Virus record (IMG/VR): IMGVR_UViG_3300024333_000012
Coordinates: 1-37,690 of that record
Length of the DNA stretch: 37,690 nt
Strand: one strand, 5' to 3'
Origin: a virus
Position 1 is the stretch's first letter; the number at the start of each line of letters is the position of its first letter. The notes under the pieces are model-generated. The model had not been told where the DNA came from, did not search any database, and saw only the letters and a program-made list of their open reading frames with translations. The position numbers were made by a program, and so were the translations under genes. Below, in pieces: positions 1 through 37,690 of the stretch.

Positions 1-982
1 CTACCCCGCCCTCCTCGTCAACTTGGATAGCCCGGTACTTCTTGAGATTCGTCCTAAACTCATTTAAATTCTGCCCCTGATAGCCTTTTAGAACCCAGTA
101 CGCCTCTTGAATATCCTCAAGGTTATTTGAAAACTCAGATATGTTCAAATCATAATCATCAATCATCGGTTTTAGTACTGTCAAATCTGATTGGAATTCC
201 GCGTTGTTCTTCAGGACTATAAACGGGACTTTCCCCCAGGAACCGCTTTTCTCTGTGCCCTCGACCTTACGCCCGGCCATGACCATTGATTCAATCCAAT
301 GAGGCCGCGGATTCACCGGTTCGTCGGGATCAAGTACGTATTCCCCGCCGTCCTCTTTTTGAACGTAGTATTTTACTTGGTCCTTGTCCCACCATTCGAC
401 TTTATATCCTGTTTTCTTGACTTTGTTTGTGTCAATGTATTCAAATTCATAATATCTTATCACGTAAATCAAATCCCTCTGATAAAGCGAGTCGTAAATA
501 AGGATGCACTGCTCGGCTGGGATTATGGCAAAGTCAAACTCGCCCTTCTCGTTTATGAACGGGTGCAACGTTTCATATCCCTTGACTCCCGCGCCCTTGA
601 TATACTCAATCATGGTCTCATCGAAATATTCATCCGTTATTGTCTCGGCCAGCTCAACGACCGGATCATTTTCATCCTCGCTTTTAAACGTGATCGGATT
701 TCCGCAGATATAATTGGATTTCTGGTCAACAAGATAAGTCAGGAACGGATGAACAACCTGGTTATTTGTGGCGTTGTCATCCGTGTATTCTATGCCATCA
801 ACCCAATATTTTATTTCCCTGTCCAGAATATCATGGTCACCTTTGTAATAGTCTATTCCGTCCTGCATATCAGTTTTTGCGGTCTCGTCTGCGTCTATCA
901 AATCCCCGATGATCTGGCTGTCCTGAAGCATCCCAGTTACGGCAAGGCGGGCGTTTATTAAGTCCTGTTCTGTGATATACAT
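1..982 (-). CDS. Portal protein, SPP1 gp6-like (C-terminus cut by window edge)
   Basis: The portal forms the dodecameric DNA channel at the capsid vertex, docks the terminase and later the connector proteins. The gene starts at an ATG at 982-980 with a GAGG ribosome site inside the terminase stop region, and stays open to base 1, giving 327 residues of an incomplete protein. The stretch around residues 80-100 (FLTYLVDQKSNYICGNPITF) matches the conserved block of the SPP1-type portal family, followed by the usual acidic linker and a beta-rich wing region. It comes directly after terl, as in most tailed phages. The clip and C-terminal crown must lie beyond the left edge, that is, beyond the right end if the contig is circular. 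Confidence 0.85.
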   Translation of the reverse strand, partial: MYITEQDLINARLAVTGMLQDSQIIGDLIDADETAKTDMQDGIDYYKGDHDILDREIKYWVDGIEYTDDNATNNQVVHPFLTYLVDQKSNYICGNPITFKSEDENDPVVELAETITDEYFDETMIEYIKGAGVKGYETLHPFINEKGEFDFAIIPAEQCILIYDSLYQRDLIYVIRYYEFEYIDTNKVKKTGYKVEWWDKDQVKYYVQKEDGGEYVLDPDEPVNPRPHWIESMVMAGRKVEGTEKSGSWGKVPFIVLKNNAEFQSDLTVLKPMIDDYDLNISEFSNNLEDIQEAYWVLKGYQGQNLNEFRTNLKKYRAIQVDEEGGV

Positions 983-989
983 TCTTTCC

Positions 990-2438
990 TCACTTTAAAA
1001 ATTTAACTGTTTTTGGTCCCATGTTTTCAGCCACGCCGGTTAAAGCGTCCTCGGCATCATCATTCTTCGCTTTGCCCTCTTTTTGAAAAGCGTTGATATG
1101 TTCCCAAAATGCGGGCCATCTTGTTGCAGCATCCACAGGGAAAAAAATGTTTTCCATGACATTATTTGACTGGGAGATTATCCGGCCTTGTTTGTTCTGG
1201 GACTGATGAAACCATTTGATTATTATATCCCTGCGCTTGTATTCGTCCCAGAGAATCCGCTGAACGTTCCTGGCAAACCCGCGCCCGCCCGAGTTACTTT
1301 CAATCTTGCAGAGATTTACGTTGAAATCCATCAATCTCTTGGCTGTCTCTGGCTCGGTGATCTCCATGCCGGCCTTCGTGTAATATACGTCTAAAACATA
1401 CGCCCGGCCCTGGTAGAATCCATAAATAACACAGCATAGCCAGTCATCCCCTTCGTCCGCCGTGTCAATGTAGGCATAAACCGGTGCAATCAAAGACTTG
1501 TGATTGTTGTCCTCGGGTAAATCGGTATATTTTTTCAAACTCGGATAAAGTTTCCCGATGATGTCAATGGGTTCTTGGTGATAGTTTGCCGCAAAAATTT
1601 CCGGCATCATAGGCCCTTTTATATCATTATACTTGTCTTTAGAAAGAAACTCAGGGCACAGCATTTCACCCGTTGTTTTGTCCATTGCCTCCATTTTGAG
1701 AACATACCACTTTTCAGGCTCAATCTGAAGCAACCGGCCACACGGATCGCCCTTGCTCCACCTGGTCATGCACATGACCTTGAGCGTATCCTGTACCCGG
1801 GGTTCTATTCGGGAAAGAAAAGTTGAAGTGTATCTTTGCCAGACATCCTCACAATGATTTTCGTTAAGTGCCTCGATGGCCCCTTTTATCGGGTCATCCA
1901 CAAGCTGAATTGTACCGCCTTTTGAAGTTACAGACCCCTGAACGCCTGACCCTAAATAGTTGAAATGCTGACCCTCTAACGCCCATTTATAAGCAGATGC
2001 CGACCCCTGCTTAACTTTCGTATTTGGGAAAACATCGCTAAATACTATATCATCCGGATCAATCTTTTCCATCGTGATGCCATCTCTGGCGTATTTAGAG
2101 AAATCCCCAGCTGTGTCATCATTGTATGACCAAGTCAAAATCCTGTGACTGTTATCCTTCCCCAGTGCCCAATCGGTCCAATGAACCAGGGTTCTTGTCT
2201 TTCCAAATCTCGGAGGAATATTAATCATTAAATTTTTATAGACCTTGCCGGAGGGATCAAGCGGAAGCCCGAAAAAGAAATTGTTTAAAACCGTGCATAA
2301 TTTCACCAGATGCAGCCGGTCATCCCTATAAAACTCAGGATCAATTACCTTGCAGTAATGCCAGAATGAACGTCTCGCCAGGACTATTTTAGATGCCTTG
2401 CTTAATATCCTTTTTTCTCGGTCCGTCAAGATAAGCAT
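990..2438 (-). CDS. terL: Terminase large subunit (ATPase and nuclease)
   Basis: TerL packages DNA into the prohead with an N-terminal ATPase and cuts it with a C-terminal RNase H-like nuclease. From the ATG at 2438 (GGAAG site 4 nt upstream) it has 482 residues. Walker A is PPRFGKT (about 75-81), Walker B is IQLVDDPIKG (about 177-186), and the coupling motif is MTRW. Nuclease acids are seen in YAYIDTADEGDD, CKIESNSGG and NDDAEDAL. A TTG codon at 2480 would add 14 residues but overlaps terS more deeply and has a poorer ribosome site. The gene overlaps terS by 50 nt, and its TGA lies in the portal ribosome-binding region, so the three are probably coupled. Confidence 0.93.
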   Translation of the reverse strand: MLILTDREKRILSKASKIVLARRSFWHYCKVIDPEFYRDDRLHLVKLCTVLNNFFFGLPLDPSGKVYKNLMINIPPRFGKTRTLVHWTDWALGKDNSHRILTWSYNDDTAGDFSKYARDGITMEKIDPDDIVFSDVFPNTKVKQGSASAYKWALEGQHFNYLGSGVQGSVTSKGGTIQLVDDPIKGAIEALNENHCEDVWQRYTSTFLSRIEPRVQDTLKVMCMTRWSKGDPCGRLLQIEPEKWYVLKMEAMDKTTGEMLCPEFLSKDKYNDIKGPMMPEIFAANYHQEPIDIIGKLYPSLKKYTDLPEDNNHKSLIAPVYAYIDTADEGDDWLCCVIYGFYQGRAYVLDVYYTKAGMEITEPETAKRLMDFNVNLCKIESNSGGRGFARNVQRILWDEYKRRDIIIKWFHQSQNKQGRIISQSNNVMENIFFPVDAATRWPAFWEHINAFQKEGKAKNDDAEDALTGVAENMGPKTVKFLK

Positions 2439-2847
2439 TTTCTTCCAGTTTCTTTGTTTCCTCTTTTTCGAGTTTCTCAATCAAGGTCTTTATCGCTTCA
2501 TTGGGATCGGCTTTCATGTTCATGTCTACATCCTGCTTATCTCTCCATTTCTCTCTTCGTCTGTTCTTGAGCCAAAATATCAATGACGTGGGATTCGGGG
2601 GATAATAAGTCCCATTAGGACCAGTAAAGCCCATTGCACTCTTGAACAAAGACCCTTCAACTTCATCATCTGGCTGTACTTTGCCTCTTTTTAGGGCATC
2701 CCGTAAGTCATCATGTTCTTTGAGATATTTATAAAAACAATTTCTGCTAAGACCAAGTTTTTTAAATATTTGCTCGTCTGTCATCCCCTCTTTGGCATAG
2801 GCCTCGACCAGCTCGGGGAAATTGTCTTGATATTTACTCTTTGCCAT
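2389..2847 (-). CDS. terS: Terminase small subunit-like HTH protein
   Basis: The likely role is recognition of phage DNA and recruitment of TerL. The ATG at 2847 (MAKSKYQ) gives 152 residues. It opens with a helix-turn-helix (DEQIFKKLGLSRNCFYKYL) and later has the IFWLKNRRREKWRDKQ block that marks this phage TerS group, then a charged, coiled C-terminus. It has no good ribosome site and overlaps the stop of the upstream gene by 14 nt, so translation is probably coupled. A longer reading to 2889 adds 14 residues that do not fit the family start. Position just before terL supports the call. Confidence 0.82.
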   Translation of the reverse strand: MAKSKYQDNFPELVEAYAKEGMTDEQIFKKLGLSRNCFYKYLKEHDDLRDALKRGKVQPDDEVEGSLFKSAMGFTGPNGTYYPPNPTSLIFWLKNRRREKWRDKQDVDMNMKADPNEAIKTLIEKLEKEETKKLEENAYLDGPRKKDIKQGI

Positions 2848-3190
2848 CGAATAGATACTCAATAAAAAACGAAATGAATGACCCGACAAATGATGCCAGA
2901 AAATCCTTTATACAGAATCCTTCCCCTCCTAAATATCCGTACCTTTCACAGTGCATAAATCCGTCTTTAATCTCCCAGGCCAAATTTAACCCGGCAGTTA
3001 TGAATAAAGATTCTACCGGACCGAACTTTTTCCTTGATAAAGCATATATCCCGCATCCTTCATAAAAATGCTCTTCTTTGTCATATTCAAAAACAATCCC
3101 GCTTTTACTCTCCCATGTACTATGAGATACCCTAAAATCTGCGAAAAGATTTGTACAAATTAAAATCAATGTAATTACAATGTATTTCAA
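2834..3190 (-). CDS. Small exported protein, YfiM/DUF2279-like
   Basis: The 118-residue protein starts at a TTG with a GAGGG site 6 nt upstream. Residues 1-18 form a Sec signal peptide (MKYIVITLILICTNLFA). The mature part contains EEHFYEGCGIYALSRK, AGLNLAWEIKDG and GEGFCIKDFLASFVGSFI. This pattern of a charged His motif, a WE-D motif and a D-A-G motif in membrane segments resembles YfiM-type periplasmic proteins often seen in phages and islands. The function of that family is unknown. The gene overlaps terS and is probably co-translated with it. Confidence 0.5.
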   Translation of the reverse strand: MKYIVITLILICTNLFADFRVSHSTWESKSGIVFEYDKEEHFYEGCGIYALSRKKFGPVESLFITAGLNLAWEIKDGFMHCERYGYLGGEGFCIKDFLASFVGSFISFFIEYLFDGKE

Positions 3191-3215
3191 ATCTTTCCCT
3201 CATAATTATAAATAT

Positions 3216-3704
3216 TCATTGGCAATTTCCAATAATATTTATTTTCGGTTTCATATATTTTATCATCAAACCCTCAAAATCCTCTTCATCCCATATTACA
3301 GCCAATTCCAATGCAGATAATTTTGCAACTGGGAAAATTGAGTATTCAGATTTTATAATTGGCAGACAATATTCGGCACAATCCACCCTTCCCCATAACT
3401 CTATAATCCAATCCATTGATTTTGGTAAATGTCGTACTATTTCTCCAGCAATATTCGAAATAGCCCTATATCTTCCATCCCCATTTTCCATAAAATGACA
3501 TTTATAATTACCAAACCACCTACTCCATATATTCCATCTGCTAATTCCAATATATAAAATAGTTTTGTTTTCGTCTTTTATTATATATAAACATTCATTT
3601 TTTTCCTTGTAATTCCTATCTGCAAAATCCTTAAATCTTAATTTATTGATACCCTTGAAATGATTATTAAAATAATTTTTATCTTGTTCTGAAATTGTTA
3701 TCAT
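3216..3704 (-). CDS. GIY-YIG-like nuclease
   Basis: A 162-residue protein with a recognisable GIY-YIG core: LYII at 39-42 and YIG at 51-53 replace the signature, followed by the conserved Arg at 62 (NIWSRW), a Glu at 144 (EGLMIKYM) and a terminal Asn in KPKIN. These residues form the single metal-ion active site in the family. No clear DNA-binding domain is fused, so it could be a free-standing homing endonuclease or a nick-making phage enzyme. The region is AT-richer than its neighbours, which fits a mobile insertion. It starts one base after the upstream stop and sits just before the packaging genes. Confidence 0.65.
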   Translation of the reverse strand: MITISEQDKNYFNNHFKGINKLRFKDFADRNYKEKNECLYIIKDENKTILYIGISRWNIWSRWFGNYKCHFMENGDGRYRAISNIAGEIVRHLPKSMDWIIELWGRVDCAEYCLPIIKSEYSIFPVAKLSALELAVIWDEEDFEGLMIKYMKPKINIIGNCQ

Positions 3705-3944
3705 TCAAATCTTCCCTTCATAAACAATATGTTGCACCATTCTCTCACAAAGACAGTATTTATTCGACAGGTCCGTTATAATATCAATCGACCTTTCCCC
3801 TTTTTCTTTCCGCTCTTGGAACTCCCTCTTGATTTGCCAATTCCGCGCCGAATGTTTGTCAATGTACTGCCTGTCAATCAGAAACTCCAAAAGTTCAGCC
3901 ATAGAGTATTTCGACAGGATCGGTTCAAGGTCTATCTCGTTCAA
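3705..3944 (-). CDS. Small HTH-like protein
   Basis: A 79-residue protein from a TTG start; the next in-frame ATG is codon 15. The C-terminal half (DIITDLSNKYCLCERMVQHIVYEG) has the spacing of a helix-turn-helix of the Mor/sigma-like kind, with a charged helical middle. No exact family is recognised. Its TGA abuts the ATG of the GIY-YIG gene, so the pair may be translated together. It could be a regulator of the late genes downstream, but this rests only on position and the HTH-like shape. Confidence 0.5.
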   Translation of the reverse strand: MNEIDLEPILSKYSMAELLEFLIDRQYIDKHSARNWQIKREFQERKEKGERSIDIITDLSNKYCLCERMVQHIVYEGKI

Positions 3945-4000
3945 GTCTTTTATACCCTTTCACTTTTAAGATAATATAAGTCAATAGAAAATCACCGAAA

Positions 4001-4204
4001 TTAAATTGCGTTAGGCTTTTTCCCCTCTTTGCCGGGCATCGGATCATAAACCTTTATGATCTGATCCCTTTTGAGCTGAAACTGCTTTCCGTTAAAATCA
4101 CGCACAAAAACATTTTCCCCATTCGGAGATGCCGAAATATACTCGGCGGTCTCAGTCTTTGAAATCTTGTCCCGCCTGAAAATCACGTATCTAAGGTCAG
4201 ACAT
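4001..4204 (-). CDS. Hypothetical 67-residue protein
   Basis: Not recognised. The ATG at 4204 has a GGAGG site 5 nt upstream and overlaps the end of the Tat-signal gene by 8 nt. The protein is short, basic and beta-rich (SPNGENVFVRDFNGKQFQL), which could be a small SH3-like barrel. It has no membrane segment or cysteine pair. It is followed by a 56-nt gap before the HTH-like gene. Confidence 0.55.
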   Translation of the reverse strand: MSDLRYVIFRRDKISKTETAEYISASPNGENVFVRDFNGKQFQLKRDQIIKVYDPMPGKEGKKPNAI

Positions 4205-4574
4205 TTTTCCTCCATATTTTCTTAATTTTACGGCAAATTATATCTCTACTGAAATATTCATGGTATGATATATGATCGCTTATTTCAATTATTGCCATTT
4301 TTATTTTTTCTTTACCTATTTTCGCTTCAATGACATCCCCAACGTTCAATCTCATAATCTTTTCAGAAGGCCTTACAAATGTCAAATTATATTCTTGGTC
4401 GCAAGTATGATAACTGTATTGTTTTACCCATCCATCCGAAAATCCAGTCCAGGGTTCGCCTCCCGGTGGTATCAAATTATTATTTTTAATTTTGGGGACT
4501 GTCTTTAAAATAGATGCAGAAAAAGCAATCCCAAATAAACTCCCCAAAAAGTTACGTCTCGTCTGTTTTATCAT
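4197..4574 (-). CDS. Hypothetical protein with twin-arginine (Tat) signal
   Basis: A 125-residue protein starting at an ATG with a GGAGG site and an ATGA overlap with the upstream gene. The N-terminus TRRNFLGSLFGIAFSASIL fits the Tat consensus (RRxFL plus a mild hydrophobic stretch), so the folded protein would be sent to the periplasm. The mature part has a glycine-proline patch (PPGGEPWTG) and a beta-rich C-terminus, with no family I know. A Tat-exported product is unusual for a phage; it may alter the lysogen or host envelope, but that is inference. Confidence 0.55.
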   Translation of the reverse strand: MIKQTRRNFLGSLFGIAFSASILKTVPKIKNNNLIPPGGEPWTGFSDGWVKQYSYHTCDQEYNLTFVRPSEKIMRLNVGDVIEAKIGKEKIKMAIIEISDHISYHEYFSRDIICRKIKKIWRKNV

Positions 4575-4774
4575 TTTTTCCTCCCCTTTTTTATATGTCG
4601 CCGTATTTGTCCAGTCGCCCTCTCATCTCGTTTCGTTTGAAATTCAATGTGTCTTTTCCTTACCCTGAAGTTAATCACGTGAACAAGTCCGCAATCACAA
4701 CAGGCCAACTTATAACCCCTTCGGATTGGTCTGATCCATTCATCGGGCTTATGTTCTCGGTATGGCCTTGTCAT
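4571..4774 (-). CDS. Small basic zinc-binding-like phage protein
   Basis: The ATG at 4774 overlaps the TGA of the upstream membrane gene (ATGA) and gives 67 residues. The longer open frame from 4828 would run through that gene and is rejected. The motif YKLACCDCGLVHVINF looks like half of a zinc ribbon, and the rest is Arg/Lys-rich (RDERATGQIRRHIKK). Similar CCDCG-LVH proteins are common small phage ORFs without a known role. It is probably nucleic-acid binding. Confidence 0.6.
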   Translation of the reverse strand: MTRPYREHKPDEWIRPIRRGYKLACCDCGLVHVINFRVRKRHIEFQTKRDERATGQIRRHIKKGRKK

Positions 4775-4950
4775 GTATAAATCATCATGACAATCAAACA
4801 AAAAACAAAAGTTAATACCGAAAACCAAATTTTTCGCATAATCTCCTCAATCCCGCGGCTCCAATAAACCCATATAGATGCCCCAATGTCTATTCCAGAA
4901 CCAATCATAAACAGAATAACGGGAAGTTTCATGATGTCCCAACTAATCAT
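4771..4950 (-). CDS. Small membrane protein (two TM segments)
   Basis: A 59-residue protein if the ATG at 4950, which overlaps the upstream stop as TAATG, is used; an ATG at 4965 would add five residues. Two hydrophobic stretches (LPVILFMIGSGIDIGASIWVY and IWFSVLTFVFCLIVMMIY) flank a short charged loop. No family is recognised. It lies in a run of four tiny membrane proteins between the phosphoesterase and terminase modules, which suggests a shared envelope role. Confidence 0.5.
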   Translation of the reverse strand: MISWDIMKLPVILFMIGSGIDIGASIWVYWSRGIEEIMRKIWFSVLTFVFCLIVMMIYT

Positions 4951-5144
4951 TAAAAAAGTCCGCATTTTTCATCTTCTGTGTAATGTGTTATCTTAAAACC
5001 ATTTTTTTTGCGGGCATTTATAAAATGTCCATCTATAAATCTTGCCCATCCTCTCCGACACGTATTACAATCCAATACTTGATAAAAACCATTTTCATTC
5101 GGTATTTTTTTATCTTTGCCTTTTAATGGGTACCATATGCTCAT
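4950..5144 (-). CDS. Hypothetical 64-residue protein (DUF551-like)
   Basis: The ATG at 5144 overlaps the radical SAM stop as ATGA. The sequence begins SIWYPLKGKDKKIPNENGFYQV, then has a CNTC pair and a C-terminal acidic tail. The W-P-x-P-x-x-G-x-Y opening resembles the short DUF551-type modules found in phages. No enzymatic residues are seen. Tight coupling to the radical SAM gene makes it a possible partner or substrate, but nothing in the sequence proves this. Confidence 0.5.
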   Translation of the reverse strand: MSIWYPLKGKDKKIPNENGFYQVLDCNTCRRGWARFIDGHFINARKKNGFKITHYTEDEKCGLF

Positions 5145-5995
5145 TTGATTTCCTCAATGTCATTGTAAGCTGAACAGGTATTGCATTTGGGAAAATAGTC
5201 GCATTCTATAAATTCGTGCATAAAAGAATAATCATTAATCTCCTCCGCGTTCTTCCCGTTCAGTAAATGCACAAGGCAGCGATACATTTTCATGTCCGGG
5301 CCTATTATATGCTCATTTGTCCGGCATAAGACTCTCCGCGCCGGTCTATTCTTCATGTAGGCATTGTAAACTAATTCATCGGATGTTGCAAGAATACCCT
5401 CGCGCCGGAACCTGTCTAAATACATCCCCGTTGAAACCCCCTCAGCCCTGATTATATGGGGATTCCACAATATGCCTTTCGGTATGATTTTTGTCCGTTT
5501 TATATACTGATTAATTGGGACATCATTTAATGGATGATAGGACATTTTCAGGATGATATTATTATTATGCTTCTTGAGTTTGGAAATTTCGCCCAATCCA
5601 TCTTCTGGAAGATTCGTAAATATCAGAATATTAAAATTGTCCAAGCTGTTTATGACATCCGAAAAGCCTTCAATCAAGAAATGCTCCCCCCCGTTGAAAT
5701 AAAGCTCTCTAATTCCGTGCAGGCGATTTAGAAAATTCACCCATTCCGAAAGTTGACATGAATTGAACTTCGGGGATTTGTCAGCCAAAATTCTATTTAT
5801 GCAAAAATAACAGTTTAAATTACAGGCCAGGGTCATATAGATATGCAAATGATCCGCACCATTCATATCTATCGGTTCACCGTGTCGCCGTGCGGTCCGT
5901 TGTGACCTGAAACCACTGAAATCTTTCCTCAATTCATAGAGCATTAAAGGTATTGGGGAAATCCTCTTAGCTATCTTATTTTTCAAACTCGACAC
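5141..5995 (-). CDS. Radical SAM enzyme with SPASM-like cysteine tail
   Basis: Radical SAM enzymes use a [4Fe-4S] cluster to split S-adenosylmethionine into methionine and a 5'-deoxyadenosyl radical. The cluster motif CNLNCYFC (CxxxCxxC) lies at residues 58-65, and FNGGEH (the GGE motif that contacts SAM) at about 101-105. The C-terminus has extra cysteines (YRCLVH, then ECDYFPKCNTCS) like an auxiliary-cluster SPASM or twitch region, common in peptide-modifying members. I chose the GTG at 5995 because GGAGG sits 6 nt upstream; upstream ATGs overlap the previous gene more. Length (284 residues) is typical. It is 4 genes after a nucleosidase-fold gene. The substrate is unknown. Confidence 0.8.
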   Translation of the reverse strand: MSSLKNKIAKRISPIPLMLYELRKDFSGFRSQRTARRHGEPIDMNGADHLHIYMTLACNLNCYFCINRILADKSPKFNSCQLSEWVNFLNRLHGIRELYFNGGEHFLIEGFSDVINSLDNFNILIFTNLPEDGLGEISKLKKHNNNIILKMSYHPLNDVPINQYIKRTKIIPKGILWNPHIIRAEGVSTGMYLDRFRREGILATSDELVYNAYMKNRPARRVLCRTNEHIIGPDMKMYRCLVHLLNGKNAEEINDYSFMHEFIECDYFPKCNTCSAYNDIEEIK

Positions 5996-6245
5996 TAATA
6001 GCCTCCATTCCATACGTCTTTTTGTACCATCTGTCAAAGTCTTCTGGATTTAACGCCCTCAAAACAAATGGGGTCAACGCAAGATTATTCATGTTGTCAG
6101 CTCCAATAAATACCCGCCCTGTCCTGAATGAAATCAAAGGATTTGGCTCTCGTCCCGTGATCTTGTAAAAATTAGATTCAAACCAAACCATAACAGCAAC
6201 AAATAGAACAAAACCAAGGGTCATCTTTGCCTCAGTGTTCCGCAT
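5976..6245 (-). CDS. Small membrane-anchored protein
   Basis: An 89-residue protein with one N-terminal transmembrane segment (MTLGFVLFVAVMVWF) and a soluble remainder rich in aromatic and Arg residues. The ATG at 6245 overlaps the end of the upstream membrane gene by 14 nt; ATG codon 8 is an alternative. Its 3' end carries the GGAGG site and start of the radical SAM gene, so the two are likely coupled. No family is recognised. Confidence 0.5.
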   Translation of the reverse strand: MRNTEAKMTLGFVLFVAVMVWFESNFYKITGREPNPLISFRTGRVFIGADNMNNLALTPFVLRALNPEDFDRWYKKTYGMEAISVEFEK

Positions 6246-6438
6246 GGGATAACATCCTCATAAAAGCCAGAAATATTTTAAAAATAACACCAAAAAATAT
6301 ATAAACTTCAATTATAATCTGCCCGGCAAACATCCAGCCCCAACATCCCTTACCCGTTATTAAAAATAAAACCCCCATTAATACGGTGATGATTGATTGC
6401 AAAAGAATCGTTCTGATTTGAGGATTCATCAATTTCAT
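6232..6438 (-). CDS. Small membrane protein
   Basis: A 68-residue, strongly hydrophobic protein with two to three membrane segments (IRTILLQSIITVLMGVLFLI; WMFAGQIIIEVYIFFGVIF). The start overlaps the TGA of the nucleosidase-like gene as ATGA; a second ATG three codons on is possible. No family is recognised. Position between the nucleosidase-fold and radical SAM genes is the only functional hint. Confidence 0.5.
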   Translation of the reverse strand: MKLMNPQIRTILLQSIITVLMGVLFLITGKGCWGWMFAGQIIIEVYIFFGVIFKIFLAFMRMLSHAEH

Positions 6439-6959
6439 TCGATGGCCTTTTGAAAATAATCATTTAACTGGAACAATATTTCAATAAATTTTTTCTGCAT
6501 TCTCCTGTGTTGCAATTTTCTGGCAAGCCAATTTATTCCCTTAAAAGTTATTTTCTTTTCGCAGAAGTCTATCGGATAGCGCACTATGGTCAATCTATCG
6601 CCATAAAACCGTGCAATTCTCTCGGATTCCATGTCCACAATTTTTGCCAAAGGCCAGTATTGTCTGATAATATCCGCTGTCGCCTTATCATGCACCGGCA
6701 GCTCGGTCTCAATGACATAATCCACAAATTGAACGTCAAAGTGAGCCATCAAAGACCAGTTCAAATCAAGCCCCCATACCGCGGCCTTTTTGGGAACATA
6801 AAATTTATTTAAAGGCAGTTTCTTTAAAAGCCCGCATGACCCGAACAAGATCACCGTTTGGTCATTTGTTTTTATTGGTTGAGTGGATATTCTAATATGG
6901 AAATCCTTTTGATATTTCAAAAGGTGTTCGGCCTCGTTTTTGTTTGGAATTATTATCAT
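6435..6959 (-). CDS. Nucleoside phosphorylase/nucleosidase-fold protein (MTAN-like)
   Basis: Members of this fold cleave the glycosidic bond of nucleosides; the MTAN branch acts on methylthioadenosine, S-adenosylhomocysteine and 5'-deoxyadenosine. In the 174-residue protein I see the family landmarks in order: an early strand followed by acids (IIIPNKNEAEHLL), the phosphate/ribose loop FGSCG (39-43), the ribose-binding VDMES (108-112) with the catalytic-type Glu, and VRYPID (126-131), whose Asp matches the purine-binding Asp of VRAISD in MTAN. It is shorter than the usual 230 residues and lacks part of the middle. The ATG at 6959 overlaps the upstream stop (ATGA). A degenerate or non-catalytic member cannot be excluded. 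Confidence 0.55.
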   Translation of the reverse strand: MIIIPNKNEAEHLLKYQKDFHIRISTQPIKTNDQTVILFGSCGLLKKLPLNKFYVPKKAAVWGLDLNWSLMAHFDVQFVDYVIETELPVHDKATADIIRQYWPLAKIVDMESERIARFYGDRLTIVRYPIDFCEKKITFKGINWLARKLQHRRMQKKFIEILFQLNDYFQKAIE

Positions 6960-7150
6960 TTTACCGCCTTGTGATTTTCCCAAACCTTTTCAAATTCTTT
7001 CAGCCAATAATCCTCGGGAAAATGTCTCAGACACGCATAGGCCCGTGTCCTGATTTCCCCCTTTCGCATCGGACCTTCCCATTCCAAAAGGTCAAGAAGA
7101 AATCTTCTCGTATTTCTAATTGACCAGAATCTTTCACAATCCATTGTCAT
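6956..7150 (-). CDS. BPSL0761-like small protein
   Basis: A 64-residue protein beginning MTMDCERFWSIRNTRRFL and continuing with a helical stretch to ACLRHFP. The arrangement MTM-x-ER, TR-FL-x-x-L and A-x-LRHFP matches the BPSL0761 family, seen mainly in prophages and islands and of unknown function. A second ATG at codon 3 is possible. It overlaps the nucleosidase-like gene by 4 nt. Confidence 0.6.
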   Translation of the reverse strand: MTMDCERFWSIRNTRRFLLDLLEWEGPMRKGEIRTRAYACLRHFPEDYWLKEFEKVWENHKAVK

Positions 7151-7163
7151 CGTATTTTTTCCT

Positions 7164-7343
7164 TTACGCTATGATAATTAAAACAACACCTATAATCATA
7201 CGTATTACTCTTATATAATGATCTCTCCAAAATGTCTGTTGTCTGTCGCCGGCTTTTAATCCCCAATATAGGGACATCGAAAACCACCCATCGGTCAAGT
7301 TCCACATTCCACAAATAACCAATATTTTAGATTCAAGCGTCAT
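7164..7343 (-). CDS. Small membrane protein (59 residues)
   Basis: This short gene fills an otherwise empty 200-nt gap. The ATG at 7343 is preceded by AGGGGG with a 4-nt spacer, among the best ribosome sites in the window, and the stop is TAA at 7166-7164. The product starts MTLESKILVICGMWNLTDGW and ends in a hydrophobic helix (VIRMIIGVVLIIIA) after a charged middle. A weak membrane segment may also lie at the N-terminus. No family is recognised. Confidence 0.55.
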   Translation of the reverse strand: MTLESKILVICGMWNLTDGWFSMSLYWGLKAGDRQQTFWRDHYIRVIRMIIGVVLIIIA

Positions 7344-7351
7344 ATTTCCCC

Positions 7352-8395
7352 CTAAACAAAAACCTTCAAGGCACTTGTAAGTCCTTTGTCTTTTTCAATG
7401 AAAATCAACGCCTGGCCGGGAAGTTCATATTTCGCTTTTATTTTTATCGCAAACATATTATATCCGATCAGGCAAGGGCAAGAAATCCAATATGCGGTAT
7501 GAATAAACTGATGCCAGTGCGCGAAAATATCCAAATATGCAACCTGTCCAGTATTCCATTCAGCAATAGCTTTATTTACCGGAATTGATATTCCCCCGAC
7601 ACCGCCCTGATATTTGACATAATCACCATGATGGCTCCTGATATTTTTACCGTAAATGTCCATCATGTTGAAATATCCCTCTGGTATGGAAAATGAAATC
7701 CCCGGCTCGGATTGTAAAATCCTGGATAAAATATGATACATCAGCCATTCATATGAATTTTCATTCCTTGTGCCGACCCGCATCTTATCAGTGGTCCGTC
7801 CGTGATTCCCGGTATCCCCTGCAATTATGATACTTTTAAATCCCCCCTCTTTTGCCATAAACTTGATCCCGCCCGCGAGATAGTCCATGACAAGTAAAAT
7901 TGTCTGTGTCGGATGAAGGGCATTTGATTCAACAAATTCCTCATGTATGAACCCCGTCATTATATCGCCTTTTATATTAATAATCAAATTGTCAATTTTG
8001 GTCAATTTTCTCCATAAATTTATCAATATCATCGCGTTTCTAAATGTATTTTTAACTCGCTTATCCAGTATTTTTAGATTGAATTCATTGAGATTATTTA
8101 CTTTCCTCGGATCAACCGTTTCCTCGGCGTGCCAGTCGCTCAAGGTTAAAATGGCCGTTGTCTCTGATTTACCACTTTTCTGTTCCGGCTCAATGGTTAT
8201 CGTTTGATGCAGTTGATGTAAATTTGCCACAACCTCAAGCTCTTTTTCCTTCTCAATAACAAGGTCTTGATAGTATTTTAAAAGTTTTTTTAACTCTCTC
8301 GTCTGCCCCTGGCCGGCGCGGATCATCTCCTCAAGTTTCGCCATGTCCTTCTGTTCTTTTGTCAGTTCCGGTCCAACCTCATTTAGATTTATCAT
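7352..8395 (-). CDS. Calcineurin-like metallophosphoesterase
   Basis: A 347-residue protein with the full two-metal phosphoesterase signature: DWH (87-89), KGD (142-144), GNHGR (196-200), SHHGD (254-258) and FAHWH (291-295). Residues 10-60 form a basic/acidic coiled coil that probably makes it oligomeric or binds a partner. Family members hydrolyse phosphodiesters in DNA, RNA or nucleotides; similar phage proteins resemble the SbcD-like or DNA-repair type, but no helicase or Rad50-like partner gene is nearby. The start overlaps the upstream gene by 17 nt. No regulation is visible. Confidence 0.8.
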   Translation of the reverse strand: MINLNEVGPELTKEQKDMAKLEEMIRAGQGQTRELKKLLKYYQDLVIEKEKELEVVANLHQLHQTITIEPEQKSGKSETTAILTLSDWHAEETVDPRKVNNLNEFNLKILDKRVKNTFRNAMILINLWRKLTKIDNLIINIKGDIMTGFIHEEFVESNALHPTQTILLVMDYLAGGIKFMAKEGGFKSIIIAGDTGNHGRTTDKMRVGTRNENSYEWLMYHILSRILQSEPGISFSIPEGYFNMMDIYGKNIRSHHGDYVKYQGGVGGISIPVNKAIAEWNTGQVAYLDIFAHWHQFIHTAYWISCPCLIGYNMFAIKIKAKYELPGQALIFIEKDKGLTSALKVFV

Positions 8396-8648
8396 TTTGT
8401 TTCCTCTTCTTTGCGGTGGCAGGGTTTACAACAACCGTCAAAGTTTTCCCGGACCCCGTTAATATTCGTATGGTGGCATTGAAATGTTTGGCTACATCTG
8501 CGATGGTATGAGGATCAACGTGGAACTGTTCTGCAAGTTCAATATAAGTATATGCAATATCTTCAGGAATTTTATTTAGAAATTCCCGGATCAAATCAGA
8601 CTTTGAACCGTTTATTACTTTTACAGTATCATCAAATTTAATCGGCAT
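8379..8648 (-). CDS. Small HTH-like protein
   Basis: An 89-residue protein. The central part (IAYTYIELAEQFHVDPHTIA) has the spacing of a helix-turn-helix, followed by a basic C-terminus (AKKRKQNDKSK). It overlaps the phosphoesterase start, so it is probably co-translated and may bind DNA alongside it. No named family is recognised. Confidence 0.55.
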   Translation of the reverse strand: MPIKFDDTVKVINGSKSDLIREFLNKIPEDIAYTYIELAEQFHVDPHTIADVAKHFNATIRILTGSGKTLTVVVNPATAKKRKQNDKSK

Positions 8649-8658
8649 ATTTCATCCC

Positions 8659-9072
8659 CTATTTTATTCTCTCTTTGTGTGCTTTTCCCCTCCGCTCTAT
8701 TGCAAGGCATTTTTTCAGTGCGGCGATCATTGGTTTTGGATTATTGTGATATGTAAACTGATGATACAAAGAAGGACGTTCCATGACCGGTTCATTACAT
8801 CGAGTATCGTGTAGTTTGAACAACGGACAGTCTTCACAATCTCCACCATATATTCGGCATAGCGCACACGTCCTTGAATCTATCGGAAGCCCATCGTATG
8901 GGCGGTCGGTTGTATATAATACAGTAAGGTTATTTATTAAACAGTCATGCCTCCCCAGATTTTCGGGCAAAAGTCCAATCCATTTTCTTAAAGAGTGTGC
9001 AATTGCATCCTGTTTTTTAACCCTGTTGGCAGAGATTGGATAAAATTCTTTTTTCCAAGTTTTCAGGCTCAT
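8659..9072 (-). CDS. Cysteine-rich phage protein
   Basis: A 137-residue protein with a textbook AAGGAGG ribosome site. A cluster of cysteines (TCALCRIYGGDCEDCPLFKL and a further Cys nine residues on) suggests one zinc or iron site. The C-terminal NPKPMIAALKKCLAIE helix is conserved-looking. Similar CxxC...CxxCPL proteins are frequent in phage small-gene regions, with no known function. It follows the structured intergenic region 9073-9288. Confidence 0.6.
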   Translation of the reverse strand: MSLKTWKKEFYPISANRVKKQDAIAHSLRKWIGLLPENLGRHDCLINNLTVLYTTDRPYDGLPIDSRTCALCRIYGGDCEDCPLFKLHDTRCNEPVMERPSLYHQFTYHNNPKPMIAALKKCLAIERRGKAHKERIK

Positions 9073-9098
9073 TGGTTAATCCTCCTTTTTAAAATAAG

Positions 9099-9236
9099 GG
9101 AACACCTGCGATGTCTTTTTACGGTCTATTTACCAACCTTGCCAGGGTGCTTAATTGCCCTCATCGCTGGGCCAGTAGCCATAAGCCGGATTTCTCCGCG
9201 ATGTTGGCATATCGTACTGTTTAGCATAGGTGTTCC
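9099..9236 (-). repeat. Inverted-repeat-bounded intergenic element A
   Basis: GGAACACCT at 9099-9107 pairs perfectly with AGGTGTTCC at 9228-9236. The 120-nt interior, read on the minus strand, holds a small hairpin (CGGAGAAATCCG) and two copies of CATCGC that could each pair with one GCGATG, giving mutually exclusive folds. It may be a structured RNA or regulatory leader for the gene at 9072. It resembles no RNA family I can name. Confidence 0.35.
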
Positions 9237-9242
9237 TTTCAT
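9126..9242 (-). CDS. Possible 38-residue peptide inside an inverted-repeat element
   Basis: The ATG at 9242 is followed by an open frame ending in TAG; a second in-frame ATG (9227) lies directly after the left stem of the inverted repeat 9099-9107/9228-9236. The peptide is basic, with a single Cys-His pair (ICQHRGEIRL) and MATGPAMRAIKHPG. GGAGG is only 1 nt from the first ATG, but AGGA is well placed for the second. It may be a tiny gene or only the translatable part of a structured RNA. Confidence 0.3.
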   Translation of the reverse strand: MKGTPMLNSTICQHRGEIRLMATGPAMRAIKHPGKVGK

Positions 9243-9288
9243 GCCTCCCCGTAGTTCTTTTTGAAGTATTCTGGATTGATGTACCACT

Positions 9289-9501
9289 TTAGAATAATTC
9301 TGGTTTCTCCGAATCTTCGCTTATATATTTGATTGCCGTGTAACTGTTGGATTCAGAATAAACCATTGTCACTGATATTGTTTTTTCGTGCCAACATTTA
9401 ATACACCTAATCACGGTTTCGCAATTTCTGCATACAATTTCAAAAAAATTGACCGCACCACACGCGGAACATTTTCTATTCCCCTCGATAGTAATAAACA
9501 T
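9289..9501 (-). CDS. Small zinc-ribbon protein
   Basis: The ATG at 9501 has GGAGG 4 nt upstream and gives 70 residues. Two Cys pairs (CSACG and CRNC, then CIKC) make a zinc-ribbon-like knuckle. A longer open frame to 9648 would run through the neighbouring gene and is rejected. The role is probably nucleic-acid or protein binding, without a named family. Confidence 0.6.
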   Translation of the reverse strand: MFITIEGNRKCSACGAVNFFEIVCRNCETVIRCIKCWHEKTISVTMVYSESNSYTAIKYISEDSEKPELF

Positions 9502-9523
9502 AAAACCTCCCAACGTATCGCAG

Positions 9524-9751
9524 TTAATTCCCCCTTTGGGTAGCCTTACGTGCCACTTTCCGCTTTGGTGCATCTTTTGAGGCGTAATGGATGCAACAGA
9601 AATTTTGGCCGAAAAGCAAATACCCATCAAATGGAAAACCAGAAACATATCCTATTGAATTTATTTTTAAATGGTTAAAAACAACGGCATTGCATTCGCC
9701 ATACGAATATCCGGTTTTAGACCAGTGCTTGCACGTTTTGCAGGTGTTCAC
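9524..9751 (-). CDS. Small cysteine-rich phage protein
   Basis: A 75-residue protein from a GTG start with GGGAGGGG upstream and a GTGA overlap with the preceding short gene. It opens NTCKTCKHW and has GEC and FCCIHY further on, the usual pattern of small phage zinc proteins (CxxC-x-W ... GxC ... CxH). The C-terminus is basic (KRKVARKATQRG). Function unknown. Confidence 0.6.
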   Translation of the reverse strand: MNTCKTCKHWSKTGYSYGECNAVVFNHLKINSIGYVSGFPFDGYLLFGQNFCCIHYASKDAPKRKVARKATQRGN

Positions 9752-9927
9752 TTTTCCCCTCCCATCTGCACTCCGTTTTTTCCAGGGAGTTCATGCACCC
9801 TAAAATCAATCTGACGTGTGCAATCTCGCGCAGTAAGCCATTCCCAATGGTCTTGGGCTTCTTCCAAAGACGTGAGCCTTTCAGGTTCAAAAACCCCACG
9901 CATCCTCCTCCGTTCATTTGCTGGCAT
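9748..9927 (-). CDS. Hypothetical 59-residue protein
   Basis: Two frames are open here. I choose the one from the ATG at 9927, with GGAGG exactly 7 nt upstream and a TGA that overlaps the next start as GTGA. The product (MPANERRRMRGVFEP..., then SLEEAQDHWEWLTARDC) is a charged, helix-forming, protein-like sequence. The competing 71-residue frame (9717-9932) starts at a GTG, overlaps the next gene by 35 nt and looks like a shadow. No family is recognised. Confidence 0.55.
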   Translation of the reverse strand: MPANERRRMRGVFEPERLTSLEEAQDHWEWLTARDCTRQIDFRVHELPGKNGVQMGGEK

Positions 9928-9949
9928 TCCACGACCTCCTTAATAGGTT

Positions 9950-10186
9950 TTACGGCCTATCTTTTAAATCGCATTTATCACATGAAATTGGAATCATCGG
10001 AGCCATAATATCTTGACATTCAAGATATGCATCATTTGCTATAGTCTCAAATATATTATTCAATAGTATGTCTTTGTCGAATTCCTTTATATTTGATGTA
10101 CAAATAGTTTTGACTACTTCTATGTATTCCCATCCCCTAATTTTTGAATACATCCTTTGAAATTCAGTCAATTTTCTTTTTCTCAT
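9950..10186 (-). CDS. Hypothetical 78-residue protein
   Basis: The ATG at 10186 follows GAGGGG and overlaps the upstream small frame as ATGA. The protein starts basic (MRKRKLTEFQRMYSKIRGW), continues as an amphipathic helical region and ends with CDKCDLKDRP, half of a possible metal site. The longer open frame to 10249 lacks a better start. No family is recognised. Confidence 0.5.
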   Translation of the reverse strand: MRKRKLTEFQRMYSKIRGWEYIEVVKTICTSNIKEFDKDILLNNIFETIANDAYLECQDIMAPMIPISCDKCDLKDRP

Positions 10187-10314
10187 TTTAATCCCCTCGG
10201 ATTTGATTGGTTTGAAATTCTGTGCGTAAGCAGGATTCGATACCTGCACTCACCACGACCGGGCATCGGTGAGACCGCTTTCGGCCCATTTGTCCAGTCC
10301 ATTCTCGCGTACAT
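10183..10314 (-). CDS. Possible 43-residue peptide in a structured gap
   Basis: The frame fills the gap between two coupled genes; its TGA overlaps the next ATG (ATGA), the same coupling used throughout this operon. The start region is weak: no good ribosome site precedes the ATG, and in-frame GTGs lie 4-5 codons upstream. The same DNA also folds well on paper: a T-arm-like hairpin GCAGG-8 nt-CCTGC at 10230-10247, CTCACC/GGTGAG, and CCG-AAAG-CGG. Peptide gene and RNA element are both possible. Confidence 0.3.
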   Translation of the reverse strand: MYARMDWTNGPKAVSPMPGRGECRYRILLTHRISNQSNPRGLK

Positions 10315-10330
10315 TTCTTCTGTCACCACG

Positions 10331-10528
10331 CTAATCACAATTTACCAAACAATGGTATATCAATCCCTGCTCTATCGAAAACCACAAATCAAGGCATCGA
10401 ATATGTACAATCTCACACCTGACATTCATCCCCTCTTGAGTTCCATCTATCGGGATGAGCGTACATTCAGCATCCTCATTCGTGCCACAGATCAGGCACT
10501 TGCTTGCAACAGTCTCACTCCACTTCAT
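10331..10528 (-). CDS. Small zinc-binding-like protein
   Basis: A 65-residue protein with a strong GGAGG site and an ATGA overlap with the upstream gene. The pattern is CLICG, then C-E-I-V-H-x-x-C (CEIVHIRCLDLWF) with a last Cys near the end, resembling a small treble-clef or ribbon module found in phage small-gene arrays. Function unknown. Confidence 0.6.
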   Translation of the reverse strand: MKWSETVASKCLICGTNEDAECTLIPIDGTQEGMNVRCEIVHIRCLDLWFSIEQGLIYHCLVNCD

Positions 10529-10866
10529 TTCGTCCTCCTTTCAATCCAATCAAAAAATCCCTCTACTGTAGGCTGTTTATGTACAAATTTAAAAAATACT
10601 TCATTTGAATCTGCGTAGCATTCAGCCTTATATTGTTTCCATAACTCAACTAATTCAATTTTCCAGTCCTGCTCTGGTATAAATTCGGTTCCATCTGATT
10701 TCCAAACAGGGTAAATAAAACGGAGTGGAATCATTTTAACGGTGCTGTTCACAATAAGGCTGTCTGTTTTTGAAATCTCATGCCATCACAAAATATTATC
10801 CGCCGTTGTCTCGTTTGCTTGAGCAAACAGCAGGACAGGGAAAAGGATTAATAACAAGGTTTTCAT
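10525..10866 (-). pseudogene. Secreted protein gene interrupted by an in-frame TGA
   Basis: The ATG at 10866 overlaps the upstream lipoprotein stop as ATGA and opens a clear Sec signal peptide (MKTLLLILFPVLLFAQA). After nine more codons the frame hits TGA (10788-10786), immediately before TGG, and then stays open in the same frame to 10525 (IPLRFIYPVWKSDGTEF, DWKIELVELWKQYK, FFDWIERR). Read through, it would be a 113-residue exported protein. Downstream starts at GTG 10752 or ATG 10734 lack ribosome sites and would lose the signal. Nonsense mutation is the simplest reading; an assembly error or readthrough is possible. Confidence 0.6.
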
Positions 10867-11516
10867 CTTACCCTCACAATCCACCAACCCTCCGCATCCG
10901 TTTGTCGCCATCCTGATTTATTATTATTCGCATCAACCGCCCTGACGCTCGGGACTATTTTCCCCAATGGTAGATCATGCAAGCGGAACCAACAGGCCGG
11001 ACGGAACGTTTTCAAGTCTGGTGTTGTTGCCCCGATGAACGTGTTTTCGACATCGTTCCACCGGTAGGCCACCTCGAAATAGGCGACCTGTTCAGGCTGA
11101 CCGTTCACATCACGCCAGTCATGCGTCCATGTAATATCGACCCAGTCCACGACAATGTTCTTAATAGTGAACGCACCCCACCGGATGCTATCGGGCGGTA
11201 TCGTGTCGGTCATCCAGGAGTGCAGGCTGTCAATCGCTTGTTGCATATTTTGCAATGACCGAGAAATCCTCTGTAGTTCACCGTAAAACCACCAAAGAGA
11301 ATCAAGAGGCCATGCTTCAAGCCGTGACAATCTGTCACGCATTAAACTATCCGCAATTTCAAGTTGTTCGATACGACCGAAAAGTGAATCCTGCTGAACG
11401 TCTACGCTGTCCATCTCGTTCCTGAACCAGTCCATATCACAATCCGCTCCCGGCGGCCCCTGTGGACCGGTGCAGGAAAGAGCCAACAGCAGTATCGGAA
11501 TTATTCGTTCGAACAT
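10863..11516 (-). CDS. Putative lipoprotein with coiled coil and FnIII-like domain
   Basis: The ATG at 11516 has GGGGG 4 nt upstream; the longer frame to 11714 overlaps the neighbour and is rejected. The 217-residue protein starts with a lipoprotein-type signal (MFERIIPILLLALSC), then a collagen-like GPQGPPG. A heptad-like helical region follows (DSVDVQQDSLFGRIEQLEIADSLM is its core), then a C-terminal beta domain with WVDITWTHDW and YFEVAYRW, like a fibronectin type III fold. It is probably anchored in an outer membrane. With the adjacent lipoprotein it may alter the lysogen surface (inference). Confidence 0.6.
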   Translation of the reverse strand: MFERIIPILLLALSCTGPQGPPGADCDMDWFRNEMDSVDVQQDSLFGRIEQLEIADSLMRDRLSRLEAWPLDSLWWFYGELQRISRSLQNMQQAIDSLHSWMTDTIPPDSIRWGAFTIKNIVVDWVDITWTHDWRDVNGQPEQVAYFEVAYRWNDVENTFIGATTPDLKTFRPACWFRLHDLPLGKIVPSVRAVDANNNKSGWRQTDAEGWWIVRVR

Positions 11517-11526
11517 TTGACCCCCA

Positions 11527-11928
11527 TTAATTGACTTTTTCAGCGTCAATGAAGTCATATCCAGTAAACTGCTTGCCGTGTTTTTTGCTGACGAGATAGT
11601 TTTCCTTGTAGTAGACAATAACGTTATCGCCTTTTGACAACACGCTCCATAGTCTTTTATTTCTGTCCCCGCCACCCTCAATAATAAATTTCCCGTGTTG
11701 ACACTTGAAAACAATCACGTATTTTTCCGGCACATAAACAGACCCCGAATGAAAAGAAATATTCCCGTCCATCCCCAAACCAACCCCCCCGGTAGAGCCG
11801 TGCATTGATGCTTGGTAAAAAGTATCCTCAACTGTTGCCGGTTCGGTCATTGTCTCGGACTGCGTTTGCTGTGGAAAATCACAGGAGCAAAGCAACAGCA
11901 ATGCCGCTATCCATTTTAGGCTATTCAT
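11527..11928 (-). CDS. Putative phage lipoprotein
   Basis: A 133-residue protein with a short lipoprotein signal (MNSLKWIAALLLLCSC). After a Thr/Glu-rich linker comes a beta-rich domain: KYVIVFKCQHGKFIIEG, LWSVLSKGDNVIVYYKE and TGYDFIDAEKV. That domain occurs, often without a signal, in many phages, and its function is unknown. It lies one nt after the TAA of the DnaJ-type gene and precedes a second lipoprotein. Confidence 0.6.
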   Translation of the reverse strand: MNSLKWIAALLLLCSCDFPQQTQSETMTEPATVEDTFYQASMHGSTGGVGLGMDGNISFHSGSVYVPEKYVIVFKCQHGKFIIEGGGDRNKRLWSVLSKGDNVIVYYKENYLVSKKHGKQFTGYDFIDAEKVN

Positions 11929-11929
11929 A

Positions 11930-12175
11930 TTAATTCCCTTTGTTTGTTTTGCCGGTTCCGTTGCATTCGGGACACTTTACAAAATGCCATCTGTCTTCTG
12001 CGTGACTTTTGTTTTCCGCTTCAAGCCAAAGTGAGCGGAATGGCTCTTCTGTATCGCTTTCATGAATAGGAACCCGTCCGGTTCCTTCGCATTGCCCATC
12101 GCACATGGTTTCCGGATCTGGCGGTTTAATCCCAAGTGCTTTGTACCTGTCTGTAAATTCATAAAACTTATTCAT
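11930..12175 (-). CDS. Small protein with DnaJ-type CxxCxGxG zinc repeats
   Basis: An 81-residue protein with a GGAGG site. Two half-motifs, CDGQCEGTG near residue 25 and CPECNGTGK near the end, match the CxxCxGxG units that bind one zinc in DnaJ and in many small phage proteins. No J domain is present, so it is not a cochaperone by itself. Its ATG overlaps a 28-codon frame upstream as ATGA. Confidence 0.65.
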   Translation of the reverse strand: MNKFYEFTDRYKALGIKPPDPETMCDGQCEGTGRVPIHESDTEEPFRSLWLEAENKSHAEDRWHFVKCPECNGTGKTNKGN

Positions 12176-12314
12176 ATCCCATCCTCCTTCGTTATCAGAA
12201 CCACAGGCCGGGATCCCCCACTCCGGCTACCCTCTCTGACGTTCCCGCAGCGTTGCATTAGTGCCATCGGCCCCGCGGACACTTACCATGCGCTGACGCG
12301 CATCTGTGGCTCAT
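12172..12314 (-). other. Element B: two tiny tiled frames plus a closed stem-loop structure
   Basis: The gap between two genes is exactly tiled by two tiny frames: an 18-codon frame from an ATG at 12314 (TAATG overlap), then a 28-codon frame from 12258 (TAATG overlap) that ends on the next gene's start (ATGA). The same DNA has a 9-bp stem 12198-12206/12304-12312 (one G-U pair) enclosing a perfect hairpin ATGCGC-TGAC-GCGCAT (12288-12303) and a GCCGG/CCGGC hairpin. It is more GC-rich than its surroundings. Leader peptides, a structured RNA, or both are possible. Confidence 0.35.
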
Positions 12315-12511
12315 TAAATGAATCCCTCAAATAGCATTTTTGTGCGACCGCATTTTGAACAAGTTGCATTCGGACAATCTTTTAAGCCATTGCCGTCCAC
12401 ATATATGCTTGCATCTGCCCTAACGAATCTCCCGCATTTTTCACACACCGGAACAAATGTTGCCCCGTCCTCATACTGCGCTCTGCGGAAATTTTCGTAT
12501 TCGTTAGACAT
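12314..12511 (-). CDS. Small zinc-ribbon protein
   Basis: A 65-residue protein starting at an ATG that overlaps the Lar-like stop (TGATG); a GTG one codon upstream is possible. It has two clear zinc pairs, CEKCG and CSKCGRTKM, separated by about 27 residues including ASIYVDGNGLKDCPN, so a classic zinc-ribbon fold. The family is common in phage small-gene arrays. Confidence 0.6.
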   Translation of the reverse strand: MSNEYENFRRAQYEDGATFVPVCEKCGRFVRADASIYVDGNGLKDCPNATCSKCGRTKMLFEGFI

Positions 12512-12696
12512 CACTTTTCACCTTTCGGTCGTTCGTTCCACGCTTTTATGGCTGATTCTTTGTCATAGTACCAATCATCCCAAGCGTGCCCGTTTTTGCA
12601 TTTTACCCGAAACATACTCACACACAAACAACTTCTGGAATCCTTTCCAGACTCAATGTCTGCTCCGCATCTCGGACACGGCAATGGCTTGGTCAT
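12511..12696 (-). CDS. Lar-like restriction alleviation protein
   Basis: A 61-residue zinc-ribbon protein with CPRCG at the start, a second Cys pair (SCLC ... VKCKNGH) and the tail ESAIKAWNERP. The CP-x-CG ... C-x-NGH ... AI-x-AWN-x-R pattern matches the Lar/phage zinc-ribbon family; its Rac-prophage member Lar eases type I restriction by changing modification. Most family members are untested, so the function here is only suggested. The ATG overlaps the upstream stop. Confidence 0.65.
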   Translation of the reverse strand: MTKPLPCPRCGADIESGKDSRSCLCVSMFRVKCKNGHAWDDWYYDKESAIKAWNERPKGEK

Positions 12697-12875
12697 TTCA
12701 GCTCCCTGTTAATGGTGACTTTTCCGTATGAATCGCTACGGAATGTTTCTGACCGGCCCTCATATTGCAGTAGTAGGTGATCGAATACCTCCTCTAATGT
12801 ATTATATACTCTGGTGAATATACTATCTTCGATTATGTACCCATTTGTTACTTTCTTGATTATAATATTGTCCAT
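12693..12875 (-). CDS. Hypothetical 60-residue phage protein
   Basis: An ATG with AGGAGG upstream and an ATGA overlap with the Lar-like gene. The sequence (NTLEEVFDHLLLQYEGRS, then GDSYGKVTI-like SDSYGKVTI) resembles a small conserved phage protein of unknown role. No cysteines or membrane segment are seen. Confidence 0.55.
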   Translation of the reverse strand: MDNIIIKKVTNGYIIEDSIFTRVYNTLEEVFDHLLLQYEGRSETFRSDSYGKVTINRELK

Positions 12876-12897
12876 CTTCTATCCTCCTTTCGGTCGC

Positions 12898-13113
12898 TTA
12901 TCTCGTGTTGCTTTCGCCCAGCACCCCTTTAGGCCAAATCCAAATACTACATGACCAAAACAGCCAGCCAAAACCAAAACAGAACACTATCGGCTCCCCA
13001 TCATCTCCCCTGTTATGAAACAAATTGCAAAATGGAAATATTTCAAATTGCCAACCGTCTAACTTACCATTGATCTGATATATTTGATACGCGCCCTTTA
13101 TGTTAATTTTCAT
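12898..13113 (-). CDS. Hypothetical 71-residue protein, aromatic-rich C-terminus
   Basis: An ATG with GGAGG upstream. The product opens with a beta-rich half (MKINIKGAYQIYQINGKLDG) and ends in a Trp/Phe-rich stretch (FGFGWLFWSCSIWIWPKG) that could insert in or lie on a membrane. No family is recognised. Confidence 0.5.
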   Translation of the reverse strand: MKINIKGAYQIYQINGKLDGWQFEIFPFCNLFHNRGDDGEPIVFCFGFGWLFWSCSIWIWPKGVLGESNTR

Positions 13114-13126
13114 TTCTCGGCCTCCT

Positions 13127-13420
13127 TCATTCTGTCTTTCGGCCTGCCTGCGGATCAGCGGTCTGTTCTATTACACGCAATCTGTAATATTCATTCTTAG
13201 CGTCATCAAAAGATTTTTTGATGCCGTGCTGTTCGGTATAATGACCACCATCTTTGTGAATGATAGCCAGTAAATCACGGAGTTTTTGTTCGTAGTCAAA
13301 TGTCTGCGGATCAGCAACTACCTTAATAAAAAAATTGCAATGATCCGCTCCGTTACGTGAATGACTGAATCTACATTCATTGAAAAATTTACAAGTGGTG
13401 CATTCTTCTATCTTCCGCAT
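13127..13420 (-). CDS. Small phage protein with CxxC-FF-C metal motif
   Basis: A 97-residue protein. The N-terminus ECTTCKFFNECRF with DHCNFF a few residues later is a frequent phage zinc motif. The C-terminal half (RDLLAIIHKDGGHYTEQHG, then KSFDDAKNEYYRL) is a second conserved-looking module often found alone. The two halves therefore look like a fusion. Function unknown; a GGTTG-type weak ribosome site precedes the ATG. Confidence 0.6.
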   Translation of the reverse strand: MRKIEECTTCKFFNECRFSHSRNGADHCNFFIKVVADPQTFDYEQKLRDLLAIIHKDGGHYTEQHGIKKSFDDAKNEYYRLRVIEQTADPQAGRKTE

Positions 13421-13436
13421 AACAACCTCCGCTTAA

Positions 13437-13640
13437 CTAAAATCTCAAATCTTCTCGTCCATTTATAAAGTTGTCCAGTTCTGTTTCTGTTGTTCGGTGT
13501 ACCTGCGGATCGGATGTGTCGGACAAAACTTCAACTTGTATCTTTTGGTCTCCGTGACACCAATAACTCAATAATTCCTTTATGCGAAAACAGTTGTAGG
13601 TGAGTTCTGGTGCCTGAATTTCCACTATTATCTTCCGCAT
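13437..13640 (-). CDS. Hypothetical 67-residue protein
   Basis: An ATG with GGGAGG upstream. The protein begins with a strand (MRKIIVEIQAPELTYNCF) and is otherwise acidic, with no recognised domain. It follows the structured element C, whose 3' arm ends about 20 nt upstream of the ribosome site, so the element may influence its expression. Confidence 0.5.
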   Translation of the reverse strand: MRKIIVEIQAPELTYNCFRIKELLSYWCHGDQKIQVEVLSDTSDPQVHRTTETELDNFINGREDLRF

Positions 13641-13660
13641 GGCGGCCTCCCTTTAATTTG

Positions 13661-13753
13661 GAACGGAGCGCAGGTACAGACCCCTACTATGCACGTCTGC
13701 CGATGATCTTGTTATCTGTACTTTCTGTCGACATAGGCTCTGCGCTCTCGTTC
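13661..13753 (-). repeat. Element C: stem-closed element with a predicted pseudoknot
   Basis: The ends 13661-13673 and 13740-13753 pair over 13 bp with a single bulged base. Inside, GTACAGA (13674-13680) pairs with TCTGTAC (13715-13721), and CTATG (13687-13691) pairs with CATAG (13732-13736). The two helices cross, which is the layout of an H-type pseudoknot. This amount of complementarity in 93 nt is unlikely by chance. A 22-codon frame from a TTG overlapping the upstream stop lies inside. It may be a non-coding RNA or translational switch for the gene at 13640. Confidence 0.45.
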
Positions 13754-13929
13754 AATTCTTTTCATAAAAAAGGTCTCTATAAACTTCAATGGCTGTTCTA
13801 ATCGTTTTCGATTTGTTTTCTTTCCCCTTCAACCATTTGGCTTGATCGGGCTTAAGGAAAACAACAAATCTAATCAGTTCCGTTTTGCTTTTCTTTGCCG
13901 TTTGATTTCCTTGCTGTTGATTTTTTCAT
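13752..13929 (-). pseudogene. Frameshifted ribbon-helix-helix DNA-binding protein
   Basis: From 13896 to 13752 one frame encodes TELIRFVVFLKPDQAKWLKG and SKTIRTAIEVYRDLFYEKN, a good match to the ribbon-helix-helix (CopG/Arc) pattern, but it has no start codon. The ATG at 13929 opens a neighbouring frame that ends after 19 codons. Removing one A from the run of six A just after this ATG joins the two into a 58-residue protein of normal size. So the gene is either truly broken or carries a homopolymer sequencing error. It overlaps the upstream membrane-protein gene. Confidence 0.55.
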
Positions 13930-14026
13930 TATCTTCATCAGATTTCCCCGCAACAGCATAAATGCACCAGATTCCATAAATGAGAACCAACGCAAAGATG
14001 ATAAAATAGATTAGAATCTTACCCAT
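13874..14026 (-). CDS. Small membrane protein (50 residues)
   Basis: The ATG at 14026 overlaps the upstream gene by 8 nt with GGTGGAAG as ribosome site. The product has one N-terminal membrane helix (MGKILIYFIIFALVLIYGIW) and a charged, strongly basic cytoplasmic tail ending KEIKRQRKAKRN. It is short, unrecognised, and typical of small phage membrane proteins. Confidence 0.55.
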   Translation of the reverse strand: MGKILIYFIIFALVLIYGIWCIYAVAGKSDEDNEKINSKEIKRQRKAKRN

Positions 14027-14243
14027 TCTTCCACCTCTCTTCCAGAAGATTCTTTGCGTGTTCCGCTATTTCCTGAGCTGCAAATTTCCCGTTTCCGTGC
14101 AGTTTTCCTGCCTTCTCAAGTTTCTCAAACAACTGGCACGCCCGTAAAACGGAATCATAAATCATCATTAAACAGGTGTCTTTTGAGGCTCGGTCAATCC
14201 GGTATTCCATTTTATGACCCATGCGGCGTGAATCGTTCATCAT
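14019..14243 (-). CDS. Hypothetical 74-residue helical protein
   Basis: The ATG at 14243 overlaps the upstream stop (ATGATG) and has GGGGG 6 nt before it; the longer frame to 14276 is rejected. The protein is helical (SVLRACQLFEKLEKAGKL, AAQEIAEHAKNLLEER), with no metal or membrane motif. It sits at the end of the replication block. Confidence 0.5.
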   Translation of the reverse strand: MMNDSRRMGHKMEYRIDRASKDTCLMMIYDSVLRACQLFEKLEKAGKLHGNGKFAAQEIAEHAKNLLEERWKNG

Positions 14244-14686
14244 TTCGCACCCCCCGTTGTTTGAGATATTCCCCACCGTTTATAATATTCCTGAGCTAAC
14301 TTTCCAAAACATCCTGCAATATTCGAGATGCTTTCATCAACCCCCTCAATTTTCCCGTGTTCATTGTTCGCCCTTGCAAGTAAATTCACAAAATTAATCC
14401 CGTTCTGAATTTCCTGTCTGTTTGGATGTTCATCGCCTGTCATCATCTGCCTTTTTCTGTCGGACTCTTGAGCGCACGAATGCCTGTAATATGCAGGACT
14501 TTGCAAGTGGACCCTTAAATTATCATCGTTTAATATTTCCCTGTTCACTATCGTGTCAAACGTTTCCCAGGAAAACTCTTTCAGCGCCATAAAATAAGCG
14601 TCTGCCTTCAACCTGATTTCATCCTCGTTTTTAATACATGGTGATGCAAGAATTTTAAACAGAGGATCAAATTCATCCCTTATCAT
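14240..14686 (-). CDS. Possible helicase-loader or replication accessory protein
   Basis: A 148-residue protein whose ATG overlaps the stop of the replication-protein gene (ATGA) with GGAGGC upstream. The N-terminal part (FDPLFKILASPCIK, AYFMALKEFSWETFDTIVN) has the F-x-x-L ... Y-x-x-L-x-x-F-x-W pattern of small helical helicase-loader/inhibitor proteins (lambda P or G39P style), which always follow the initiator gene. No specific residues prove this, so the call rests mostly on gene order. Confidence 0.4.
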   Translation of the reverse strand: MIRDEFDPLFKILASPCIKNEDEIRLKADAYFMALKEFSWETFDTIVNREILNDDNLRVHLQSPAYYRHSCAQESDRKRQMMTGDEHPNRQEIQNGINFVNLLARANNEHGKIEGVDESISNIAGCFGKLAQEYYKRWGISQTTGGAK

Positions 14687-15483
14687 TTTTTTGCCTCCGC
14701 GTCTCTTTTTTTCCATTCCGCTTTTAATTCATCGAGAGTTTTTTCTTGAACTTTTCCGTTTGAATATCGGCCCTCTAAAACCTTGATAATATTTGTATCG
14801 TTAGCAATAAACCAATCAAAATCCGCTCTCCACCCACGCGCATTCCCACCGCAAAGAAACGGTGTTGATTGAGCTTTTTTGACCGCATTGGTGAAATTTT
14901 CTATGAAGTTATCGGTTGAAAGTCTTATCCTGCATTTCCTTTCCCGCTCTTTTGTGAACTCTTTTACTGATGCAAGTTTTTGATTTTCCTTTTGATATAT
15001 TTCAAAAAGAATACGTGGAGCGGGCGGCCTCTGTTTTTTGTCGCCGCCCATACTCTTTTCTTCTACTTCTTCTTCTACTTCTTCTTCTACTTCTAATGGG
15101 AATTTCCGGGAATTTCTTGGAATTTCCGGGAAATGGCTCTCGGTACGTTTATTTAATCCTGATTGATGTCTTTCAAAATCAATGATCTGGATATATTTTT
15201 TCCCGTCAATCTCGTATCGCTCTGTTAGCCCCGCTTCTGAAATAGCATCAAGTAAATGGTCTACTGTATCAATGGTTAGATCAAATGCCGGGAAAATATT
15301 GTGTTTTATCCAGAATGCGCTTCCGTCCATCCTTCCAAAATCATCAGCGTGCGGATGAAGCCAGGTATACAGCAAAACACCCCATGCCGGGTTCAATGAA
15401 TGTCTCGTGAGAATTTCCGGAAGAATATGAGTCACCTTCTCGGATGTCGAAATTGATCTTGAAATAAAACGGCCTCTTGCCAT
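14683..15483 (-). CDS. Phage replication initiator, DnaD-like
   Basis: A 266-residue protein. Residues 1-110 form a winged-helix region starting MARGRFISRSISTSEK, with GRMDGSAFWIKHNIFPAF inside. Residues 131-142 are an acidic EVEE repeat made from three exact 12-bp DNA repeats. The C-terminus has FLCGGNARGWRADFDWFI and KVLEGRY, the hallmark of phage replisome-organiser C-terminal domains. Such proteins bind the origin and load the helicase. The gene itself contains iteron-like repeats (15098-15137), as lambda O does. It lies before a possible helicase loader. Confidence 0.75.
   Translation of the reverse strand: MARGRFISRSISTSEKVTHILPEILTRHSLNPAWGVLLYTWLHPHADDFGRMDGSAFWIKHNIFPAFDLTIDTVDHLLDAISEAGLTERYEIDGKKYIQIIDFERHQSGLNKRTESHFPEIPRNSRKFPLEVEEEVEEEVEEKSMGGDKKQRPPAPRILFEIYQKENQKLASVKEFTKERERKCRIRLSTDNFIENFTNAVKKAQSTPFLCGGNARGWRADFDWFIANDTNIIKVLEGRYSNGKVQEKTLDELKAEWKKRDAEAKK
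15058..15137. other. Candidate replication origin (tandem iterons inside the initiator gene)
   Basis: Four 10-bp units run back to back: GGGAATTTCC (15098), GGGAATTTCT (15108), TGGAATTTCC (15118) and a diverged GGGAAATGGC (15128). The unit contains the palindrome GGAATTTCC. A 10-bp period does not preserve the reading frame, so the repeat is under DNA-level rather than protein-level constraint. Directly beside it are three exact copies of TTCTTCTACTTC (15058-15093), a strand-asymmetric pyrimidine tract that could unwind. Placement in the middle of the initiator gene matches lambda-type origins. Confidence 0.5.
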
Positions 15484-16005
15484 TTATTTTGTCCTCATTC
15501 TTATCACTGCCTCAAGTTCCGGAAATCTATTCAAAATCAATTTTTTTATGGTCGGCTCAAAATGATCGTTGAGCTGTACCGGCTGCCCAATCTGCCATCT
15601 GTACCGCCTGAAGTTTTCCCAATAGTACCTGAAGGTTGACCGGAATCCTTTTGAAATGTCATCCTTGATCCATTCGGCAATTTTCAAAACTATATCGGAA
15701 TTATGTTCTGCAAAGTCACAGGCAGACAAAGCCCGGGCATTTTTCCGCTGCTCGGTTTTTCTGCCTTCGGCCTCGCGGTAAGCATTCGCCCGGCAGGAAT
15801 TGTCACAATATTTTTTATTTGGACGTTCGTTCTTTGGGAAGGATTTTCCGCAAAATTGACATTCAGGAGCAGGGATTTGATTGCCAAATATATCCAGTTC
15901 GCTTGCATTGCCGTTCTGAACGGTTTTTTCTTCAAGGGATATATCAGACATCGCATTTTCCGCGTTTTCGATTGTACGCGATTCTGTGACGTTTTGGAAG
16001 GTCAT
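15484..16005 (-). CDS. Zinc-finger protein of the DNA-metabolism block
   Basis: A 173-residue protein. A zinc motif CQFCGKSFPKNERPNKKYC then CRANAYR at about 49-78 resembles the KKYCDNSCR-type finger of phage and plasmid proteins. The C-terminal part (STFRYYWENFRRYRWQIGQP) is basic and aromatic, likely nucleic-acid binding. It starts at an ATG overlapping the HNH gene stop and ends directly before the initiator ATG. No exact family is known to me. Confidence 0.55.
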   Translation of the reverse strand: MTFQNVTESRTIENAENAMSDISLEEKTVQNGNASELDIFGNQIPAPECQFCGKSFPKNERPNKKYCDNSCRANAYREAEGRKTEQRKNARALSACDFAEHNSDIVLKIAEWIKDDISKGFRSTFRYYWENFRRYRWQIGQPVQLNDHFEPTIKKLILNRFPELEAVIRMRTK

Positions 16006-16442
16006 GCCTTTTCCCTGGTCTTTTTAATAAAACTGGGGTCATTCTTCTTAAAAAATTCAATGCTTCTATACATATAATTCATTTTTTCGATCTGTTCATT
16101 TAAGTATATCTTTACCAATAAAAGGTCTTTTACTTTGTTGTTTTTAAATATGGACAATCTTTCGTAAATGTCTTGACCTCTCTTTTCTTTTATCCATTCT
16201 CTATATCTTTCCTCTTGTGGACCGTGACAGCCGTAAAGATGTTCACCTGAAGTGACACAAATTCCGTTATCAAGGGAATATCTCAGATAGTTGTTTGGTT
16301 TGTGGATGATGTGATGAGCATTCAAGACATGATCCCCTCCGATCTGTTTTCCCTCTTTGCCCGACAGCTCACTTTTATATCCAGCCCGTAAGTACACGGC
16401 TTCTTTCCAGAGGCGGTCAAGTTCTTTGCGGAGAGAGTTCAT
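16002..16442 (-). CDS. HNH-type, NinG-like recombination nuclease
   Basis: A 146-residue protein containing DHVLNAHHIIHKPNNYLRY, DNGICVTSGEHLYGCHG: a His pair followed by Asn and a further His, the beta-beta-alpha-metal (HNH) core. An N-terminal helix (LRKELDRLWKEAVYLRAG) precedes it. NinG/Rap-type proteins act as phage junction-resolving or RecA-dependent nucleases, and this position beside the replication genes matches. The usual NinG zinc cysteines are missing, so it could be a plain HNH endonuclease. Confidence 0.6.
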   Translation of the reverse strand: MNSLRKELDRLWKEAVYLRAGYKSELSGKEGKQIGGDHVLNAHHIIHKPNNYLRYSLDNGICVTSGEHLYGCHGPQEERYREWIKEKRGQDIYERLSIFKNNKVKDLLLVKIYLNEQIEKMNYMYRSIEFFKKNDPSFIKKTREKA

Positions 16443-17101
16443 AAATCCAATCTCGTTTGATTGAGGACTTTTTCGATCTCCATAACTGCTATTTCACAGT
16501 ATTTTTCTTCAATCTCAATTCCAACACCTTTACGATTTAATTTAGCACAAGCCGTAAGGGTAGTACCAGAACCGAGAAAGGGGTCCAATATTATTTCTTC
16601 GAGATGAGAGTAAATTGAAATCATTTTATCCATAGTTTTTTGGTTGCGCGGAGCCGGATGGTCATTAATTCTTTGGCCACCACTAACCATTCCTATCATT
16701 TGATTATATACTTTTTTCCCAATTCCGGTCGGTGATTTAAAATCTCCAAATACATAAGCTATATCAGCTCCAATAAACTTGGAGCCTTTAAAAAATGGTG
16801 GTATTCTTTCAATCCAACAAGTATTGAAAAAAGTAAATTGTTTTGGGACAGTTGAAATTATACGCGGGTCTGAATCACATCCAAAAAATAAAATCATTTT
16901 GCGGGAAATTTCGATTTTAGATAATATTTTAAAAAAATATTCCATTAATTTATATGGTTCATTCGTATTCATTCCCGCAGTTACGTTAGGCCATGGAGGG
17001 TCTGTAAATATCAAATCAAATTTCTGTTCTAATTGTGGCATAATTTCCAAACAATCCCCATGATAAATTGTTATTCCGTCTCGCTGGTAATAGGGTTTCA
17101 T
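16439..17101 (-). CDS. Beta-class DNA methyltransferase (orphan)
   Basis: A 220-residue enzyme that transfers a methyl group from SAM to an adenine N6 or cytosine N4 in DNA. The catalytic DPPW is at 34-37, preceded by DLIFT. The target/permutation order of the beta class is clear because the SAM motif DPFLGSGTT comes late (173-181). HPAPRNQ (148-154) matches the usual HP-x-x-KP step. No restriction enzyme is nearby, so it is orphan and may protect the phage from host restriction. It overlaps both neighbours by 4 nt. Confidence 0.85.
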   Translation of the reverse strand: MKPYYQRDGITIYHGDCLEIMPQLEQKFDLIFTDPPWPNVTAGMNTNEPYKLMEYFFKILSKIEISRKMILFFGCDSDPRIISTVPKQFTFFNTCWIERIPPFFKGSKFIGADIAYVFGDFKSPTGIGKKVYNQMIGMVSGGQRINDHPAPRNQKTMDKMISIYSHLEEIILDPFLGSGTTLTACAKLNRKGVGIEIEEKYCEIAVMEIEKVLNQTRLDL

Positions 17102-17457
17102 TTCTCGCTCAAATATCTGAATATTGACTGATACCCGTTCAGTTCTGCCTCCAAGGACTGCATGGAAACAATCCCGGCCTTATACCCTGCTTCTGCCTGT
17201 TCCATCTCCAATTTCTCTTTCCAGCATATTCCCCGTGCTATCTTCTCGGTGGTAGTAGCCGGCGGCTCCTTGATATGCTGTCCGTCCAGTTCAAAAGACT
17301 GCCCATTCTGCAATTGGATAATGGTCACGGCTATTCTTCTCTCGTACTCCGCAAGGGTCTGCGCCTTTTGTTCGGCTCGCTCTTTTAAGATTTTCCGGCC
17401 CTGTTCAAGTGCCTTGATCTTCTTTTCGATTTCATTTGATATTGAGATTATTTCCAT
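17098..17457 (-). CDS. Coiled-coil phage protein
   Basis: A 119-residue protein with AAGGA upstream of its ATG. It is mostly alpha-helical coiled coil (EKKIKALEQGRKILKERAEQ; QTLAEYERRIAVTIIQLQNG), with a short middle hinge. No enzymatic motif is seen. It overlaps the methyltransferase start by 4 nt, so the two are co-translated. The role is unknown. Confidence 0.55.
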   Translation of the reverse strand: MEIISISNEIEKKIKALEQGRKILKERAEQKAQTLAEYERRIAVTIIQLQNGQSFELDGQHIKEPPATTTEKIARGICWKEKLEMEQAEAGYKAGIVSMQSLEAELNGYQSIFRYLSEK

Positions 17458-17470
17458 GTTGTCCTTTTAA

Positions 17471-17601
17471 AAAAGCCCCGCCGGTTTCTCCAAACTTGGA
17501 GCGGTTTTCCTTCCGTGCTATTCTAACCGTTTATCATTTCCCATCAAACGCCCGGTGATTAGTGTTTGATTTGTTTTGAAAGAACATGACACGGGGCTTT
17601 T
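17471..17601 (-). repeat. Element D: inverted-repeat-bounded element with a terminator-like end
   Basis: AAAAGCCCCG at 17471-17480 pairs perfectly with CGGGGCTTTT at 17592-17601 (10 bp plus one wobble). On the minus strand the right-hand arm is followed by a run of T, as in a rho-independent terminator with a long loop. Inside, ATCAAAC/GTTTGAT (17543-17549/17564-17570) and CTCCA/TGGAG form further hairpins. A 28-codon frame (17604-17518) starts just after the previous stop. A small RNA is possible. Confidence 0.4.
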
Positions 17602-17605
17602 CATT

Positions 17606-17851
17606 TTAAAGTCCGCACGTTTCCGAGATGACATCCTTAAATTCCCGATCTTCCCTCTGCCTCTTTTTGAGTTCTGCCTGTTGCCAAGAGTCCAGAAACA
17701 TTTCACTTTTTGGGGAAAACCTTTCCGGAATCATCTTTGTATTTTCGAGTTCTTTTTCCTGTTCGTCAATGATGGAGTTTTGCAAATTGACAGTTGTTTT
17801 AAGGTCTGCGATCTGTTTTTTGAGTTCGATGATTTTTCTGGTCTTTGTCAT
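17606..17851 (-). CDS. Small coiled-coil protein
   Basis: An 81-residue protein with GGGGG upstream of the ATG. Residues 1-40 are a regular coiled coil (IIELKKQIADLKTTVNLQNS) followed by a charged tail and a last Cys. It resembles DNA-binding helical adapter proteins in phages only in composition, so no function is proposed. The structured element D follows its stop. Confidence 0.5.
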   Translation of the reverse strand: MTKTRKIIELKKQIADLKTTVNLQNSIIDEQEKELENTKMIPERFSPKSEMFLDSWQQAELKKRQREDREFKDVISETCGL

Positions 17852-17853
17852 GG

Positions 17854-18048
17854 CTACCCCCTTATAATATCGCCGGTGCAGGTTTCACAATAATAATCCG
17901 ACACATAATCTTCAGAGGCACAATATTCCTCGCCGCATTGCAGACATTCCAAGCGACACTTATCGCAGACCTTCCGGCTCGGAAATTTCTTATTTGATTT
18001 TCTGCACGCCTCAGGTCTGCGGTCATGCGTAAAGGCCATCGTGATCAT
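17854..18048 (-). CDS. Small zinc-finger protein
   Basis: A 64-residue protein; the ATG at 18048 has GAGGTG 6 nt upstream (a second Met is three codons on). Cysteines fall as CDKCRLECLQCGEEYC and CETC near the end, giving two probable zinc sites. The N-terminus is basic. Function unknown, likely DNA or protein binding. Confidence 0.55.
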   Translation of the reverse strand: MITMAFTHDRRPEACRKSNKKFPSRKVCDKCRLECLQCGEEYCASEDYVSDYYCETCTGDIIRG

Positions 18049-18051
18049 GGC

Positions 18052-18813
18052 TCACCTCGTGAATGCTTTTTCAAATGCAAGGATGGCAGTTTGGTGCAAG
18101 TCAAATAATTTTTCGCCTGTGGCCTGATCCAGACCTTTCCAGGTGGTAACTTTCCCTTCCGTGAGATTGGAGAGAGCTTCAAGGGTGTCAATCGGATTCT
18201 CGTTGTTTTTGGCTTCGAGCCATGCCTTGAACCGGTTTGACTTCGTTTTTTCTTTGGGCTGTTTCGTATTTTCTGCCTTGAATTTGGGCCTGCCATCAAA
18301 GCCGCCCCTCGGAACCTCCTCTGCCGGTGTCGCTTCAAGTCCTGCCATTGTAGCCAGGAATGAAAGACCCAACCGAAAAGCCTTTGCGGTTGCCCTGGTC
18401 TGCGCCATACTCTTTATAGCGTATTCGTCACGACCCTTCCAGTTTTTTTCCTTGTCGGTGCAGATGGCCTCAGCCGCCGTGATCGCCGTTTGGTTGACTT
18501 GGTTCCTTACCTCCACCCGCGCCTCGTAAGCCACCTCGTCCGGGCGGTCCAATTTCTTGCACCAGACCAGATAAGGGAAAAGACCTTTTGACCCGCCGAC
18601 CGTTGTCCACCATTCGACTTTTGGGTATTTCTTTCCTCCGATGATAGAGATGTACTGCGGGCCTTTGCAGATTTGAGACACCGCCTTGATCATTGTACTG
18701 GCCTGTTCCAGTGCCCTGACTGGATCAGGATCGAACACGGTGACAGCCGTAACATCGTGTTCTATTTGTTCTGGAATTGCTTCCATTTCCTTTCCCTCCG
18801 CTTCATTTTCCAT
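18052..18813 (-). CDS. Putative single-strand annealing / Rad52-fold-like protein
   Basis: A 253-residue protein. The core reads SKGLFPYLVWCKKL, YEARVEVRN, EKNWKGRDEYAIKSMAQTRA, TAKAFRLGLSFLATMAGLEA, then TPAEEVP. The order of beta hairpins followed by a helix with A-x-T-x-A-x-KA-x-R-x-G is what Rad52/Erf-type annealing proteins show, and such genes usually sit among early phage recombination genes. The AQTRA...EATPAEE block is widespread in phages without an agreed name. The C-terminus (from about 190) is a charged helical tail. The fold is inferred from motifs only. Confidence 0.45.
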   Translation of the reverse strand: MENEAEGKEMEAIPEQIEHDVTAVTVFDPDPVRALEQASTMIKAVSQICKGPQYISIIGGKKYPKVEWWTTVGGSKGLFPYLVWCKKLDRPDEVAYEARVEVRNQVNQTAITAAEAICTDKEKNWKGRDEYAIKSMAQTRATAKAFRLGLSFLATMAGLEATPAEEVPRGGFDGRPKFKAENTKQPKEKTKSNRFKAWLEAKNNENPIDTLEALSNLTEGKVTTWKGLDQATGEKLFDLHQTAILAFEKAFTR

Positions 18814-18973
18814 TGATATGTCTCCTCATTTCAACCGTCTCCTCCCAGGAGGACGGCACAAATTCATCGTAAATCTGTCCGCAGACATCACAGACAAAAA
18901 TTCTCTCTTGACGGTCCCACGAATGAGGGGTATATTCACCCTCTTCCATACAATAGAGTTCAGTGCTTTCCAT
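18803..18973 (-). CDS. Small cysteine-containing protein
   Basis: A 56-residue protein; the ATG at 18973 has GAGGTG 5 nt upstream and overlaps the upstream gene by 14 nt (an ATG at 18988 is also possible). CMEEGEY, then FVCDVCGQIYDEF suggest a half zinc ribbon. It overlaps the annealing-protein start by 11 nt. Function unknown. Confidence 0.5.
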   Translation of the reverse strand: MESTELYCMEEGEYTPHSWDRQERIFVCDVCGQIYDEFVPSSWEETVEMRRHINGK

Positions 18974-19241
18974 CTGGCACCTCGACATTCATTTCATCTT
19001 CAATAAAAATTTTTTGTTTTGTGGCTATGGCTCGCTTGATAAGCTCTTCATCCGGAGGACGCGGCCAGAGTTGCAGAGACTCAGAATATCCGTAAACGTG
19101 AACCTCATTACATTCGATCGTAACAAATCCGGCAGAAATAGGATTGAACATCCTAAACATCTTGTGCGGATAACTGTCGTCAAATATGACGGCTACTTCA
19201 AGCCCTTCGATGTCGGGATTTCTGAGGATAACGTACTTCAT
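18960..19241 (-). CDS. Conserved phage protein, DUF-like beta domain
   Basis: The ATG at 19241 (MKYVILRNPDIEGLEVAVIF) overlaps the upstream stop as ATGA; the longer frame to 19289 is rejected. The 93 residues are beta-rich (FMFNPISAGFVTIECNEV-like segment, VYGYSESLQL, RPPDEELIKR) and look like a small conserved phage domain that I cannot name. No catalytic residues are obvious. Confidence 0.5.
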   Translation of the reverse strand: MKYVILRNPDIEGLEVAVIFDDSYPHKMFRMFNPISAGFVTIECNEVHVYGYSESLQLWPRPPDEELIKRAIATKQKIFIEDEMNVEVPDGKH

Positions 19242-19522
19242 TCCACTATCCTCAAAGACTGGATTCCCGTGATCGTCCGACAGACCCATTCACCCGCGTC
19301 TTTATCCAACATGGCTATGACACGGCAGAACGTCCACCTCTCTCCTATGTCAATTGGAGTTAAGCCGTTCATTCTCTTGACCAGTTGATTGTAACTCATC
19401 TGGCAGAGATCGGCGAAAGTTTCCTCTTTAGGAATCCGGCCTTTCGCAATAAGCTGTTTAATTGCTGAGTTTAAGATTTCGGCATCTCCTCTTGTCAGAT
19501 GCATTCCATTCCCGTTTTCCAT
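19238..19522 (-). CDS. Small HTH-like early protein
   Basis: A 94-residue protein from an ATG at 19522 with GGAGG 4 nt upstream (a GTG one codon earlier is possible). After a disordered start, a helical region (EILNSAIKQLIAKGRIPKEE, FADLCQMSYNQLVKRMNG) has helix-turn-helix spacing. It lies in the early lytic operon, so a regulator is plausible but unproven. Confidence 0.5.
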   Translation of the reverse strand: MENGNGMHLTRGDAEILNSAIKQLIAKGRIPKEETFADLCQMSYNQLVKRMNGLTPIDIGERWTFCRVIAMLDKDAGEWVCRTITGIQSLRIVE

Positions 19523-19548
19523 CACTCCTCCGATTCCGAATTAGAATC

Positions 19549-19950
19549 CTAATTTCCTGTTTTGCTTTGTTTCAATTTGAAATCAGCCGCTTTCCGATTT
19601 AGAAAACTGGATTCCTTGCGTTTTTCGGATAAAAAAATTAAATTACCGGCGTTCAATTCACTGTTGATTTTGTTTGCGATTTGGATTATCTTTGACTGAG
19701 GGAACCTGTGGGACGGAAAAGAAAGAATTTCAAACGAATCAAAAAAGACCTTGAGGCTTTGAGCGGGTATTCCCCTGACTCCTCCGATCTCGGCAATGGG
19801 GAAGTACTTCGAGAAAGTCCTGTAATCTCGGATTGTACCTCTGGTCAAGCGTCGGGCGATGTATCGGGGAACGATCACGGGGAAGTCGTGCGGATTCACA
19901 CCTATCGCACGGCAAGCGGTAAAAAAATTGATTTCGGTATTATGAGGCAT
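19549..19950 (-). CDS. Early lytic protein of unknown function
   Basis: The ATG at 19950 has GAGGAGG just upstream, one of the strongest ribosome sites in the window, and the frame (133 residues) overlaps the upstream gene by 11 nt in the same direction. The sequence is protein-like (FFTACRAIGVNPHDFPVIVP, DSFEILSFPSHRFPQSKIIQ, IANKINSELNAGNLIFLSEK). No family is recognised. An opposite-strand frame with a GTG start also fits here and is listed as rejected. As the second gene from the early promoter, it could be a Cro-like or antirepressor-like product, but no HTH is clear. Confidence 0.5.
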   Translation of the reverse strand: MPHNTEINFFTACRAIGVNPHDFPVIVPRYIARRLTRGTIRDYRTFSKYFPIAEIGGVRGIPAQSLKVFFDSFEILSFPSHRFPQSKIIQIANKINSELNAGNLIFLSEKRKESSFLNRKAADFKLKQSKTGN

Positions 19951-20221
19951 GATCCTCCTCTGGGGGAACTGCCTGGAAGGGCCCGCTTGCGCCGTACCCT
20001 CGCAAGGCTGCGCGAGCTGGGCCTGAGAGATATGTCCCAACCCCAGGTGATCCGGAAGGAGAGAAAACCGAAAACCTGAGGCCGCGGGCTTTACCCTTTG
20101 CGGAGGCAAAGGAAATAGATGCAGACGGGGCAACGGAGATGCAATCCTGACCAAAGGAACACAACAATGAGTTGCGCCCGTCTGCGTTTCTAATTTCTGG
20201 ATTTTGAATTGGATTATTCAT
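19940..20221 (-). CDS. First early lytic gene, unknown function
   Basis: The ATG at 20221 has AAGGAC 5-6 nt upstream and lies about 20 nt downstream of a near-consensus promoter -10, so it is the first product of the lytic operon. The 93-residue protein is unusually Ser/Ala/Gly/Pro-rich (SVAPSASISFASAKGKARGL, FSPSGSPGVGTYLSGPARAA). This composition resembles translated structured RNA as much as protein, and the DNA is far more GC-rich than the rest. An expressed leader RNA is the alternative. Confidence 0.4.
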   Translation of the reverse strand: MNNPIQNPEIRNADGRNSLLCSFGQDCISVAPSASISFASAKGKARGLRFSVFSPSGSPGVGTYLSGPARAALRGYGASGPFQAVPPEEDHAS

Positions 20222-20245
20222 TGTTTGTCCTTTTGGTCTGATGGT

Positions 20246-20274
20246 AATATATAAACAAGTTTACTTTTTGTCAA
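20246..20274 (-). promoter_or_regulatory. Early lytic promoter (sigma70-type)
   Basis: On the minus strand TTGACA (20269-20274) and TATATT (20246-20251) are separated by exactly 17 nt, a near-perfect sigma70 promoter. It directs transcription away from the repressor into the early genes. The repressor half-site TTTACTT lies within the spacer, so binding there would block RNA polymerase. Confidence 0.7.
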
Positions 20275-20279
20275 GTAAA
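20260..20279. promoter_or_regulatory. Putative repressor operator
   Basis: TTTACTT (20260-20266) and AAGTAAA (20273-20279) form an inverted repeat with a 6-nt spacer that overlaps the -35 box of the early promoter. A third copy of TTTACTT (20313-20319) covers the ribosome-binding region just before the repressor ATG, which suggests negative autoregulation. Only the sequence symmetry supports this. Confidence 0.5.
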
Positions 20280-20320
20280 AAATGAAATTTTTTTATTTTT
20301 AACATTAAAAGGTTTACTTT

Positions 20321-20686
20321 ATGTTTTATAATAATTTAATTTATTTTATCAATTTGTTAAATATAAGCCAGAGAGATTTCTGTCGTAAAGTAGTTATAAC
20401 TGAGGCGGCATTTTGGAAATGGAAGACTGGCAATACTCCCAATGCCAGTACCCTTAAAAAGATTTCAAAATATTTTTCCGATGAATTAAAATTGCCTTAT
20501 GAAATCTTTGAGGACGGGAAGGCTTTACTTACAAAACAGTTTTCGCAGATCGTTCCCAAATACCCAATCAAAGAAGAAGAAAAACCACAGGAGCCTTTGT
20601 CATTCGATGAAATAGGAAAAGCGATAATTAATATAAACGAGAATATTATTAAAATTCTAAAACATATTGAAGAAATAAAAAAATGA
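20321..20686 (+). CDS. Phage repressor, XRE/HTH-like
   Basis: The only regulator on the plus strand, divergent from the early operon. A 121-residue protein with an N-terminal helix-turn-helix (NISQRDFCRKVVITEAAFWK, WKTGNTPNASTLKKISKYF) in XRE/CI style and a C-terminal helical tail (FDEIGKAIININENIIKILK) that is probably a coiled-coil dimerisation region. No RecA-cleavage (S24) domain is present, so induction must work differently from lambda CI. AT-rich codon use differs from the early operon. It is followed 10 nt later by the integrase. Confidence 0.75.
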   Translation: MFYNNLIYFINLLNISQRDFCRKVVITEAAFWKWKTGNTPNASTLKKISKYFSDELKLPYEIFEDGKALLTKQFSQIVPKYPIKEEEKPQEPLSFDEIGKAIININENIIKILKHIEEIKK

Positions 20687-20696
20687 ATGCGATTGA

Positions 20697-21725
20697 ATGG
20701 CCTCCCTATCAAAACGCCGTCTGAAATCAGGCACGGGCTGGCGCATAGATTACAGAATCAATGGTAAGTTCTATTCTGAATATCTCCCGCCCGGAACGTC
20801 TCAGACCCTTGCCCGTCAAGTCCTCACTGAGTTCGATCAAAGACTAATCCAGTCCAGAATCAAAGGCATCCCGTTTGTCTCTCCATTAAAAGAACAGGCC
20901 GATCCGGTCACCGTGAATGATTTTAGAAAATGGTTCTTTGAGAATAAGACTTTAGCAATAAAAAAAGGCCGTTCTGTGGATGACCGGACTATTTACGCTT
21001 ATGATCACGCATTCAAGAAACTGATTTCGGCAGTGGGCGAAAGCGCAAAAATCGCACAGCTTGAAAACAGGATCGTTGATATTGAAAAAATGCTGGCAGG
21101 ATATTCACCTACCAGCCAGAGCATAATCATCCGGCATTTAAGGGCTGCGTTTAACATGGGAATTAAAAGAGGCCATATTAAACAAAACGTATTCAACATG
21201 ATTCCCATAACTACAGAGAGAAAAGACCCGGGATTTTGGACGATAGAGGAAAAAGACGCTGTTCAGGAACACCTAAAGGGAGAGGCGTTAAAGGGCTTTC
21301 TTTTGGCCCGTCATGCCGGACTCAGAAAGGTGGAAATTTGCCGGAATGTCTTATGGGAAGATATTTTCTGGGAGTCTGGGTACGGATTAATCAGGGAGGC
21401 CAAAACAGGAGAGAATCAAAGATTCATCATTTTTCCCGTGCTTGAGCGGGAACTGCGGCCATTAGCCGGCAAGGGATATGTCTGCGATATGAACTATACC
21501 AGCCTTGACCATTCCATTAAAAAAGCTAAAAAAAAGGCCGGTATCACAAAGCCCGGCGCGGTAAAGATTCTAAGACACAGCCTTGCCCATGAGCTTCTTG
21601 CCCAAGGTCAGGACATCAGATTTGTTCAGTTAGTACTTCGTCACGCCTCCATAATCACCACTCAAGTCTATACAAACTTTAGAACGGATGAAATAAGGAA
21701 TATTATGTTTGCAGTAAAGACTTAA
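20697..21725 (+). CDS. int: Tyrosine site-specific integrase
   Basis: A 342-residue recombinase that inserts phage DNA at a host tRNA gene. An N-terminal basic arm (MASLSKRRLKSGTGWRIDYR) and a SAM-like core-binding domain (about 75-170) precede the catalytic domain: Arg210 (HAGLRKVE), a beta-hairpin Lys near 236, Arg293 (ILRHSLAHELL), His316 (VLRHASI) and Tyr325 (TTQVYTNF). The first His of box II is replaced by Lys290. The start at 20697 has no strong ribosome site and lies 10 nt after the repressor, so it may be coupled. It points at attP. Confidence 0.88.
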   Translation: MASLSKRRLKSGTGWRIDYRINGKFYSEYLPPGTSQTLARQVLTEFDQRLIQSRIKGIPFVSPLKEQADPVTVNDFRKWFFENKTLAIKKGRSVDDRTIYAYDHAFKKLISAVGESAKIAQLENRIVDIEKMLAGYSPTSQSIIIRHLRAAFNMGIKRGHIKQNVFNMIPITTERKDPGFWTIEEKDAVQEHLKGEALKGFLLARHAGLRKVEICRNVLWEDIFWESGYGLIREAKTGENQRFIIFPVLERELRPLAGKGYVCDMNYTSLDHSIKKAKKKAGITKPGAVKILRHSLAHELLAQGQDIRFVQLVLRHASIITTQVYTNFRTDEIRNIMFAVKT

Positions 21726-21819
21726 AGTGCAAACAAAGATGCAAACAAATCTTTCAAAAAATGCCGTATTTTACCATATCTCATATAAACAGGCCAAACA
21801 AAACAAGTTTCTAAAAATA

Positions 21820-21848
21820 AAGCCCCTGCTTAATAAAAACAGGGGCTT
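21820..21848 (-). terminator. Rho-independent terminator (tRNA-derived)
   Basis: AAGCCCCTG and CAGGGGCTT form a 9-bp stem with an 11-nt loop. On the minus strand it is followed by TTATTTTT, a good U-tract. It sits just past the tRNA 3' half, so it is probably the host tRNA-Ala terminator carried in attP, and it could also stop late transcription from the tail fibre gene. On the plus strand it could end integrase transcripts, but less well. Confidence 0.6.
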
Positions 21849-21855
21849 GAATTTG

Positions 21856-21902
21856 TGGAGCTGAACGGGATCGAACCGTCGACCTCATGACTGCCAGTCA
21901 TG
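21856..21902 (-). other. attP: 3' half of a tRNA-Ala(GGC) gene
   Basis: Minus-strand bases 21902-21856 fold exactly as tRNA positions 27-73: anticodon stem CATGA/TCATG, loop CTGGCAG with anticodon GGC, variable AGGTC, T arm GACGG-TTCGATC-CCGTT, 3' acceptor strand CAGCTCC with discriminator A. U70 in the acceptor matches the G3-U70 identity pair of tRNA-Ala. The 5' half is absent; instead an AT-rich phage sequence begins. Phage genes flank both sides, so this is attP. Integration restores the host tRNA. Confidence 0.75.
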
Positions 21903-21958
21903 AATAATATCATTATTTTTAATAACTTATTATTTTCATGCAGACAATTACGCAATCA

Positions 21959-24900
21959 TCATTTCATTTTTATTTTCTTTGGATCAATATAAATTTTATC
22001 AATATACGCCTTGACGTTTGCAAATGTCTGCGTTTCGCTTGTCACGGGATACCTGGGCTGATTGTATTTTCGTATCCCGCGACAAAACGGATAAGTTGTT
22101 CCATCAAAACCCATTTCATAGCCCTCGAATCGTAAAGCGTCACATGATTCCTGAGAACTCGCTCCACCGGGCCAGGCAAATACTCTGGGAACAGAATGAG
22201 TATATCTCAGATTTCTCGCTTCCGTGCTGTCGAAATTGACATTAAAAAGCCAATATGAAATTGTGTCATGTTCATCATGCGCGAAACTATGAGAAATAAT
22301 ATCCCATCCGGCATCTTCTGTAACCTTTACAGAATCCCACTCGGTATCGCTATCAAGAGCAGTATAGTTAATCGCGCAGATTGGGTAAGTATCTTCTGCC
22401 TGGAAATCATCCCTGAAATTATAATAATTTCTAAAACTGTAATCATCTAAACTGAAAGCATATGAATTAAGAGGAGGTTCTTTTCCCTTCCAAATATCCA
22501 GCAAATCCTTCATTTTCAGGTTGACAAATCCAAGACTATCCAAGTAACTCATTATCCTGTGGTATCTGGTAGTTGACAGATCGCCAAGATAAACATTTGA
22601 AGCGTTATGGGTAGTATCGTCACCCTCTTTTAGATAATGGGCTGCCATAATAAACGGACGTGGCGGCCTGTAAAAATATGGATACAATCTAATGTTTTTA
22701 ATTTGTCCGGGGAATCTGGTTGTCCCGTCCGGCTTACCCCCGAACGTCACATATCCGCCCCAGGAAAATTCCGACACCATTTCATCATCATTTTCGTTGA
22801 CTTCCCATCCGTCAATATAAAGAGATATTTCCTGGGTATTTCCGTCAAAGCAAAGCCTGAATTCTTTTTTCTGACAAATGCTTGACCTTTCGAGAAATTT
22901 CGGCCAGACATCAAATCGTACAGTATCTTCGGTATTCATCAGATTTATAGATTTTTCATACGCCAGATACCGGACATCTATATCGTCCGCTGCAAGAGCA
23001 TCCGCTATTTCATCGGAATAATTATACGACGCATTACTCAGGGAAACCCTGAGAATGTCTGCGCCCTGATCCCATACCACCAAACTGTCATCTCTTATAT
23101 AAAAATAGGCCGGGGTGTCTACGACTCCCGTATATCTAATTCCCATTGCCGCAACATCCCTGATCCAAGGGGCCATTTTTTCGACATTATATCCCAAAGA
23201 ATCTGTTCCGTAATCATTCCCATATCCATATCTAAAGAAAACATTTCCCCTGAATCTCATATTATAATCAGAAGTCGATTCGTTCCTGAACGTATTCAAA
23301 TCAATGTACATTCCATTTGTTCTTGTTGAACTATTGGATGTCCCGGAACCAATTTGAAGCACCCTGAATGTACCGACTGAATCATAAAGGTCTATATTGG
23401 GAATCACGTCAAATGCTATCGTACCGATCTTATCAGGGAAATAATCCCAAAACGGAACCTTTACAATACCATTCGTTCCAGCCATCCATGCTGAAAAACT
23501 GGTCGATGCGGTAAATCCAGCATTCGCCAATTCCACACTGTCCAGGCATGACAAATTGAGCGGCAAATTTTTTGCTGTTATATAATCTTCCGCCCGGATG
23601 TTTTTTTCAAAATAGTTTTTCCCTCCCTTGCTGTTAATGCTGTAATCAGTCGCATCCCCATGAATGAATACAGGGCTTCCGCGTTTGCTGTTCTGCACTG
23701 ATGCCAATGTTGACGGAAGGTCCGCTATGACAATATTATCAATTTTGAAATCCGTGTTATAGGTGGAACCAATGGTAATATATGATATACTGTCATGGTT
23801 CGCCAGAGCTGAGAGATTTCCCGAATAGGCCAGGGTGCTGTCAATATACCATTCCACTGTTTCATCATAAACATAGAAATCGTGATGCGTCCACGTAGAA
23901 TCACCCGCCGGGAGATGATAAGTCCTGCGCGCCTGATAATATGTAGTTTCGTTCTGCTTGACTCCGTATTCAAAATAGGAAATCCTGTTCTGGCAGACAT
24001 ATCCCCTGGGTGATGAAGAAGGAATATATCCCTGAAGATTAACAAAGAAAATTTCCTGGTCTGTTATTAATTTAGAATCAAAACTCAATTTATAATAATT
24101 GTCTTTCATCCCTTTGTTAATATAGAATACAGGCGATTTCGCGGGAGTAAGGGTTCCTTCAACAAACATAATACTGTCATGCGTTGCATTTTCATAAATA
24201 ATGTCCAGTGAGCCCGCATAGGCTTTTATCCCCTTGTATTCCCCGGCATTGAAATTATTACTGAAACTGCATATACTTCCCTCGCCTATCTGATACCCGT
24301 CACCTTCGAGTCCATTATTAAAATATGCTCTGTCTTTATTATAGATATTTTCCCCGTTCAATGCCGTCAAGGTATCAGTTCTGGTGTCTTTGGAATAGGA
24401 CACATCCGAAAGAAGACCAGATTTTGTGGCAAAACCGGTATTTCCATTGATTCTTAAATCATATAAATAATTTGTGCTATACAGAGTAATCCTGACCTTT
24501 CCGGTCGTCAATGTCTGGGTGGCATCTTTTCTTCTTGCTTCGCCCATATAATAGAAATTACTGTCATTGTCTGTTGACCACAAACTCAAAATCATGTCAT
24601 GGTTATTCACTGTGAGTTTAAAATAATACCATTCGTTTGTTGATGTCTTTATTGCAGTCTGGGTATTCCCCCCGCCCGTGCTGTCTGCTATCTGCAAATA
24701 CGTCTCATATACTTTGGCATTGGTTCCGCCTGAACCGTATTCCGGATAAATAAGCAAAATATTTGCACCCGAAACATTTTTCACAAAACCCGATATATCT
24801 GTTGGCAAATATGTCCCGGTGATGTCAAAAGTATAGTTCCCGCCAGTTGCCCGGAGCGCACGTCTGGTGTTTCCTTGGAAAGTAACTTCTGGTATGGTAT

Positions 24901-25852
24901 AGGTTCCGCTTACTGTTGTCATTCCGGTTATTAAACTGTCATCAAAAGCATCCGTAAAGGAAAGAGATGTTGCATTTAGCAACGCCCTTCCGTTTCCAAA
25001 GTTCTGATGCGTCAAATCTGGATCGAGTACTTGCGGTTTGTCATCACCATCCGTGTCCGTCACATCCCGAAAATCATCCAAGTCTATAGTCAGCCACCTA
25101 TTAAGAAAATCCACTAATGGACCACTAACATCTTCCTGATTTCCTCCTGTGTTTTGCTGTGCCAAAATAAAAATATCAGGATCACCTATGGTTGCAGAAA
25201 TATTGTAAGTTGTATAATAAACAGTAAGCGAACTTCCATTATTATCAATTTCCGACATCTTGATATATGCGGTTGTTGCAGTGCTATTATTCAAATCAAT
25301 ATTTTTTGCCCCGGAGGTCGCATCAACAAGATATTCATATTTGTTTGTAACAGGATTATAAAGAAGCAATTTGCCAGTCCATGACAGTCTAATGTTATTT
25401 GCCCCGCCATAATCTTCAGTAATGGAAGCATTCGTCACGGTATTTGTCATAAGCAAAAGCTGATCCCTGAACACCGCAGACCTGACATCGCTTTCAAGAC
25501 CCGCATAATTTATATACCCGTCAGCATCTGAATCCGCTATTCTTCGCCATGCCGTCACATATTCAATGGAATCCTTTACTAAAAGTGTAACATTCTGACC
25601 GCCCAATCTCAAAAGAGACATCCTGAGGCTGTCGAATGTCGTGACTTCGCATGAGTCCCTTATTGCAGTGATCATGTCATTCCAATGAAATTTTCTTGTA
25701 TATTTTGTTGCTCCGGATTTACAAGTCACTGGAAATTGAATTGAATCGACTCCCGTCGGAGAAGTTAATTCGACAAGTTCGCTAATCCTTACCTGCCCCC
25801 AAAGAGGCAAGGCAAAAATACAGATTAAAAAAACAGCAGATAATTTTTTCAT
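21959..25852 (-). CDS. Tail fibre with signal peptide and C-terminal polysaccharide deacetylase
   Basis: A 1297-residue protein; the ATG at 25852 has AGGAG 6 nt upstream. Residues 1-20 look like a Sec signal (MMKKLSAVFLICIFALPLWG), followed by RISELVELTSPTGVDSIQFP, a tail-fibre N-terminal pattern. Long repetitive beta-rich middle parts look like LamG/concanavalin modules (YVTFGGKPDGTTRFPGQIKN). The last about 240 residues are a CE4 deacetylase: FSLDDYS, SHSFAHDEH (metal His pair at about 1188/1192) and VFAWPGG. It lies at the end of the late operon and probably binds and trims surface glycans. Confidence 0.75.
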   Translation of the reverse strand: MKKLSAVFLICIFALPLWGQVRISELVELTSPTGVDSIQFPVTCKSGATKYTRKFHWNDMITAIRDSCEVTTFDSLRMSLLRLGGQNVTLLVKDSIEYVTAWRRIADSDADGYINYAGLESDVRSAVFRDQLLLMTNTVTNASITEDYGGANNIRLSWTGKLLLYNPVTNKYEYLVDATSGAKNIDLNNSTATTAYIKMSEIDNNGSSLTVYYTTYNISATIGDPDIFILAQQNTGGNQEDVSGPLVDFLNRWLTIDLDDFRDVTDTDGDDKPQVLDPDLTHQNFGNGRALLNATSLSFTDAFDDSLITGMTTVSGTYTIPEVTFQGNTRRALRATGGNYTFDITGTYLPTDISGFVKNVSGANILLIYPEYGSGGTNAKVYETYLQIADSTGGGNTQTAIKTSTNEWYYFKLTVNNHDMILSLWSTDNDSNFYYMGEARRKDATQTLTTGKVRITLYSTNYLYDLRINGNTGFATKSGLLSDVSYSKDTRTDTLTALNGENIYNKDRAYFNNGLEGDGYQIGEGSICSFSNNFNAGEYKGIKAYAGSLDIIYENATHDSIMFVEGTLTPAKSPVFYINKGMKDNYYKLSFDSKLITDQEIFFVNLQGYIPSSSPRGYVCQNRISYFEYGVKQNETTYYQARRTYHLPAGDSTWTHHDFYVYDETVEWYIDSTLAYSGNLSALANHDSISYITIGSTYNTDFKIDNIVIADLPSTLASVQNSKRGSPVFIHGDATDYSINSKGGKNYFEKNIRAEDYITAKNLPLNLSCLDSVELANAGFTASTSFSAWMAGTNGIVKVPFWDYFPDKIGTIAFDVIPNIDLYDSVGTFRVLQIGSGTSNSSTRTNGMYIDLNTFRNESTSDYNMRFRGNVFFRYGYGNDYGTDSLGYNVEKMAPWIRDVAAMGIRYTGVVDTPAYFYIRDDSLVVWDQGADILRVSLSNASYNYSDEIADALAADDIDVRYLAYEKSINLMNTEDTVRFDVWPKFLERSSICQKKEFRLCFDGNTQEISLYIDGWEVNENDDEMVSEFSWGGYVTFGGKPDGTTRFPGQIKNIRLYPYFYRPPRPFIMAAHYLKEGDDTTHNASNVYLGDLSTTRYHRIMSYLDSLGFVNLKMKDLLDIWKGKEPPLNSYAFSLDDYSFRNYYNFRDDFQAEDTYPICAINYTALDSDTEWDSVKVTEDAGWDIISHSFAHDEHDTISYWLFNVNFDSTEARNLRYTHSVPRVFAWPGGASSQESCDALRFEGYEMGFDGTTYPFCRGIRKYNQPRYPVTSETQTFANVKAYIDKIYIDPKKIKMK

Positions 25853-25861
25853 CACAAACTC

Positions 25862-26356
25862 CTATCTTGTTCTTAGGTCTTCATCGGTTTCCGTTGTTAT
25901 TGTTATATCCTCCTCGGTTGACAATGTACCAAATGAGGAAAATGCCAGGTCTATTAATTTTGTACTTTCAAATTTGCATATTAAGGCATCTCGGTATTCA
26001 ACTGTTTCCACGTAAAATGGAATCAATTCTGTAAATTTAAAGGGACACACTGTGCCGGACTCATCCTTAAATGGGTCTGAATCTCTGTGCCGATATAGTG
26101 TCACCGTATCATATAAGGCCGTGTTTAAAAGATCATACGTAACATCCGGTGCAGCGAATTTGTATAGATAAAGTTGAATTTCGTAAATCCAATGATAACC
26201 TCTCGAAACATAAACCCTATCTCCAGATATTGGATTTTGATGTCTTATGTTCAATGAAAAATCCGGTTCATCCTTTAGAACTTTTCCGTAATCAAGATTT
26301 ATTGACACGTCCGCTGACGTGATTATTTTGGGTCTGCCAGTTCCGAATATCGCCAT
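25862..26356 (-). CDS. Tail protein, baseplate/fibre-adapter-like
   Basis: A 164-residue protein starting immediately after the stop of the upstream tail gene. It is beta-rich (YGKVLKDEPDFSLNIRHQNP, YHWIYEIQLYLYKFAAPDVT) with no recognised motif. Position between a baseplate-like protein and the fibre suggests a distal tail part or fibre attachment factor. Function inferred from gene order only. Confidence 0.5.
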   Translation of the reverse strand: MAIFGTGRPKIITSADVSINLDYGKVLKDEPDFSLNIRHQNPISGDRVYVSRGYHWIYEIQLYLYKFAAPDVTYDLLNTALYDTVTLYRHRDSDPFKDESGTVCPFKFTELIPFYVETVEYRDALICKFESTKLIDLAFSSFGTLSTEEDITITTETDEDLRTR

Positions 26357-27616
26357 TTATGCCGCCGCACAATATATTGCTTCAATATCCGTTGTTTCGT
26401 TTTCCCAATCTTTGACCATTTTATTTATCTGATAATAGCCCGAATCATAAAGGACTGTCTTATTCAAAACATAGTCCACACCGGAACAATGGAATTTATG
26501 GTTGATCATGTTCTTGACATCCCCGCGATAGACGATATAAGCCGCCCCTGCTATTGTGTAAAGATTTCCAGGAACACCCCCGCGTATCGCCCAGCAAATT
26601 CTTTTATAATCCCCACCGGAATAATTATAAATGTTCGATGCGATATTTTCAACTAACTCCATGCCCCAATATCCCGCAGCCAGGATAAACCGCTTTTCAA
26701 ATTTTGAGGATTCAAGATTGGTGGGAGTGCCGTAATTAAGCGGATAAAAAGCCCCCTGTGTCTCGGTCGGTTCAAATCTTGCATATTGCAATTTGGCCCA
26801 GCGATACTCTTTTACGTGATCCAATATTGTTGGAATCTGAGTATTTGCCGCGTCATAATATCCAAGTCCTTCAATGATGTATGAATTTTCATTCACAATG
26901 ATCAGCCTTGAAGCCATTACATGGATAATTTCTTTTATCACCTCCGTCAAATCAATTAGGTGATCTGCGGAATTATCATAAAACGTATTCAATACTGCAT
27001 ATATATCTTCAAAATTACAATCATTTAAATCCTCATCCCTAAAAGTCCAATCGTGATAGTACGTTCCAATTGTGGCCGGATAAATCTTTTTCATTATGTC
27101 ATCAATTATATCAACCAGTTTTCTTTTATTGGTAAGGTCCGCATAAGACAAAGGATTTGTAGCAACATCATCACCATCATATAGGGCCGTATTTTTGAGT
27201 TCATCTATAGAGGAAGCCGCCGAAAAGGTCAAAAGTTTTGTCCCCATGTGATATCGGACGTCATCCTCAAGAGCTTTGCCTGAAAACTCAATGGAACCGT
27301 TTAATTTTATTTGTACTGTAAACTGTTTTGTTGTTGCATTGGCTATTGATGTTGTCGCGAAAAGAAAACCGTGCAAATAATCGCTTGTGTCTGCAATGGA
27401 CATTTTCATTTCACCCGGCATAAGACTGAGATCGTTCATGTCGAAATCCCAGGTTGTCTTCCCGTGATCTGTAATGACAAGCCCTTGATCTGCCGCATCA
27501 ATTGAAGCGTTTGAACCTTCAAGTGCAGTAGAGAGAGTCAAAACAAGTTGCCAAGTATCGCCGGTTCCGAGCGTCTCTTCTGCAAAAGTGATTGTTGTAG
27601 TATATGGATTTGCCAT
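26357..27616 (-). CDS. Distal tail / baseplate hub-like protein
   Basis: A 419-residue protein. The N-terminal part (TITFAEETLGTGDTWQLVLT, FKVQIKLNGSIEFSG-like) is beta-rich, the middle (DWTFRDEDLNDCNFEDIYAV, VIKEIIHVMASRLIIVNENS) helical. It follows the tape-measure gene with a TAATG overlap, as distal tail proteins do, and precedes smaller tail genes. No exact family is recognised; hub or Dit-like is the best guess. Confidence 0.5.
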   Translation of the reverse strand: MANPYTTTITFAEETLGTGDTWQLVLTLSTALEGSNASIDAADQGLVITDHGKTTWDFDMNDLSLMPGEMKMSIADTSDYLHGFLFATTSIANATTKQFTVQIKLNGSIEFSGKALEDDVRYHMGTKLLTFSAASSIDELKNTALYDGDDVATNPLSYADLTNKRKLVDIIDDIMKKIYPATIGTYYHDWTFRDEDLNDCNFEDIYAVLNTFYDNSADHLIDLTEVIKEIIHVMASRLIIVNENSYIIEGLGYYDAANTQIPTILDHVKEYRWAKLQYARFEPTETQGAFYPLNYGTPTNLESSKFEKRFILAAGYWGMELVENIASNIYNYSGGDYKRICWAIRGGVPGNLYTIAGAAYIVYRGDVKNMINHKFHCSGVDYVLNKTVLYDSGYYQINKMVKDWENETTDIEAIYCAAA

Positions 27617-29778
27617 TATCTGAGTCTGCTCGTGATTCTTTGCTCTTTTTCTACTACAAGTTGAATATCCCTTCCCGACATTGCCCCCGCAGAGATTTCC
27701 AACTTATTCACCCTCGTTCCCATCATTGCCAGAGTCAACGTCTGGGCTTTTGTCGCATTTAGAATATCTTTTAAAAGTGCAGATTCATTTCCGGGCTTAC
27801 CGGCAGGAGTGACTTTCACCCGCTCCCCTGATTCAACCATAAGAGGAAAAGAGTCGTGGTTAAATCCCATCGGTACGGTGAACTCCCCACCGCTGGCCAT
27901 CTTGACCATACCCCTTGAAGTTCCCATAAACTCGCCGCCGGAGTGACTTTTCCAACCAAACAATTTTCCAATGGATGTTCCCAATCCGGTAGAAAGCCAA
28001 TCACCAATGGCCATGACTGCCCGGAGTGCCGCATATTGTGAAATCATGTTCAATATTGCTTGTTCAAAGGCGTTCGCCATTGTCTTTAATCCGCGCAAAA
28101 AATCATTGGAGGTACGATCAATGTTATCTTGGGAGTATATAGCCCATTTTTCCCACATTGCAGAAAAACCCTCTTCAAAAGCATCCATCGCAGCTGAAGC
28201 CACAGATGATGTTGAAAGAATATTCGCTTTCATGGATTCAGACCATGCATTAAAATCTTCTTTTTTCTCCTCTTTTCCTGTGGGTTTCTCCGGCCCGACA
28301 AAAGATTCCTTTAAAAATCTTTCCAGATCGGCAGCCTTCTCCCGGTCAACCTCCCATCCCGCCCTTGCCATTTTCCCATTTTCCTTGCCGCTTCTCATGG
28401 ACTGCTCCATCAGTCCGACCCATTCCCGCAAATTTGCTAAATCCTCGTCTTTCAAATTTGCCAGTTCCGGTATTTTCATTGTCGCGCCAATTAAGGCCGC
28501 ATCCGCGAGAAGTTGATTGTATTCGTACTGCCTTCTGATGGCTCTGTTTATTTCGTCTTCGGTCAATTCTTTTTTGTTTGTAGACGTTCCGCTGCTTTTT
28601 TCTATGTCCTTGAAATCCTCGGCTAAACTTTTTGCCTGTATATGAACTTCCCTCAAGGCATTGCCGTATCCAACCGCGCTAACATCTCCATTTTTAAACA
28701 TGACAGCAAGAGCCTTGAGATGTTCTTTTAGGGGGATTTTTGTCACTTCCTTTGCGGCTCCGGGCAGATTTGAAACTCCAGTAATAAATTTTGACAACAA
28801 ATCAATCAACCCGCTGTCAGCTATGGCAGTTTTTAATCCCATGAAAGAAATAGCCAGGCGAGCATTGGCCTCTTTATATCTGTTGATTTTTTCTTCGTCA
28901 ATTTGGACACCCAAATTTTTCAATTCATCGGATGCCCTTTTTATCCCGTCTCTTCCAACATCCATAATTTCAGCAACATCCAACCACGACCTTCCGAGAA
29001 GTTTTTTTGCATTTATCGCCCGTTTTGTCTCATCTGTTTCATTTTTCAGGGAATCCAGAACATCAAGAAAAATCTCTTGTCCGTCTCGCGTATTTCCATT
29101 GTTGTCTTTAATTTGGATTCCCATACTTTTAAAAGCCCGCTCCGCCTCTTTGCTTCCCTGTGCGGCAGCATCAAGATTTCCGTAAAGAATGGAAATTGCA
29201 CCGGAAAGATTATCCGCAGATTTGCCCTCTTGTTGCATAAGATAATCAAGGGCTTGAGTGATTTCTTTTGTAAGCCCCAGGGCTTTCGAAAGGTCCGTTA
29301 TCCGGTCATAATATTGCACAACCGAATCCATTGCTTTTTTTGCAGCAAGGCCGAGAGCAGCAAATGCGGCTGCTCCAATCATCACCGGACCGCCGGCCCC
29401 CAAAATATGCGCCAATCCCCCAAGTCCGGGAATATTTTGGAGATTCCCAATCCCACCCATGCTTTTCCCCAGGCTTTTAAGCTGACTTTCCACTGCCGCA
29501 ATTTTATTTTTTGTGTCTAAAAGGCTTTTAGAAGAAACATTGAGTTCAAGTTTTCTCTTGAATTGCGCTTCGAGTTTTTTGTGATAGGCTTCCAACTCCC
29601 TGAGCTTCATCTTCCCGGTGTAAGTGTCAAACGTAAGGCGGGTGTTCTTAAAAACATTCTCTGTTTCGTGCGCCCTCTTTTTGGCATCGGAAACCAATTT
29701 TCTTAGATCGGCCTCCATTTTGTCCTGGCGGGCCTTTATCTCGACATAGATTTCGCCGATTTTCTCGTCATTTGCCAC
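27616..29778 (-). CDS. Tail tape-measure protein
   Basis: A 720-residue, mostly helical protein that sets tail length and travels inside the tube. It starts MANDEKIGEIYVEIKARQDK, has a coiled coil to about residue 115, a Gly/Ala-rich hydrophobic segment (GAGGPVMIGAAAFAALGLAA) near 127-147 and another helical block, with a C-terminal Gly-rich membrane-like segment (ALRAVMAIGDWLSTGLGTSI). By the usual 1.5 Angstrom per residue this gives a tail of about 100 nm. It follows the chaperone genes and overlaps them by 11 nt. Confidence 0.85.
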   Translation of the reverse strand: MANDEKIGEIYVEIKARQDKMEADLRKLVSDAKKRAHETENVFKNTRLTFDTYTGKMKLRELEAYHKKLEAQFKRKLELNVSSKSLLDTKNKIAAVESQLKSLGKSMGGIGNLQNIPGLGGLAHILGAGGPVMIGAAAFAALGLAAKKAMDSVVQYYDRITDLSKALGLTKEITQALDYLMQQEGKSADNLSGAISILYGNLDAAAQGSKEAERAFKSMGIQIKDNNGNTRDGQEIFLDVLDSLKNETDETKRAINAKKLLGRSWLDVAEIMDVGRDGIKRASDELKNLGVQIDEEKINRYKEANARLAISFMGLKTAIADSGLIDLLSKFITGVSNLPGAAKEVTKIPLKEHLKALAVMFKNGDVSAVGYGNALREVHIQAKSLAEDFKDIEKSSGTSTNKKELTEDEINRAIRRQYEYNQLLADAALIGATMKIPELANLKDEDLANLREWVGLMEQSMRSGKENGKMARAGWEVDREKAADLERFLKESFVGPEKPTGKEEKKEDFNAWSESMKANILSTSSVASAAMDAFEEGFSAMWEKWAIYSQDNIDRTSNDFLRGLKTMANAFEQAILNMISQYAALRAVMAIGDWLSTGLGTSIGKLFGWKSHSGGEFMGTSRGMVKMASGGEFTVPMGFNHDSFPLMVESGERVKVTPAGKPGNESALLKDILNATKAQTLTLAMMGTRVNKLEISAGAMSGRDIQLVVEKEQRITSRLR

Positions 29779-29980
29779 GCTTCGGGAACCTTCCTTCTTT
29801 TACCAGTCTCTTATATTCCTCTAATGCCTGTTCCTGTTTTTCGTCATCGGTCTGCATTTCGAATTCGCCCTGCCTTAAAAGATTTCCCATATTCATCGCC
29901 TGAGATAAAAGCCGTCTGTAAAAAGTGATGGGTAAATCCTCGACATCATCAAACTCCTTCCTGAAAAAATATGAAATCAA
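29768..29980 (-). CDS. Tail assembly chaperone T-domain (translational frameshift product)
   Basis: The open frame runs from the slip site (30025) to 29768 with no stop: GRDAARALISYFFRKEF, LPITFYRRLLSQAMNMGNLL, then EEYKRLVKEGRFPKRG. In siphophages the tape-measure chaperone is made in two forms, the longer by ribosomal frameshifting; this is the extension. A TTG at 29980 is the only start inside the unframeshifted region and overlaps the upstream TGA, so a stand-alone protein is less likely. Confidence 0.6.
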   Translation of the reverse strand: MISYFFRKEFDDVEDLPITFYRRLLSQAMNMGNLLRQGEFEMQTDDEKQEQALEEYKRLVKEGRFPKRGK

Positions 29981-30312
29981 GGCCCGGGCTGCGTCTCTCC
30001 CGATAGGCTTTCCCCCTCCCTCAGTTTTTTTTTATTCCCTTCGAGTTCATTGATTTTGTCAATCAATTCAGCCATCAGGGAGGGGGAAAGTCTTTTCAGA
30101 ATGCCTTTATATGTCAGCATTCTCTTTAATCGGAAAGAGTACCATTTAAGATTCGGCTTCAGTGAATCCTCAATCATCATAGCCATTTGAATGATTTGAT
30201 CGGAGGGATTTGTCTGCTGTCTGGCTATCTCGTATAATTGGTACACATCAAAAGCCGATCTCTCGTAAAGTTTCAACTTCTTTCCAAATAATTCAATTTC
30301 GGCGGTTTTCAT
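29977..30312 (-). CDS. Tail assembly chaperone (gpG-like)
   Basis: A 111-residue helical protein (KLYERSAFDVYQLYEIARQQ, LKWYSFRLKRMLTYKGILK). It lies in the standard slot between tail-tube and tape-measure genes, where chaperones coat the tape measure before assembly. Near its end it contains a run of nine A on the minus strand that permits a -1 slip. A TGG start is not needed: the ATG at 30312 follows GGAGC. Confidence 0.7.
   Translation of the reverse strand: MKTAEIELFGKKLKLYERSAFDVYQLYEIARQQTNPSDQIIQMAMMIEDSLKPNLKWYSFRLKRMLTYKGILKRLSPSLMAELIDKINELEGNKKKLREGESLSGETQPGP
30025..30033 (-). promoter_or_regulatory. -1 frameshift slip site in the tail chaperone gene
   Basis: Nine consecutive A on the minus strand (codons AAA AAA AAA followed by CTG). 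Slipping back one base gives a frame that stays open for 86 codons and equals the downstream chaperone frame, whereas the original frame ends at 29977. This G/GT arrangement is a conserved feature of long-tailed phages. Confidence 0.7.
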
Positions 30313-30318
30313 GGCTCC

Positions 30319-30915
30319 TCACGAATTGGTTTCTGTCAGCGTCCCGGTTCCCTGGAATGTATAACTCACTTTCACCGCGTCCGCGCCCTTGACCTGCAAA
30401 GACGGATTCATGCCGGTTATTTTAACCGTACCGGAAAACGAGTCGGATGAGTTCATTGCCAGAACTACAGCGTAAGAACTCCCAACCGTCGGCCTGTTTG
30501 CTCCATCCGGAAGCATCCCTTCAAAAGTGCCCTCCCATTGGGTATGGCCTTCTGGAATAAATTCAGAAGTTGCACCAGAATTGGAGTCTGTCACTTCCCG
30601 GGTATCGCATTTTTGATTCAGTGTCCATCCGGTGATTGAGCAGGTTCTTTGAACCGTACCCCCGGAAGTGTAGGTTTGAGACGTTGCGGGCGATAGGGCG
30701 AACTGGAACGTGGTAGCCGAGACGGTGACTATATGCTGACTGTTAATGTCAGTCATGCCCAAAACGCCCCATATTTTAATCATGTCATTAACAGACAGAC
30801 CATGACCCGAGGCCGTCACGGTGATAGTTGACGTTCCGGACGCACCCGTTATGGAAGTTGATGCGCCATAAAGGAGAAATCCGGACGCGCCTGAATAAGT
30901 TGTTGTAGAGGCCAT
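30319..30915 (-). CDS. Tail tube protein paralogue with inserted E1-FCCH-like domain
   Basis: A 198-residue protein. Its C-terminal 110 residues align with the next gene (ITGWTLNQKCDTREVTDSNS, TSEFIPEGHTQWEGTFEGML, ADAVKVSYTFQGTGTLTETN), so it is a second copy of the tail-tube gene. Residues about 22-89 are an extra domain (GASGTSTITVTASGHGLSVN, GMTDIN, TSQTYTSGGTV) of the ubiquitin-activating E1 FCCH-like type that recurs in phage structural proteins. It may be a decorated minor tube subunit or a tail-tip ring. Confidence 0.65.
   Translation of the reverse strand: MASTTTYSGASGFLLYGASTSITGASGTSTITVTASGHGLSVNDMIKIWGVLGMTDINSQHIVTVSATTFQFALSPATSQTYTSGGTVQRTCSITGWTLNQKCDTREVTDSNSGATSEFIPEGHTQWEGTFEGMLPDGANRPTVGSSYAVVLAMNSSDSFSGTVKITGMNPSLQVKGADAVKVSYTFQGTGTLTETNS
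30649..30852 (-). repeat. Inserted FCCH-like domain (tail-tube copy)
   Basis: The segment encodes the GxSGTSTITVT ... VND ... GMT-x-IN ... TSQTYTSGG domain. It shares this pattern with the insertion in the head-closure gene at 35556-35765, while the rest of the two proteins is unrelated, so the domain moved between genes. Confidence 0.55.
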
Positions 30916-30925
30916 ATATCACCCC

Positions 30926-31315
30926 TTAACTGTTGGTCTCGGTCAGTGCGCCGGTTCCCTGGTATGTATAGGAAACCTTTATGGCATCGGTCCCCTTGAC
31001 CTGTGTAACAGCGGACTTACCGGTGATAATTGCAGAACCGCCAAACGTATGGCCGGATGCCATAGTCAGGACCAGGGCTGCCGCCGCAGCTCCCACCGTG
31101 AGAGTCGCTGTCCCATCCGCAAGCCATCCCTCAAAGGTTCCATCCCAGGAATAATGCCCTTCTGGAATGAACTCGGATGTTGTTGTGGAATTGGAATCCG
31201 TGACCTCCCGGACGTCTCCCTTGACATTCAGAGTCCACCCGGTGATTGATGCAACAGAGATTCCGCCTAAACTTACGTTCCCTGAGGCTCCGGAAAATGT
31301 TGCAGTTGAAGCCAT
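30926..31315 (-). CDS. Major tail tube protein
   Basis: A 129-residue protein, the plain paralogue of the previous gene (SITGWTLNVKGDVREVTDSN, TSEFIPEGHYSWDGTFEGWL). Small beta-sandwich tube subunits of this size polymerise into the tail tube. It lies immediately downstream of the tail terminator gene. Alternation between the two copies in one tube is possible. Confidence 0.65.
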   Translation of the reverse strand: MASTATFSGASGNVSLGGISVASITGWTLNVKGDVREVTDSNSTTTSEFIPEGHYSWDGTFEGWLADGTATLTVGAAAAALVLTMASGHTFGGSAIITGKSAVTQVKGTDAIKVSYTYQGTGALTETNS

Positions 31316-31319
31316 TTTT

Positions 31320-31709
31320 TTACCTGCCTTTCGATATTCTTGTTTTGTACTCTATGACCACTTGCCAGACATCGGTGTCTGGAATTTTTGTCTTTCTTGT
31401 TGTTCCCATTCTAAAACATAATACAACAGTATATCCAGTTACGGTCAAGGCCGCAAAATCGAACGCCGCGATGATCGCGGCTTCCAGAGTTTCAAGCTCC
31501 GAGAGAGTCTTCCCATATAGCGCGAACTGGAAATAATCCTCCTCGTAAATATTATTTGAACACCATGAAACGGGATTCGATATTGGGGAATAAACACAAT
31601 ACGGGCTTTTGGTATTGGGAGGAGCCTCTCCATAATAAAAATTTGTGGCAGACAGCCCTGTTACTGTAATGCCCTTATTATAAATTCCTGTTCTTAATGC
31701 CGAGTTCAT
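31320..31709 (-). CDS. Tail terminator protein (DUF3168-like)
   Basis: A 129-residue protein whose ATG overlaps the upstream gene by 4 nt. It has the tail-terminator layout: an N-terminal strand, a P-Y-x-V-Y-segment (SPYCVYSPIS), FQFALYGKTLSELETLEAAI and a C-terminal WQVVIEYKTRI. It caps the finished tail and joins it to the head. The position between gp10-like and tail-tube genes is exactly as expected. Confidence 0.7.
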   Translation of the reverse strand: MNSALRTGIYNKGITVTGLSATNFYYGEAPPNTKSPYCVYSPISNPVSWCSNNIYEEDYFQFALYGKTLSELETLEAAIIAAFDFAALTVTGYTVVLCFRMGTTRKTKIPDTDVWQVVIEYKTRISKGR

Positions 31710-32215
31710 AATTCCAAAATCTTTACAATTTCGTCTTTGTGGTCTAAATAAGCCGGTCTTAAATATGGAGAGGCCGGTATATTGACTTGATCCGTCAACA
31801 GATAATGAAATTTTAATTTCTTTTTCCCTACGTTCTGTGCAAGAAATTTCTGTCCGCTCTTTGAAGTCACCACAAAAAGCCCCTTAAAATCCCCCGCGCT
31901 CTTGGCATATTTAGCTTCTTTGGTCAATGGTATGGTCAGCATCTTGGAGCTTTTCTTGATAATTCCTCCGAATTCCTGCATGGCCGCATAGCCAACCTTT
32001 TTCCCGCCCGCGCCCACACCGGACCCGCCGGCTGAAATCCTTACGGTATCATCACCCACCATAAAATGAGTTATTGACCCCTGAAGATACCCTTGGTCAA
32101 CCGGACAGTAATATTTCGCCCAACGTTCGACCAGTTCCCCGGCCACGTTCAGCTTTGCCTTCATCCTCTCTTGGACAATGGCCTTCAGTTTTTCCTCGTC
32201 AATTTTGATTTCCAT
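31706..32215 (-). CDS. HK97 gp10-like neck/tail-completion protein
   Basis: A 169-residue protein with VGYAAMQEFGGIIKKSSKML and ASPYLRPAYLDHKDEIVKIL, the YAxxxEFG and YLRPA markers of the gp10-like neck family. It connects head and tail. The ATG has no ribosome site; instead a strong hairpin (32222-32251) ends 7 nt upstream, suggesting translational control or coupling. It is followed by the tail terminator with a 4-nt overlap. Confidence 0.75.
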   Translation of the reverse strand: MEIKIDEEKLKAIVQERMKAKLNVAGELVERWAKYYCPVDQGYLQGSITHFMVGDDTVRISAGGSGVGAGGKKVGYAAMQEFGGIIKKSSKMLTIPLTKEAKYAKSAGDFKGLFVVTSKSGQKFLAQNVGKKKLKFHYLLTDQVNIPASPYLRPAYLDHKDEIVKILEL

Positions 32216-32221
32216 AATAAT

Positions 32222-32251
32222 GCGGGGGAGGCCGCCGAAACCTCCCCCCGC
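32222..32251 (-). terminator. Strong GC hairpin between lysis cassette and neck gene
   Basis: GCGGGGGAGG and CCTCCCCCCGC pair over about 10 bp with a 9-nt loop. On the minus strand a short AT-rich stretch (ATTATTATGG) follows, too short for an efficient U-tract. It may attenuate transcription between the lysis genes and the tail genes, or mask the neck gene start, since the purine-rich arm contains the only GGAGG near that ATG. Confidence 0.5.
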
Positions 32252-32273
32252 GTTTACCCCGGAGGAGAGGGGG

Positions 32274-32597
32274 TTATTTCAGTTTGTCAACGGCGTTTCT
32301 GATACCAACCAGACCGAATACGCCCGCCAGACTGTAAATCAGATCATACGGCAGGGCAACATTGAGAGACTGGCACACGGCAACCGCCAGAACGACCCCG
32401 ACCGCCGCAAAGGTTTTCCACCCGTGATTCTCAGAAAGCTCCATAAGGGCCAGTCTCACGGCTCCAACGCCCAAAGCAGCCAAGGCCGCAAAAACAGATT
32501 CAGGCACTTGGACATTGAACACCGCCGGAACCAACACAACCACGACCAACAGCGCAGCCAGAATGTACGTCCGTTTTCCTTTGAGTTTTCCCAACAT
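32274..32597 (-). CDS. Holin-like membrane protein
   Basis: A 107-residue protein with GGAG upstream of its ATG. It has three hydrophobic segments (ILAALLVVVVLVPAVFNV; VFAALAALGVGAVRLAL; FAAVGVVLAVAVCQSLN) and a basic N-terminus (MLGKLKGKRTY) as in holins, which open the inner membrane to release endolysin at a set time. It follows spanin-like and endolysin genes, which supports the role. Confidence 0.6.
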   Translation of the reverse strand: MLGKLKGKRTYILAALLVVVVLVPAVFNVQVPESVFAALAALGVGAVRLALMELSENHGWKTFAAVGVVLAVAVCQSLNVALPYDLIYSLAGVFGLVGIRNAVDKLK

Positions 32598-32614
32598 TTT
32601 TTCTCCTTCTGGGG

Positions 32615-33103
32615 TTAATGAGTGATTGTTTCCAATGCTCCAAACAGAGTCAGCGCGGCAATAGACCCGACCGCCGCGCCCGTCCAGAACTTTGATTCCG
32701 GTTTATTCGCTTCCAAAATCTCTTTTTTAATCTGATCCATCAGAACTTTTTCGCCGGCAGGAAACCAGATCGAATCAGACAAAGCCTTCGCCGGAGCAAC
32801 AGAATAAGATTTAACCAGCGATCTTACCTCTCCGAACATTGTTGATTGTTCAAATATCTTTTCGGAAACTACTGTTTCAGGTTCAGTTTCATCCTCAATG
32901 ATTGCATATTCCGTGTCTGGTTTTGCGCTTATTTGCACAAACTTGATTTTCTGCAAATATACCGTGTCCGGCTTTGCAGGAACCGGAACAAGCTGCGGGA
33001 CAGGCACTTCAATCTTGATCTCTCTTGGTCTGGAGAAATACAGTACGGCAAACACCAGGGAAAGAGCAGACAAAAGAATGATTACAAAACTCGTTATCTT
33101 CAC
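32615..33103 (-). CDS. Spanin-like protein with N- and C-terminal membrane segments
   Basis: A 162-residue protein. An N-terminal helix (SFVIILLSALSLVFAVLYF), a Pro-rich linker (KIEVPVPQLVPVPAKPDTVY), helical middle with EKIFEQ and a C-terminal hydrophobic stretch (TGAAVGSIAALTLFGALE) suggest a protein spanning the periplasm. Its place in the lysis cassette suggests an envelope-disrupting (spanin-type) role. No sequence family is certain. Confidence 0.45.
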   Translation of the reverse strand: MKITSFVIILLSALSLVFAVLYFSRPREIKIEVPVPQLVPVPAKPDTVYLQKIKFVQISAKPDTEYAIIEDETEPETVVSEKIFEQSTMFGEVRSLVKSYSVAPAKALSDSIWFPAGEKVLMDQIKKEILEANKPESKFWTGAAVGSIAALTLFGALETITH

Positions 33104-33525
33104 GGCTCCCCCGAAAATGGATCATTGAAGCAGATAAAATCTTTTCTGTTTGAAATCGGCCTCATTCTTATAAAGGCGTTTTGTTCTTTTGCATCGTCAA
33201 GATCGTTCGTTTTAGACCCACCGCCTCCAGCTTCGAGCATTTCAACGGCATTCAAACATATTCCAATATGAGTGGCCCTTTCCTGCCTTCCGAAAAACGC
33301 CAAACATCCAACAACGGGTTTTTCGACTTTCGGGAATCTCCTCATTAATCCGTCCGCCGTGTCATCTGAATCATTTTCCATGTGTCCGACAGACTTCAGC
33401 ATTTCATTCGCCAGACCCGAACAGTCAAAACCCTCCATTGGATCATCCCCACCCCATTTATAGGGCAGACCTATGAAACGCTTGATATATTCCACCGCTA
33501 TCTGAGCAGAAACCTCGTACCTCAC
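33100..33525 (-). CDS. NlpC/P60 peptidoglycan endopeptidase (endolysin)
   Basis: A 141-residue enzyme of the NlpC/P60 cysteine peptidase family that cuts the peptide stems of peptidoglycan. The catalytic Cys is in GFDCSGLA (about residue 34), the His in THIGICL (about 86), and a third polar residue follows. PYKWGG marks the usual N-terminal start of the domain. It begins at a GTG that overlaps the upstream stop (GTGA). There is no signal peptide, so release depends on the holin. It is the lytic enzyme of the cassette. Confidence 0.8.
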   Translation of the reverse strand: MRYEVSAQIAVEYIKRFIGLPYKWGGDDPMEGFDCSGLANEMLKSVGHMENDSDDTADGLMRRFPKVEKPVVGCLAFFGRQERATHIGICLNAVEMLEAGGGGSKTNDLDDAKEQNAFIRMRPISNRKDFICFNDPFSGEP

Positions 33526-33830
33526 CTTGAATCCTTTATGTGTTGTTTTAGCATTTCTTTTATTGCGTCTGTATTGTCTTTTATTCGTGGCATATCAGCA
33601 ACAGCCTTTTCAACTTCCCTCATTCTCGCTTCGTGGTCTTTTAACATTTCGTGATCTGTCTCATATTTGTTTGACCTGGCCCCCACGCTGAAAATTAGAT
33701 TGACAATCAAAAGCGTCACAGTGACAATGACCCCCGCACCTATTCCGAATTTTACATGGTCCGGCCTCATGCCCTGTATCTGAACATGAGTCCCCCCGTT
33801 TCCGTCTGATACAACCTTTGGAATGTTCAT
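33522..33830 (-). CDS. Membrane-anchored coiled-coil protein of the lysis cassette
   Basis: A 102-residue protein with AAGG upstream. A short N-terminal region precedes one transmembrane helix (FGIGAGVIVTVTLLIVNLIF) and a coiled coil (DHEMLKDHEARMREVEKAVA). The plan resembles hemolysin XhlA-like or i-spanin proteins that work with holins. It overlaps the endolysin by 4 nt. Confidence 0.5.
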   Translation of the reverse strand: MNIPKVVSDGNGGTHVQIQGMRPDHVKFGIGAGVIVTVTLLIVNLIFSVGARSNKYETDHEMLKDHEARMREVEKAVADMPRIKDNTDAIKEMLKQHIKDSR

Positions 33831-33840
33831 GTTTTGCCTT

Positions 33841-35259
33841 TTAGTAATGTATAATTTGAGCGAAAATCATCCCGTCCTTAACGGTAAAATCCGACGCATC
33901 AGTAATACAGCGTATTTGTAAAATATATTTATCGCCGTAATTTATATTTTTATCATACCCCAAAAATGTGAAACCAACATAATTAGATGCGCCGGTCGTG
34001 GTTTTTCTGTCCTTGGAAAGCACCCCGGCGTTGTCGGTTACGTTAAACATTCTTAATTCGAAATCTTTGGTGTTCGCCCCAGAACCGGTGACCCGGCATT
34101 GGAAAAGAACGTGCGGCTCCCCGGAACCGGTATAAATTATCGTATCATTGTTTACCGTGAAATAATCTTTATCCAAATACCCAAAAAGACTATCTATTGA
34201 ATTTGTGACCTGATACCATGTTGAATCTGCTCCAATATCTATCAATACGGAAGAGTCTTCGAACGCAGCAAATAAGTGAGCCGGTGTTTGTTGTTCAATA
34301 TGATCCGTAAACAGCATTATCCCTGTTGTTAGAGAATCCGGCAATGTGGAACTTATTGATGGAATCCCGACCGCAGAAGTAACCAGCACACCGTCATTTG
34401 CTGTTGTTATTTCTCCGATAACATTTTCTGCCGAGCTGTAAAGAATCCTATTTACCGCAGTTACTGAAGGATATGTGGCAGATGTCCACGCGGGCGTGTT
34501 GCTCGTACCCATTCGAATGAGAGTTCCCTCTAATCCTGGCGCAAGATTTCCCCATGTATTAACAGCCGATCCATACGCAAAAGCCCCCATTGGAACCGTG
34601 TCCGGATAAGTTGCGGTGGTCCATCCGGGATTTGCAGAGGAACCGCCGCTTTTAAGGTGCTGTTTCGCAGTTCCCGGAACTGTTGCATTTATCGCAGCAG
34701 TTCCCCGGCCTATTAATACTCCTCTGTCACTGAGAGTCACCGCCCCCGTTCCGCCATTGGAAACCAAAACATAATTGCTTACACCGGATGTAAGATCAAC
34801 ATACCCCCAGGCCGGGGAATTGCCTGTGCCTGTGTTGCTTAAGTATTGAACAGGAATGACGCTTTTGGGAAGAACAACCAAAGAATCAGCTGTCTTCGCA
34901 TATAGCAGATCCCCCTGGGAAATACTTGTCGGTACGATATAAGAAGACGTATCGAGATTTGTTCCGTCCGATATGAGTATTTTCCCGGCCAGCCCCGAGA
35001 CTGTTGGAAAGGTTGATGTAGACCATGCCGGGACAGTATCGGTCCCGGCGGAAATCAAAATCGTTCCGGCTGCGCCGTTTGGGATCAACCTGATGGACTG
35101 CGAACCATTGCCAACAAGAAGATACCCTTCGGTCAGGTATGATCTGCCCGTGCCGCCCTTTGTTACAGGCACGGTTCCCCTCAACCTTCCAATGTCAAGC
35201 TGTGCAAAAACAGAACAGGTTGAAACCAAAAAAAGAAATATGTATTTAAAAATCCTCAT
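33841..35259 (-). CDS. Repetitive secreted fibre-like structural protein
   Basis: A 472-residue protein with a Sec-type N-terminus (MRIFKYIFLFLVSTCSVFAQ) and repeated tail-fibre units of the pattern G-T-x-x-x-x-x-x-P-A-W (GTDTVPAWSTSTFP, GTGNSPAWGYVDL, GTSNTPAWTSATYP). The C-terminal 150 residues are a beta-rich globular head (TGIMLFTDHIEQQTPAHLFA on). Such repeats occur in phage fibres and decoration proteins. It may be a head fibre, a second receptor-binding protein, or an exported surface protein; the ATGA overlap links it to the small gene before it. Confidence 0.6.
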   Translation of the reverse strand: MRIFKYIFLFLVSTCSVFAQLDIGRLRGTVPVTKGGTGRSYLTEGYLLVGNGSQSIRLIPNGAAGTILISAGTDTVPAWSTSTFPTVSGLAGKILISDGTNLDTSSYIVPTSISQGDLLYAKTADSLVVLPKSVIPVQYLSNTGTGNSPAWGYVDLTSGVSNYVLVSNGGTGAVTLSDRGVLIGRGTAAINATVPGTAKQHLKSGGSSANPGWTTATYPDTVPMGAFAYGSAVNTWGNLAPGLEGTLIRMGTSNTPAWTSATYPSVTAVNRILYSSAENVIGEITTANDGVLVTSAVGIPSISSTLPDSLTTGIMLFTDHIEQQTPAHLFAAFEDSSVLIDIGADSTWYQVTNSIDSLFGYLDKDYFTVNNDTIIYTGSGEPHVLFQCRVTGSGANTKDFELRMFNVTDNAGVLSKDRKTTTGASNYVGFTFLGYDKNINYGDKYILQIRCITDASDFTVKDGMIFAQIIHY

Positions 35260-35462
35260 TTGACCTTTTTGGGTTTTTTAAATTCCTTTTCAAACTTTGG
35301 CGGTTCGGTGGCCGTCACAGTTTCCACCAAATAGCCCAATGCTCTTAGGTGATTGGCAAGCGCGAAATTATCCGTATCAAATAATCCCTCTGAATTAAAT
35401 TTTACCACTTGTCCGCCCGGGTCAAGGGCTTCATTCCCCGGTATGGATTTAGCTCTAAACAT
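35256..35462 (-). CDS. Small head-region protein, HeH/LEM-like module
   Basis: A 68-residue protein with GAGGGG before the ATG. Its middle (LFDTDNFALANHLRALGY) matches a module also present in the gene at 37080-37310 (FFETDDETVIQRLKELGF), so the two small genes are likely related. The tail is basic (KKPKKVK). Function unknown, possibly a small DNA or protein adapter in the head. Confidence 0.5.
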   Translation of the reverse strand: MFRAKSIPGNEALDPGGQVVKFNSEGLFDTDNFALANHLRALGYLVETVTATEPPKFEKEFKKPKKVK

Positions 35463-35468
35463 ATCCCC

Positions 35469-36020
35469 TCAAATCTGGACTGGTACGCAGTCCATTTGCA
35501 TGAATTCGTTCTGTAAATGCGGATCATCCACAAAAACAATGTCCCAAAGATAACATTTAGAAACAGACCCACCGCTTGTATATGTCTGTGATGTTGATTG
35601 AGAAATTGTAAACGTGGTCGTCAATGGAACCGTTAAAATTGTATATACATTGTTTATATTCGTCATCCCCGCCACAGATGAAATCCTAACCCTGTCATTT
35701 ACTAAAAATCCATGTGCTGCGGATGTAGTTACAGTAATAGTGCTGGTTCCGGAAGCCCCCGATATGTTTGCAGCCGTGCCGTACGTTTTCCCTATTCTGT
35801 CCCTCTCGTTGATCGTTGTCAAATAAGAACAGTAAAACCGATGAGTCGCGTCTACTTCCCTACGCTCATTTCCGGTCCGTTCCCTACCCGACAGTGCCCT
35901 GATTCTTCCGGACAAAGAAGAAACCTGCACCGCCCAGGTAGAGGCATCTGCCCCTCCCGCGTCAACCGCAGCGGTATATCTCTGAGTAAAAAATCCGGAT
36001 GTGAAAAAATCAGTTATCAC
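35469..36020 (-). CDS. Head-closure (stopper) protein with inserted FCCH-like domain
   Basis: A 183-residue protein. The first 80 residues (QRYTAAVDAGGADASTWAVQ, LSGRIRALSGRERTGNE, THRFYCSYLTTINERDRIG) and the last (LWDIVFVDDPHLQNEFMQMD) read like the head-closure/stopper family, which seals the neck. In between, residues about 86-155 (GASGTSTITVTTSAAHGFL, GMTNINN, TSQTYTSGGSV) are an extra E1-FCCH-like domain matching the one in the tail-tube paralogue. It overlaps the adaptor gene by 4 nt. Confidence 0.65.
   Translation of the reverse strand: MITDFFTSGFFTQRYTAAVDAGGADASTWAVQVSSLSGRIRALSGRERTGNERREVDATHRFYCSYLTTINERDRIGKTYGTAANISGASGTSTITVTTSAAHGFLVNDRVRISSVAGMTNINNVYTILTVPLTTTFTISQSTSQTYTSGGSVSKCYLWDIVFVDDPHLQNEFMQMDCVPVQI
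35556..35765 (-). repeat. Inserted FCCH-like domain (head-closure copy)
   Basis: This segment encodes the same kind of domain as 30649-30852 in the tail-tube paralogue: G-A-S-G-T-S-T-I-T-V-T start, HGF-x-VND-x-V/I, GMT-x-IN and TSQTYTSGG end. It is placed inside a loop of the stopper protein, which implies domain insertion by recombination. Confidence 0.55.
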
Positions 36021-36580
36021 CGATAAACCTTTTTCCAGGGAGAGCCTTCTTTTAAAAGCTCTTGAGGATATGATCCCAAATGACTATACGTTATCGAATG
36101 ATCCCCCAGGCTTTCGGACTGCACGCCCTTCCAGGTTCTTGTGTCGAGATTAAACCCTATCAATTTTGAAATCCACAATTGAATCCCGGCTGGGAATTGG
36201 ACCCGCGTTATAGTTACCGCCTCCCCCGCGTCCTCACTGGTCAATGTTTCGCCAGTTGCCAATGTCAAGGTCCCCGCAACAACGGTATCAACGGCGTATA
36301 TCCCGTCATTCCGTGCGCTTCCATCAACGTCTATGTCTATCGAGTCTGTAAAATCCGCATCGACAAAACCCGAATCAGAATCCGTTATTGTAGCAGGAGT
36401 TCCTGAAACAAACGCAATTGTGGAAGCCTGATAGTAAATATCGTTAATATGAAATCTGTTTTTCAGATATTCAACAGACCAGCTCTGGATTTTTGGAATT
36501 AGAGCATCTATTACAGTATCGTAATCTGTTGATGTTATTTGGAGCAGTGTTTTCACTGTTGTGCGGGTTATGATTGCCAT
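36017..36580 (-). CDS. Head-tail adaptor (gp6/gp15-like) with inserted Ig-like domain
   Basis: A 187-residue protein that would join the portal to the stopper. The helical N-terminus (TVKTLLQITSTDYDTVIDAL, KIQSWSVEYLKNRF) and C-terminus (IQLWISKLIGFNLDTRTWKG, ITYSHLGSYPQELL) together make the usual small adaptor. Residues about 53-127 (FVSGTPATITDSDSGFVDAD, DDGIYAVDTV-like, GTLTLATGETLTSEDAGEAV) form a beta-sandwich typical of phage Ig-like insertions. It overlaps the stopper gene by 4 nt. Confidence 0.65.
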   Translation of the reverse strand: MAIITRTTVKTLLQITSTDYDTVIDALIPKIQSWSVEYLKNRFHINDIYYQASTIAFVSGTPATITDSDSGFVDADFTDSIDIDVDGSARNDGIYAVDTVVAGTLTLATGETLTSEDAGEAVTITRVQFPAGIQLWISKLIGFNLDTRTWKGVQSESLGDHSITYSHLGSYPQELLKEGSPWKKVYR

Positions 36581-36588
36581 AAGGCCAC

Positions 36589-37083
36589 CTACAGTCTGGG
36601 CGCATCCGGAACGATACGGATATTTATATATGTTGTTACACTATCCGTATCTGTACCGCCCTTTTTTATGGCAAATCTTAGTCCGTCAAATATTGGGAAT
36701 TGAGTCCATAGAGTATCCACTACAAAAACTTTCCAAGTGGATGTTGCCGTTAACGGGAATGTACCAACCCTATGACTGTCTATTGCAGATGCAGCATAAA
36801 CAGTAGCCCCCTCAAGTAGCTTATATAGCAATCCGTATACCTCAATGCTCAGCGTATCGGTGACATCCGTCGCAGTGCAGTTCCCTTTTATCTGCACATC
36901 AACAGGCCCATAATATTTTTGTTTCCCGATTGATGCGGAATTGGACGCATTAAAATAAATGTCCTTTGTTATTCTCGTTCTTGTTGAAAGTGTGTCCTTA
37001 TCAGAGGCTTTTGGAATGTCCACAAATTGAGCGAACAGCCCGGAAGCGGAAAGACACAATAAAAAAATGATTATTTGTTTCAT
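36589..37083 (-). CDS. Exported or virion beta-rich protein with signal peptide
   Basis: A 164-residue protein starting with a clear Sec signal (MKQIIIFLLCLSASGLFAQ). The rest is beta-rich (DKDTLSTRTRITKDIYFNAS, GLLYKLLEGATVYAAS, FDGLRFAIKKGGTDTDSVTT). No family is recognised. A signal peptide within the head operon is unusual: it is either a secreted protein caught in the structural operon or a virion part whose signal is processed. Confidence 0.5.
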   Translation of the reverse strand: MKQIIIFLLCLSASGLFAQFVDIPKASDKDTLSTRTRITKDIYFNASNSASIGKQKYYGPVDVQIKGNCTATDVTDTLSIEVYGLLYKLLEGATVYAASAIDSHRVGTFPLTATSTWKVFVVDTLWTQFPIFDGLRFAIKKGGTDTDSVTTYINIRIVPDAPRL

Positions 37084-37310
37084 TGTACCCTCTTTGGTCT
37101 TCCTTTTTTCTTTGGTTCGATCACTTGAATTGGTTCCGATGGTATCTCCTGAATTGATTCCAGTCCTCTTTTGTTCTCCTCAATAAAACCGAGTTCTTTC
37201 AGCCTTTGAATAACGGTCTCGTCATCGGTCTCAAAAAATCCGTCCGTAGGTCTGGCAATAGCCTTCCCCTTTTGAGGGTCCCAAACGACCGCGTTTAATT
37301 TGATTTTCAT
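37080..37310 (-). CDS. Small head-region protein, HeH/LEM-like module
   Basis: A 76-residue protein with GGAGG before its ATG (37310). The module FFETDDETVIQRLKELGFIE is related to the one in 35256-35462, and a Pro/Lys-rich tail (PKKKGRPKR) follows. The ATGA overlap with the signal-peptide gene implies co-translation. Function unknown. Confidence 0.55.
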   Translation of the reverse strand: MKIKLNAVVWDPQKGKAIARPTDGFFETDDETVIQRLKELGFIEENKRGLESIQEIPSEPIQVIEPKKKGRPKRVQ

Positions 37311-37327
37311 TTCTCCTCCTGGGTGAT

Positions 37328-37510
37328 TTAGGCTTTATCGGCAAGCATTGAAAGACTTTGGCTTACGGAAACAATTTTTTCGTATGTCTCGCGCAACATA
37401 ACCATTGTATCCGCATATTCGACTGTTGCGGACAGGTTTACCTCTTTCATTTCGTCAATAGCCTTGTCGACATTGTCTTTGGCCTTTAAAATTTTCTGTT
37501 GATTTGTCAT
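37328..37510 (-). CDS. Small helical protein
   Basis: A 60-residue protein from an ATG at 37510 with GGGG 5 nt upstream (a GTG at 37516 adds two residues). It is fully helical (QQKILKAKDNVDKAIDEMKE, MLRETYEKIVSVSQSLSML), with no cysteine or membrane segment. It sits between the capsid-side gene and the HeH-like gene. Function unknown. Confidence 0.5.
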   Translation of the reverse strand: MTNQQKILKAKDNVDKAIDEMKEVNLSATVEYADTMVMLRETYEKIVSVSQSLSMLADKA

Positions 37511-37533
37511 ATCCACCCCTAAGGGTGCGGAGG

Positions 37534-37552
37534 GTGAGGATCGCTCACCCCC
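37534..37552 (-). other. Hairpin after the capsid-side gene
   Basis: GGGTGAG and CTCACCC form a 7-bp stem with a 5-nt loop, extended by flanking GC pairs. No U-tract follows, so it is more likely an RNA-stability or partial-termination element separating the abundant capsid transcript from weaker downstream genes. Confidence 0.4.
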
Positions 37553-37563
37553 CGCCTTAGTAA

Positions 37564-37690
37564 TTACTTGATCGCAGCGGATTCCCCGCCTGTAGCAGCG
37601 GCTGCCGGCTGATTCGTCCAGATTAAATCATTTCCGGCTGTCGCATCGCCCTCTGTGAACCCCTGCAGGAGACAATCCTTCATGATGATT
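37564..37690 (-). CDS. C-terminus of a head gene (capsid or decoration protein), cut by window edge
   Basis: An open frame enters from the right edge and ends with TAA at 37566-37564. The last 41 residues (including GFTEGDATAGNDLIWTNQPA, then an Ala/Gly-rich end) are acidic and loop-like. In the standard phage order this slot, directly before the connector genes, holds the major capsid or a decoration protein. Only the tail is visible, so identity is by position. Confidence 0.45.
   Translation of the reverse strand, partial: IIMKDCLLQGFTEGDATAGNDLIWTNQPAAAATGGESAAIK

Follow-up and report, generated by a model that had tools for sequence, protein, structure and literature searches.

The locus studied here raises the question of whether a phage carries, beside a radical SAM enzyme, a nucleosidase of its own that removes the waste product of that enzyme. 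The initial annotation had proposed such a partnership for two genes in an accessory region of the window, the whole stretch of viral DNA that we analyzed (37,690 nucleotides). It is known that 5'-deoxyadenosine inhibits radical SAM enzymes and that enzymes of the MTA-nucleosidase type clear it (PMC8102628).

The gene row and its phage

The window is a linear record, and the phage that hosts the gene row is integrase-bearing. On the minus strand, a run of small overlapping genes lies between a phosphoesterase/exonuclease-like gene (7352-8395; E = 1e-33 against a PHROG exonuclease) and the terminase genes (2389-2889 and 990-2480). In the order of transcription, the run includes 6956-7150, 6435-6959, 6232-6438, 5976-6245, 5141-6037, and 4950-5144, and neighbouring genes share a few bases where one stops and the next starts. 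The two putative enzymes are a compact 174-residue protein (6435-6959), probably a nucleosidase with the phosphorylase fold (MTAN/HpnG-like), and a radical SAM enzyme of the putative twitch type (5141-6037). The first of the genes listed encodes 64 residues (6956-7150), and its stop overlaps the start of the 174-residue gene; the last one encodes a 64-residue peptide immediately downstream of the radical SAM gene (4950-5144).

Small membrane proteins had been described between the enzyme genes. Both of the intervening proteins, one of 68 residues with two hydrophobic segments (6232-6438; a 4-base overlap with the 174-residue gene) and one of 89 residues with a single N-terminal hydrophobic segment (5976-6245; overlapping the radical SAM gene), agree with this description, but the enzyme genes, said to be three genes apart, have two genes between them. 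No Pfam or PHROG family was found for these two proteins or for the product of 6956-7150. For 4950-5144, previously called DUF551-like, Pfam gave only a chance-level match to zf-UBP, and that name was not retained. The suggestion that the membrane proteins or this peptide are substrates of the radical SAM enzyme was not supported.

One other viral contig (L001) is 99.8% identical to the window over 8 kb and contains the sole other copy of the radical SAM gene and of the 174-residue gene, both 100% identical at the DNA level. At 8660-9722 of the window, L001 has about 200 bases in place of about 1060, an insertion or deletion adjoining the gene row. In a 90%-identical relative (L005), about 290 bases take the place of 2700-3699. 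Further genes on the minus strand of the window encode a GIY-YIG nuclease-like protein (3216-3704; Pfam E = 0.001), a 125-residue protein without a family that starts with a twin-arginine-like signal, TRRNFLGSL (4197-4574), and a 1298-residue tail-region protein (21959-25855) that combines a polysaccharide deacetylase domain at its C-terminus with a lectin-like domain.

The radical SAM enzyme and its family

The 298-codon frame 5141-6037 (minus strand) contains the motifs LACNLNCYFC and FNGGEH and a Cys-rich tail. The longest frame opens at a TTG (6037); as read from the sequence, a GTG (5995) with GGAGG six bases upstream is the more probable start and would give about 284 residues. The earlier reading of this gene as a radical SAM enzyme with an extra-cysteine tail was borne out. 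The expected Pfam family, PF04055, matched with E = 5e-4, although under its curated cut-off; PHROG radical SAM families matched with E = 3e-8; several NCBIfam radical SAM models matched as well (best E = 4e-6), none reaching its own cut-off; and the nearest solved sequence in the PDB was the SkfB structure (E = 1e-5). In a 12-row alignment, the core residues C72, C76, and C79 (CxxxCxxC) and G116-G117-E118 (GGE) are invariant, and so are five tail cysteines at 238, 254, 279, 285, and 288. The tail follows the pattern C238-x15-C254 ... C279-x5-C285-x2-C288, with a Gly five residues before the second Cys in most members and a Met in the window. The SPASM motif is CX9-15GX4C-gap-CX2CX5CX3C-gap-C, of which the twitch motif is a truncated version (PMC6231123); the Pfam SPASM model did not match the window enzyme. 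Judged by its sequence, 5141-6037 is a radical SAM enzyme and a putative twitch-type auxiliary-cluster enzyme. A structure predicted from three alignment rows had a pLDDT of 40, too poor for a fold search.

Scanning bacterial genomes with a search steered to the motifs yielded three relatives; masked-copy alignments (A1 and A2) served in it only to direct the pattern search to functional motifs. Two of the three align over most of their length, including the tail: a 296-residue protein (L037) and the C-terminal part of a longer protein (L036). An alignment of these two with the window enzyme was then used as the query and gave 12 further viral contigs from IMG/VR (L101-L112). The family loci considered below are these 12 and nine bacterial loci (L036, L037, and L113-L119). 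The members align from the core to the tail, and the core and tail cysteines are all invariant. When each sequence was left out of the profile used to score it, the window enzyme obtained 99 bits (profile of its 11 relatives), the L036 domain 110, and the other phage members 202-381. The companion radical SAM enzymes of the same loci reached at most 38 bits against the family profile. By these scores, the window enzyme belongs, though divergent, to a single well-defined radical SAM family that has no name. Among viral contigs and isolated phages, close relatives of the radical SAM enzyme and the 174-residue protein were found in the near-identical L001 and otherwise nowhere, and in phages related through the terminase or the phosphoesterase, the radical SAM and nucleosidase motifs were absent from real-looking frames.

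A thiamine-diphosphate (ThDP) enzyme, identified with Pfam, lies near the radical SAM gene in all 12 viral contigs, which amount to about nine independent phage cases since L106 and L108-L110 are nearly identical, and in eight of the nine bacterial loci. In the viral contigs, it has one of three architectures: a split E1 alpha/beta, a split transketolase, or a single acetolactate-synthase-like protein. A second radical SAM enzyme is present in 11 of these contigs, the twelfth being a 4.3-kb fragment, and glycosyltransferases are often found alongside (for example, L105:763-3804 and L106:3683-8846). In L105, the three genes lie at 763-1880 (ThDP enzyme), 1846-2697 (radical SAM enzyme of the family), and 2737-3804 (second radical SAM enzyme). 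The PHROGs entry for the ThDP proteins of this cassette reads unknown function. A bacterial-genome contig (L127) also has a cassette of radical SAM and acetolactate-synthase-like genes and appears to be a prophage, as judged from large terminase- and portal-like frames read from the sequence.

The family, present in eight of 297 genomes of the phylum to which L036 belongs, has its bacterial members in deltaproteobacterial glycan/LPS loci. In a Pseudodesulfovibrio MAG, a radical SAM domain of this kind forms one fusion protein with a glycosyltransferase (L036:4627-6747) in a sialic-acid-type locus, with NeuB-like and CMP-sialate synthetase-like genes as neighbours. The L037 gene has heptosyltransferase-like, glycosyltransferase, and E1 genes nearby; in both loci, the names of the neighbours were read from sequence.

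The phage cassette of a twitch radical SAM enzyme, a ThDP enzyme, and a second radical SAM enzyme is thus recurrent and, as far as our searches show, undescribed. In pelagimyophages, a variable region reportedly takes up cassettes with radical SAM genes (PMC7029224), and our literature search found no paper describing a phage cassette that combines radical SAM and ThDP enzymes. The cassette parallels bacterial LPS/O-glycan loci and predicts phages that make or alter unusual branched or oxidised sugars. It was unexpected and is a more reproducible discovery than the enzyme pair from which the analysis started, and the window holds just one of its genes: against a ThDP enzyme in 20 of the 21 other family loci, neither a ThDP enzyme nor a second radical SAM enzyme was found in the window. 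Portal and capsid genes were not seen in it either; thus, part of the phage genome is apparently absent from the window, and the absent part could hold further cassette genes.

The 174-residue protein and the phosphorylase fold

The 174-codon frame 6435-6959 (minus strand) is preceded by a ribosome-binding site, AAGGCGG, and contains the motifs GSCG, VDMES, and VRYPID, on which its assignment to the MTAN/phosphorylase fold had been based. That assignment is probable: the motifs and some weak but specific profile matches speak for it, but the protein lies below every family cut-off. No Pfam or PHROG family matched beyond chance level, and PF01048 gave no match at E <= 10. Among 18950 NCBIfam models, the sole match was an MTA/SAH nucleosidase (NF005522; E = 0.051), which was collinear and scored 13 bits against a cut-off of 161.

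For comparison, phosphorylase-fold nucleosidases were collected from genomes and made into profiles (sets of nine and 55 sequences, and sub-groups). With hhalign, the protein scored 32.6 against the nine-nucleosidase profile (probability 45%), compared with 22.3 for the best of 200 shuffles and 24.0 for the best of 112 other natural proteins, so that it ranked first among 113. The hypothesis had been picked from the same motifs, which makes these tests less independent than their figures suggest. Against the 55-sequence profile, it scored 26.0, 150 shuffles reached at most 15.8, and one long ThDP enzyme reached 25.7. In a single-sequence search, the HMM of the 55 sequences matched, in order, residues 32-47 (GSCG) and 88-134 (VDMES and VRYPID) with E = 1.6e-5. 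With the HpnG and Asp-type sub-group profiles, none of the shuffles and none of the 151 natural proteins scored as high as the protein. With the Asn-type (futalosine hydrolase) profile, its score was in the range of the shuffles. A control profile, made from proteins of the MTA-phosphorylase type, did not match. Where there was a match, the hhalign probability was 11-45%, and the sub-profile matches were local.

The protein is collinear with the MTAN/HpnG branch over GSCG, PVHDK, VDMES, and VRYPID and keeps the catalytic-type Asp; the usual Gly-Ile-Gly segment of the fold is missing. E111 and D131 align with the Glu of MEx and the Asp of RxxxD, which are catalytic and base/ribose-binding residues of PF01048 nucleosidases, and E9 or E11 is a candidate, by eye only, for the N-terminal Glu. 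Such nucleosidases use Asp for adenine and Asn for 6-oxopurines. Because Asp is kept at the adenine-specific position, where the futalosine-hydrolase type has Asn, the protein is probably of the adenine type.

It may be asked whether this likeness arose by chance in a protein without the phosphorylase fold. The silence of Pfam and PHROG, the hhalign probabilities of at most 45%, the shuffle-like score with the Asn-type profile, and the long ThDP enzyme that nearly equals the protein with the 55-sequence profile are consistent with chance. The first profile, however, was matched as well by none of the 200 shuffles and none of the 112 natural proteins, and the matched segments are correctly ordered and contain the functional residues. 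We regard a chance likeness as rather unlikely, and the phosphorylase fold as probable. Two other leads were set aside: short matches to residues 93-138 recur in an unrelated family of proteins of about 550 residues, and a PDB match to quinolinate synthase (E = 0.004) covers a single 48-residue stretch (query 111-158), is otherwise unsupported, and was judged to be chance. Searches of genomes and plasmids with the protein gave nothing above chance, and its AlphaFold model, made without homologues, had a pLDDT of 36, too poor for a fold search.

Relationship of the two enzymes and comparison with known systems

The two genes were seen together in this phage and L001 only. If they form a dedicated pair, the nucleosidase would destroy 5'-deoxyadenosine and so free the phage radical SAM enzyme from inhibition by its product. 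The common strand and overlapping row, the probable nucleosidase fold with its adenine-type Asp, and the known inhibition and clearance (PMC8102628) are consistent with this. The co-occurrence that had been anticipated in related phages, however, did not appear. PF01048 was detected in none of the 12 viral family loci, where ThDP enzymes adjoin instead, and in none of eight more phage records including L001; several of these records are fragments, and an equally divergent nucleosidase could escape a search that also misses the window's own 174-residue protein. The bacterial family loci examined had no phosphorylase-like neighbours, and no neighbouring gene of the relatives scored like the 174-residue protein against the nine-sequence profile. 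Moreover, PF01048 genes are present in 13 of 14 control genomes, so that the host would usually supply the clearance, and while several radical SAM families occur in phages, the phage-collection records with MTAN were few (14), several of which resemble bacterial contigs or have no annotation. We therefore consider a dedicated pair unlikely. The only positive support for a putative waste-removal partner belonging to the phage is the shared gene row; the idea is chemically sensible. If the pair is real, the phage itself would manage the product inhibition of its radical SAM enzyme, which would imply that one reaction carries a large flux in the infected or lysogenic state.

A known precedent for a different kind of cooperation is the hopanoid pair of HpnH, a radical SAM enzyme, and HpnG, a phosphorylase-fold nucleosidase. 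In a tandem of this kind, the radical SAM enzyme would attach an adenosyl group and the adenine would then be removed, leaving a ribosylated product. The 174-residue protein indeed fits the HpnG/MTAN (Asp-type) profiles better than the futalosine-hydrolase ones, but no HpnH model was among the NCBIfam matches, the tail of the radical SAM enzyme resembles the twitch type, and the relatives show no co-occurrence; such a tandem is very unlikely here. Taking both possibilities together, we find it improbable that the phage radical SAM enzyme has its own putative minimal adenine nucleosidase, whether for clearing 5'-deoxyadenosine or for processing an adenosylated product. If it did, this would be an unusually small phosphorylase-fold nucleosidase in a phage pair of a kind not described before.

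The two genes may instead be functionally unrelated accessory genes that share a row by chance, the 174-residue protein acting as a small enzyme in its own right or as a factor directed at the host. The restriction of the pair to this phage and L001 favours this, as does the way in which phage accessory regions gather unrelated genes, with the adjoining region varying between close relatives; joint expression is suggested by the overlaps and the common direction, but nearly every gene hereabouts has such overlaps. We put this possibility only slightly short of an even chance. Our judgments are not mutually exclusive, and the question of the fold is separate from that of the pairing.

The explanation that we prefer, at about even odds, is that an overlapping accessory row of an integrase-bearing phage encodes a glycan-family twitch radical SAM enzyme acting on a host sugar, together with a compact putative nucleosidase. 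The radical SAM enzyme would most likely oxidise or rearrange a host sugar or sugar nucleotide, with its auxiliary cluster as an electron acceptor in the manner of BtrN, a twitch dehydrogenase of an amino-cyclitol in which the auxiliary cluster is the probable electron acceptor (PMC9012708). The outcome would be an altered surface glycan on the infected or lysogenic host. Because the window is without a ThDP enzyme and a second radical SAM enzyme, this glycan-pathway reading is by family only, and the window enzyme is divergent within that family. The nucleosidase-like protein may act on a small nucleoside, for which 5'-deoxyadenosine is a candidate, and cut its N-glycosidic bond.

Among known systems, the window enzyme shares the CxxxCxxC core and C-terminal cysteines of a putative single-auxiliary-cluster kind with the twitch enzymes BtrN, MoaA, and SkfB, but its C-terminal part has no sequence match to theirs and all NCBIfam models stay under their cut-offs. 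With the unnamed family of phages and LPS/O-glycan loci, it aligns from core to tail, whereas the relatives' ThDP enzyme and usual second radical SAM enzyme are missing. The 174-residue protein has GSxG, VDMES, and R-x-x-x-D collinear with MTAN, HpnG, and futalosine hydrolase (PF01048), but it is shorter than most of these, apart from its missing Gly-Ile-Gly segment and sub-threshold scores. NCBIfam calls neither phage protein HpnH or HpnG, and the phage row is without a hopanoid context; what the row has in common with that pair is the combination of a radical SAM enzyme and a probable phosphorylase-fold nucleosidase.
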